A program made the position numbers and the translations under genes. DNA of 64,000 nucleotides from Anthopleura xanthogrammica (Eukaryota > Cnidaria > Anthozoa > Actiniaria > Actiniidae), in contig OZ025220.1 in assembly GCA_964019055.1 (NCBI GenBank), forward strand, positions 8,678,647 through 8,742,646, read 5' to 3'. Below are positions 1 to 64,000 of the stretch, piece after piece (the stretch's first letter is position 1; each line of letters begins with the position of its first letter). The notes beneath the pieces are model-generated. The model did no database searches, was not told the origin of the DNA, and was given only the letters and a program-made list of their open reading frames with translations.

Positions 1-590
1 AAGAAGGAAGCAGATACTATGGATGGCAACGAGAAAAGAGTTGAGATTATGGATGACAAGAAGAAGGAAGCAGAGACTATGGATGGCAACGAGAAAAGAG
101 TTGAGATTATGGATGACAAGAAGAAGGAAGCAGAGACTACGGATGGCAACGAGAAAAGAGTTGGGATTATGGATGACAAGAAGAAGGAAGCAGAGACTAT
201 GGATGGCAACGAGAAAAGGGTTGAGATTATGGATGACAAGAAGAAGGAAGCAGAGACTACGGATGGCAACGAGAAAAGAGTTGGGATTATGGATGACAAA
301 AAGAAGGAAGCAGAGACTACGGATGGCAACGAGAAAAGAGTTGGGATTATGGATGACAAAAAGAAAGAAGCAGAGAGTACGGATCGCAACGAGAAAGAGA
401 CAGAGTTTATCGAGGGTAACAAGAAAAAGAGCGAGTCTATGGATGACAGGGAGACAGATGCAGAGGCTAGAGCATACAACGAAAAAAAGAATGACAAGAA
501 GAAGGAAGCAGAGACTATTGATGGTAACAAGAAAAAGGTTGAGTTTACGGATGACAAGAAGAAAGAAGCAGAGACTACAGGTGGCAAGGA
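1..590 (+). repeat. 60-bp coding minisatellite (20-residue repeat)
   Basis: About six near-perfect 60-bp copies (1-360) followed by degenerate copies to about 590, all in the open frame of the CRAL-TRIO gene. Each unit encodes a charged [16 protein letters not shown] peptide. Length is a multiple of three, so copy changes keep the frame. Confidence 0.93.
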
Positions 591-3500
591 GAGAGAGTTT
601 AAGTTTCAAACTAAAGGTAAAGTTGATAATCTTCATGGCTGTTTATCCATGCGTTTAGTGCATTGCACATATCCACCCTTCACATCCTATGCAATCCCAT
701 CTCATACACTTTCATTCAGCCATTTCCAGCCATATCAGAGTCGCACTCCATTGCCTTCAAACAATTGTTTCAAGTCAAGGCAATTGGGTCAACATGTTGT
801 TGTTGACAAAAGCAATGATGCAATTGATCGTATGACAATAGTCCATGTTACCAAAAATTTCTTACACTCCATTACCTTGAAACAATTGAACAGCTCACTT
901 CATGTAGAGTCCATACTGAGAATATTGTCAGATGTATCATAGGCACTTTAATTATAATCAGTCCAGAAGTTATTTAAGGATTCAATAAAATTCCTTGGTG
1001 GTACTAACCCCTTAAAACTATTTCTTCTTCTTTTTACAGAACCTACTTACATCAATCCTCCTCCCTTTAAAGTGCCGTCAAACATTGAACACCGGAAACC
1101 GTTGTTTGGGAGAATGGAAATGGCATCACGTCTGTACCGTTCGGCGAGTCAAAAGCTTAAAGAGGATCATCGGGTTAATACACTCTTAACGTCGAAGAGC
1201 GCGGAAAACTTTAAGCAAGGACCACTCGAGGTTAGTGAGACTGGAGTAAGAATGATGTATTTGATGGTGTCTCATGTAATCTATTGTATTCTATGCATAC
1301 CCTACTCATCCATCCATCCATCCATCCATCCATCCATCCATCCATCCATCCATCCATCCATCCATCCATCCATCCATCCATCCATCCATCCATCCATCCA
1401 TCCATCCATCCATCCATCCATCCATCCATCCATCCATCCATCCATCCATCCATCCATCCATCCATCCATCCATCCATCCATCCATCCATCCATCCATCCA
1501 TCCATCCATCCATCCATCCATCCATCCATCCATCCATCCATCCATCCATCCATCCATCCATCCATCCATCCATCCATCCATCCATCCATCCATCCATCCA
1601 TCCATCCATCCATCCATCCATCCATCCATCCATCCATCCATCCATCCATCCATCCATCCATCCATCCATCCATCCATCCATCCATCCATCCATCCATCCA
1701 TCCATCCATCCATCCATCCATCCATCCATCCATCCATCCATCCATCCATCCATCCATCCATCCATCCATCCATCCATCCATCCATCCATCCATCCATCCA
1801 TCCATCCATCCATCCATCCATCCATCCATCCATCCATCCATCCATCCATCCATCCATCCATCCATCCATCCATCCATCCATCCATCCATCCATCCATCCA
1901 TCCATCCATCCATCCATCCATCCATCCATCCATCCATCCATCCATCCATCCATCCATCCATCCATCCATCCATCCATCCATCCATCCATCCATCCATCCA
2001 TCCATCCATCCATCCATCCATCCATCCATCCATCCATCCATCCATCCATCCATCCATCCATCCATCCATCTGATTTCTTTCTATGCTTTTAGTCTCTTTC
2101 AGCATCCTTATTACGGATTGGTCGCAAATTCACGAGAAATGACTGTAAATACTCTAGATTAAGTAGCTCAGAAGAAGATGACCCTGGAGGGACTACTTGT
2201 GCAGCACCATTGAGGTTAAGATCTCACGACGAGACTCTTTTTGAGAAGGATAAGAACAAAACAAAGAAGGATGTCAATAAGTTTCAAAACGAATGCGATG
2301 CAGAGGTAGGCTTGTCTTTATCTCTTATATCTAAGTCAGGGCATGGCTAGCTCACAGATTGAACCCCGACACAACCTCTGGGCTGATCTAAGTCAGGGCA
2401 CGGCTAACTCACAGATTGAACCCCGACACAACCTCTGGGCTGATCTAAGTCAGGGCGCGGGTAACTCACAAATCAAACCCTGAAACAACCTATGGACTGA
2501 TCTATGTCAGGGCATGGCTAACCCCCAGATCAAAATCAAAATCTACTCACATGCGATGCCATGTCCATGAATCGAACCAGAAACCCCGATATGAGAGGCC
2601 AGCGTACTACTGCTTCATCAGCCTTTGATTCCCTGAGAATCACATCCTACGTTATATGATCACCATACAAATATTGTTTTGCATTATAAGCTTACCTAAC
2701 GGTGCGCGCACGCGTTAAGCAGTACACGCACGTGTTGCACGTGATGTTTCTCGTAAAGTGTCAATGACTATTTCATTATTACCTCCAGGACATAATGCTT
2801 GCCATCCAAGAGTTCAACCAAGTGCGCCAAGTTCTTAGTCTTGATGGACCTGTCAGCACTGCTTTGGTCTACAAATTCCTCTATGCTCGAGATTACGATG
2901 TAGATGATGCCACGCGTCTGTACAAGAACTATTTGGTAAGCAATGAACCTGGTTACTGTACCCAACCCCCTCCCCCGTCATCCAAAACCGCGTAGAAAGA
3001 GGGACCGGCAAGGTATTCTCAGGAGATTGAATTTTTTTTGTTTTGTCCTCCAAATTGAACTGCTTTGTTGTCACGTGCTAGAGATCTATAGCCCACCACG
3101 TTTTGATAATAATATCTATGTGTGGGGTGGGGAAAGGGGAGAGATGACTTAGGTTGGACTGAAAAGGGGAAAAAATGGAATAACGTAGCACTAAGACTTG
3201 AGAATTTAGGTCTTAATTATTACCAAAACAATTTGCTGAATTTCAAAATGGCACCTCACTGTTTTTTTGTTTTGTTTTTTTATCTCCAGAGTCTTAGAAG
3301 AGTATATCACAATGCTGAGTTGAGTCCATTAAAGGATCCTCTACATCAGGAGCTCTACAGCGGAAGTTTTACAATACTGGTAAGAAGTTTATACTCCAAG
3401 ATTGTGACTTTTCCAATAGACCTCTTAAGCTTGGGCATAATGTTTTCCCATTTCAGACCATATGTCATTCTCTTGAGAATAAGATTCTTTGTTTGAGTTG

Positions 3501-5845
3501 TATCCATATTCATGTGTCTTCTCATGCACGACCGTTAAACAAAGAAATGATCCGCATCAGCCTTGGCGTAATGTTTTCCCATTTCAGACCACGTGTCATT
3601 CTCTTGAGAATAAGATTCTTTGTTTGAGTTGCATCCATATTCATGTGTCATCTCAAGCACAACCATTATACTTTGAATATTCTGATCCTAAAACCAGTCA
3701 TACTGATCAGTAATGGAATTGACACCTAGCGTTTGTTCTTAAAAAAAATCTAAATATGCCAACGAAGTGATGAGATTTGAAATTAAACAATTTCGAACGA
3801 AAAAACCTACTAGATTGTCAAGGATTCAGTGTGATACATCGCGCCACATAATTACTCACAACTCACAACGAAACTATGTACACTTCCTTATACATAGGGT
3901 AAACCAGTCAAACCTGTTTAGAACAAAAGAAATGACGCACTTCCGTAACAAACTCAAAACTCCTGAAAATCCTCTATGTTAGCCAACTTCGTTGGCAATA
4001 AGGCTAAACCCGAGTAGATTTGAGAAAATTCTAACTGATATCAACATGATGTTTGCACAGGATGTCCTCGATGAGAATGGAGCAGCTATTGCCGTCTTTA
4101 CGGCTCAGCTGCACAAGATAGACATAAGTCACGAGGTAGTTATGAACAACATCTACCTTCAGTTAGACGAAGCAATAAAAAGGTAACATTGTTTCTTAAA
4201 TTGCTTGGGTTACCTGTGGTTAAGTCTTATATAAGGCATTCCGAGGTTGAGGAAAAAATGGGTCGGGTGTCTTGTGGGAATGTTTGAATGACGAAATAGG
4301 CAATGTGCAGCAAGTCTCACAAAGCACCCTGGGAAAGTGAGTTCTTTAAAAATGTAACAGGGAAATCAAAGGAGCTATGTCCCCCAAAAACTCAAAATTG
4401 GTAATATCATTGGACTTCCTCAGCTAACAATTCTTATACATCATTCTTTTTTTAGCCTTGAGATCCAAAGAAAGGGGATTATACTCATCTATGACTTTTC
4501 CAACATCAGCTACAAGAATTGCGACGTCCATATCTGCCCCAAGATATTAGAGCTTTTTCAGGTGAGAATCTTTGTCTTTTTATTTTGAGGAGCAGATTAT
4601 GATACTCAGGAAAAATGACATGCAAAAATCGGATCAATGTAGAAGCGGAACTTTAACCCTGCGTTATTCGTAGTTAGCAGTGGCCAAAGCAAATGCAGTT
4701 CCTAGTATTGTGCCATTTTTACCTGTGCATGTTTGATGTTATGAATTGTCAACGTGCGCAAATGCGCGCGCATCTAGTACAAAAAAAATAGTTTGTAAAG
4801 TAGAACAGGGGTGCCCTTTACTGATAGAAGATTGTGCGACGGAAGTTCTAAGATCTTTGAGCAGAGATGAACGTCGCGAATATGATTGTGATGTTCCTCT
4901 ATGTTCCAAGATCTTAGAGCTTTTTCAGCTGAGGATCTTTTCTTTTTATCTTGAGGAGCAGAATTATGATACTCAGGAAAAAATGAGTAGAAAATATAAG
5001 AAAAATCACATGCAAAAATCGGATCAATCTAGAAGCGGAATTTTAATCGATAGAAGATTGTGCGACTGAAGTTACTAATGTGCGCACATTTGCGCACGCA
5101 TCTAATATAGATAAGATCGTGAACTAGGAAAGTTGCACACGTAACTAATAGAAGATTACGTGACGGAAGTAGCCAAAGTGCGTATATATGTGCGCTCATC
5201 TAATACAGATAAAATTGTGAACTAGGAAAGTTGCTCGCTTTACTAAAGGAAGATTGTTAGTACATCGGCTCTTCAAGAGAGCACAGAGAAAAAAGATTGC
5301 GTGACGGAAGATGTCAAAGCGCGCAAATGTGCGCATGCATTTAATATGTATATATAGTAAATACAGGCAAGCTGTGCGTGACGGAAGTAGCTTATAACAT
5401 TGAATGTCTTTTTTATCCACAGTCAGCATATCCTGTGCATCTAAAGAAAACCTACATCGTCTCACCACCTTTCTGGTTTGAGCCGGAAATGCGGCTATTT
5501 TCTGCTTCATTTCGTGACGCAAACATGAGGAAGAACATTCACATTGTCACGCAATCCAAACTTAAGACCCATCTACCTTTGACATGCATCCCAAGAGGCC
5601 TTGGTGGACAATGTGAGGCCAATCCAATGAGATTGATTAAACTATGTATAACATCGCATAAGGATCGTGTTGGCTTGGTGGAAAGCAATGCTGAAACCTC
5701 TGAAACCTCTGGTAAAGACGATACGATATCAAGTGATCAAGCTCAAATAAATGTTCTTGGAGGCGAAGGGCAAGACAAAGTTGAAAATGATTCCGAGGAT
5801 TCTAAAGACCTAGGTGACCCAAATGTTCAGACCAAGGACGTTTGA
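19..5845 (+). CDS. CRAL-TRIO (Sec14-type) domain protein, PTPN9/MEG2-like lipid-binding module; 5' partial
   Basis: Exons that join in phase: before 19-616, 1040-1230, 2093-2305, 2789-2935, 3290-3379, 4061-4182, 4456-4561 and 5423-5845 (stop TGA), giving at least about 630 residues. The first exon encodes tandem 20-residue Lys/Glu/Asp-rich repeats. Exons 2-3 are unrecognised basic and Ser/Glu-rich sequence. Exon 4 carries a CRAL-TRIO N-terminal helix bundle ([19 protein letters not shown]). Exons 5-8 form the lipid-binding fold ([13 protein letters not shown], then [10 protein letters not shown]). The order and spacing match the N-terminal Sec14 domain of PTPN9/MEG2, including an SGxFTIL strand and an LLD/QLD-type helix. 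In MEG2 this part binds phosphoinositides and directs the protein to vesicles. After the fold comes an acidic Ser/Glu/Asp tail and a stop, so no tyrosine phosphatase domain is present. AATAAA signals follow near 6007 and 6055. Domain call is firm; the MEG2 relationship is by-eye similarity. The true start lies upstream of the window. Confidence 0.82.
1303..2070. repeat. (CATC)n tetranucleotide microsatellite
   Basis: About 190 uninterrupted CATC units fill most of the intron between coding exons 1040-1230 and 2093-2305. Long open frames of Ser-Ile-His-Pro or Met-Asp-Gly-Trp type are artefacts of the repeat. Confidence 0.98.
2330..2640 (-). mobile_element. tRNA-derived SINE copy with internal ~58-bp tandem repeat
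   Basis: Three to four copies of a ~58-bp unit (containing gtcagggcatggctaactc) lie at 2330-2525. They are followed by sequence whose reverse complement holds GGTTCGATTC, a good RNA polymerase III B-box. The same unit in the opposite orientation follows an A/B-box head at 44.7 kb, so this copy is read as a minus-strand SINE inside an intron. Confidence 0.6.
3011..3094. mobile_element. Hairpin MITE family A, partial copy
   Basis: Contains the right arm of family A (TTTTGTCCTCCAAATTGAAC, then TCACGTG) and part of the centre. The left arm is missing. It sits in an intron. Confidence 0.7.
3431..3672. mobile_element. Repeat family B, two tandem arms
   Basis: Two direct copies (about 3431-3550 and 3561-3672) of a module starting ATGTTTTCCCATTTCAGACC and containing CTCTTGAGAATAAGATTC. 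Related copies occur near 14.03, 15.04, 22.6, 45.85 and 61.55 kb; the 45.85 kb copy is a full inverted repeat. Confidence 0.75.
4517..5045. repeat. Segmental duplication covering an exon end and its donor region
   Basis: The stretch 4517-4650 (3' end of CRAL-TRIO exon 4456-4561 plus intron) recurs diverged at about 4880-5042. Shared landmarks are TTAGAGCTTTTTCAG, TTGAGGAGCAGA and ATGATACTCAGGAAAAA. In the second copy the donor GT after TTTTTCAG reads CT and the frame is not usable, so it is a dead exon copy. Confidence 0.8.
4750..5350. repeat. Degenerate ~95-bp minisatellite in CRAL-TRIO gene intron
   Basis: Four diverged units start with a GTGCGCA..TGCGC core (about 4754, 5080, 5178 and 5318) and share GAACTAGGAAAGTTGC and GAAGATT..GTGACGGAAG blocks. 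They overlap the segmental duplication. Confidence 0.65.
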
Positions 5846-6091
5846 AAAAGATTTTGATATTTGTATACAATTGTGTAATGACAAAAACATGTGTATCTCT
5901 ATCTATGACATACTTAGAATGTGTGTGGAGTGTGTGTGAGTTGTGTGAGATAACAATACTGGAAATACGGCGAAGCAGTATGATGTAATTGAAAAACGCA
6001 TGTTTTAAATAAATTTTCATTATATTTTATCTTTATACTTGTCTTGTCTTACAAAATAAATTTAGTTTTAAGCTTTTGACAGATATACCAA

Positions 6092-6200
6092 TAGACCCCT
6101 TGCAGCACATCAGAATACAGCTCAATTTGGAGGACAAAAAAATAGGTTCCAATTCTCAGGAGATTGAAATTCTTTTGTTTTGTCCTCTAAATTGAGCTGA
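6092..6200. mobile_element. Hairpin MITE family A, 3'-truncated copy
   Basis: Begins TAGACCCCTTGCAGCA and contains both internal arms (CTCAATTTGGAGGACAAAA and TTTTGTCCTCTAAATTGAG). It stops at the second arm without the outer GGGGTCTA end. It lies just 3' of the CRAL-TRIO gene's polyadenylation signals. Confidence 0.85.
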
Positions 6201-6209
6201 ACAATCCAT

Positions 6210-6747
6210 GATTTTTTTTTTGGGGGGGGGGGGGGAGGGATTGGCGAGGGGGGGGGGATGGCAGTATGGTATGGTGTGACTTAATTATAATGAACCTCTT
6301 ATGGAGATTTTTTTTCTTTTGAATGAATTGGGTTTCCTGTGGTGAGCTCTCTTCTAAAGATATTTTCCCATCTATTTTTCTAATACACACATACCTTTCA
6401 TGCATTCTTTCTGTTTCTATGATTAAAAAATACAGCCACAGGGAGCCCAACAATCATTCTGTTGAGCAGGACAGTCTATTGGGCTTCCTGTTAGTGAACC
6501 AATTTTCTTCAAGTTTTTTCAAGATATTTTCCCATCTATTCTTTTTCTTATACCTCGCTTGCATTGTTTCTCTAAGTAAAAGGCAACACAGGCAACCCAT
6601 GATATCAAATAACTGTATCTATTCTTCTACAAATATACACATAGCTTTCATGCATCTTATGCATTCTTTCTCTAAGTAGTAGAAGGCAACATAGGCAACC
6701 CATGATAACATCTAACAGTGTAAGTGTGTTGGGCTTCCTGTGGTGAG
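6210..6747. other. Gap between CRAL-TRIO and GT31 genes
   Basis: Holds poly-G runs (6220-6260) and the tandem repeat noted above. No further gene was seen. Confidence 0.6.
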
Positions 6748-6810
6748 CTATTTTTTCCATGATATTTTGCCATCAATTCTCCTCCTAATATACACATATC
6801 TCTCATGCAT
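6310..6810. repeat. Degenerate tandem repeat overlapping the 3' end of the GT31 gene
   Basis: At least three copies of a 150-200 bp module, each with GGG/TTTCCTGTGGTGAGCT, a GATATTTTCCCATCTATT-like core, an ATACACATA box and TTTCATGCAT. The last copy (about 6728-6810) contains the C-terminal codons and stop of the glycosyltransferase, so its C-terminal HERYVYIRRRIDGKIS tail comes from the repeat. The neighbouring copy near 6380 encodes a similar peptide on the minus strand. Confidence 0.75.
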
Positions 6811-7875
6811 CTGTGTAATATAACTACTTTTCATCTGATCCCCAATACATACACTGTGTTTAAGTTTTTCCTCTGTATATTCAATAGCCAAAGCCCCATG
6901 CGATCCATCGAGTACAAACAGACTGTTCCCAACATTATAAGGCAGGACATAGTTTTCTTTTGTTATCACTCCCATATAGGCGTCCTCACCAGCTTCAATC
7001 CTAGGAGTTGTCTTGACAGAATCCACGAAACTTTTCAATACATTTGTCGAGAAAATATAAAACGCTCCCAGACAGTAGTTCGGTAAGACTTCTTGTTCTA
7101 GTTCTGCTTTTGTGCCTCCTTCTTGTTGTCGTTCATAATCATCTTCAGCTGGATGGCGGTACACTACATACCCAGCGTATAAATTTTTTGGTAGCTTTTC
7201 ATCATTGTTCAACCAATTGACCATCCTTGGTATATTGGCATAAACACCGTCTTCAACTTTGAATATATATTTCGTGTTCACTTCCAAAGCCCATTCGTAT
7301 GCTTTCCAAAGTTTCTCCACAACATTTGAATACATTTCTTCCATACCAGCACGAAAAATATCTCCTAAGATTTCCGCTTCTTGGGCAACTCTCCTCTCAT
7401 ACTTTGTTCTGTTGCTTAACCCAACTACAAAAATACAATTTGAGAAGAGTTTTGGATAGCCTCTTCCCTTGTACAACGACTTTGTAGCTTTGCCATTTTT
7501 CTTTGACCCTTTCCATGTATTTGCCCAAGTTGTTCGAATAAGATGTCGTCTCTCAAAGTTTTCGGGAACAGAATTCACCATAAATAGAACAAACATTTCT
7601 TTTTCCTCAAAAGCAGGACGAATTTCCAAGACATAGCTCGTCTTAGAATTATTAAAGTTAGTCGTAGTTCTGTTGAATTGAGGAAAAACTTCTTCGAACA
7701 TATCTTGTCCTTTTTCTTCGAGATCTTTTGCAGAAAGCAGTCTGTATGCCGTCACTTTCTTGGATCTTGATCTTTTAAAAAAGTTTATGTCGAAGAAATA
7801 ATGGAGAAAAAGAACTTCTGCGACAACGATAAGAAATATATAAAAAGCCATCCGCTTTTTGGAAACGTTAAACAT
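6748..7875 (-). CDS. GT31 beta-1,3-galactosyl/N-acetylglucosaminyltransferase-like type II membrane protein
   Basis: A single uninterrupted frame of about 375 residues. The chosen start (7875) has an A at -3 and places a basic N-terminus directly before a hydrophobic anchor (FYIFLIVVAEVLFLHYFF). An in-frame ATG upstream at 7986 has a poor context. GT31 blocks in order: RRHLIRTTWANTW, CIFVVGLS, EAEILGDIF, KYIFKVEDGVYANI (the DxD region), LYAGYVVY, YCLGAFYIFS and EAGEDAYMGVI (the EDVYVG motif). The family transfers Gal or GlcNAc in beta-1,3 linkage in the Golgi. The metal-binding motif reads EDG where a last Asp is usual, so activity may be altered. Acceptor and donor sugars cannot be read from sequence. 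The C-terminal ~20 residues derive from a local tandem repeat. Confidence 0.88.
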   Translation of the reverse strand: MFNVSKKRMAFYIFLIVVAEVLFLHYFFDINFFKRSRSKKVTAYRLLSAKDLEEKGQDMFEEVFPQFNRTTTNFNNSKTSYVLEIRPAFEEKEMFVLFMVNSVPENFERRHLIRTTWANTWKGSKKNGKATKSLYKGRGYPKLFSNCIFVVGLSNRTKYERRVAQEAEILGDIFRAGMEEMYSNVVEKLWKAYEWALEVNTKYIFKVEDGVYANIPRMVNWLNNDEKLPKNLYAGYVVYRHPAEDDYERQQEGGTKAELEQEVLPNYCLGAFYIFSTNVLKSFVDSVKTTPRIEAGEDAYMGVITKENYVLPYNVGNSLFVLDGSHGALAIEYTEEKLKHSVCIGDQMKSSYITQMHERYVYIRRRIDGKISWKK

Positions 7876-7995
7876 GGTTTTTGTGGATTTTTCAATTTGG
7901 TTCACGAAAAATGATCCAACTTTTTCAGATTCCAGTTTGCAGTTCAATATTATTATAATGTTGATATTTTGAAATACTTTTTTCATCAACTGCAA

Positions 7996-9290
7996 CTCTG
8001 GGGATTACTTCAATCCCACATTGATTTCAGCTCCAGAATACAGCAGTTTTCAATCGTAGAAAACTACTATAACTCTTTGCTTGCATTGAAGTGGCTTCCA
8101 ATTTTTGCCAAGCTGCTTACTACCTGAAGACTTTGGAAGAAATTTCAACACTCAAGCTTATTCGAAGTTCTTTTCTAACTTTCCAGCAACCAGATAGAAA
8201 AGTAAGTGAAGAAAATAAGTTACCTTGTAATTATTCTTGCAGTTTATTCCTTTAGTTTGTACGTTTCATCGTGATTTGAACCAGACAGCAGAATCAAATA
8301 TGGCGGCTTGCGAGACGTATACATGAAATCATTTGCATTTTGTATGTATTTATTCAATTTGAATGGACTTGTAGTCTTTCATGCATCGATGGTTCTTTTG
8401 GTCGGCGTGCACTGGTGTGGAAAACGCTATACTTTAAAAAAACTTTATGTCAACAACTGATCATGAACGCCTAAACATTGGAATCAAAAGTAATTTTTTG
8501 AACTTGAAAGTGATATTGAATTTTGCGAACATATATCCGCATGTTATTGATATCATAAAAAAGCTCAATTTTTTTTGGCGCGCAAGTTATACGTGAAGAG
8601 TTTCAAGTGCATGTGAAAATGCGCGCGCGAAATCTGATCGTTAACCACAGGTAGCCCGAGATCGTCAACGTCTGCTGTCTCCGTAGATTTGCTCTAAGCC
8701 GACCTCTCTGATAGCATGGATGATATTTTTCAATTTATCATCCATACTGATAGTTATAGACTCACGAACGAAACAAGTTGGGGGAAAAGCGAACGTTAAG
8801 TCGATCGTCCAGCGCTTGTGATCCTGGTTGGGGTTCCTGTGCTTTATTCAGCGCGCGTTAAGAAGTATTTTGTGAAAGTCGCGTGCTGTCTTCGATTTGC
8901 TTCATTCATATGAATTATACAACAGCTACATTGGGCTTACCGCAGTCCCCTAGCTTTGAATTTTTTTTAGATTTCCTGACTTTGAGGTTAGTATAGGTAG
9001 GATCCCTGAGCCAATCCCAGAAAGGTGGTTTCTGTCCAGGTTAAATCTGAAGGTTACTCAAGCCCAACTCAGCGATATAAAACCAGTTTTAATACTGAAT
9101 TACAGGTATTTTACATATCACTGTCTATAAAGAGAGTACTGGATAAACAAATCCCCATCGCAGGGCTTTTGCTCTCTAAGTAATGAATATAATTCTGTAC
9201 AAGTGATGGTAAACTGTTTCTAAGTTAGTGCAAAGTGGAACTTTTACCCTATATGGTTCTTGGAAATTGTTAGAGTGCGCGCAATAGAGT
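7996..9290. other. Intergenic region upstream of GT31 gene
   Basis: No convincing exon. Contains a YY1-like ATGGCGGC at about 8299-8306 and some GCGCGC-rich stretches (8576-8640). Confidence 0.5.
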
Positions 9291-9293
9291 CAT

Positions 9294-9483
9294 TAGACTA
9301 ATTTAGCATCAAAACGCGAACGTCAAATACGACGGCGCGAGCATATTTTTTTCCGTTCGCGCGCCGTCCTCAACAGGACGAGAAAATACTGCAAATGGCG
9401 TCCTGTTAATGACGGCGCGCACGAAAACAAATATGCTCGAGCCGTCGTATTTGAAGTTTGCGTTCTGATGCTAAATCAGTCTA
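9294..9483. mobile_element. Hairpin MITE family G
   Basis: Long inverted repeat of about 190 bp. The left arm starts TAGACTAATTTAGCATCA and the right arm ends TGATGCTAAATCAGTCTA; inner arms share AAATACGACGGC and GCCGTCGTATTT. No coding capacity. Confidence 0.88.
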
Positions 9484-9797
9484 TTCCAATAAACCTGGGC
9501 ACTTCACCTACTAATAACTTAGTTAATGTTAATTAGAAGCACAAGGAGACAAAAAGTTACGCTACTAAAAAGATTGTTATTTGATTCATTTGTAATTCCA
9601 AGGTTTACTAAAACGACTCCAAGCGCATTTTAATTTTATTATCATAATTTAAGGCCAAGACATGCTTTTCATCATCTCTATCAAGTATCGATATCACAAA
9701 CATGATTGCTATCATTTCCATTCGATGTATTATTATCCTCACATGTCACTTATCAATGATAATCAATTTTCTACATTATTACTAGTATCACAATAAT

Positions 9798-9933
9798 CCC
9801 CTTCACTGTTCCCTGCGCCATCTTGAAAGGTATTCACATGTCTCTATCATCGCAAGGTCACCGTTTGCTTGCTTCGATGCAAAGGCACGGCTACCTTTCA
9901 AAATGGCGCAAGGAACTGTGGAGGAGACTATTA
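9798..9933. mobile_element. Hairpin MITE family C, copy 1
   Basis: Starts CCCCTTCACTGTTCCCTGCG and ends near GGAACTGTGGAGGAGACT. Inner arms are ATCTTGAAAGGTA and TACCTTTCAAAAT. Other copies are at 16.86 and 46.09 kb. Confidence 0.85.
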
Positions 9934-10125
9934 TCAATATCACCATCTTCATGATAACACTTCTTCACCATCAATTTTTTCCTCTGGAGAATATGGCCTT
10001 ACGATAAACAGTTATCTAATATGGTTATTCCATCCTTTCGCTTTACAGCCAGTGCGCTATTTGATTATGACTTATCAAGCAGGCACCTTCAGGACATTGC
10101 ACGGTGTCCGCTGTATAGACTCCTT

Positions 10126-10249
10126 GCAGCACGTCGGAATGCAGCTCAATTTGGAGGACAAAACAATAGGTTCCAATTCTCAGGAGATTGAAATTATTTT
10201 GTTTTGTCCTCCAAATTGAGCTGCTTTGACGTCACGTGAAAGGGGTCTA
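10126..10249. mobile_element. Hairpin MITE family A, complete copy with TA target duplication
   Basis: Begins TAGACTCCTTGCAG and ends CACGTGAAAGGGGTCTA, flanked by TA on both sides. Internal 20-bp arms (CTCAATTTGGAGGACAAAAC) can form a hairpin. The right end carries TGACGTCACGTG (a CRE fused to an E-box). Confidence 0.9.
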
Positions 10250-10251
10250 TA

Positions 10252-11011
10252 GAGGTTCGTTTTACAGTAAATATGGGAAAGAAATTTCTAGATATGCAAC
10301 TAGCTGTTCGTTAAATCAAGGGTATGTGCATAATAGAGTTATCACTGTATCTATTCAAACCGAACATTAATAAAACAAAATTATCATTTTGATAAAGATT
10401 CTAAGTCGAGGTTGAAGATGACTTGAGATACGAGGGTAGGGACAGACTACTGCGCATGTTCGGAAAATTACGAAAACTTACCGACAAAAGCTTCTTTTGT
10501 AGCGAAATGAGATTGGGACATTGGGAACCCTGTGGTAAGGGCTTGCCAATCAAATGGATTACCTGCGCAAACGGCTATTTCCAAACCGCAATATATTCTT
10601 CACTTTTATCGTCAAAATATCATTAGTAAATTTTATGAAAAAATCCAGTTCAACCACGATATAGAATCTTTGTTTCATGTTCAATGATTACATTTTACAT
10701 GGCATTCGAGTCTAGTCACTTCGTGTGCTCTGCGCACCGGTTTGCCGAGAAAACTTACAAAATAATATTGGAAAACTATGTACATTTTTTAACAAAAAAC
10801 GAAACGGAAAACACGTGTTAAAAATTAATTCTCAGCTTGGTTGACTTTTTGTGTTAGTGTAATATATTGGATGGTGTGCGCGTCTCGATACCTTGAGAAT
10901 GCCCAACTTTTATTCCATTTTGTTGGCCTCTGATTGTGTTGTTTGTGACAACTCTGCAGGTTTAGAAGCTTAGGTTTTCTTGCGCCTGGAATAGTTTGGA
11001 AGAGAAAATCG
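10252..11011. other. Intergenic region, no gene seen
   Basis: Only short scattered open frames without splice or family support. Confidence 0.5.
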
Positions 11012-11200
11012 TTACTGCGATTCTCAATATTCTGCGAACTCAGACATTTCAACGGCTTGTTGTGAAATTGGTTTTTCGCTGCCGTCAATCAAAACTAATC
11101 AGTCGGTATCTTTTATATTTTTGACTGGCGGCAGCGAAAAACCAAATTCCAACGGGAAACTCGCAACTACCGAGTTCGCGGATTTTGAGAATTGCAGTAA
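11012..11200. mobile_element. Hairpin MITE family I
   Basis: Inverted repeat of ~190 bp. Left end TTACTGCGATTCTCAATATT, right end TTTTGAGAATTGCAGTAA. Inner arms TTGGTTTTTCGCTGCCG and CGGCAGCGAAAAACCAA. Confidence 0.88.
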
Positions 11201-11493
11201 GGATTAGATGTACAAGTGAAAAAAGAGGTAGGAAAGGAGAGGAGGGAGTTGGAAAAAGGAAACCAAATAGAAACGGAAAATAGAGGGGGAAATGGGAAGA
11301 GAGATGAAATGAAGTCTAGGAATAGAGATAACGAGTCTATAGAGATGAAAGAGAAGAAAAGAAGAAATTAGAGGGAGGAGAAAGGAAGGTAGGGAGTGAG
11401 AGGGAAGGAAGGAGAAAGAAAAAAAAAAAAAAAAAAGGGAAAAGGTAGAAGGAAAAAGAATGATAAAACTTAGAATGCATTTATTTTGACTTA

Positions 11494-14400
11494 CTTGTTG
11501 AGGACATGAGCATATGCAGGCTCCATTCCTGGCCTCCCTTCAACAGCATATGTGCACTAGAATAACCAACAAATTAAACTAAGCACAGAAGAAATATTAT
11601 TTGTAATTATTTATAAGCAAAATATTTATATGTGCGGCATATAAGTGTATCCAAGTGTAATTCACAGTTAGCATCAAACTGTGTGATACATCATTTGGTA
11701 ATTAAGGAAATTCATTATGATTGTGAAAAAGGCTTGGGAAGGATATGTCATGCAGTAATCATAACAATGTTGCATTCAAGCATTTTGATTGGATGAATAG
11801 CAATCTTTCTTAAGATAATAATAAATAAGGTAATTTACCCGTGTCTCGACGTCTGTCCAGCTGGTCTGTTCATCATCTATGCTGTCGGAAGCCCTGCGCT
11901 TTCTGCAATCATGCAAGTATGACAGGGAAAAAAAGTGATTAAAAAACTATGTTGAAAAGCAGTTTTAAAAAAGAAAAAAAATTACTGAAAAACATTAAAA
12001 TTATATCAATAAAGCAGCTGAAATTTCCTGATTTGAAGTTGTTTGCCCCTTTAGCAACCACAAGACTAATCTGCATTGCATCATGGCATCTAACATGAAT
12101 GAAGACCATTGCATACCTATCTGGGCTAGTTTGGCCAAGTTGGTTTTGTCTGTGTTTCAAGGTTTCAACACCTGTGAACTGTACACTTGTACCTCCACCA
12201 ATAGTATCATAAACATTGCCCTAGAAAAAAATAATAAATAAAAAGTAGTCAAGAACAGCCATGCTAATAAACATCATATTTTAACACAGTTTGCTGGCAC
12301 TTTGATTTGAGGACTTTCTACAGGTTTCCTTTCTACGTCTAAACTCCAATTCGATCTGTGGGTTGGTTGTACCCTGAATTGCAAAACACCAATGCAAAGC
12401 ATATTTGGCACAGAAAAGTTTATTATTGGGTGAACTGCCCTAACAGATTGTGCTAATATAAACTGCAACATAAACTGCCAAAAGAGGAGCATTTGAACTT
12501 GATTAAGATATTATTAGAATATTAATTGATACTTATTCATTTGTCTCTTAATTGATGGCAATTTGTGGAGAGGACCACAGCATTTTGACTGCAGGGTGCT
12601 AGTCTTCATCAGGCGATGGTGTAGACTGAATGGTTCGAAGACTAGCAGCTTGCAGTCGAAAGGCTGTGGTCCACTCCACAAGTGACCCTCAATCGTGAGA
12701 CAAACAAGATGACCAATATTTTTCATTTTATTAGGATATTATTATAGTATTAGGAAGTGCAGATAGGTGTCAGTCTTGAACAAGATATTATTAGAGATAT
12801 CATCAGAGATATTATTAGAATATTATTAATACATTATTAAGTCAACGTGCAGTTAGGTGGTGGTTAGTACTGTCTACCTTGATTACTTTAGTAGCTATTT
12901 CTCCTGCCGAGTCTTCTTCCTGATCTAACAGTGCATAGTACGTAGCCTAGAGTGCAAAAAGAACCACCCAAAATATGCTCATAAAATGAACCTGTCTAAC
13001 TTATCCAAAACTAGTCTAAGCAACTACAAAAAGGTGCCACCCCAACCTCATTAATTTTTTCCCCATTTGCTTTTCTACTTGTAATTTTTTCGTTGTTGTT
13101 TATCAATCCATTATCCCATGCTCAAGTGCAGATGATGTCAGGATACCGGACTGCGAGTAGAGATAGAAAATACAGCCTGCTCCAACAGCCAATCAAAATG
13201 CACTATATCAGTGCTCGAAATAGGGGCCTGTCAATGGCCAAAATGCAGGTCAAGTTTTACTACTGCCAGGCTAAAAAAGTTTTGAACTGCCAAATGGAAA
13301 ATAAAATTTTGAGGATTTTGCTTCAAAATTATTTATCCTGCCGAGATAAATAAGAAACTGTCTGGCCATTTATCTTTTCTATTTCGAGCCCTGTATCTTT
13401 AGGTTTCAGATTGGAAATTAAAAAAACAAATTACAGTTCATTTAGGACTTACATTTGTTTCTTTGAAGTCTCTACAGTCTGGTTGTGTGACAGTCTTCTT
13501 GTTGCGGAGCATTGGTTTCATGACTGTATCTGTGGGGAATAAATTAAATGAGATGGATTGATTGAGTAGTGTAAACAGTTTCTGTTATCAAGGACCATAC
13601 ATGTAGTCATCAGTAACATCACAACAAAATCATCTCCATTGTCATTACTACCACCAGCACGAATGTTACTTGTAAACATAGTATGCTGCCATTATAATGG
13701 ACCCATGATGAAGATAATAATGATGGTGATGGTTATGATTGATGATGATAAGATGATTACAATGACATGATGGTGGTGGTGATGATGATAATAATGGTAG
13801 TGGTGATTATGTTGATGGTGATGATGATGATAATAATAATGATGATGATAATGTGTACCTGTTTCTAGATTACAAGGTGGCTTGTGTTCAATCCAGCAGT
13901 CTGAGGACTTGGATCTCCTGTGTCGAGCTCTTGAAGGTGGCTGCAAGTACATTAAAGGACACCATTGGAATAAGAACAAGATATTATTTTATTTATTTTT
14001 GTTAATTGCCTCCAATGTTTTTCCATTTCAGACCAGGTATCATTCTCTTGACAATTAAGCCTTGGTTTTAAACTGATGCTTGAGAAGATTCTAGAAGCAA
14101 GCATAGCTTAGTTGCTTAGTGTTCGGCCTTCAGAACTAGAGGTCCATGCTTTGATCCTCAGGATCTCTATGTCTGCTTTGACTTCTCTCTGATCTGTGTA
14201 GCTTTAGCTTTAAATACCCCTAATAAGGAGTGCTGATAGTTTGATGGAGCACCTTTGCGTGCTTTATACACAAGCCTCTAGCTCAGGCAAATTGGGCAAT
14301 AACTCCTCACTCGTTTGAAGAATCAAGAAACACAGAAAATGATCAAGTCTTAGTTTAACTTTTTACCTTTCTCGCTACTGGTGGAGGGGACTTGGATCGG

Positions 14401-17400
14401 ACATTGCTTCCTGAACGAATCTGTGACCTGGTTACTGGTCTGTCACTCTTCATGTTCTGAAACAACAAAAACATGAAAAACAGTAAGATAAAATAGTCCT
14501 ATTCATATTTTTGCAACCTAACCGACTCCAGACATTTTAGCTCGAGTCAATCAAACTAACAGTGCGCTGAGTTCATTCAGATCAAATGCTAAGAAAATTC
14601 TTGTGACATTTTTATTTTCACTTCAGATTTTCTTTATTGCTAGCAATCAGAATAAACTTGGCCTGTTGTAAGTTTGATTGATGGAAGCCAAAATGCCAGA
14701 TGTCTGGAGTTAGTAGGTCGCAATAATAAGAAAAGTGCTGTAAATATAGTAGTCCAATGCTAGGCATCATGTTTTTGTTCGTCTAACCTGTACAATATCC
14801 TTCAACTGTCTTAGTTTCTCTTCTTTCTGCCACACCTTGGCTTGCATCTCGTCCTCTTTGCTCTTCACACGTTTGCTCTGATTATGGAATTGAAATGGTT
14901 TAATGAGAGCCATTAATTTATCAGCAATGGTAAATATTATTTGATCCTTACTAAGATATACCCATGGAAATAAGGACAAGGGCATTCATTGGGGGGCTTG
15001 CATTTATTAGTGTATACCTTCGTATGCAAATTACCCATTTCAGACCACATGACATTCTCTTGAGAAATGCCCAAGAGTGGCATCACATGGTCTTAAATGG
15101 GCACAACAAACAATGAAAGTAAAGAGGCCTATTGAAACCCCCCTAAGTTCTCCTTGATAACAGTAATCTTGGAGCACTGAAATAAGTGATAATAGAATAC
15201 TTACACATTCTCTTTCCCATTTGTCCTTCTCCTGACTGACAACACCTTTTAATGCCTGTAACATAAAGTGAAATGCTCAAGTTCCTATCATTCTTGATTG
15301 AAGACAACTTTACAAGAAGTAGAAACATTGGCATACTAAAAGCCTGGTGTACAAGGGAACATGTACTTACAGTTTTCAGCTTCAACTTGTCATGCTTTTC
15401 CCTCTCGGCCTTTTTTTTCAGGTCAACCAGCTTAAGAAATACAAAAACACAATTCATATATATTTGACAATAATGTAAAAAACGTTGCTCTCTGATTGGT
15501 TCAGGGGGCATTTGAACATGAGAACAAATAGCATACATACTTTTTATTGTCAATTGTATCCAAAACTGGCTAACTTTTCCTAGCTACAACTTCTCTCATG
15601 TTCTGCCTCACACATACAGAGAATTTCCATTGTCATATACCAACTGTCAAAGTCCATTTTTCTCATACTCTGATTGGGCAAGTGGGTATCACGTGAACGA
15701 GAACAAGTTTTGATATTTCCCAGGCAATGGCTCTCAGCCGACATGGGAAACATCGTCATCTCGGGACCACAAAACATACTGCTTCTCTCGGTCCCAGTCA
15801 ATAAGTGTCAATTATTCACTACTGAATATTTGAATACCAACTTAAAACCAGAGCAAGACCGCAAATCTTTCTTTTGATTGGTAGTTGATTTGATTGGTAG
15901 TCAGGTCAGGGCAATATTTGACCTGTCAAGTCCAAGTGTGACTGGTCAAATGTCCAGATAATGGCAATCATTTACCAGTCAAGTGGTCATTTGTACCAGA
16001 CATTTGCCTGATGACTGGTGCTTTTTGCAGCTTTGTAGAATATATAAATGATGATTACCTCATACTGTAACTCTCTCTTGTCATTCTCATAAATTGTTGC
16101 TGTTTTCTGTAGCATTTCATTCTAAAAAAAATTAATTCATTAGAGTTCTGGTCATTTTCTTCCCAACCTTGATATAGCCTCCAGGACATCTTTTGTTGTT
16201 GTTGTTTTTACCTTGTGCAAAGCTGCCTTTAAACGTCTCTCCAAACGTTGAAGTTCCCTGTAGGAAAATATTATTAGAAACTACTAATCAAAGAGCACCA
16301 CTGCAGCAAAGTTAATTTTTTTTAGAAGAATAAAATTTAGACCAGGAAACATGGTCGATTATCTTACCTGTCTTTTTCTTCAAGGTTACTTTTCATTTCA
16401 ACAATAATCTGGAAGAGATGAACAAATAATAAATAATAAATTGAAATGTTAACAACATTAAACACAGCATAGGGACTGTACAAAATTTGAAATTTCGGAA
16501 GTTAGTCCTTTGTCAGCATTTGTTCAATAAATAAATTATGTGGACTCCAAACTCCTCCTGAAGAGTGCAAAATATTTTACTAATAAGAAATAAAACAGCT
16601 TCTCTGTGCTCTCCAGCAAGCAGGAAAATATTGAAAGCCATTTATTGGCTCTTGGAGAGAACACAGAAAAAAATATGGTTAAATAAAAAAATTCTTACAT
16701 TGTTTGCTCCACTGTTTTCTTTTTCAAACTCCAACAGCTGAGCCCTGAATATGCCCTCTGGAAAAAAAGATAAAATTTTGTTTGTGAGAAATCGGCTTTA
16801 TCTGGGAATAAAGATAATGGCCAGCCTGTCAATGGACAATGTATGGCCAAAATATTCCCCTTCACAGTTTCCTGTGCCATCTTGAAAGGTAGCTGGGCCT
16901 TTGCATCGAAGCGAGATGAACGGTGAGCTTGTAATGATAGAGATGTGAATGATTGCCCAAGGTGTTAAAAAAGGTCTCTATTACTGCAAGCTCATTGTTT
17001 GTCTCACTTCGATGCAATAAGGCCTGGCTACCTTTCCAGATGGGGCAGGGAACTGTGAAGGGACTATTGGCACTTGTCCAAGCAAACACCTTAGGACTGT
17101 CCTCTTGACTGGTTACATGTTGATTAATCTGACGTGATGGGTCATCATGTCATGGAGAAGCTATGATTAATTTTTAGCCTCGTGTCACATTTAATTATAA
17201 AATCAAACACCATTTGAAATGAGTCAATCATATCCCTGACTCACGCTTTCTAGCCTGGTCATCGACAAGGGTCTGACGTCGTCTTTGCCTTCCTTGTAAG
17301 AAGTGGATCAAGTTGCCCAGTGTCTTGCTGTCATCTGCCGACGTCAACTAAAGAGACAAGAAAATCCTTAGACCAGATTACTAAGGTATGATGGTAATTT

Positions 17401-20400
17401 TTTTCATTATCAGCCAGACGTATATTATATTAATTGAATCAGACACAGATAGGGATTCTTACCAGGAATGGAGGGAATGGTGGTCCCATCGTATGAATAG
17501 GTTTAGCGATGATGATAGTTTCTTCTTTACTTTCACCTAGTTTGATTGGGCAGGAAATTTCCATCATAAGATTACAGTTTTGAAACAAAAAAATAGATTT
17601 TAAAATGTAGCTTTATTAGCATTTCCAAGGTTGAGGAACAAACTGAGTCAAGTTGGCATTAATGACAGTGAATTCTGGGACTGTTTTAGGGGACAAAATG
17701 GAAGCCATCTTGGAAATATTTCCCCTAAAACAGTCCAACATGGCAATGTGATGCCAACTCAATTCAGTTTTTTCCCCCAACCATAGAATGGCTAATACTG
17801 AAATGAGTGTAGTTACCTTTATTGTCGTCGATTTGTGCTAGGGCTTCTCTAAACATCTGATTAGCTGTAATTTTTTAAAATGAAAAGAAAATATGAGTTG
17901 TCCAATTTCAATATTGCATGAACTTGTTGAATCAATATGGTGAACATATAACAATGAATGAATCCTACCTTTTCTTCTACCAGGAGTGAGACCTGTTTCA
18001 AACCTAAAATGAAAATGAATGAATGAATGAATGGAAAATCGAAAGATAAATAAAATGAGATTAATAAATACATTATAAATATCCCTGCTCTTGGGGGGAG
18101 GAAAAACAAAGAACTCTGAGAAAAAACTTGAAATCAAAGGGAAGACCTAATAAACTCTACTCATAATAACTACAGTAGCCAACTCTCGCATCTACTTTCC
18201 ATATCTGTCGAGACACATACTTTTGCCGTTTCCATGTTTCAATTGTACAGTCACTAAATTGACATAGCCACCTACTGTAATAGCCCAGACACCCACCTCT
18301 CGGCTTAATATAACGGCCGGTCAATGGCCCGTCAAATTTGGTACTTGACCGGTCAAATATGGTTTTGAACGGGCATGTTGAGTTCCCGTTCATATTTGGA
18401 AAAAAATCATGTGCCAGAAATCTTGATCGGTGTATGACTGGCTGTTATTTTCAGCCCTGTGTCTACTTGAAATTAATTTTTAAGGAAATCCCTGTATACC
18501 ACCCTTGATTCTCTGATTATATACCAAAGGGATAGTGGTTTAGGTGAATCATGAACTGAAGTTTAACAGAATGTAGAAGGGATTTTACTCACTTGATGGC
18601 TGATGGTCTGGCAACTACTACCTCTTGGGTGAGCTCTGCGAACTTCATCACATGCTATGAGAAAAAAATATTTAAATTATGGATACACAGTGTAACACTG
18701 TAAGCAATTGATGTTGCAAGCCATGGCGCACAATTTGTTGCATGCAATGTTGCTACAATACAATACAATACAATAAACTTTATTTAAATAAAAGAGGGTG
18801 ACACATTAACCCATTTGGTTATCTAACTTACGGCCCTCAGTTGCTGAAGTAGAAAAGGATCCTACTTAGGCAAAATTGTGCCCAATGTTGCACCGATGGT
18901 TTGTCTGCGTCTATACGCTACCTCACATTTTACTGTAATACTATGTAAGTTACCTCTTTTCACAATCTTGTAATCTAGAAAACTTAATGAAAATTAAGAA
19001 CTTATCCAATATTTCATAGGCTGTTGTACTTACAATGCTTTCATCATATTCCTCGGCACTTGGGTTCAAGCACACTACCATCCTCACTTTTCCCTCGCCG
19101 TCAAAGAAATTTTTAAAGAGATGTGTTAGCTTGCAGTCTCTGTATGGGACAATCTGCATGGAAAATAAAAGGATAAGACGAACTATTCAGTTGGGTGGCA
19201 TATTTTAATGGATGCATTGGGTGCCCATGTCTGCTGCTAATGCAATGCTTCTCATCAATGAAACCAAGGTTCGATCGAATTCTGGGCTTTGTATATGAGT
19301 AGATTGAGTTGCTTGTTGGTTCTCTCCTGTGCTTCTCCAGTTTTTCTCTGGATTCTCCAGTTTTCCTCCCTCCACAAAAATCAACTTCTAAATTTCAATT
19401 TGATCATGTAACAAGGGCCACAGGTTTGTTAGCCACTGGCTATTAAGTGCTATTCACATAACATAAGGAGGGACAGAATGAACCAGAGAATTCTAACACC
19501 CACCCTTGGATTCTGTCCATTGGTGTAGTTGGTTTGATTCTCTCTTAAGATTTCAATACAGGTTCTCAATGTCATCAGAGAAGAATTGATGTTGCCTGCA
19601 AAAAGTGAAGGAAAACAAACAATGTAATTAACAGACAGGCTAAGTAATACTGTACTGTATGTAATGTTTAATATACGAGCAGGAGTGTTGTATTGGGTTT
19701 AAAACACAAGGGGAAGCCGAGTGGTTTTAGACCCGATAAAACACAATCTGTGAGTCTATTAAACAGCTTAAAAAACCTGTAGGTGTATGTTCACATGTTC
19801 TACTGAATTTTTTATGAATGAACCAAGTTTGGCAGAGAAAATCCTAGTTAAAGTTTATGGAAATGAAGATGATATTTTATCAGATTTAAAACCTCCTCCA
19901 TGGTCGATGATTCTATTGTGCTCTCATTAAATATTCATGAGTTTTTCAAGTAATGTTTATCAACACTTTAACACACAAACAATAAACAACAACAACAACA
20001 GTGTAATAACTTACTACAATAACAGTTATCACTTTAACATCAGCACTATCACTACAACAACATCACAGATGAAATAATGGCTGATCAGCTGCCAGTCATG
20101 ATGACCATGCATGGATGCATGCAAATAAGACAACAAGCATTGTGTCGACCCGACAACCTCACTTGTATGATTCTTAAAATAAAAGAATATACTCATAACT
20201 CTAGTAACAGCTATTCTGGCCGCAGGACATTGTCTGAAGAAAAGTACAACGAGTGTGCGGCATTACATACCTGCTTCCTTGAGCCTGTCTCCATCACTGT
20301 TAGTTCTCTTGGACCTCTCTGACCCGGCCAAGTCACACAGGGACAAGGTGGAAACAGCAATCTGATCACTGTCCTGTAAGATAAGAGAGAGAGGAGGTTG

Positions 20401-23400
20401 GCACATTAATCAACACAACAAAAATGTCTATAATCATTATAAATATATATCTATATGCCTATAATAACTGAAAGTTTTACTGAAAGTTTGAGTGCTAGAC
20501 TTGGATGATGCATGTGTATTATTAGCATTTTTACCAACCTGTAGGACTTCTTCACCATCAGGATCTAAAGGTGCTTGTACAAGCTTGATAGCAAACACAC
20601 TGTGACTACGGCTGGACTCCACATTAAGAATAGTCTGACCTACTCTCCTTCTCTTCTGACCTTAAAATATATTTAAAAAAAATTATTATTTTCTAAATAA
20701 CATACAGGCTCGGTAACATACAGTATGTCAGTAGAGTTTGTTGGTTCTCTCCTATTCTTCAAGTGTTTTTCTCTGGGTTTTCCGTTTTTCCTTCCTCTGG
20801 AAAATTCAACTTCTAAATTCTAATTTAATCTAGAGGGCCAAGATGAAAATTATTCTGTATAACTCTAGTAACCCTAGCAAATAAGAAGTTTTTTGTGTAC
20901 CTTTCCAGAAGGTAGCATAAGCCTCTTCTGTACTCTTCACTTCTACTTCTGTTACTCCACTAACAAACATGTTTTTATCGTAGTCTTCTCGTAATGTCTT
21001 GGAGACTGGAGGTCTGGAAAAAACGTAAACGGAAAAGTGAATCTAATAGCTTGCAAAATATGATTTTTATTAATATATTGTTTGGTAGTTGTGATGATTG
21101 CTGTGAAAAGTATAGTGGGTGGACATGAAAGCAAGGGAATATTTTTGCAAAAGGATTTGTTTGTTCACATTTTCCCACTAAGTTGCTTTACTTTCATGTT
21201 TGTCTGCGATACTTTGGACATCGATCATCACATCTCAGAACCAAACTATAATTATAAAGTACATTATTTTACTTTAATCTCAATATAACAAATACTGGTA
21301 ATTCAGAGCATATAAGGCTTACTTTGGGCAGATTGGGTCGATTTCAACTTCTTCTAGAAGATCGTAGATGTAGTTGTTGTAGATTTCAAAGTAGCTTACG
21401 AACACTGCATAACCATTGTCTTCATCAACCTGTCATAAAAACAAAACAAATTCATACCTTTCACGTTTAAGACCCACTGATGACACTGACCTGCCTTTCC
21501 ACATAGCCCATAGGAGAAGGGGGAGGTGGACACAAATGGAAGGCCTAGGTAGCAAGGGCAAAAATGAGGCCGTTCGTGATCTGAGATTTGTTTATTTATT
21601 CAATGTTCAAGCTTCATCTTTGTTACTGGTGTTTAATTCCATTAAGAATTGGTTTTATGCTCCTGACCTTGGAAAAGCCAGCTTTCCACAGATTACAGAC
21701 CACTGACTAGCCTTGTTTTCGCCTCCTCGATCCAGGCAGTCCATGTGTGTCTGCCATGTTTTGAATCAGAGTCTTATGTCAAAGTAAAAATTAATTGTAG
21801 TTATTCCATACTTACATTATCTATTTTGGCTGTTTCTGGTATACGAACCATGTCTGAGTAATCTGTATCTATGTTTCCATTCCTATGTATCAACAAGAAA
21901 CAAAATTCGTGAGACTTTTACAATTAAAACAATTTAGGGCCTTAAGAGAATCCTAGACAAATACAAAAGTTTGAATAAATAATAAAAAAGTTATATAATA
22001 AAAAAAAAACCACTTCTATTTTACAACCATCACTCCCCATACAAGGCTCTTCCATGAGGTTTGCTCCACAAGCACACATGTACACACATTACCTTGGGAC
22101 TACATGTATTCATTATTTACAACACACAACACACACCACTCAACTCACATGTTGATTTTTACGGAGGGACGAAAACCAGAGAACCTGGAAAAAAGCTGCC
22201 ATGGCAAGGGGGAGAACATTAAATCCAACAAACTCAACTCACACATGTGGCTCAGCCAGGCATCGAACTCGGTACCACCCCAGGCGTGAACTACACAGCA
22301 GTAAGAGACAATGCTACAGCAGCGCATGCCACCTATGCCTTTTTAATTTTCCTTAAGAAGGGGGGGGGGGGTGTTAGATTTCAAGAGGAAAAAGAAAATA
22401 AAGTATCAAATTAAATATGAACCTTCTAGGAGTTGGCGGTGGTGCCTTCAAAGCAGCTTCCCTTTCTTTTGTTTCTCTGTCTAGCTTAGCGTCTTGGTCA
22501 CTTTGTACTTCCCATCCATTGTTCTTGTCTGGCTTGAACACCTAGAAAATTTAATTCAGAACTTCAATGAGTACAACTCCCTATACCTTGTTGGGCATAA
22601 CGTTTTTCCATTTCAGACCATGTGTCATTCTCTTGAAAAATAGGATTCTTTATTTCTTTTTATTCTTTATTTGTGTCTATATTTCTATGCAGAGCTTTCA
22701 ATAAAAGGCGGCTACCGGCGGTTTATCGCCGGATACTTCACCTTAAACTGCCGGCTATTTTGACAAAAAATTAATTCATTGCCAAATAAAGTTACGGCCC
22801 CTTGGGGGATACGGACCCCTACTTTTTTGGATTGACCGTCTACTCCAAATATTATTGAAAGCTCTGTCTATGTCTTCTCATTACACAACCATCAATCAAA
22901 GGAAAGACCTAACAAATTCTTTTCACATATGATGTGAGGAATTCATGATTCAGACTCCCCTTAGTTACTTTTGCTATGGCCCACAAGCTCAACAAATTAA
23001 CTAGAATATATCTATTTACAACTCTGATCACAGAAAATTGATTGTAAATTGTTTCAAATGTTTGTCTTGTTAAAATAAAATATCATTGCCTTGTAATCTT
23101 GTTTGTGGGATAAAATTTTAATTCAAATGGGAAAACTGCTGCATCAGTGATTCTTTCGCTAAATTCTGACTTCGGAACCGTGAATCAATCCTGAGATCCG
23201 AGAGATGAGAAGCAAGAGCACTACCACTCTTGCACCCCAGATTCCCTTCACAATAATCCCATTACAACAGATGGTTATGGCTACCTTAAAAAGGGTATGA
23301 CAAGGTTATGGACCACTACCATTTTGTTTTGTCCATCATTTCCGACTAACACAAAATCTGCCCTAGTTATAGTAAGCTTACTTACACATTTCTCTGTCTG

Positions 23401-25569
23401 TAGTTCTGACACACTATTGAAGATAACATCCAGGCATCTTGGTAATAAACCACTGTCATTGGGTGTCCCAGTCATGGTGTGCGTTTTACCAGAACCAGTG
23501 ATTCCATACGCAAAGGTGAGACCTGAAAAACAATATAAATGATTTCAATTCTAAGTTTTTCATTATGTTATGGCCTGGTCAGGGATACTGCTAAGGGCAG
23601 TTGTTGCACATGCTCAGGGCTTAAAATAACAGCCGTCTGATGATAGTCTTTCTCCATAGCATGTGATGTTCACAATTTGCCATCACAATGAAATAGGGTT
23701 TGGTGGATGTGTGTTTCCATGACATTGTCAGAAAAAAAGAGTACTTTTCAAGGGCACGTGCCTATGGAATTTCATGGTCCAAAGGTCTTGATTCACATCC
23801 ACCAAAACCTACTTTATTGGCTTGTGATTACAATTCTGATCATGCTATTAAGAACTCTAAACCCTTAATAAGATGGACAACTCTCTCAGACAGACAGTAA
23901 TTTATTGGCTGTGGTTCAAAGGGTGTCCGTCTGAGAGAACTCACTGCACCAGTATGTATAAGTTACAACATACTGTATAAGTTACAACATACTGTATAAG
24001 TTACAACATACTGTAGAAGTTACAACATACTGTAGAAGTTACAACATACTGTAGAAGTTACAACATACTGTAGAAGTTACAACATACTGTAGAAGTTACA
24101 ACATACTGTAGAAGTTACAACAAATTTACCATTTTTGCCCCGGAGTAAGTCCTCCACCAGTGGTAATGCAAGCTGATCAAATAGCTCTTTCTGTGTGGTG
24201 TCCTCGTCAAAAACATGCTTGAAGGTGTGTTGCGTCTAAAATAAAAACAATATGTTTTTATATGTAAAATATTTGAGGTTTAAAGAAGTACGGTAATAGC
24301 TAAGATTAGCACTTATTGGTATCTTACCTCTATGCGATGTCCTGACTTGAATGCTTGGGAATACTGCAATACAACCACAGCATAAATCAGGGGGAAATTA
24401 ATAGGAAAGTCCATCTCTCAACAAGTCTCTGGTCCATCAGATAGACCCCTTTCACGTGACGTCAGAGCAGCTCAATTTGGAGGACAAAACAAAAGAATTT
24501 CAATCTCCTGAGAATTGGAACTTATTGTTTTGTCCTTCAAATTGAGTTGCTTTGACATCACGTGAAAGATGTCTATTGCTAGCTTAGCTAAAAATAACTT
24601 GCATGCTGACTGGTAGGTGGGTGTGATGTCATTTTGTAAATGCTGAATCCTTTCTTCAGTATCTTTATTTGATGAATTCTGGCTTTAAATTGTAGGGACA
24701 ATGTTATTGCCCTTGTTGTGACTGTTGTCTTGATGAGTGTGTAGCAATGAGAACAGTGATTACCTTTGGAGCATTAAGCTGTAAGATCTTTTTCTCATCA
24801 TCAATGATTTTAACACAGGATTCTTCATCGTTCTCACCAAGAGGTTTTATCCTACAATATACCTATAAATGGTTCAAATAATAATAAAAAATAAAACTCC
24901 AGAACCCGTGATTAAATAAATTTTATTCATTTAAATGGAAAAACACTACCCACTGCGCATAATTAGTTGTTAGGATTTGAAAATAAACGACCCAAATATA
25001 GAAAAATTAATTATCAAGATGACTATAAACTGGCAAGAGAATTTTAAAAATTTTTGAGAAATTCTACGTATATTTAGAACAAAAGCATCGTATCTTTGAA
25101 ATCCCAGATTATTTTCAGGCTGATAAAGACTAATTATAAACTAAATGAATTCGTAAAATCCTTAGCTTTTAGTTCAATTTTAAAGAGATCGAGTAAAAGT
25201 CGTTGTTTTCGATTGACAAGAAAACAACCTTCGACCAAAAAACGCGGGATTCTGTCACTGGATAAAAATGAAGATTGTAGATAAAAGACTCGTTCTTTTG
25301 GCTTATGATTCCTAAGGAATAAACTGTGATTATAGAGAAAGATATTACGTTACTTTTTGAGAAAGAAACAGTAGAGATTATAAGGAAAATTTGACTTACT
25401 TCGACAGGATCTTTGAGCTTGTTTCCCTGCGGTCTTCGAGGAGTCTTTCTCGGTGTCTTCGTATTCCCTGGAGTTTTCGACCTGTTTTACACCACAAAAA
25501 CGAACAAAATAAGCACATGAACGCCACAGAGAGTTAGATTAATAAGTACTGCACTTACAAAGGCCTCAT
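11494..25569 (-). CDS. KIF23: KIF23 / MKLP1 kinesin-6, centralspindlin motor
   Basis: Plus-end kinesin that pairs with RACGAP1 to build centralspindlin for the central spindle and cytokinesis. About 33 coding exons; the first ones join in phase: 25559-25569 (ATG), 25400-25481, 24764-24862, 24328-24363, 24130-24235, 23386-23522 (P-loop [10 protein letters not shown]), 22423-22541, 21816-21882, 21323-21429, 20901-21013, 20539-20660 (SSRSHSVF), 20271-20373 (DLAGSER), 19504-19595, 19034-19153 ([14 protein letters not shown]), 18593-18654, 17969-18003, 17817-17864, 17463-17536, 17245-17347, 16699-16757. Coiled-coil exons lie near 16.39, 16.23, 16.09, 15.40, 15.23 and 14.83 kb. Tail exons lie near 14.41, 13.90, 13.49, 12.91, 12.17, 11.87 and 11.52 kb (stop about 11495, AATAAA a few bases on). 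The tail keeps the RHRRSKS block (14-3-3/Aurora B region of human MKLP1), the Arf6-binding-like [15 protein letters not shown] and the RKRRAS nuclear-localisation/Aurora site. Later exon edges are approximate. Confidence 0.95.
12540..12704. mobile_element. Hairpin element in KIF23 intron (family M)
   Basis: Inverted repeat: GTGGAGAGGACCACAGCATT and CTAGTCTTC on the left, GAAGACTAG and AGGCTGTGGTCCACTCCAC on the right. Outer arms are TTGTCTCTTAATTGA and TCAATCGTGAGACAA. Confidence 0.8.
13211..13394. mobile_element. MITE family F (CAGGGCTCGAAATA ends), KIF23 intron
   Basis: Left end GTGCTCGAAATAGGGGCCTG, right end TTTCTATTTCGAGCCCTG. Ends of this type are typical of hAT-like non-autonomous elements (inference). 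A clearer copy is at 50720-50859. Confidence 0.7.
13690..13855. repeat. Degenerate ATG/ATC trinucleotide-rich tract
   Basis: Mixed GATGATGAT/GGTGGTGAT sequence in a KIF23 intron. The His/Tyr-rich frame across it is an artefact. Confidence 0.8.
14105..14260 (+). mobile_element. tRNA-derived SINE, family 2
   Basis: Contains CTTAGTTGCTTAGTGTTCGG, CAGAACTAGAGGTCCATG and a B-box-like GCTTTGATCCTC. It matches the copy at 63.62-63.78 kb over about 120 bp. Confidence 0.65.
16857..17066. mobile_element. Hairpin MITE family C, copy 2 (KIF23 intron)
   Basis: Begins CCCCTTCACAGTTTCCTGTG and ends AGGGAACTGTGAAGGGGAC-like. Inner arms share TTTGCATCGAAGCGAGA and TCTCACTTCGATGCAA. Confidence 0.88.
17632..17795. 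mobile_element. Hairpin element in KIF23 intron (family N)
   Basis: Left arm GAGTCAAGTTGGCATTAATG and GGGACTGTTTTAGGGGA; right arm TCCCCTAAAACAGTCC and GTGATGCCAACTCAATTCAG. Stem of about 75 bp. Confidence 0.8.
18755..18840. mobile_element. Possible LINE/SINE tail with (ATACA)n
   Basis: CAATACAATACAATACAATAAACTTTATTT followed by AGAGGGTGACACATTAACCC. The TTTATTTA..AGAGGGTGACAC block recurs at 62470 bp, so it is a dispersed repeat end. Confidence 0.5.
19318..19450. repeat. Dispersed repeat (GGTTCTCTCCTGTGCTTCTC family)
   Basis: Shares GTTTTCCTCCCTCC..AAAATCAACTTCTAAATT with 20745-20870 and 46485-46550, and in reverse with 51235-51310 and 41660-41725. Likely the body of the SINE family whose pol III head is at 44.7 kb. 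Confidence 0.65.
22590..22930. mobile_element. Family B copy interrupted by family E MITE
   Basis: Family B sequence (GGGCATAACGTTTTTCCATTTCAGACCATG) runs to 22689 and resumes at 22867 with TGTCTTCTCATTACACAACCAT, as in the uninterrupted copy at 3.5 kb. The 177-bp family E element sits between, flanked by TCTATG on both sides. Confidence 0.85.
22690..22866. mobile_element. MITE family E, copy 1
   Basis: 177 bp, starts CAGAGCTTTCAATA and ends TATTGAAAGCTCTG, flanked by a 6-bp TCTATG duplication. It differs from the copy at 42691-42867 at only four positions seen by eye, all transitions. Confidence 0.92.
23953..24125. repeat. 19-bp tandem repeat in KIF23 intron
   Basis: About nine copies of AGTTACAACATACTGTAGA end a few bases before the donor of exon 24130-24235 on the minus strand. 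The first three copies read TATA where the rest read TAGA. Confidence 0.95.
24442..24575. mobile_element. Hairpin MITE family A, inverted copy (KIF23 intron)
   Basis: Begins TAGACCCCTTTCACGTGACG and ends CATCACGTGAAAGATGTCTA, with the full internal GGAGGACAAAAC/GTTTTGTCC arms. Both ends carry a CACGTG E-box. Confidence 0.92.
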
Positions 25570-26059
25570 TATTGCGTTATTTTTAAGATTTCGGCATCAA
25601 AAAGTGGTTTTTTGAAGAAGATTTTGGCAAAGTTCTTCGTTATCAGACACGATGAAAATATTGAAAGAAACCGCCTCGTTTGAACCGACCAATCAGAACA
25701 CACCATGACGTCGCCTCATGACGCATGGCTAAATAGATACAAACTGCTGGCTCACGGGCTCAAGTTATTTTTATATCTATCCATATTTATATTTATTGCC
25801 ATTTATTATTTATTTATCATTAATTAATAAAATAGGCTAAAATTCTAAATTTTAAAAACTCTATCATAACAAAAGGTTTTAAAAATCAATGAAATATTTA
25901 AAAATAGTTTTTGGGGACTTCTTGAAGCTCCGTTGAAAGTACTATAAGTGAAAGTGGCAATTATGTACAAATGTTCAGATTTGATTCCACGTCCAGCAGA
26001 TTAAAAAAAATGAAATTTTTCTTACTGACTGTCTTTCGAGCTGTCTGTCCTGTCTATTT
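25570..26059. other. KIF23 promoter-side intergenic region
   Basis: 5' flank of KIF23. Contains ACGTCG and CCAAT-like ACCAATCAGAACA (25689-25701). No gene was seen to the microsatellite. Confidence 0.45.
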
Positions 26060-26712
<653 letters not shown>

Positions 26713-27154
26713 CGCATGCCCGACGAAATGCCAGTAGAATGACTGTTTGCATATGTGTCTTTCTTTTCGTCCTTCGTCAAAATTCGTGAAAGAAAAGCGA
26801 AGGGGGCTGATACTTGAAAATGTGGTAGATATTAGCAAAAGTGTCATGGTGAGAATTAACACAGCCCCCACAGCCCCTCCCTCTCCGATGCCCATGCCTC
26901 CCCCCCCCCCCCCCCCACTGTTCCCCACTAAACAAACTAAAATGAAATCTTGACCTCACAACTAGCTTTATTTATTCATTCTTTAGCATTTTACGCATCG
27001 ATAAACCGTGTTTCTCTTCAACATTTTACTTCATCTTAAACATATTTTGCTTTGCTGAACTGTGTAGGAAAAACTCGTACATTTTCGTTGAATTTAACAA
27101 TTAAAGAATACGTTTTGGATCAGTATATTTTGTTCTTATCGACAAAAGATTTAT

Positions 27155-28152
27155 CTAGCACAATCTTTCATTACAACATGAGTGCCATCTTGGGTCGTAA
27201 TTGACCGGGCCGCAGCAGGCATACTTGCTAATGGCCTTCCAAAGAACCCTTCCAGCGCAGCATACGTAAGACCTTGGGTCGTAATTGACCGGGCCGCAGC
27301 AGGCATACTTGCTAATGGCCTTCCAAAGGACCCTTCCAGCGCAGCATACGTAAGACCTTGGGTCGTAATTGACCGGGCCGCAGCAGGCATACTTGTTAAT
27401 GGCCTTCCAAAGGACCCTTCCAGCGCAGCACACGTAAGACCTTGTTTCGTAGCTAACACTGCCACATGCAGCACGCCATCTACGCTCTACACTCAGCTCT
27501 AAAAAGAAAGAAAAAATCCTTAAAGGCGCAGATACACGGTGTAACATTGCGCGCAATATTGCAGGCAATGTTCAGTGCTGAAGTAGGATTTTTTTCTACT
27601 TTTGCACTGACATTGCGTGCAACAAATTTCGTCGTGTTCCATTGCTCGAAACATGAAACTGCCTGCAATATTGCGTGAAAAGTTGCACCGTCTGTCCGTA
27701 GCTTAATTTTTCAAGGAAATCCAACTTGTACAAGCTTTTTAAGAAACGCTGTGTGTCTTTTTCCCCATTATTTTCTTCCTTTTCTTTTTTTGAAAATCTT
27801 CAGTTTTTGATGAGACCGTTCGGCTGTTGGCACCGAGCGTCAAGCTTGGCAATTCAGTAAAAATAGCACTGCAAAACTTGCTTAAACATACAAATAATGC
27901 AAACACAGTAACAAACATAAGAACTAGAAGATTCATCATTCTCGGATGCTAAAGACTGTTACGTATTACCTGTAATAATCAGCGAGCCGTTAAACCAATA
28001 CTGAAAGTTTATCTTATAAGAAAATTTGCTATACTTTTTGGCTGACTTTAAATACCTTCAACATCATCATCATAGCTTGGATAGGAATACACCACTACAA
28101 CCATGAGAACAACTACCAGGAAAACCTCCATGGTCAATCTCAGGCAGGCCAT
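27155..28152 (-). CDS. Galaxin-like secreted di-cysteine repeat protein
   Basis: Two exons that join in phase: 28056-28152 (ATG) and 27155-27498 (TAG), 146 residues. Exon 1 encodes a signal peptide (VFLVVVLMVVVVYS) and a short acidic DDDVEE linker. Exon 2 encodes an arginine-rich spacer, then three and a half 28-residue repeats of CCGPVNYDPRSYVCCAGRV plus LWKAISKYA, closing with SCCNERLC. Paired cysteines, a YDP block and CCxGxV match the repeat of galaxins, extracellular proteins first known from coral skeleton organic matrix and also found in non-calcifying animals. The mature protein has no other domain, so it is a minimal repeat protein. The 84-bp DNA units are almost identical, pointing to recent amplification or gene conversion. 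A TATA box lies about 80 bp upstream and AATAAA about 175 bp downstream of the stop (near 26970). Role in biomineralisation is inference only. Confidence 0.82.
27190..27440 (-). repeat. 84-bp coding tandem repeat of the galaxin-like gene
   Basis: Three units start at 27190, 27274 and 27358 and differ at only a few bases each. Confidence 0.97.
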
Positions 28153-28232
28153 CTTTAGTTTGCAAACAGGCTCAGTTTTCAGTAAATGTCGTAGATATTT
28201 CTGTCCTTTCCTGTTGAAGCTTTAGGCTAGGG

Positions 28233-28240
28233 CTTATATA
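28233..28240 (-). promoter_or_regulatory. TATA box of the galaxin-like gene
   Basis: TATATAAG on the minus strand, 81 bp upstream of the ATG. This leaves a 5' UTR of about 50 bases if transcription starts 25-30 bp downstream. Confidence 0.7.
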
Positions 28241-28254
28241 CGGAACCCATTGAC

Positions 28255-28470
28255 TTTTTTTTAGCTCTGCGACTATTTTTAGCTTGGCTACTATTTTTAG
28301 CTTGGCGACATTTTTTTACCTTGACGACTCTTTTTTTAACTTGGCTTTTTTTTTTTTTTACCTTGACGACTCTTTTTTACCTTGACGACTCTTTTTTTAA
28401 CTTGGCTTTTTTTTTAGCTTGGCGACTTTTTTTTAAATTGGCGATTTTTTTGGCGACTTTAACTTAGCTT
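28255..28470. repeat. Degenerate T-rich repeat with TTGGCGAC/TTGACGAC units
   Basis: Around ten imperfect units of 20-30 bp, poly-T plus AGCTTGGCGACT or ACCTTGACGACT, immediately upstream of the galaxin-like promoter. Confidence 0.85.
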
Positions 28471-31400
28471 GGTCGAAACTTGGACGACGTACAAACAACT
28501 TCGCATTTGGTTACGTGCCTTGAGAGCATGTGAGAATATGGCAGCACAGGCTTACCAGATTACCAGACTAAGTATCTGTGGCTTCGAAGTTTGGGCTTCC
28601 TGTGGTCTCATCAAGCTGATCTGAAATAGTGACGTAGAAATGACGTCACTGTAAAACTGAGGTGTCATATTTGATTAGATGCGCCGCTTTCTGGCACAAG
28701 CGAAAAATATAAACATTGCAATAAAAATATATAAATCGTTAATTATTGTGTCACTGTTATCAAACACTTTAATATTAGCAACGATATTTTTTTCATTTGT
28801 TGGCCTGGAAATCCATAATATCAAGAAGGAATGTGAGAGGTCAGGCTACCAAGGGTGACACCTTAGTTTTGCAAATTTTATCGATTTTGATTGGCTAACA
28901 TTTTTTCTCAAATAAGCTGGATGTTCGTTTGATTTCAAAGGAAAATAAACGGCTCCAACATATTCACCTCAAATCGACACGAAACGGCCGTCCGATTGGT
29001 AGAGATTTGTGACGTTTCCGTTCGGGAAATGGAACCAGCTGATCTGAGAAAAAAATATGAACCAATCAGAATCAAGAAAATTTGGCAGGCCAGGCAGGCC
29101 AAGCTATGCATGAGTATGCTTAGAAGATCTGATATATGCGAAATATTAAGAAAATCCTAAGAAAAAAACACATTTGAGTTTTACCTAACTGCTATTGGCA
29201 TTATTATATTATTGTTCACGATTTTCGGCGGCCATTTTGAAATAGGGCAAAGCCGGCAAAATATATAGAAATCTGGATCACTTTGACTTCCCGTAACTCC
29301 ACTCAATTTTGTTGGATTTTCAAATGATTTAAACTCCAATAACCATGCATCAGGCATATAAAGCAGCTGTTGGACTGAAAATAAGATCAATGTAAGTATT
29401 TTAACTACCATGTACGAGTCACTCTTTTTTCTATAATTTCCATAACTCACTTGCCGATGGTTTTATTATGAAATTAATTTACAGCTTTTCAATATCCATC
29501 ATATCAAGGATCATAAATAACAACGAAAATATCTTTTGAAAAAAGTTTAACTTTTGAAATTCAGACAAAAATTGAGTCCCACATCATAACGTTTTATGTA
29601 CAGATGATAACTGCCACCCCATTTTGATTCCGGCAAAGTTTTTGGCAGCATGGAAGTGAGGATCAAGGTCACGTGGCCGCCTTTAGCCCGTAAAGTTATG
29701 TGCCCATAGCAATTTTGGCGAGTTTTAAGTAAAGAATGCATTTCCTGTACCGTTCTGCCATATCATATCCCTCACCCCTCACCCCGACCTCGTAGGTGAA
29801 ACTCTTGGGATTACGTAAAGGGAGACTTTGCGTCAAATATAAAAATTCAACAAATGGAAAATATTTCTCAATATATTTTCGTATCTGTCATTTCTCCATT
29901 GTCCTCCCTGGGTTCACCCTGGGTTCTCCCTGTGTTTGTAGAAGCAATGTGGGCGAGAATGTGAGAGAATTCATGTTTTTATCATATGGAAAATTTTAAA
30001 CGAAAAGCCTTGAAACCGTTTATAATCTAAAAATGTTGTGAGTTTGCAGGGGTTTCATCCATGTGTTTCTCCATGTGAATGATTATTTTCCATAAAACTA
30101 ATTTTTCAAGTGATATAAGGAGGAAGAGGATCAATAGACCTGTTTTACCAATACGGAAGCCATCTTAAATTATAGATGCCATGCAAGAGGGCAAACGTGG
30201 AAATATTCATAAAGCATAGAGTGGCGGGGTTACTTTCTCAAAAACAAATTATGCTTTGGTGTTTTACATATCGCTCCAACCTACAGCAAATTCAATTGGT
30301 TTTTAGATGTGTTTCTCATTGGATAACATTAAATTATATAAAAAGACACCCTGACAGCTGTGCATACTATAACTTTTCCAATAATTGTCCCCTCGGCATC
30401 CCATAATGTCTTACTTAAAACAATAAAATTAAAGATGGCCGCTGTATCGGTAAAAAAGGTCTATATCCACATACATAGGTTTGTAACGGATATACAGATA
30501 CAAAGCCTAGGCTGCTTGTGGTCTGACCTCTTGGCAATGCATGGTTTCCCTCTCCTTAGTTACCGTTGCTATGTCACACAAGCTCAACAAATTAGCTAGA
30601 ATATCTCAGAATTTAAAACTCTTATCGTGATTATAAATTGTTTCAATTTTTAACTGTTCTTTGAAAATAAAAGAAATATTGTTTCGAAATTCTCGTAGTA
30701 TTTTTTAAAACAGACCCTGTGTAGTTGTTTGTACGTGGGACAAGATTCTAATTCCACTGGGAAAACTGCTGAACATGGCATCAATATGTTGTTTGGTTCG
30801 ACCCGGAAATCAAATTTTCAGACGACTAACGTCACACTTTGTTTGTAATATGCATCACCATATTTGGTATTCTGTCTGCGTCAACAGCTGCTTTTCTTGG
30901 AATTGAAAACTTGTTTGTCTTTCTTAACTTTGCTCTGCATTTGTTGTCAAACGATGTTAAATCTGAAGAAACCATTGCTTTAACATCTTTAACCGTATCT
31001 TTATCGCTTTTTACAACAGCTAGACTGTTGCTGAAGCGAAATTCAAGATGTGAATCGAGTATTTTGTCGTAAAAATGGCGAAACTGAGTTGTGATGAAAT
31101 CGAGGACCGAGGGTCTCTACAGGGTTCTTGCAGATCGTCTTGAATTTAGCAGTGAATGGTAAGCTAATTTATCAAAGTTCGAGCTAACGAACTTCCTGGA
31201 TAAGAACAATGACAAATACAATATTTTCTTAGCAAATAAATGTTGAGAAATAAGCTTAAAACTTGAGAATTAGATAGCAAGCTAATTATCATAATTAGCA
31301 AGCTCAGTCTAGCGGATGGGTCAAGTGATAGCATTCAGTCGGATTGCATGGATAAAGACATCAAAAAAATTCTTGAAAAAAGTTTGGAAAAGTAAAGTGT

Positions 31401-32155
31401 AATATATACGGGGAGCATTCACACAGACTAAGGAAGATGCTCTTTCTGAAATTTGACATTCTTAATTCGATAGAAGCAAAACCAACCTAAGGGATCATGA
31501 TGCGGCTTAATTCTGCAGTGTATGGCGTCGAGGGTTGTGATAAATATTGTATAGCATATCACATCTAAATTTTGAGTTATACGATTTAAAATTTATCAAA
31601 AATTCCCCGTTTATATGCATAACTTTACAACTACCTACGACCATTTGCGAGGTTTCGTGAGGCGTGACGCGACAAGGTTTTCAAAAGTTTATCGTTGCGC
31701 GTATGACGTCACTTTCATTGAATTGCTACCACTGACAGGAACGCATTCGTTTAATGGCGGACCGAAAATGCCGAACTTTACAGGCTAAATACAACATCTT
31801 CCCGGTCTCGTATCGAAATAAAAGTTTGACAATTAACTATATAACATGTCTACTTTTATAAGATATATTCTTTAGGGATAGTGTCATTTTCGTAAGACTA
31901 GCACTTTAATGTAGTTGTCCATATTGAATTTGTGCACAAACCCAAAATACAAGAGTCACCACCACCATCATCATCATTACAACGTCCTAGACTTACTTCA
32001 TCATAACATATAAAGTAATATATTAATGAAATTATTATTTATGATAGTGGTTGCCCTCCAATTCACATGACCTCCCCATCAGACCCATCAGACCATCATG
32101 AACCTTTGCAGTAAAAATGGTATTGAATTTATCTAATTTTCTAATTGCTTTTACT
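28471..32155. other. Intergenic region with dispersed repeats
   Basis: No convincing exon. 30530-31070 is a diverged copy of a repeat also at 38850-39060 (shared CAAATTTTCAGACGACTAAC and TTTGGTATTCTGTCTGCG) and partly at 22930-23190. ATGGCGGACC (YY1-like) lies at 31754 and TGACGTCA at about 31704, both possible promoter elements for the RNase L-like gene. Confidence 0.5.
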
Positions 32156-32222
32156 TTTAGACTTAGCTGAACAAAATAAAAGCAATTCCAAGAAGCTTCA
32201 ATCAAAGTATCCGCAATAATGT

Positions 32223-35200
32223 ATGATTAAGGGTAAACAGACGGCTGCATTGCAGACAAGTGCCCACTGCATGATGGCAGGAACAGGTAATCACCAAAAT
32301 GCTGTCGAGACTGACGTGAAATGGCCTTTGATTCAAGCTGTTAATAATCATGATAAAAGTGAAGTAGAGAGATTGATCAATGATGAAGGGGTTGATGTCA
32401 ATGAAGCTGATGCCCAGGGAAATACAGCTTTGCTGTGTGCAGTCCAGAGTAATGTTGACCTTCATATTATTGAAGTTTTAGTTGAAAAAGGTGGAGCTAA
32501 CGTTAATGCTCGAGAACGTTATACCCAAAGAACTTCTTTATTCTATGCCGTCACAAAATCAACAAAGACAGCTTCATATCTTTTTGAGAATAAAGATTGC
32601 TTCTTTAATGATTCTGTGGTCTCCAGCATCTTGTCATTTTTTATAGAGAGCCTTTGTACAAAAAGGCACGATTCTCATCCAACAATTGATGAGGTCTTAC
32701 CTCTGCTGCAAGCTAAAGGCCTAACGCCCGAAGTATTTGCTAAGTCAATAGTGAACATCTTGCTGTGCAAAATTCCTCTTCTTTTAACGTCTGCGATTGA
32801 TGGTCATCGACCCAGAAACTCACAACACCCAATGTTTCATTTGCACCGAAAAAGGAAATCGTTTTTAGATATCTTGAAGGACGTAAGCGGGTGTGATTAT
32901 CTCGAGAACTATCAAAGGAAGGAAAGCATCAAGGAGGTTTTGGAGATGATAGAATATAAGAGAAATATTTCAGATATTCTCCATTTGCTAAAGGAGCACG
33001 GTCCCGACCCCAACTTTGCTGATTCAGATGGCAATACTGCTCTTCACTATGCAACTTGTTTACCATGGATATGCATTCCTCAAGACACTGACGTCAAGGC
33101 AATATGTGAAGAGTTACAGAGCTTTGGAGTTCCGTTGAACAAAAAGAACCATCTATATGAAACACCCCTCTTGTTCTGCTTGTCTGGAAGCATAGCACAT
33201 TTAGAAGATGATGTTAAGTCAACAGCAATGAAGACATTGGTGGAAGTCTGCAACTTTCTAGTGACACGTGGATCAAGTTTAAACGAAACGCCCCAAAATG
33301 GAGAGTCCGTTTTTCACTTGGTCATTAAGCTTTTTCAGCAAGGTTTCAAAATACCCGATCAAAGAGTTAGAGAGGGTGTTATTGATGAAACAATGAACAT
33401 TTTGCATTTGTTTCAACGCCCGAATGTGGGCAACGTTGCTCGGGAAAGCGATGGTAATCACCATAATTCCCCACTTCATCTGTGGGCGTCGTTAGTATTA
33501 ACGACACCTGTTCAAGATTACACTAGAGTAACTCGAGAACATTCTTTTGAGACACTTTTGGAAGTTATATTGAGACATCTCTTAGAATGCGGTGCACTTA
33601 AGAATGGTAGAAACAAGAAGGAAGAAACTCCTCTACATCTGTGCAACACTTGGAGTGCAGTGAAGCTCTTAATCCATAATGGCGCAAACACAAACGATAA
33701 GGATTCATTGAAACGTCCACCTCTTCTTGTGGCAGCAAGCAAGCAAACGTTTAGGAATCCTTCTAAGGAAAAGAATCGTTTTTATCCAGATGTCCAAGAG
33801 GAAGCAGGCCCTTTTTTTAGAGCTGCTATTGAAAAGAAACTTGATCCATGGGCAGTTGACAAATGCCATAAGTCTGTTTTGGGTTTTCTTATTGCATTTG
33901 ACATCTATGATCTATCCAAAGCCTTAATCGAGGTTGCTTGTAGCTTGAAAGAGAAAGAAATCTTTGTTTCTCTGCTGAAGGCAATTTGCAAAGATGAATC
34001 TCTGCATACGCATTGGAAAGTTGAGCTTGTTGAAAAGGTTCTATCATGTGCAAAGGAAAGGAACATTAATGTAGTTAACGAAGCCTTTGACGTTTGCTGT
34101 GAAACTATATCACAATTGAGTGGTATGGTTGATGATGAGCCACCTCGTTCTAACGACGAAACATTTGAAGCGGAATCAGATGGTATGGTTGATGAGCCAA
34201 CTACTTCCAACCACGAAACAGCAGAGGAATCAAATGGTATAGTTGATGGGCCACCTACTTCCAACAACGGATCAGTTCTGAAAAATTCTGAAATTGAAAA
34301 CACCCCCCATTGCATGATTGCTAAAATGCTTCGTTCACATGGAGCTGAATTGTCAGGCAAATCCTATGAAACGCTAAAGACGAAATGTAACCAAATCGAA
34401 AAAATTCTGGGAGACATCCAAGTTGAAGTACTTCTTCCTTGGACGTCTAGATCAAAAACACATAAAAATACGCTAGACAAAGTTGCTAAGTGTCAAGAGT
34501 ACCAGGAAATTGGTGAGTCAATTTGTTGCCACAAGGATCCTGCAGCCGGGTCGTTTGGTGCTGATGTTTTTGTAGGAATCAACAAGCTGAATAGCAAAGA
34601 AGTGGCCATTAGGCGCATCGGGGAAACACAATGCAAACAAGAATTGAAGAATCTCTATGCTCATTTAGACTGTGAGCAAGTAATTCGTTATTTGCTTCAC
34701 TTAGAGGATAATGATGCCGACCTTTACATTGTTTTTGAACTGATGGAGGGTAATCTTGATGACTACTTCAATGATACTGCTGCCTTTGACCCCAAGAAAG
34801 GTACAAGTCTTTGTGGAGATATAGTTAAGGGGTTGAACTATTTGCACGAGCACAATTACATCAGCCATTTTCAGGATCATCTTAAGCCAACAAGCATTTT
34901 CTATAAAACACATCCTGAACTGTGCTTGAAAATCACCGACTTTGACCATAGCCGGCCCGAAACGTCTACCTATGTTTGTTTGTCACCAGAAGTGTTGACG
35001 AACCCTGAAAATCATTCCAATTCTTCTGACATGTTTTCTTGTGGGTTACTCCTGCGTCATATCTTGTCAAAAGGAAAGCATCCATTTTGTCCAGCTGATT
35101 GTACCAACAAAAGTGAAACGGACATCGTTTCCGAAACAGAACGTAACATAATAGAGAATGATAGGGAAATAGAGAACTCTCTTTCTCCTCCTGAAGCCGC

Positions 35201-35702
35201 AGATCTTTCTGAGTGGATGCTTGAAAATGTTAGTTCAAGGAGGCCAACTGGAGAAGAAGTACTTAATCATCCATTGTTCTGGTCCAAAACGAAAAAGATG
35301 GATTTTCTCGCCGCTGTTGGCAATCAAACAGAATTTGAATATCCACGTGCTGGAAGATCAGTTGTTTTGTCTGCTGTTGAGTCTGCATTGGAAGCACAGT
35401 TTAGTACCATAGTGGAGAATGCGGACTGGAATGTCCCAAGTTATGCACACATGCCTGATATTTACAATAAAATGGAAAGAAGAAGAAGGTACAAAACAAA
35501 CTCTGTAGTAGAATTAGTTCGCCTTATACGAAATGCTCATGCACACGTATCTGAATTACCAAAGCCAATACAAGATCAGTTGCTGAAACACTTTGTGTTC
35601 CTGGGACATTTCCCAAATCTTGTGATGGAAGTCTACAAGGCTGTAACCACTCATGGATGGCATAAGACGAAAGAAGAGATAAAGTACGCTATGAAGAAAT
35701 AA
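32223..35702 (+). CDS. RNase L-like protein: ankyrin-type repeats, pseudokinase, KEN endoribonuclease
   Basis: One frame of 1159 codons; the ATG at 32274 (codon 18, A at -3, G at +4) is the better-context start. A splice acceptor near 32160 suggests a 5' untranslated exon. The N-terminal half has diverged ankyrin-like units separated by long inserts (clearest: WPLIQAVNNHDKSEVERLI, DGNTALHYA, EETPLHLC). An acidic linker with three GMVDEP..TSN repeats follows (about residues 638-690). The kinase-like domain (about 755-1015) has a glycine loop GSFGADVF, VAIR in place of VAIK, HFQDHLKP in place of HRDLKP, and DFD in place of DFG. A KEN domain ends the protein (about 1040-1155; ELVRLIRNAHAH, ELPKPIQDQLL, FPNLVMEVYKAV). 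Its Arg-x4-His pair matches the catalytic pair of RNase L (R667/H672) and IRE1. Domain order and the DFD motif match vertebrate RNase L, the 2-5A-activated antiviral ribonuclease (741 residues in human). IRE1 differs by having a luminal domain and a membrane segment, which are absent here. Activating ligand is unknown. AATAAA follows near 35720. Confidence 0.9.
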   Translation: MIKGKQTAALQTSAHCMMAGTGNHQNAVETDVKWPLIQAVNNHDKSEVERLINDEGVDVNEADAQGNTALLCAVQSNVDLHIIEVLVEKGGANVNARERYTQRTSLFYAVTKSTKTASYLFENKDCFFNDSVVSSILSFFIESLCTKRHDSHPTIDEVLPLLQAKGLTPEVFAKSIVNILLCKIPLLLTSAIDGHRPRNSQHPMFHLHRKRKSFLDILKDVSGCDYLENYQRKESIKEVLEMIEYKRNISDILHLLKEHGPDPNFADSDGNTALHYATCLPWICIPQDTDVKAICEELQSFGVPLNKKNHLYETPLLFCLSGSIAHLEDDVKSTAMKTLVEVCNFLVTRGSSLNETPQNGESVFHLVIKLFQQGFKIPDQRVREGVIDETMNILHLFQRPNVGNVARESDGNHHNSPLHLWASLVLTTPVQDYTRVTREHSFETLLEVILRHLLECGALKNGRNKKEETPLHLCNTWSAVKLLIHNGANTNDKDSLKRPPLLVAASKQTFRNPSKEKNRFYPDVQEEAGPFFRAAIEKKLDPWAVDKCHKSVLGFLIAFDIYDLSKALIEVACSLKEKEIFVSLLKAICKDESLHTHWKVELVEKVLSCAKERNINVVNEAFDVCCETISQLSGMVDDEPPRSNDETFEAESDGMVDEPTTSNHETAEESNGIVDGPPTSNNGSVLKNSEIENTPHCMIAKMLRSHGAELSGKSYETLKTKCNQIEKILGDIQVEVLLPWTSRSKTHKNTLDKVAKCQEYQEIGESICCHKDPAAGSFGADVFVGINKLNSKEVAIRRIGETQCKQELKNLYAHLDCEQVIRYLLHLEDNDADLYIVFELMEGNLDDYFNDTAAFDPKKGTSLCGDIVKGLNYLHEHNYISHFQDHLKPTSIFYKTHPELCLKITDFDHSRPETSTYVCLSPEVLTNPENHSNSSDMFSCGLLLRHILSKGKHPFCPADCTNKSETDIVSETERNIIENDREIENSLSPPEAADLSEWMLENVSSRRPTGEEVLNHPLFWSKTKKMDFLAAVGNQTEFEYPRAGRSVVLSAVESALEAQFSTIVENADWNVPSYAHMPDIYNKMERRRRYKTNSVVELVRLIRNAHAHVSELPKPIQDQLLKHFVFLGHFPNLVMEVYKAVTTHGWHKTKEEIKYAMKK

Positions 35703-35729
35703 GAAGGTAACTAAAAAATAATAAATGCA

Positions 35730-36915
35730 TTTTTAATTGATTTTTAATTAAAATTTGAAGAGATTATTTTTTGAATCCACAGATCCGCGTACTTATTCCT
35801 TTGTCGGAGTTAATGCTGCGTTCACCAGTGTTCTACAGTCCGTCTGTCCAAGGTTCCTGTTTTAGCATGGTGATCTTCATTGCAGTCAAAAATAAGCAGA
35901 ACAATTGGTACTTGAATTTTCTTCATAATTATAAACGTCTCATATACATATTATAGTAACCGTCCTCGAATGGAAGACTTGGCCATATTTTTTAGATGAT
36001 AGTTTTGTATGTAATCTAGATATATTAGGACTCTTAGCTTCGGGCCTTAAGTCAGAAGTCAGCTTTAGCTAGAAATGCAGACGATAGCATTACTATAGCC
36101 CCTGTTTTTCACATGAGTGCGCCACGAGAAAGCATTGTCTGAAATTCCTTGTGGGAAGAAATATACAATGGCTTTCCTACATTTTGCAATTGATTGGCTG
36201 TGGGACAAATTGAAATAGAGAAATAACGTTATATGCAATATTACTACATGCAAGTAAAAAAAGAATTGTTTTAATATAAAAAGGTAAAATTATAGTAATA
36301 TAAAAGTTGATTACTATACTAACCAGGGACTGCGGAACACCCTAAAAAGTGGTGGGGCTATATAAGAGACTAGTATGAGAAAACGTGGTGGGGCTAAGAT
36401 TGGAAAATACAAGAGACTAGTATGGGAAAAGCGAAAAAGTGGTAAGGCTATAGCTCTTCCAGCCCCTCCCCCTCCGCGCGTCGTCGTGTAGTCAGCTTAT
36501 TGCAAATAATTGTGTTTAGGGATACATTTTCATACATGATATCATCATATTAAGGAAACCCTGACAGATGTAAATAAAGCTTATTCAATAGGTTTTAGAA
36601 AAGAAGAGTACGACCAAAATGTAGAGTAACTTAGTTTCAGCGTTGTAGTACCGATCAGTGTTAACGTTTTCTAGACATATTATCGGAGAAGTTGCACATA
36701 AACATTGATGGCTTTAATCAAGATACTAATTGTAAGGTTAGTCATATAACCCTCGTAAAACAAAGATGATGATGATGGTTACATAGTAATTTTTAGCTCT
36801 TCAAGTTCAAACGTCCAAATATTCTTTACTAAGAAAATGTTCATAGATTAGACCTATAATTAATAGCAGTTTCGGGAATACTATTGTTAGGAGATTAGTT
36901 TTGATTGATAACTTA
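35730..36915. other. Intergenic region 3' of RNase L-like gene
   Basis: No gene seen. 36320-36470 holds a short internal repeat (AGTGGTGGGGCTA and GAGACTAGTATG, two to three copies). Confidence 0.5.
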
Positions 36916-37038
36916 GGCCCGGTTTAGACGTCGAATTTCACATGTGCCGGCCAATCTGATGCAAATGAGCAAAACCAATTGTTTGAGTTCATTTGCATTA
37001 GATTCGACACATGTGAAACGCGACGTCTAAACCGGGCC
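36916..37038. mobile_element. Harbinger/PIF-type MITE (family H) with TTA duplication
   Basis: 123 bp with ~20-bp ends GGCCCGGTTTAGACGTCG and CGACGTCTAAACCGGGCC, flanked by TTA on both sides. A 3-bp TWA target duplication is typical of Harbinger elements; the superfamily call rests on that. Confidence 0.85.
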
Positions 37039-37429
37039 TTAAACTCCTGGGTTTAATTTTTCCTATAGAGCTTTTAAGTGTGACGTCAGTCGCATGGAAA
37101 AACGACTTCCGGGTCCAAAACGAAAAGCAGGTCTATAAACATTTTTCTTACTTTTTCTTCGTGACAGGATTTGTTGTCCAAAGTTCTAATTGTTTCAGTT
37201 GGAGGTTAAATCAGTTGCTTACAAGCAGTTGGACCCGGAAATACGTTTTATGCGTCACAACTTAAAGACAATATTTTACGTAGTTCACTCTAAATAGTGC
37301 ACTTTTAGACATTTTATAATCACATTTTTTTGTACTTCACAAGTATTCATATATGTGTACTTTATCAATCCAATAAAAAGATTATTAGTAATATTATCAT
37401 CATTATTATTACCATTGCCATTACCAACT

Positions 37430-37933
37430 ACCATTGCCATTACCATAACCATCACCATCACCATCACCATCACCACCACCATCACCACCACCACCACCAC
37501 CACCATCACCACCACCATCACCATCACCACCACCATCACCATCACCACCACCATCACCATCACCATCACCACCACCATCACCATCACCATCACCATCACC
37601 ATCACCATCACCATCACCATCACCATCACCATCACCATCACCATCACCATCACCATCACCATCACCATCACCATCACCATCACCATCACCATCACCATCA
37701 CCATCACCATCACCATCACCATCACCATCACCATCACCATCACCATCACCATCACCATCACCATCACCATCACCATCACCATCACCATCACCATCACCAT
37801 CACCATCACCATCACCATCACCATCACCATCACCATCACCATCACCATCACCATCACCATCACCATCACCATCACCATCACCATCACCATCACCATCACC
37901 ATCACCATCACCATCACCATCACCATCACCATT
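37430..37933. repeat. (CACCAT)n hexanucleotide microsatellite
   Basis: Pure CACCAT from about 37567 to 37932, preceded by interrupted CAT/CAC units. Poly-His, Thr-Ile and Met-Val frames are artefacts. Confidence 0.98.
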
Positions 37934-39470
37934 GAAGAAACTGAATACGCCAAAACAAACATACTCATCTTACTCATCTTGCATCTATCGACGAAAACAT
38001 TCCTATCTTTTGCAGTTCATCTGCCAAACTACATTCAATGTTTTTCCCGGCAAACCATTCCCTGCCTCGCAACACGTAAGTATTCATTCAATTTCTCCAA
38101 TATGTTTGCAGCAAATGAATACAAAAAAAAAAAAAAAAAAAAAATCATAAAGCGTGAATCACACATTGAGAGGGACCTCGGACAAATATTATAAATACTT
38201 GAAAGCACAAACACACAGCAACGCACTCTTCCAAAGTTATTCCAGACAAGACATTTCTTATGAAATTTTGCATATAAGAAGTTTAAGTTTTTACAGTTGT
38301 GCAAACACATTCTTGGCCATTTCATAATCTTAACAGTCTACGACGGGTGCTGAATTGGTTACGGTTTGGCAATGTTGTGGCAATGTTTTTTAATCGATAG
38401 AAGACGACTCGGTCGTTTTGAGCCATAACTGATGTCTTCATATTTCAATTATCTTTAGGATAAAATTCTTTGTTTACATCCATCTCGGTCTGTTTAGTTT
38501 GAGGAGTTGATTACATTACATATTCAAAGTCTATTTGAGGTGGCTTTATTCTTTTTGACGTAAGTTCATGATCTCTAGTGCGACTGAGCCTATCACGTAT
38601 CAGCTACGTATCAGTGCATCGACTATGAAATGAAAAAGCCCCATGGAGCCATACCAAGTTATTGCCCCGAGTCAACGTCTAGTTATAAGCCTCACAATAT
38701 TCATCTTAGTTAACCGACCATGAATAACAGAGAAACCTGTATTAAGTAGAAATACAGATACGTCCTAAATTACCTCCTCTGTGGGTAGTGAGTGCTAATC
38801 CACAATATATCTAAAATTATGAGAAAAGTCTTCAAAAAGTGTTTGTCGTCTTGTACGACCCGGAAGTCAAATTTTCAGACGACTAACGTCACACTTTGTT
38901 TATAATAGCGGAGTATCTATGCAACATAATATTTGGTATTCTGTCTGCGTTAGCAGCTGCTTTTCTCAGAATTGCAAACTTTTTTGCCTTTCTTAACTTT
39001 GCTCTGTATTTGTTGTTAAACGATGTTAAATCTGATGAAATCGTATTGAAACAGTAATTGAAAGTATGCAAGAAACGATGATCGAAGCTGTGCTATTCAA
39101 CACTGGAAGAAACTGAAGAAATTTAGTAGGACAGAACTTTTTCTAGCTAGGGGCCGCGTTTTTCACGCAAACATATTACGCCGTATAGCCTATATATAAT
39201 TATATAATATGTATTCAATAATATACCACATACCCTATATAGGTATATACAATTTAGGCTATTTGGGTACGTGCATAGCGCATGTTATTAATCATACTGG
39301 TTTTCCATAAGGTGTATATAGGACCATCATATTTTAACTTTCCTAATGAATTAGAATTCTAGTTCCGCAGTTTAAGAGTTTCAAAAGTTCAGTTTTTAAC
39401 AGTAACATTTTTGTATAGTACACAAGACGATGAAGTCGTCCAGTAAATTAATGATCATGACATCAAACGT
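37934..39470. other. Intergenic region with poly-A tract and a dispersed repeat
   Basis: A run of about 22 A lies at 38123-38144. 38850-39060 repeats part of 30.78-30.97 kb. No gene was seen. Confidence 0.5.
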
Positions 39471-39479
39471 GTGAATTCG

Positions 39480-39870
39480 AAGTAAATAAGGTAATTTTTT
39501 GTAGAAGCAGCATTTTTATGCATTTCAGGTTATTATTTGTAGTTTTGATACAGTACACGAGATGATCAAGTCCAGTTAATTACTGGGATCAAATGAGTGA
39601 TATAAATAAGGGACATTTTTGTAGTATCAGCATTTTTATGCACTTCAGGTTATTATTTGTAGTTTTGATACAGCACACGAGATGATCAAGTCCAGTTAAT
39701 TACTGGGATTAAATGAGTGATATAAATAAGGGACATTTTTTGTAGTATCAGCATTTTTATGTATTTCAGGTTATTATTTGTAGTTTTGATACAGCACACG
39801 AGATGATCAAGTCCAGTTAATTACTGGGATCAATAAGGGACATTTTTGTAGAGGCAGCATATTTTATGCG
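39480..39870. repeat. ~120-bp tandem repeat, three copies and a partial
   Basis: Units share TTATTATTTGTAGTTTTGATAC, CGAGATGATCAAGTCCAG and AATAAGGGACATTTTT. The second and third copies are nearly identical. Confidence 0.93.
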
Positions 39871-39895
39871 AATGAACTATATCGTAAAATCTGTA

Positions 39896-40028
39896 TAGAC
39901 CCTCAGATTTCACGTGACGTCAATGCAGCTCAATTTGGAGGACAAAACAATAGGTGCCAATCCTCAGGAGATTGAAATTGTTTTGTTTTGTCCTCCAAAT
40001 TGAACTGCTTTGACGTCACGTGAAAGTA
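39896..40028. mobile_element. Hairpin MITE family A copy
   Basis: Begins TAGACCCTCAGATTTCACGT and ends GACGTCACGTGAAAG; its outer right end is eroded. Carries CACGTGACGTCA on the left and TGACGTCACGTG on the right. Confidence 0.92.
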
Positions 40029-40344
40029 TAATAAATCTGCATTCTCTAATGCAGTGAAAATTACTGAACGCTGGGACAAACCAAAGAAATTAGGATAGAT
40101 TTTTGTAGCAAGTGGCTGGATTTTTATCCAAATGAACCATAATACATGATGTATATTCTATGTAGTGGACAGCACGTTTTATCTTCTATATCTTATCCAC
40201 TGATATGATGTACTCTATTGTTAATGATACTTGTATTTCTTACCTTTTTATGAGGGCTGCCTGATCTAGTGCTTCACGTTTTAATAATCAGTCTTGTCGA
40301 AGTTGGGCCCAATATGGTCATACATTAACTTCATTTTACTTCAT

Positions 40345-40665
40345 TGACCTAAAAACAATGGTTTTAAGTTGAAGTTAGACTTCATTGACATTTTACACTG
40401 ATTTACAGTATTGTATCAAGCTCAGCTTCTACTTGTAGCAATAGAACTTTCCTGAATGAATTCACTTGAGTGACCAGGAAACAATGGTACAAAGTTGAGG
40501 TTAGACTTGATGTTTTCATACATTTACTGTATTCTATCAAGCTCAGCTTCCAGCATTTGACCTTCCCTGAATTCACTTCAAAGTCCAGGAAACTATGCAT
40601 AGTACCAAGTTGAAGTTAGACTTGATATTTTCATTCATTTACTGTATTTTATCAAGCTCAGCCGC
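40345..40665. repeat. ~115-bp degenerate tandem repeat, three copies
   Basis: Units share AAGTTGAAGTTAGACTT, TTTACTGTATT and TATCAAGCTCAGC. Lies in the METTL13 5' flank. Confidence 0.88.
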
Positions 40666-41190
40666 TTGAAACCATTGAGAAAAAAATCACAAAAGTTCAT
40701 TAAACAAAACTGAAAATAAACAAACAAAATGGATTCTGGTCCAGCTGGACCATGATGCACCGCGATTTCATCCCCGCATAGGATTGTGGGAATATTTTCA
40801 GTTTTGTTCATTATGACTAAAAAAATGTCATTTTTCAGCAAGTTAATTAGTATCACAATGCTTTAAATTAAAGCAATATTAAGCTATAATCAACGTGTAT
40901 GTTAACTATCATTCAATTAAATTTTGATAATAAAATTATTTTATTGTGGCAGACTTGAGTAGAATTGCTTTTAGCATTGTTGAATAACTAGAGTAAAATT
41001 AGTAAATAATTTTCTTCTTTTTCAAAATACAGACAGCATAGAACAGGCCTTTCCCTATACATTAGAGGGATAGTGGGTTCACTGGGACCCCGCTTACATA
41101 TTGGGCATTTCTAGCAAAAGTCTCTTCCCTCCCCTCCCATGAACGAAAAGTTATCCTAGTTACCAGTCTCTCATAGTCTACACGTGCAAA

Positions 41191-41208
41191 ATGGCGGACG
41201 AAGTGTAG
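41191..41208 (+). promoter_or_regulatory. YY1-like site / 5-codon upstream ORF before METTL13
   Basis: AAAATGGCGGACGAAGTGTAG. It fits the YY1 core ATGGCGG. If transcribed it is also a five-codon ORF ending 34 bases before the METTL13 ATG. Confidence 0.5.
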
Positions 41209-41242
41209 AAAAAGTAGTTCAAACTTTACAAACCTTTTCACG

Positions 41243-44200
41243 ATGAATTTGCTCCCCAAAACCAAAGAACAATTCAAATCTAAAGAGTATTGGGACCAGT
41301 TTTTCCGAAACCGCAAAGAAACATTTGAGTGGTATGGGAATTACGGCGAACTTTCAACTATTTTGCACAAGTATTGCAAAGTCAAGGACTCAACTTTGGT
41401 GCTCGGCTGCGGGAATTCTCAGTTGAGTGAGGATCTGTATGATCTGGGATATCGTGGACTTGTAAATATAGATATATCAGACGTGGTTATAAGGCAAATG
41501 AAGGAGAGGAACAAGGAACGAAGGGCTGAGATGGAGTTTATCAAGATGGACATGCTCAATGTAAGGAACCCCTTTATTGTCCCAATTAAAATTTAGGGGT
41601 CAACATAAGGGCTGATCAAAGTCGGGGCATATCATGGCTAACAGACAGAGTGGTTTTGCAGAGGGAGGAAAGCCAGATATACCTGGAGAAAAACCCTTGA
41701 ATCAAGGGAGAGACCTAACAAACTCTACTCACATGTGATCAATACCAAGAAATGTGGGTGAAAAAATCCAGAAATCAAACCTGAGACTCCAGAGGTGAGG
41801 GGAAAAAGTACAATTGCCTCACCATCTTTCATTCACCATAGCAAGAAAAGATATAATCTTATTTTCTTGTTTGTTTCGTCAACCAACATGGTAGTCATGT
41901 TATAATATAAACAGAGAGGCAATGAGTTTTGTATACTTTTCTTCTAGATGGATTTCAATGCCGCGACATTCAACGTCATTCTTGACAAAGGCACCTTAGA
42001 TGCAATATTTGTGAACACATCAACTGAAGTCATCTCAGATGTCAACAAGATGTTTGCAGAGATTGAAAGGGTTCTAAAGACAAATGGTCGATACATCTGT
42101 ATCACTCTAGTCCAAGAACATATACTTGATAAACTTTTGAGTCACTTTATTGATGGTTGGTTTATTCGTGTCCATAAAATTGAAGCCATTGAGTCACCAT
42201 TGCCTGTTTTTGCCTTCATCTTTACCAAAACAAAGTTCTCAGGTACGTATGTTTTAAACTGGTTAGTTAGTATGCAGAAGCCTGCATTTATCATATACTT
42301 TCTTACGGCCCATAAAGCATTAATGTAATTGGAGTAGGTAAATGGTTTGAACCCAGGAGTAGTAGTTGAGGGAGTTAATAAATGTAATCGTTCGGTGAGT
42401 GTAGTCTTGCAAAAGACTGTTGACACAGTTGGTGGTGACTGACATTTCGACAACCTGAGCAGAAGTCATCTTCAGAGTATAGTCTGTGGTGAATGAAAGA
42501 CAGTGGATGACCAGCTGAGCTATATATACCATCCACATGTCTTTCATTCACCACTGTACTCTGAAGATGACTTCTGCTCAGGTTATTGAAACATCATTCA
42601 CCACCAACAACATATGGTTTTGCAGATATGGTTTTACAGTAAAGGACAAAATATATTGTTGCAAAAGTGAGTTACTACCAAAATTCTTAGCAGAGCTTTC
42701 AATAAAAGGCGGCTACTGGCAGTTTATCGCCGGATACTTCACCTTAAACTGCCGGCTGTTTTGACAAAAAATTAATTCATTGCCAAATAAAGTTACGGCC
42801 CCTTGGGGGATACGGACCCCTACTTTTTTGGATTGACTGTCTACTCCAAATATTATTGAAAGCTCTGCTTAGTAGTCAACATGGCTATTAAATTAGCAAA
42901 TTCCACAAGCCAAAACAAACAAAAATCCTCAGTTGACTACTGCCAATTAAGTTCCAGCCCTGATTCTTTTTCAACACTTGGGGTCAATATTGAATTTATT
43001 TTTAATGGAATCTGTAAATTATATCAATAGGACAGAAAAATGACTCCTTCCCCAAGATTCTTGAAATGTGTCTTGATGGTAGTGAGAAGATCCAGAGAGT
43101 CTCAAGCACTTCAGATATTAAGCATGTCATTGAGGATCTACAGAAATATGCAATGGTTAAACAATCTCTTGGTAGGTTGTGTTGGCTTGACACTATCATA
43201 AATCCCATTTCTAAGGCTTGTGGTTATAAGCCCACTAGTCTACTAATGCAAATATCCTTTCACTTCCAGTCTATTCATTCTTCAATTGCATGTTACGTCA
43301 CCATTATGGTGGCTTTTAACAAAATATTTCTCATTAGCACCCATTGTTAATCCTACCAACATGACTGCCATGTCTTTGTCACTTGACTCTCTTGGGAATG
43401 CTTGCAATGCATCAATGGATCCATCTACCCATCTGTTTGTTCATCCTTCTTTCTGTCCATTCTTCTGTCTGTCTGTCCATCTTCCTATCCATCATCTACC
43501 CATTCATCCATCAATCTACAGTATCCTTCTGCCTGTCTGTCCATCTGGCTGGCTGTCCACAATTCTTTCAGTCCATCCTTCTGTCTGTCTGTCCATCTTC
43601 CTATCCATCATCTACCCATTTATCCATTAATCTACAGTATCCTTCTGTCTGTCTGTCCATCTGGCTGGCTGTCCACAATTCTTTCTGTCCATCCTTCTGT
43701 CTGTCTGTCCATCCATTTATTTATTCCCTTTTTATGTTTACAGGGAAGATAAAATCTGGAGATATTTATAGTTTAGAACTGTGGAGCTCAGGCACCATGG
43801 ACCACAAGAAACACAGGGAGCCCAGATATACTTTAACTGTAGTTGACTCCTCACCCAGTCTCTCCCAGAATGGACTTTTCGCTATTTTCATTGTTCCACA
43901 AGGTAACAGGTTCTTATTAATAATTAAGTGCAAAGTCTGGTAAAACATCGGCCATCATTATCATCATTATCATCATTCATCACTGGCATCATAAATCATC
44001 ACCATTAGTATTCTTTAGTCAAAATTATCATTTTTATCATTGCTATCATCATTTATTACATTCATAATCAACATGTATCTTAATCACCACTTGAGCATTA
44101 CTATCAACATCACCATCATCATTACCATCACTCGGGGGCACTACAATTATTATTAATTTTTTTTAAATACAAAATACAAATGTCTTTAAAAATATTTATG

Positions 44201-47200
44201 ATTTATAGTTTATGATTTATCCAAACCACAATTTTTAGGGGGGACCTGGCCCCCCAAAATAAGTGGGGGGGCCAGTGCCCCCTGGCCCCCCGCTTCTACC
44301 GGCCCTGCATCATCATTATCATGGTCGGCCATTATTTCAAGCCCAGGCTAATATTCAAATACCATACATTATTTCTCAACAGGTAGAGAGACAGACAAGT
44401 CATTTGCTTCACAAGAAGGCCAAAGGGAGTTGGCTGCTACAGCCAAATTCCAAAGACTCATAATAGCCTCGCTTCACAGAGGACACGAGTATGGAAACAT
44501 TGAAACAATAAAGCAAGAATTATCAGCCAAAGTAATGGAACTGGCACCTGATGGAGTAACCAATGAAAAGATGGTAAGTGGAAAATATGGATGGGATCAG
44601 GACAGAAAAGTTTAGAAAAACTGGGGTCACTACACTGTATAATATACAATATATGATTTGCATGTCTATATATAGTCACCTAACAAACACAGCCCAAAAT
44701 ATCTATAAATAAAAACCAAGGGTGGTGTAGCTGTACTGAACTCGCCTTTCACTTCTGGGGTCTTGGGTTCAATTCTTTACTAGATAGTGGCATCACATTC
44801 AAATTTGATCTGAGTTAGCCATGTCCTGACTTAAATCTTAGCTTCCCAGAGGTTGTTTCAGGGTTCGATCTGTGAGTTAGCCATGCCCTGACTTAGATCA
44901 GCCCAGAGGTTGTTTCAGGGTTCGATCTGTGAGTTAGCCATGCCCTGACTTAGATCAGCTTAGAGATTGTTTCAGGGTTCGGTCTGTGAGTTAGCCATCC
45001 CCTGACTTGTAGATCAGCCCAGAGGTTGTTTCAGCAATCGATCTGTAAGTTAGCCTTGTTCTGACTTTGATTAGCCCAGAGGTTGTCTCATGGTTTGATC
45101 TGTAAATTTTTGATTCATTTACTATATAGGTACCTTTCCTCTCTGATGGAGGTGATATCGGGTCACGTGATACTTTGCATCAAGGAACAAGTGAAGTAAG
45201 TGGAGATTATGTCATAGAGGAAGTGGAAAGAAAAGGAGGTGAAAGTCAAAGACGTTTGGTGTTGCTTAGTAATGCTGATGTTATCCAATCAGAAGCAAGA
45301 ATAAAAATTGGTAAGGAGGTGAAAAGTCTAACAACTGATTTTATAGGCTTTTTCGATAAACAGGAAGCATGCATTGTGGTCTAGCTTGGGTACACCATAT
45401 AAAAGGTATGATAAACAAAAGATGTTTGTAACTAAGCTACCAGTTGAGTTGACCTTCAGAACAAACTCAAGGTCAACCAATCAGAATTGAGGATCCAACA
45501 TCGTATTTTTAATAGCATTTCCCATTATTCTGCCAAGAGAATTTATGAAATACGGGTTCTTCCTTCTTTAAATTAATCATCACATTAAAATTAAGGTCCA
45601 TTTTCAGAATTTTTTTTTTTGCTTGTTACAGTCAAAATCTAATGCCTTTTACCTCAATTACCCTTTTCTCACACAGAAAGAAAAAGCGTGAAAGGAAAAA
45701 AAGGAAAAACGAAAAAGAAGACAGAGTCTCGTGTAGATCATTCTTACTTGTTTGATGTACATCACCAGGCGATAGTGGCTGGGTTGGCTTTTGTTGAAGG
45801 AATTACTGACAAAGGTAAAAATACAGACCCTTTATACGGGCATGTTTTCCTGTTTCAATCCATGTGTCATTTCCTTGAGTATCATTTCTTTGTTTAATGC
45901 TTGTGCATAAGAAGATACATGAATATCAATACAACTCAAACAAAGTATCTTATTCTCAAGAGAATGACATGTGGTCTGAAATGGGAAAACATTGTGGACA
46001 AGATGAAGGTTTATAGGGTACAAAATTTACGATAACTTACAGGCGCTTCTCAATGGCATGCACTAGATTGTACAACTAATAAACCATTCACATTTCCCTG
46101 TGTCATCTTGAAAGGTTGCCATGCCTTTGCATTAAAGCGAGACATTATGTGACCTTGCAATGATAGAGACATTTTTACCACCTTGGACACGTCTCTATCA
46201 TTGCAAGCTCACCATTCATCTCACTTCGATGCAAAGGTACGGCTACCTTTCAAGATGGTGCAGGGAACTGTGAAGTGGGCTGAAAACTTGCTGATATCTA
46301 TTTTTTTCACAGCCTCGAAGAAATTGGGTCTTTTAGTTGGTCTAGGTGGTGGTTGCCTGTCAATGTTTATTCACAAGTTCTACCCACAGGTTAGTGAAAG
46401 GAGTGGGAACCTCTGTGGTTAAGGGTTGGGTCCCTGGACTCATCACCACCTGTGAGTAGAGATACTTGGTGGTTCATTCCTGTGCTTTGAGGGTTTACTC
46501 TGGGTTCTCCTGTTTTCCTCCCTCCCCAAAAATCAACTTCTAAATTCTAAATAGATTATGGAATGAAGATCACAGATTTGTTGGGCACTTGCTATGGACC
46601 CCTTTCACGTGACATCAAAGCAGCTCAATTTGGAGGCCAAAACAAAAGAATTTCAATCTCCTGAGAATTGGGTCCTATTGTTTCGCCCTCCAAATTGAGC
46701 TGCATTCCAACGTGTTGCAAGGGGTCTATTAAGTGCTACCCTCGTAAAACAAGGATGATTTGCTTATGAAGATATGTTAGATTCAGTTTTCTATTTTTCT
46801 CTAGATTGTTCTAGATGCAGTAGAACAAGACCCTGAAATGGTTGACGTCGCAAAGAAATGGTTCAACTGCACTGAAGATGATCGACTTAAGATTTTTACT
46901 AAAGATGGGCAGGACTTCATCAAACATGCATCGACCCAAGGTGACAAACCAAAGAAAAATAATTTTTATATTGAAGACTGTAATTATTACAGTCTTCAAT
47001 ATAAGAGACAATTATTTGGGGCGAGGGACAGGCATTTTCCCGCCTTTTTTCCTTAGAGTGAGCAAATGTGCATGGCTTTTCCAAATTTCCCATTTGCTTT
47101 TTGGTCGGTTACTTGTTACTTGACAACCAATGTTTCTTACATCGTTGCAGATCCAAAGCCGTGTTATCACATGATCATATTTGACGAAGGCATAAAAAGT

Positions 47201-47648
47201 AAGGCTCCGAATTCTATGCCTCCACCAATCAGCTTGCTAGAGCCAGTCTCCCTCGCCTCTGTCAAGGAAATTCTTCATAAACAAGGTTGGTACAGCCGTT
47301 CTACAGGTTCTCTGGCAAATAGCTGGTCCATGTTTTAAACCAGTTTTGTGTTCCTTTCTAGGAGTTTTTATCATCAACTTCAGATGCAGTAACACCGAAG
47401 CTACCAGAATTAAAATCCTCCAAAACCTTCAGTCATTATTCCATGAGGTGTTTCTTCTAAGACTAGAGTCAGACTCTGAAATCATCTTCGCGTTGCCAGA
47501 AAAAAGGGACCCAGAACTGAAGCAAAACTCCAGGATGAGCCAGATCAAGAATTCGGTTGGGGAGTTACAAAAGAGCGGAGAAAGTTCCAAGAGTTGGGAT
47601 GAAGACATGGACCTCTGTTATGTTATGGATAACTTGCAGATTTTGTAA
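41243..47648 (+). CDS. METTL13: METTL13 (eEF1A lysine and N-terminal methyltransferase)
   Basis: Eleven exons join in phase to 685 codons plus stop (human 699): 41243-41560, 41948-42242, 43031-43171, 43744-43902, 44383-44573, 45130-45310, 45677-45814, 46313-46389, 46805-46940, 47151-47285, 47362-47648. The start [20 protein letters not shown] is almost that of human METTL13. The N-terminal methyltransferase domain has the SAM motif [12 protein letters not shown] and [10 protein letters not shown]. The C-terminal one has [13 protein letters not shown], a DxV/LD acidic strand (IVLDAVEQD) and CYHMIIFDE. In the human protein the N-terminal domain methylates eEF1A Lys55 and the C-terminal domain the eEF1A N-terminus. 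A Lys-rich linker ([12 protein letters not shown]) separates the two halves, as in human. Introns host several MITEs. The 3' end faces ILF2. Confidence 0.96.
42443..42593. mobile_element. Hairpin MITE (family J) in METTL13 intron 2
   Basis: Arms TGAGCAGAAGTCATCTTCAG and CTGAAGATGACTTCTGCTCA, plus GGTGAATGAAAGAC and GTCTTTCATTCACC. Loop of about 40 bp. Confidence 0.88.
42691..42867. mobile_element. MITE family E, copy 2 (METTL13 intron 2)
   Basis: 177 bp, same ends as copy 1 (CAGAGCTTTCAATA ... TATTGAAAGCTCTG) with an apparent CTTAG duplication at its borders. Confidence 0.92.
43440..43725. repeat. ~125-bp tandem repeat rich in TCTG/TCCA
   Basis: Two and a half units with TCTGTCTGTCTGTCCATCTTCC, CATCTACCCATT and GGCTGGCTGTCCACAATTCT, in METTL13 intron 3. 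The Ser/Val/Cys-rich frames are artefacts. Confidence 0.88.
44718..45090 (+). mobile_element. tRNA-derived SINE with intact pol III boxes and ~59-bp VNTR body
   Basis: A-box TGGTGTAGCTG at 44723-44733 and B-box GGTTCAATTCT at 44766-44776 both fit the consensus fully and lie 43 bp apart. The body has five units of GAGTTAGCCATGCCCTGACT plus CAGAGGTTGTTTCAGGGTTC. Lies in METTL13 intron 5. Confidence 0.8.
45828..46005. mobile_element. Family B complete inverted-repeat copy
   Basis: Left arm GCATGTTTTCCTGTTTCAAT and right arm CTGAAATGGGAAAACATTG, with inner CTTTGTTTAA/CAAACAAAG. This copy shows that family B is a hairpin MITE. Confidence 0.85.
46087..46282. mobile_element. Hairpin MITE family C, copy 3 (METTL13 intron 7)
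   Basis: Begins TTCACATTTCCCTGTGTCAT and ends GGTGCAGGGAACTGTGAAG. Inner arms GCAATGATAGAGAC and GTCTCTATCATTGC. Confidence 0.88.
46595..46728. mobile_element. Hairpin MITE family A copy (METTL13 intron 8)
   Basis: Begins TGGACCCCTTTCACGTGACA and ends TTGCAAGGGGTCTA with the internal arms intact. Confidence 0.92.
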
Positions 47649-47799
47649 TAAGCATTACTCGCACAGAGAAAACGAACAATTTTTAACAAGGAATGCAACA
47701 ACAACAAGAATGCATGAAGAAAGTGAATGGAAATATTATGGGCAATGTGAAAGTAGAGAATGGAGTACAGATTGTAACAAGGGAAATCTAGAATTTTCT

Positions 47800-48000
47800 G
47801 TAAGGAAAGAAAGAAAGCAAGCAAGCAAGCAAGCAGGAAGGAAGGAAGGAAGGAAGGAAGGAAGGAAGGAAGGAAAGAAAGAAAGAAAGAAAGAAAGGAA
47901 GGAATGAAAAGAGAAAGATAAAAAAAGAAAGAAAGAGAGAACAAAAAGAAAAAGGAGAAAAGAAAAAAAAAATAGCAAAGAATGAAAAAATGAAGGAAAG
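47800..48000. repeat. (GGAA)n/(GAAA)n purine tract
   Basis: GCAA, GGAA and AGAA tetranucleotide runs just 3' of METTL13. The Arg/Lys-rich frame through it is an artefact. Confidence 0.93.
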
Positions 48001-48199
48001 AAAGGAAAAGATAGGTATTAAAGAAACGAAAGATGAATTGAATTCACATTTAATGATTCATTACTACACTACATCGTATACTGAAATATAACATAGATGC
48101 TGTTTTAGTTGTCAAAGAAATAAAATACTTTTAAGAAAGAAAAATGAAATAGAATGTACATTATGCATCTCTTTCACGATATTTTACAAACATGGTTAA

Positions 48200-48660
48200 A
48201 ATAGTGAGCTAGAAAGTGTTTCAGTTAAGGTAGATTTTGTATGAGTGGGAAACACCAAATCGCTGTTTATTTTTCATTGGCTGAGAGAAAAGTCATTCAA
48301 ACGTGAATGTGTTACACCGACCAATAAACGATCAGAAGCCATTTGAATGTTGGAAAAGTAGGTCACATGCACCTTGAGTTTAAATTTAATTGGTTTAAAC
48401 TAGAGTCACTCAAACAATGCCGACCAATAAATGAATGGAAGCCATTTGAGTGTTTGAAAAGCAGGTCACATGTTCCAGAGTTCATTTTGATTGGTTCTTG
48501 AGAAATCATTCATAACAAAAATGGTCAAGTAGAAACATAAACGAAGGAACCAAACGAAGCCATTTAAAAATTATAACAGCAAGTCTCGTGCTCCTGGAAC
48601 ACTAATTTTGATTGGCCAAGACTGAAATCTTTAAGGAATGCCGAGCAATGGAAATATTTT
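48200..48660. repeat. Degenerate ~115-bp tandem repeat between METTL13 and ILF2
   Basis: Three to four diverged units with GACCAATAAA, AGCCATTTGA, AGCAGGTCACATG and TTTTGATTGG. Confidence 0.75.
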
Positions 48661-48726
48661 GAGTTTCCCACTCATAAAAAAATATTTTCATCACTGTGCG
48701 ATAAATCAAGATTTGTACCAGTTTAA

Positions 48727-55456
<6,730 letters not shown>

Positions 55457-55599
55457 GGCTGATAGTAATAATAATAAAATCACTTTTTGCAAATTTAATT
55501 GAAACCTGCTCCTAAACCCTATATCTCTACTATTGGAATAACTCATCATTTATGGTATATAATTGGATAAATGTTATAAATGTTGGGTGATATGAGCTC

Positions 55600-56030
55600 G
55601 TAAGGATGTGCTCTTGAGCACCATCACTATACTGTGTACCTCATCATTGTCGTTATCATTTACTATCATCATCAACATTCTTGCTTGTCATTGCTATCAT
55701 CATGTCATTACCAACATCACCATCATCATTGCCATCATCATCATCACCTTCATCATTACCATCATCAGTCATCATCACCATCATCCTCACCATCATCATA
55801 GCCATCATCAGTCATCATCATCATCACCATTGCCATCATCGGTCATCGTCACCATCATCATCAGTCATCATCGTCATCACAATTGCCATCATCGGTCATC
55901 GTCACCATCACCATCATCATCAGTCATCATCATCATCACCATTGCCATCATCAATCATTGTCACCATCATATCATATATCACTATCATTATCATGCACTG
56001 ACATCACCACCACCAACTTTATGTAACAAC
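55600..56030. repeat. ATC-rich trinucleotide tract upstream of ILF2
   Basis: CATCATCACCAT mixtures with a recurring ~60-bp higher-order unit (GCCATCATC..GTCATC). Confidence 0.88.
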
Positions 56031-56049
56031 ACTATCATATACTGAATTC

Positions 56050-56500
56050 TATCATTACAATTTGAGTTCTTTTTAGTTTTCTCCTGTTCCTTGAGGCATC
56101 TTCGAATAAGCTTAATAATCTCTGAACATGTTTTGAAGTTCAACTTAGAGCGAGTTACCTAAAAGGTTATTCTCAAAGAGATTACAATTGTCTATGTATC
56201 CTGGAAAGCGAAAAATACGCCTAAAACGATTATTGAATTCATTGCTCTTCTTTAACAGCAGAGATAACAACGATTCAAAGATAAATAAGATAAATTAGAG
56301 TCTTTCTTCCAAAATACCGGCTTCGAATTTGATTGTATTCAGCATTTTCAATCTTCAATCAACTAAACTTCCTGAAACTTTTTCGATATTTTATACAATT
56401 TATTGGCAAAATTTAACAAAATAATTAGTTAAAAATAGAAGTATAGCACATATTTTAGCCATATGTATTTGAAATAAAAGCTTACCTTTAGTTAAAAGAG
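56050..56500. other. Intergenic, no gene seen
   Basis: AT-rich sequence without supported exons. Confidence 0.45.
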
Positions 56501-56654
56501 AAGAAAATGAAGGTTGAAGTTGAAAACAAGAAACAGACGCCGGTCAACAACACAGACACATGGAGTACATCCGGGATATGGAATATTTACTTTACCACAG
56601 GAAGCCCAGAAAATGGATTCGAACTTCGTTATTCGGTTTTCGATCAGGTTCGTT

Positions 56655-56711
56655 CATTCGTTCTTTCTTTCTTTCTTTCTTTCCTTTCTTTCTTCCTTCC
56701 TTCCTTCCTTC

Positions 56712-56770
<59 letters not shown>

Positions 56771-56850
56771 ACTATCTATTTATCTATCTATCTTTCTTTC
56801 CTTCTTTCTTTCTTCCTTTCTTTCTTTTCCTTCCTTCCTTCTTTTTTTGA
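56655..56850. repeat. (TTTC)n / (TTCC)n pyrimidine microsatellite
   Basis: CTTT units with CTTC interruptions and a TATC block, near the 3' side of the fucosyltransferase-like gene. Confidence 0.95.
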
Positions 56851-57028
56851 CTCAACAGTTATCTGCGACAGAGCTGGGTTTTGATTCAAGCAGAGGAGGA
56901 AAGGAAAAAAGTAAATGGTCATCAACACATATCTTATAAATTGAATTTTTTATTTGTTATGCTCATATTGTTTCAATTTCAATCGGGTTCTTTTTACTAT
57001 AATTCAAATTATAGTTCTTCATAAACAC

Positions 57029-58676
57029 TCAGTTAGCATTCTTCCTCTGTTCAGGCGCCAAAATCACTTTCTCTTTATCCAACTCACACTTCTCCCCAGA
57101 AACAAACGAATTGACAGAAAACTGTCTCAGCCCAAGGATAACAGTACTGAAAGTACTACTCGATGTAAGAATAAAAAAATCGCATTCCACGAGCATAAGT
57201 TGGTCCATTAACAGATCCCTAAAGATTTCCTGATGACCAGATTTGCTAACGTCCAAGTGCTTAGGAATAATGTTAAGCGTGACTAGCTTATCGGGGTAAT
57301 CCTTTAGCGCTTGCTTTTTTAAATCGATATTATCAACCGCCAACACCCAAGTAAATTTCTTTTTTCTTAAGTTGAAGAATTTTTGTTGGAGAGCTTTTTC
57401 TACACGTTCAGCGCAGACAAATACGCGTTTTGTGTCTTTTGTTCGTACACTGAGCGGATTGTTACTACCAAACTGGTAATCGCTGGTGCGTAAATGAATC
57501 CCAATCAGAGGCCCATCTCTTTTCGTGTCCAGCTCTGACTTCACTTTATTAAACTCTCTCATTAATGTTTTTGATTTCTTGAACAGAAAATTCATTGCGC
57601 ACCCAATCATGCTATAAGGGTAGCTATTCTTTTTCATTGGTAGTCCAATTTCTTTTGCTCGTGTCTTTAGGTGAGGGTTGTCCCATAGTTTATCAGCAAA
57701 GTACCATATAGTGGCCAGGTTCTCTACTGGAAAATTTAGGTAAGAATTGAAGTTAACTCCTTGACTCCAGTGTAGAAAGTTCCCCTCTCTTGCAGCATGA
57801 AAATGATCATAACCAGCTATCCTTTCCAGCCCCCAGTATCCCTTCCTGGACTTCATTTCCTGGAATTTGAACTCATTATAAGTCCAGTCTATCTTATTGG
57901 GTTGTAAATAGGTTTCGAGTAGTTCTGGTCCGCCCCAGTGAATCATAAACGTCCTATTTAGGAGAACCGCTAAGTAGAACACAGATACCAGACCAATCAT
58001 CCTGTTGCCATAGCCACCACAGCCACCACTGTGACCTGCGCAGTAGTAGATTAGGAATTTTCTGTCCTTGCTTTGGGAGTTAAGACTGTTGGCATGGTAA
58101 CGGATGTAATCTTGTTTCCATTTGCCGTCGCACGTGAAGGTTTTGGAGGTGTGAAAAAGGTTGTCTTGGGAGGAACCAGTGTCTTGGGGAAAAAAAAGAA
58201 AACAAAAAGAAAAATTTAAGAGAAAAAATAATAGAAATTGCTATGGTACGATAAAATTTCTGAGTAGTGACAATGGTACTGCACATGCTTGAAAAATATG
58301 GCGGGAAAATGGTGGACCATTCTCATTCTATGAGCCCGCGTTAACTTCGGTCTTCGACTTAGCGAGCTAGCTGCAGTTAAAACGAAGAACTCTTGGCGTA
58401 TCAAATATTGACACTATGTTTTGATTGGCAATTAAAGCAGCAGTAAAAACAATGTTATACTTTCTTTGCTTTAAGATACAATGTCATTTTTTCTAAATAT
58501 ATTTTCATTCTATATGTTCTATCGCTTTTATCTGACGTGGGCTCCCTGTGGTAAAACTTCTTGTACATACCAAATAAATCGAGTAGATATGTAAGATATT
58601 CTGGCCGGGTTATGAAGGTTATCAGTAATATCAGCACTGCTCCAACAACCAAGACAAAATTCTTCTTTAAGGCCAT
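57029..58676 (-). CDS. Fucosyltransferase-like type II membrane protein
   Basis: Two exons join in phase: 58571-58676 (ATG) and 57029-58182, 419 residues. Exon 1 is a short basic start plus an anchor (FVLVVGAVLILLITFI). Exon 2 begins with a Cys-containing stem (FTCDGKWKQDYIRYHA), then a GGCGGYGNRMIGLVSVFYLA block that resembles the glycine-rich nucleotide-sugar region of NodZ/alpha-1,6- and O-fucosyltransferases, RTFMIHW, the basic motif IGIHLRTSDYQ (family HxR pattern), and DFFILTSSSTFSTVILGLR near the end, the usual C-terminal donor-binding segment. These point to a GDP-fucose-using enzyme in the Golgi. The exact GT family and acceptor cannot be fixed by eye. AATAAA on the minus strand near 56952 fits its 3' end. 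Confidence 0.72.
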
Positions 58677-58680
58677 CTTA

Positions 58681-59430
58681 CGATCGGTCGTTAATGAAAG
58701 GGTCGTTCCCAGGCTCCTCGGTCACCGGCTCAGCTGAACAGCACAGACCAAAACACAGCTTATTTCAACGTGTTTATCAACTAAAAAATAACAGAAATCC
58801 AGTATAAGGAAAGAGAAACTAAGTTGTAATTAAATAATTATGCGAGATATTATGATTCTGAGTTTTTCGGAAAAGTTGGAGCCGAGTCTGACTACCAGCG
58901 AACCGATTTCTTTACGTGAAACGCTGTAGCACTTCACGGTGTTTGCATAACGATCACGCAACAAGCTAACGCACATTTTAACGCTTCTAAACCTTTAACT
59001 TTCATTTATACTTTTCGTGGATTCAAAGCGGTCCAGGAGAAAAGAGATAAAAGCGTTCAAAGCAAGCACCATGGCTTCCAGCTATTAGGGAAAACATTCA
59101 GTTGACTTTTCATGCGGAATCAGAAGCAAGAAAGCAATAAAAGTACATTGAGAAATTAAAGGGACAAAGCCACTTAAATTTTAAACAGTTCTGATCCTCA
59201 AAAACTTACCAAAAGTTCTTTTAAAATGAAGTTTATAGGTCGATCTTTTGGACGGCCATATTCGTCGATGAATATCGGAATACGTAAGCTGCTTATTATG
59301 CAAAATTATGCAACAACTATGCTTCAGTGAGTTTGAATTTATTCATTTTTAGTCAGCTAAAACTGAGAAGATAAAGCAAAATTTTCTTTGAATTTTAGAT
59401 TCAGCTAGGATAGACTCAGTTGTCACGTGA
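58681..59430. other. 5' flank of fucosyltransferase-like gene and intergenic
   Basis: No gene seen. Confidence 0.45.
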
Positions 59431-59435
59431 AAAAG

Positions 59436-59720
59436 TACCATATTGCTCGCGCAATGTGCATCAAAGCTCACAAAGCACTCAAGGGAATGGGAAAGTGAGT
59501 TCTTTAAAAATGTAACAGGGAAAATCAAAGGAACTATCAGAAAAAAAGTACTCTGTTTTTTTCGTCTGCTGAAATCCTTTTATTTCCATAGAAAATATTG
59601 AAGGAAAAAATTGTCAAATAAATTTTTACAGGAGCCAAAAAAGCGTAAGAACTCACTTTCCCATCATGCTTTGTGTTATAATTTCGAGCTCATGCACATC
59701 GGCTAATAGCACCATATTCG
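59436..59720. mobile_element. Hairpin MITE (family K)
   Basis: Left arm AAAGTACCATATTGCTCGCG and GGGAAAGTGAGTTCTT; right arm AAGAACTCACTTTCCC and TAATAGCACCATATTCG. A partial copy at about 4302-4395 shares GGGAAAGTGAGTTCTTTAAA. Confidence 0.8.
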
Positions 59721-60100
59721 TATCTTTTTAAAAAGAGAATGGGCGATTTTGAAAAACATAGAAACGAGGCAAGTTATCCTTTTCTAAAAAATACAACCTT
59801 TTTTGTCAGAGGGCGAAAAGGAAAAAAAAACTGCTATCTTTGACCTGAAACTGAAGCATTATGACAAATCTAGAATTTTTATATTACATTAGGCATAATT
59901 TTTTCCATTCGAAATCTCTTGGGAATGGAATTTTTTGTCTCAGTTTCAACCATGTTAGTATATTGTTATGCATTACTGGAAAAGAAAGAAATAATACTTA
60001 AGGAATGACATAGAAAGGGAATATTTTTTTTGAGTTAAATATTTACCTCCTACTCCTCCCTAGAATAAATTTACGACATCACGCATTACGCATGCGCATT
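59721..60100. other. Intergenic, upstream of antizyme gene
   Basis: AT-rich. ACGCATTACGCATGCGCATTACGCGC at 60081-60106 contains an NRF1-like GCATGCGC core and may be the antizyme promoter (inference). Confidence 0.45.
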
Positions 60101-60309
60101 ACGCGCAAAGGTTTATAACCCCCCGCAAAGAATCAGCTTTTATTGCATTTTTGTCGGAGCTTTCAAAGTCTCTTCTTTTAGAGCGTTTTAAAAATTCTTC
60201 AAGCCTCTACACTGCCTAGGCAGTCAACGATCAACAATTTCTCCGAAAGGGAAGAAAGAAAATCAAGACCCTAATCAAAAATTTCCGGGGAAGACTTCAA
60301 AACAACCCT
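60100..60309 (+). other. Antizyme 5' non-coding exon (predicted)
   Basis: Followed by a strong donor GTAAGT at 60310. The start of transcription is not defined. Confidence 0.5.
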
Positions 60310-61332
60310 GTAAGTTGAACGAGTTGTTGTAACATGTCCGCCATCTTGTCTTCTTCTTCGATATTAATAGTCCTCATTTAGTTGCTAATTTTATGTGTTT
60401 TTATTGTTTTTATTGCAAACTACCTGTCGTTATCCAAAAACATTCTCTTTTTTGAAATATAGGTATTCTTATTTAATTTTGATAGCAGTTTTTACAACTT
60501 TTATCGGAAGAAGTCGAAAAGCCATTTCGTGACAACAACATCAAAACGACATCGATATCTTTCTCATGCAGATGCACAATTATTGAAACTTTCCTACACT
60601 AAAACTCTTTTTCTCGTTAAATCATTGCTTTCCTAAGCAAAAAATGGCTGGAAATTATAATTATGGAGGGATAATCGTAGTTAAACTCTGAATTATGTAA
60701 CAAAGCTTCCGTGGTTTGTAAACGTATCGTAATACAAGCATTTCAGCTCAAAATTTATTTTCACATTCATTTTGAATTTATTATTTATCATAATCCTTTC
60801 TAAGCCTCGTTTATACTTTGTAGTTTTATTTTTCGACTTATTTTGGTAGCTTTACGATTTTCATTCTGTTTTTTTAAGGGTTTTTTTGGTTTATTTTTAT
60901 TGCGCAAGTATTGCAAGCGTATCAAATATCTCAGCCTAGAACAGTTCGAAAGGTTCAAAGTTTGGTTTCAATAGGCGTATTATCTATTTTGTTCGCCTTT
61001 AGGTGGTAAAAATCAGTTAAAATCCTAAGATTTTTCCAAATTTTGACCAGATATTCCACTGAACCAGCTGTATTTTTTTGTGTGTTTTTGTTTTTACTAA
61101 ATGCAAATAAGTTGGGGTGTCGTATTCAATTCTTGCATAACAATAAGCTCAATAGACCATTTCACGGTTGTCGTCGATCAACCTCAGCCTCGATAGTGTG
61201 TAATATGTTCTTTAGAATCAATATTTGATATTTGGAAAATCCTTTGAAAACTTCTTTGAAATTATGATATTGTTGAAACATGTATTTTATTAATTGTTGG
61301 TTTTACTTTTTATCATATTTAGGGAGCCAAAA

Positions 61333-64000
61333 ATGTACCGTGTCTATCACCTGCGACAATGGCTGGAGTGGTATTCCTGACGTCCGCTTCGATGATGGCC
61401 TCTCTTCATCTGATGGTGGAGGGGGTGGAGACGATGATGAGGATGACATATCCTTCTATACTCTTTTTGTAGTAAGTAATGCAACAATAGAATTCCCCTG
61501 AGTATTCTTTCTTAACAAGGAATGCTTTTCAGCTATGATGCAATGTTTTCCCATTTCAGACCATGTGTCATTCCCTTGAGTATTATTTCTTTCTTTACTA
61601 GGAATGCTTTTCAGCTATGGTGCAATGTTCTCCCAGTTCAGACCATGTGTCATGTGTCATTCATTCCCTTGAGTATTATTTCTTTCTTTACTAGGAGCAA
61701 TTCCTTAAAAGTATTCTCACACAAGTTATTTTGTATTATCAGGCCCAGTGTGAGAAGGACCCTGCAAAAGAGTGTTCTCCACCCCCTAAAACAGAGTTCT
61801 TTTCCTTCCGTGCAAGAACTGGCGACCATGATGTGGCTGAGTGGTCTGCAGTCCATGTCAATGGCTGTCTCTATGTCCATGTACCAGATGAAGAGATGCA
61901 GCCAGGAAGCAAAGAGTGGTAAGACTGCAGTCTAGTTCGATGATGATGATGACGATGACAACAATGATATTCAACTTTATTATATCCACTTTGAAATCAC
62001 TAGCAAATCCTGTAATCTGATTGGCTCTCAGTAGATTGATTCAAGCACGAATCGCACTATTTTGAGTCCGAATCGCATCTTTTTGTCAGCCAATCACAAT
62101 GCAACACTAGAAAAGGTAACCAATCAGATTACAGGATTGTATGTAATCAGCCAATCAGATTACAGCAAATAAGGAACATAAAATGTAGCTTTTTTCAAGT
62201 TTGACTGGAATTTTTGGTTACAAAAAGAAACAAAATACCGGCTATTTGTGAATAAATACTTTTGTATTTATCACAAATTTAGTGTCTATCTAGTATGATT
62301 TCAAAATGGATATAATAAAGTGATAATTGAACTTCGTGTCGTGCAATTTTGGTCTGATATCAAACTTGCGATTACAAATCACACTCCCGCTACGCGGTTG
62401 TGTGATTTTGTTATCGCGCGTTTGATATCAGACCAAATTGCACTCCACTTAGTTCAATTACCATTATTTATTTAGAGAGGGTGACACGTGACAGTAACGA
62501 CTTAGAACTGATAAACTTGTGTCCCTCGATTAGACATGACCTTTTTTTACATGGTCATCTAGTCCACGGCAAAGCTCTAACAATTTACAGATAGTTTAGA
62601 GCAAAGTCAGCACCTTATATTCAGGTCTTTTATGAATCTTGAGTGTTGGTTTGACCGAAGCTTGAACCTATGTACAACATCCAACAAAATAATCTGGGGC
62701 ACACTACTGAGCCAACTGCGAGGTGGTTTTACAGTGGGGACACTCGAACCGTGAACACTTTGATGTTTTTTCATACTTTTTTTCTCCTTTATCCCTTGTG
62801 TGAATCAATTGAAAATATGATTTATTTTGAATAATAAGATTATTTGAGTTCAGTGCTTCATTTTCTGAAGGTTTGAAGCAGTAGAAAGTTCATAAAATAG
62901 AAAATATAAAAATATCAAGTGTTCATGGTTTCGAGTGTCCTCACTGTAATGTGTAGTTGGTCGTAATGTGTATTGTAGTTTCAGTCAGTGCATACCTTAT
63001 CCTCCGTACATCAGATGATTCATATTTACTGTTTTTTCTCTGTTTTTTTTAGCTTTGTATCATTACTGGAGTATGCAGAAGAACAGCTCAACTGTACGCA
63101 TGTGTTTGTGTGCCTCCTCAAAGACAGGCCTGATAGAAGTAAGTTGAATAATTTGTTATTATCAAGGGATAGCCTGTGGCTTAGAACGGTTTGACTTTAC
63201 CACTGTGAGCCTTATAGGTTTGGCTACTGGTTCAATCTCTGCCGACATCAAAGTATCTGGTACTTTAGCTACCATATAGACCCCTTGCAGTAGTTGAAAT
63301 GCAGCTCAATTTGGAGGACAAAACAATAGGTTCCAATTCTCAGGAGATTGAAATTCTTCTGTTTTGTCTTCCAATTGAGCTGGTTTGACATCACCTGCAA
63401 GGGGTCCATACTTTGCAAATATATTATATATTTAATATATTTTTTGAATTCAAATGAGACCAATCCACAACCATATTTTGAAGCCAGAGATTGTTTCAGG
63501 CTGTACTTGCAGTAGTAATTATTACGATAACATCAATATCATCAGTTTCTATTAGTGCAAATATGAACAACACCTATAGAAATTATCATTATCATGGTGT
63601 TATGAAATCTTTTTTTTAGGAGCAGGCATAGGTAAGTTGGTTAGTGCGCGGCCTTCAAAGCTAGAGGTCCACGGTTTGATCCTCAAGATCTCCACGTCTG
63701 TTTCGACTTATCTCTAATCCGTGTAGCTTCAGCTTTGAATACTCTTAAAACAGAGCCCTGATGGAGAGGGGGTAAAGTGCACACCGTCAGCTCCCTGGAA
63801 GACCAGCTTCTAGCTGAAGGAACACTGACGTTAAATAAGACCTTTACCTTTTTGATTTTTGATATTGATAATTGCTTTTCTTTGACCCTAACAGCCTCGA
63901 TGATGAGAGCATTCATGTATATGGGCTTTCAAACCGTCAAACCAGGACATGAATTGGTCCCTGATGACCCCAGCTATGTATTCTTGGCTTATACAATAGA
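61333..64000 (+). CDS. OAZ: Ornithine decarboxylase antizyme, +1 frameshifted; 3' end beyond window
   Basis: Antizyme binds ornithine decarboxylase, sends it to the proteasome without ubiquitin and blocks polyamine uptake. A non-coding exon ends at 60309. ORF1 starts at 61333 (AAAATG) and ends after 15 codons at TGA 61378-61380. ORF2 continues in +1 frame from GAC (61379) through exons 61323-61471, 61743-61918, 63053-63138 and 63895 to past the window end; all junctions keep phase. Family blocks: DVRFDDG..DDDEDD acidic N-part, EWSAVHVNGCLYVHVPDEE, FVSLLEYAEEQLNCTHVFVC, RAFMYMGFQTVKPGHELVP and YVFLAYTI. These match the conserved C-terminal ODC-binding and degradation domain. No in-frame ATG occurs in the upstream exon; its frame closes at a TAA at 60272. 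Expression is expected to rise with polyamines through frameshifting. Confidence 0.95.
61372..61381 (+). promoter_or_regulatory. Programmed +1 ribosomal frameshift site (TAT TCC TGA C)
   Basis: ORF1 reads TGG-TAT-TCC-TGA; moving +1 over the T of TGA gives TCC-GAC and enters ORF2. The classical antizyme slip site is TCC-TGA-T, so TCC-TGA-C is a variant. Confidence 0.93.
61541..61700. mobile_element. Family B, two tandem partial arms in antizyme intron
   Basis: GCAATGTTTTCCCATTTCAGACCATGTGTCATTCCC and a second copy at about 61620 with a duplicated CATGTGT, both followed by CTTGAGTATTATTTCTTTC. Confidence 0.75.
61973..62321. mobile_element. Inverted-repeat element L1
   Basis: Left end ACTTTATTATATCCACTTTG, right end TTTCAAAATGGATATAATAAAG. 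An inner inverted pair AATCCTGTAATCTGATTGGC / GCCAATCAGATTACAG lies at 62009-62165. Confidence 0.8.
62320..62472. mobile_element. Adjacent hairpin element L2
   Basis: Arms GATAATTGAACT..GTGCAATTTTGGTCTGATATC and GATATCAGACCAAATTGCACT..AGTTCAATTACC. It abuts element L1 directly. Confidence 0.85.
63277..63408. mobile_element. Hairpin MITE family A, complete copy with TA duplication (antizyme intron)
   Basis: Begins TAGACCCCTTGCAGTAG, ends CTGCAAGGGGTCCA, flanked by TA on both sides; internal arms present. Confidence 0.92.
63618..63830 (+). mobile_element. tRNA-derived SINE, family 2
   Basis: AGGTAAGTTGGTTAGTGCGC then CGGTTTGATCCTC (B-box-like). It shares ~120 bp with 14105-14260 (GACTTATCTCTAATCCGTGTAGCTTCAGCTTTGAATA). 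Confidence 0.72.

What the first reader, a model, noticed from the sequence alone, without database searches (positions are those of the whole stretch)
32223..35702. RNase L-like ankyrin-pseudokinase-KEN ribonuclease in a probable cnidarian
Seen: one 1159-codon frame with ankyrin-like units, a kinase-like domain and a C-terminal KEN domain that keeps the Arg-x4-His catalytic pair. Known: this order defines RNase L, effector of the vertebrate OAS/2-5A antiviral pathway; the related IRE1 has a luminal sensor and a membrane segment, neither present here. Inference: an invertebrate oligonucleotide- or other ligand-triggered RNA-cleaving immune system may exist. If the host also has OAS-like enzymes, a 2-5A-type pathway would predate vertebrates.
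Basis: partly seen in the sequence, partly recalled or inferred. Interest (0 to 1): 0.93.

Follow-up and report, generated by a model that had tools for sequence, protein, structure and literature searches.

The report
Sea-anemone RNase L-like RNA-cutting enzyme
A sea anemone gene encodes a relative of the vertebrate antiviral enzyme RNase L, part of a very large family in this animal's genome, which also holds genes of the OAS type that make RNase L's trigger in vertebrates; this suggests that the parts of this antiviral RNA-cutting system may be older than vertebrates.

Summary
ORF 32223-35702 (+) encodes ankyrin repeats, a kinase-like domain and a KEN RNase domain with Arg1103-x4-His1108. 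The host looks like an anemone related to Actinia, whose orthologue is 61% identical over 99% of the length. The gene belongs to an anthozoan ankyrin-kinase-KEN family. The host genome has 79 KEN matches: two lie in a canonical intron-bearing IRE1 gene; 56 of the 79 sit in open frames of over 1000 codons.

Of 164 family rows (window included) 161 keep the tested kinase motifs. Only the window gene and its Actinia orthologue have DFG changed to DFD; vertebrate RNase L carries the same DFD. One shared pseudokinase clade is rejected (AU p 8e-5), so this is convergent. KEN stays conserved while the kinase diverges. The joint tree places the family with vertebrate RNase L outside animal and fungal IRE1 (97/92), with long branches.

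The same genome carries an OAS cluster (15 matches); the one locus read keeps the expected acidic residues. RNase L's 2-5A contact residues are not recognisable in the ankyrin units scanned, so 2-5A as ligand is unproven.

Best reading: a cytosolic ankyrin-gated RNase. New variant of a known kind. No structure was obtained.

The parts
32223..35702 (+). single open coding frame, ankyrin-pseudokinase-KEN protein (1159 codons; likely true start Met18 at 32274)
32319..32597 (+). N-terminal ankyrin units, residues 33-125
   Evidence: Pfam Ank_2 36-125, Ank_4 38-87; PDB ankyrin matches
32970..33152 (+). ankyrin-like units, residues about 250-310
   Evidence: PDB ankyrin matches 250-278 and 250-311
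33435..33842 (+). third ankyrin-like stretch, residues about 405-540
   Evidence: SPLHLW / ETPLHL units by eye and by motif scan; weaker than the first two
34133..34269 (+). 54-base tandem repeat (about 2.5 copies) coding an acidic linker between ankyrin part and pseudokinase
34548..35279 (+). kinase-like domain, residues 776-1019, motifs degraded (VAIR, ISHFQDHLKPTS, DFD)
34938..34946 (+). DFD at the DFG site (residues 906-908), same change as vertebrate RNase L (Asp505 there)
   Evidence: PMC4718504 passage
35298..35660 (+). KEN ribonuclease domain, residues 1026-1146
   Evidence: PF06479 E 1e-15
35319..35327 (+). G-N-Q (1033-1035) where IRE1 has S-D-R and RNase L has G-N-E
35529..35546 (+). 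catalytic R1103, N1104 ... H1108
32149..32160 (+). possible 3' splice site (TTTTACTTTTAG) in the 5' untranslated region
   Evidence: read from sequence printed; not verified

Best explanation
A cytosolic, ankyrin-gated endoribonuclease of the RNase L type. Shown by sequence: an ankyrin part, a kinase-like domain with lost catalytic motifs, and a KEN domain with its catalytic residues, in one conserved protein of a large anthozoan family. Inferred: a ligand (small molecule, nucleic acid or protein) binds the ankyrin part; the dead kinase acts as dimer scaffold; two KEN domains pair and cut single-stranded RNA, stopping translation or killing an infected cell. Inferred with moderate support: the family descends from an ankyrin-kinase-KEN gene shared with the ancestor of vertebrate RNase L. 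Most anthozoan copies keep IRE1-like kinase motifs; this lineage lost them independently, ending at the same DFD as RNase L.
For: Architecture and catalytic pair. Orthologue and family. Tested kinase motifs kept in 161 of 164 rows; DFD only in window and P0001. KEN R and H in 61 of 61 complete units of the host genome, three of them with broken kinase motifs. Kinase identity of the pseudokinase pair to six motif-intact Actinia paralogues is 44-50% (12 comparisons) against 57-75% among those six (15 pairs); KEN identity is 53-76% against 57-78%: KEN is kept while the kinase drifts. Tree: family + RNase L 97/92; family with animal IRE1 p 0.0043; RNase L with animal IRE1 p 0.0041. S-D-R in 10 of 10 IRE1 rows, G-N-E in 5 of 5 RNase L, N then Q or E in 142 of 164 family rows. 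OAS1_C cluster in the genome; S-D-L-D and V-D-L-L-P at the one locus read. Close own paralogues: median dN/dS 0.31 kinase, 0.37 KEN in 44 of 64 pairs that passed dS limits.
Against: Stem branches of RNase L (2.0) and of the family (1.0) are long, so their union may be attraction. With either group alone, a place beside human IRE1 is not rejected (p 0.126, 0.199), nor with kinase or KEN columns alone (p 0.145-0.224), nor a place with animal plus yeast IRE1 (p 0.064, 0.075). In one search an unplaced protein (P0169) fell inside the union. Across, more fixed columns pair the family with IRE1 (12) than with RNase L (3). By plain sequence score the closest solved structures to kinase-KEN are IRE1, not RNase L. 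KEN Arg is missing in 4 of 164 rows (two gaps, one His, one Lys). 2-5A contacts not found. No structure, expression or activity data. One hydrophobic stretch (171-189) scores as high as the most hydrophobic stretch of the IRE1-like P0173 in a crude scan, so a membrane segment is not strictly excluded.
Confidence: 0.62

Rival explanations
1. Independent assembly: an IRE1 duplicate (perhaps a retrocopy, since the copies lie mostly in single open frames) gained ankyrins in Anthozoa; resemblance to RNase L in architecture, DFD and the GN motif is convergence.
For: Long single open frames while the host IRE1 matches in eleven separate pieces; separate trees do not reject attachment to human IRE1; DFD itself is convergent; best sequence scores to IRE1; 12 fixed columns shared with IRE1 against 3 with RNase L.
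Against: Joint tree 97/92 and AU p 0.0043 against kinship with animal IRE1; N at the SDR site shared with RNase L.
Confidence: 0.27
2. A true 2-5A receptor: the protein binds 2-5A made by the host's OAS cluster and works as an RNase L pathway.
For: OAS1_C cluster, one locus with the expected acidic residues, in the same genome; OAS1 and an RNase L homologue named among Nematostella poly(I:C)-response genes (PMC8476169 passage).
Against: Contact signature not found in the window's recognisable ankyrin units; none of 164 rows holds both halves; this gene is one derived paralogue in a large family.
Confidence: 0.15
3. Decaying or non-catalytic member: a pseudogene in the making or a regulator of other paralogues by heterodimerisation.
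For: Kinase motifs lost; lowest identity among the best own hits of 8 Actinia proteins (64% against 71-89%); the window's KEN identities lie towards the low end of the range.
Against: Frame intact in two genera, KEN catalytic residues complete, KEN identities overlapping those among motif-intact paralogues. Heterodimerisation is not excluded.
Confidence: 0.12

Closest known systems
Vertebrate RNase L (2-5A-dependent ribonuclease)
   Same: Domain order ankyrin-pseudokinase-KEN; DFD at the DFG site; R-N-x3-H; no luminal domain found; joins the anthozoan family in the joint tree
   Different: Part before the kinase about 745 residues, against about 335 in RNase L; HRD also broken; 2-5A contact residues not recognisable; pseudokinase arose separately; large gene family
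IRE1 (ERN1)
   Same: Kinase-KEN unit and KEN catalytic residues; closest solved structures by sequence score
   Different: No luminal sensor found; ankyrins; G-N-Q instead of S-D-R; the host has a separate canonical multi-piece IRE1 gene
Anthozoan ankyrin-kinase-KEN proteins (database names: uncharacterized protein; ankyrin repeat subunit; TNNI3K-like)
   Same: Same family; 34-61% identity in hits covering at least 97% of the query
   Different: Nearly all keep kinase motifs; window and P0001 do not

Membership tests
RNase L | N-terminal ankyrin repeats | tested here: met
   Pfam Ank models over cut-off; fold not modelled
RNase L | Pseudokinase with DFD | tested here: met
   VAIR, broken HRD, DFD; convergent by AU test
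RNase L | KEN with R-x4-H | tested here: met
RNase L | 2-5A contact residues in ankyrin repeats 2 and 4 (residue numbers recalled) | tested here: not met
   3 of 3 RNase L controls positive, window negative in its five recognisable units; degenerate repeats are not seen by the scan
RNase L | Groups with vertebrate RNase L to the exclusion of IRE1 | tested here: inconclusive
   97/92 jointly; alternatives not rejected when each group is tested alone
RNase L | Activated by 2-5A; cuts single-stranded RNA; antiviral | not testable with these tools
   needs biochemistry
IRE1 | Luminal sensor, signal peptide and membrane segment | tested here: not met
   No luminal family in the Pfam scan, no hydrophobic N-terminus; the membrane-segment scan alone is inconclusive
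IRE1 | Active kinase motifs (K, HRD, DFG) | tested here: not met
IRE1 | Tree position with animal IRE1 | tested here: inconclusive
   Rejected jointly, AU p 0.0013, 0.0076, 0.0043; not rejected without RNase L, p 0.126

The most novel reading that the evidence does not exclude
Sea anemones run a large repertoire of some 75 ankyrin-sensing RNA-cutting enzymes, a diversified intracellular immune-receptor family whose output is a KEN RNase, beside a tandem OAS cluster. An ankyrin-kinase-KEN effector therefore existed in the cnidarian-bilaterian ancestor, and vertebrate RNase L is its single-copy survivor; loss of kinase activity through DFG to DFD happened twice.
Probability: 0.45. Interest if true: 0.88.

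Novelty: new variant of a known kind. Interest (0 to 1): 0.76.

Why it matters
A 2018 study reported that Nematostella, two corals and other non-vertebrates have OAS but no RNase L, and concluded that the OAS/RNase L pathway is absent there (PMC6307210, passages). This genome holds OAS-type genes together with a very large ankyrin-kinase-KEN family, which makes the origin of the pathway directly testable in a living animal. The paralogues with intact kinase motifs are candidate intermediates between IRE1 and RNase L, and the repeated DFG to DFD change offers a natural experiment on why RNase L lost its kinase.

Tried and rejected
One pseudokinase clade with RNase L: rejected. Second KEN copy inside the window: none found; the tblastn hits of 11 relatives, E up to 1e-3, all fall on this frame. 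A first, looser scan for 2-5A contacts (it listed 39 and 2 spurious matches) and a mis-spaced one were replaced by that, which recovers both contact repeats in all three controls. Counting fixed columns gave 3 for family+RNase L, 12 for family+IRE1 and 3 for RNase L+IRE1; I think the 12 mostly reflect the fast RNase L branch, but that is inference, and two of the 3 rest on plant IRE1 rows; I lean on the SDR site only. Residue numbers printed are 2 too high; those here follow. The HRD site of the window reads QDH and SHH because of a two-residue insertion; the sequence is ISHFQDHLKPTS. The identity ranges rested on 4 of the possible pairs of motif-intact paralogues; redid all 15 pairs of six. 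Rfam on the window: nothing at gathering score. A motif pattern for OAS gave no hit; I read the motif by eye from a frame listed there. Paper searches; neither the listings nor the passages that I read describe this family or its size; an RNase L homologue is named in one list (PMC8476169). Passages in PMC11251625, PMC4419793, PMC5094078, PMC12314368 and PMC11797021 added nothing on RNase L in cnidarians. STING (PF15009) and cGLR (PF03281) in the host genome: not completed.
Full report
WHAT IS THERE. The frame 32223-35702 (+) belongs to a stop-free run of 1160 codons; 20 shuffles of the window reach at most 180. Pfam finds ankyrin repeats, a protein kinase domain (776-1019) and Ribonuc_2-5A, the KEN domain (1026-1146), all over cut-off. 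The first protein search found a collinear Actinia tenebrosa protein, 61% identical over 99% of the query, and further relatives at 34-42% over at least 97% of it (480 hits, best 120 listed, most of the lower ones ankyrin proteins only). The protein probably starts at Met18 (32274), opposite residue 1 of P0001. The window shows one copy only. Of ten other frames scanned, four have a Pfam match, none unusual.

FAMILY. Searches with the kinase-KEN part of the window protein (76 hits) and of a coral protein (2560 hits, best 120 listed) show relatives in anemones (Actinia, Exaiptasia, Actinostola), octocorals (Dendronephthya, Paramuricea) and stony corals (Desmophyllum, Stylophora, Montipora, Porites, Acropora, Oculina). 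I call the 164 rows anthozoan because a sample of 30 of them, named and unnamed, formed one clade; near-copies among them are not independent. No Nematostella name appeared among the listed hits, which says little because most rows are unnamed.

KINASE LOSS. Of 164 rows (window included), 161 keep the beta3 lysine, the HRD aspartate and the D and G of DFG; other kinase positions were not part of this count. The three that fail are the window protein (R, H, DFD), P0001 (K, H, DFD) and P0229, which differs only by Glu for the HRD Asp. Vertebrate RNase L has DFD in 5 of 5 rows; a review notes Asp505 of RNase L at this site, contacting a cation (PMC4718504, passages). Forcing window, P0001 and RNase L into one clade costs 36.7 log units, AU p 8e-5. 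So the DFD state is convergent. Against six motif-intact Actinia paralogues the pseudokinase pair has kinase identity 44-50% (12 comparisons); the six among themselves have 57-75% (15 pairs). KEN identity is 53-76% and 57-78%. The KEN domain is held, the kinase is not. The KEN pair: Arg in 160 of 164 (two gaps, one His, one Lys), His in 162 of 164 (two gaps). The human RNase L row taken from PDB 4oau has Asn at the catalytic His, which I take for an engineered change.

HOST GENOME. The window lies at C15:8678647-8742646 of a 289.8 Mb assembly. PF06479 matches 79 places, all over the curated cut-off and without a stop inside; 56 of the 79 lie in open frames of over 1000 codons. Two of the 79 (C18, 6.10 Mb) belong to a canonical IRE1 gene that matches human IRE1 in eleven pieces at 38-92% identity (the low ones run into introns) and has the S-D-R motif. 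The others cluster; sixteen lie between 8.38 and 9.00 Mb of C15, the window gene among them. From 77 fetched loci I extracted 61 complete kinase-KEN units, the window's included; 27 further partial hits (frame breaks, fetch edges, IRE1 exons) were not counted. KEN Arg and His are present in 61 of 61, Asn in 60. Three units have broken kinase motifs: the window's, L022 and L069; a fourth (L058) has DLG. So the count of intact genes is at least 60 and the matches outside IRE1 are 77; 'about 75' is a round figure that includes copies with broken frames. Three paralogues scanned carry long ankyrin arrays before kinase and KEN (other Pfam names in that table match inside the ankyrin array and I ignore them). 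Of 64 close pairs, 44 passed limits on dS; median dN/dS is 0.42 upstream of the kinase, 0.31 kinase, 0.37 KEN, so copies are under constraint; one pair exceeds 1 in KEN. Among the 61 units the window gene has no close paralogue (nearest 53%) and is the best match of P0001.

OAS. PF10421 (OAS1_C) matches 15 places, all within C3:8.516-8.688 Mb; four of the 15 contain a stop inside the match. At the one locus read, one frame holds G-G-S-L-G-K-G-T...S-D-L-D and V-E-V-D-L-L-P, the acidic residues expected of an active OAS (motif recalled; read by eye). STING and cGLR searches did not complete.

PHYLOGENY. With the host IRE1 included, human and anemone IRE1 join at 100/100 and with yeast at 97/92; the anthozoan family and vertebrate RNase L join at 97/92. 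Family with animal IRE1: p 0.0043; RNase L with animal IRE1: p 0.0041; all animal sequences as one clade: p 0.039; RNase L or family with animal plus yeast IRE1: p 0.075 and 0.064. Two earlier trees agree in the main, 99/99 with P0169 inside the union and 95/89; kinase-only, KEN-only and single-group trees do not reject the alternatives. IRE1 sampling is thin (human, host anemone, yeast, plants, one unnamed protist-like protein). The stems are long. I put common origin at about 0.65. The S-D-R of 10 of 10 IRE1 rows is G-N-E in 5 of 5 RNase L and has N then Q or E in 142 of 164 family rows.

LIGAND. Vertebrate RNase L contacts 2-5A through W60/K89 and F126/E131/Y135/R155 (numbers recalled). A scan that recovers these in all three RNase L controls finds neither in the five recognisable units of the window protein; of 164 rows (981 units) none has both halves and one unit fits the first half loosely. 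Degenerate repeats are not covered. So 2-5A binding in the RNase L manner is not supported here; another mode or another oligonucleotide is possible.

LITERATURE (all seen as passages). PMC6307210: OAS present but RNase L not found in Nematostella, two corals and other non-vertebrates. PMC8476169: RNase L and OAS1 homologues named among Nematostella genes in the poly(I:C) response. PMC13319465 and PMC12530282: OAS1 in Nematostella immune cells and in heat stress. PMC3710099: KEN fused to kinase, with ankyrins in some. None of these passages describes the expanded family.

VERDICT. The finding is real and larger than reported. It is a new variant of a known kind: built like RNase L, not shown to be a 2-5A receptor.

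Noticed in passing
G000 (whole genome): 79 KEN matches; 77 outside IRE1, mostly in long open frames and in clusters.
   Followed up: yes
G000:C3:8516523-8688008: Cluster of 15 OAS1_C matches; three pairs have equal scores, two of them on opposite strands.
   Followed up: partly
L033 1-9157 (G000:C1:27345000-27354156): One 1604-codon frame holds two kinase-KEN units in a row; an Exaiptasia protein (P0121) also has two.
   Followed up: no
L022 and L069: Two further paralogues with broken HRD and DFG sites but complete KEN catalytic residues.
   Followed up: partly
G000:C15:8410638-8411012 and 8439750-8440124: Equal-scoring KEN copies 29 kb apart, with a second equal pair beside them: recent segmental duplication or assembly duplication.
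   Followed up: no
P0169 (729 aa, unnamed source): Kinase-KEN protein without listed ankyrin matches that has V-G-N-Q and falls near RNase L on a long branch.
   Followed up: partly
window 34133-34269: 54-base tandem repeat inside the frame coding the acidic linker before the pseudokinase.
   Followed up: no
window 5378-5842 (+), 6751-7995 (-), 57032-58000 (-): CRAL/TRIO match, galactosyltransferase, and a fucosyltransferase match below the curated cut-off.
   Followed up: no
window 1307-2070, 26041-26711, 37408-37933: Long CATC, CTGT and CCATCA microsatellites overlapping several of the long frames.
   Followed up: no
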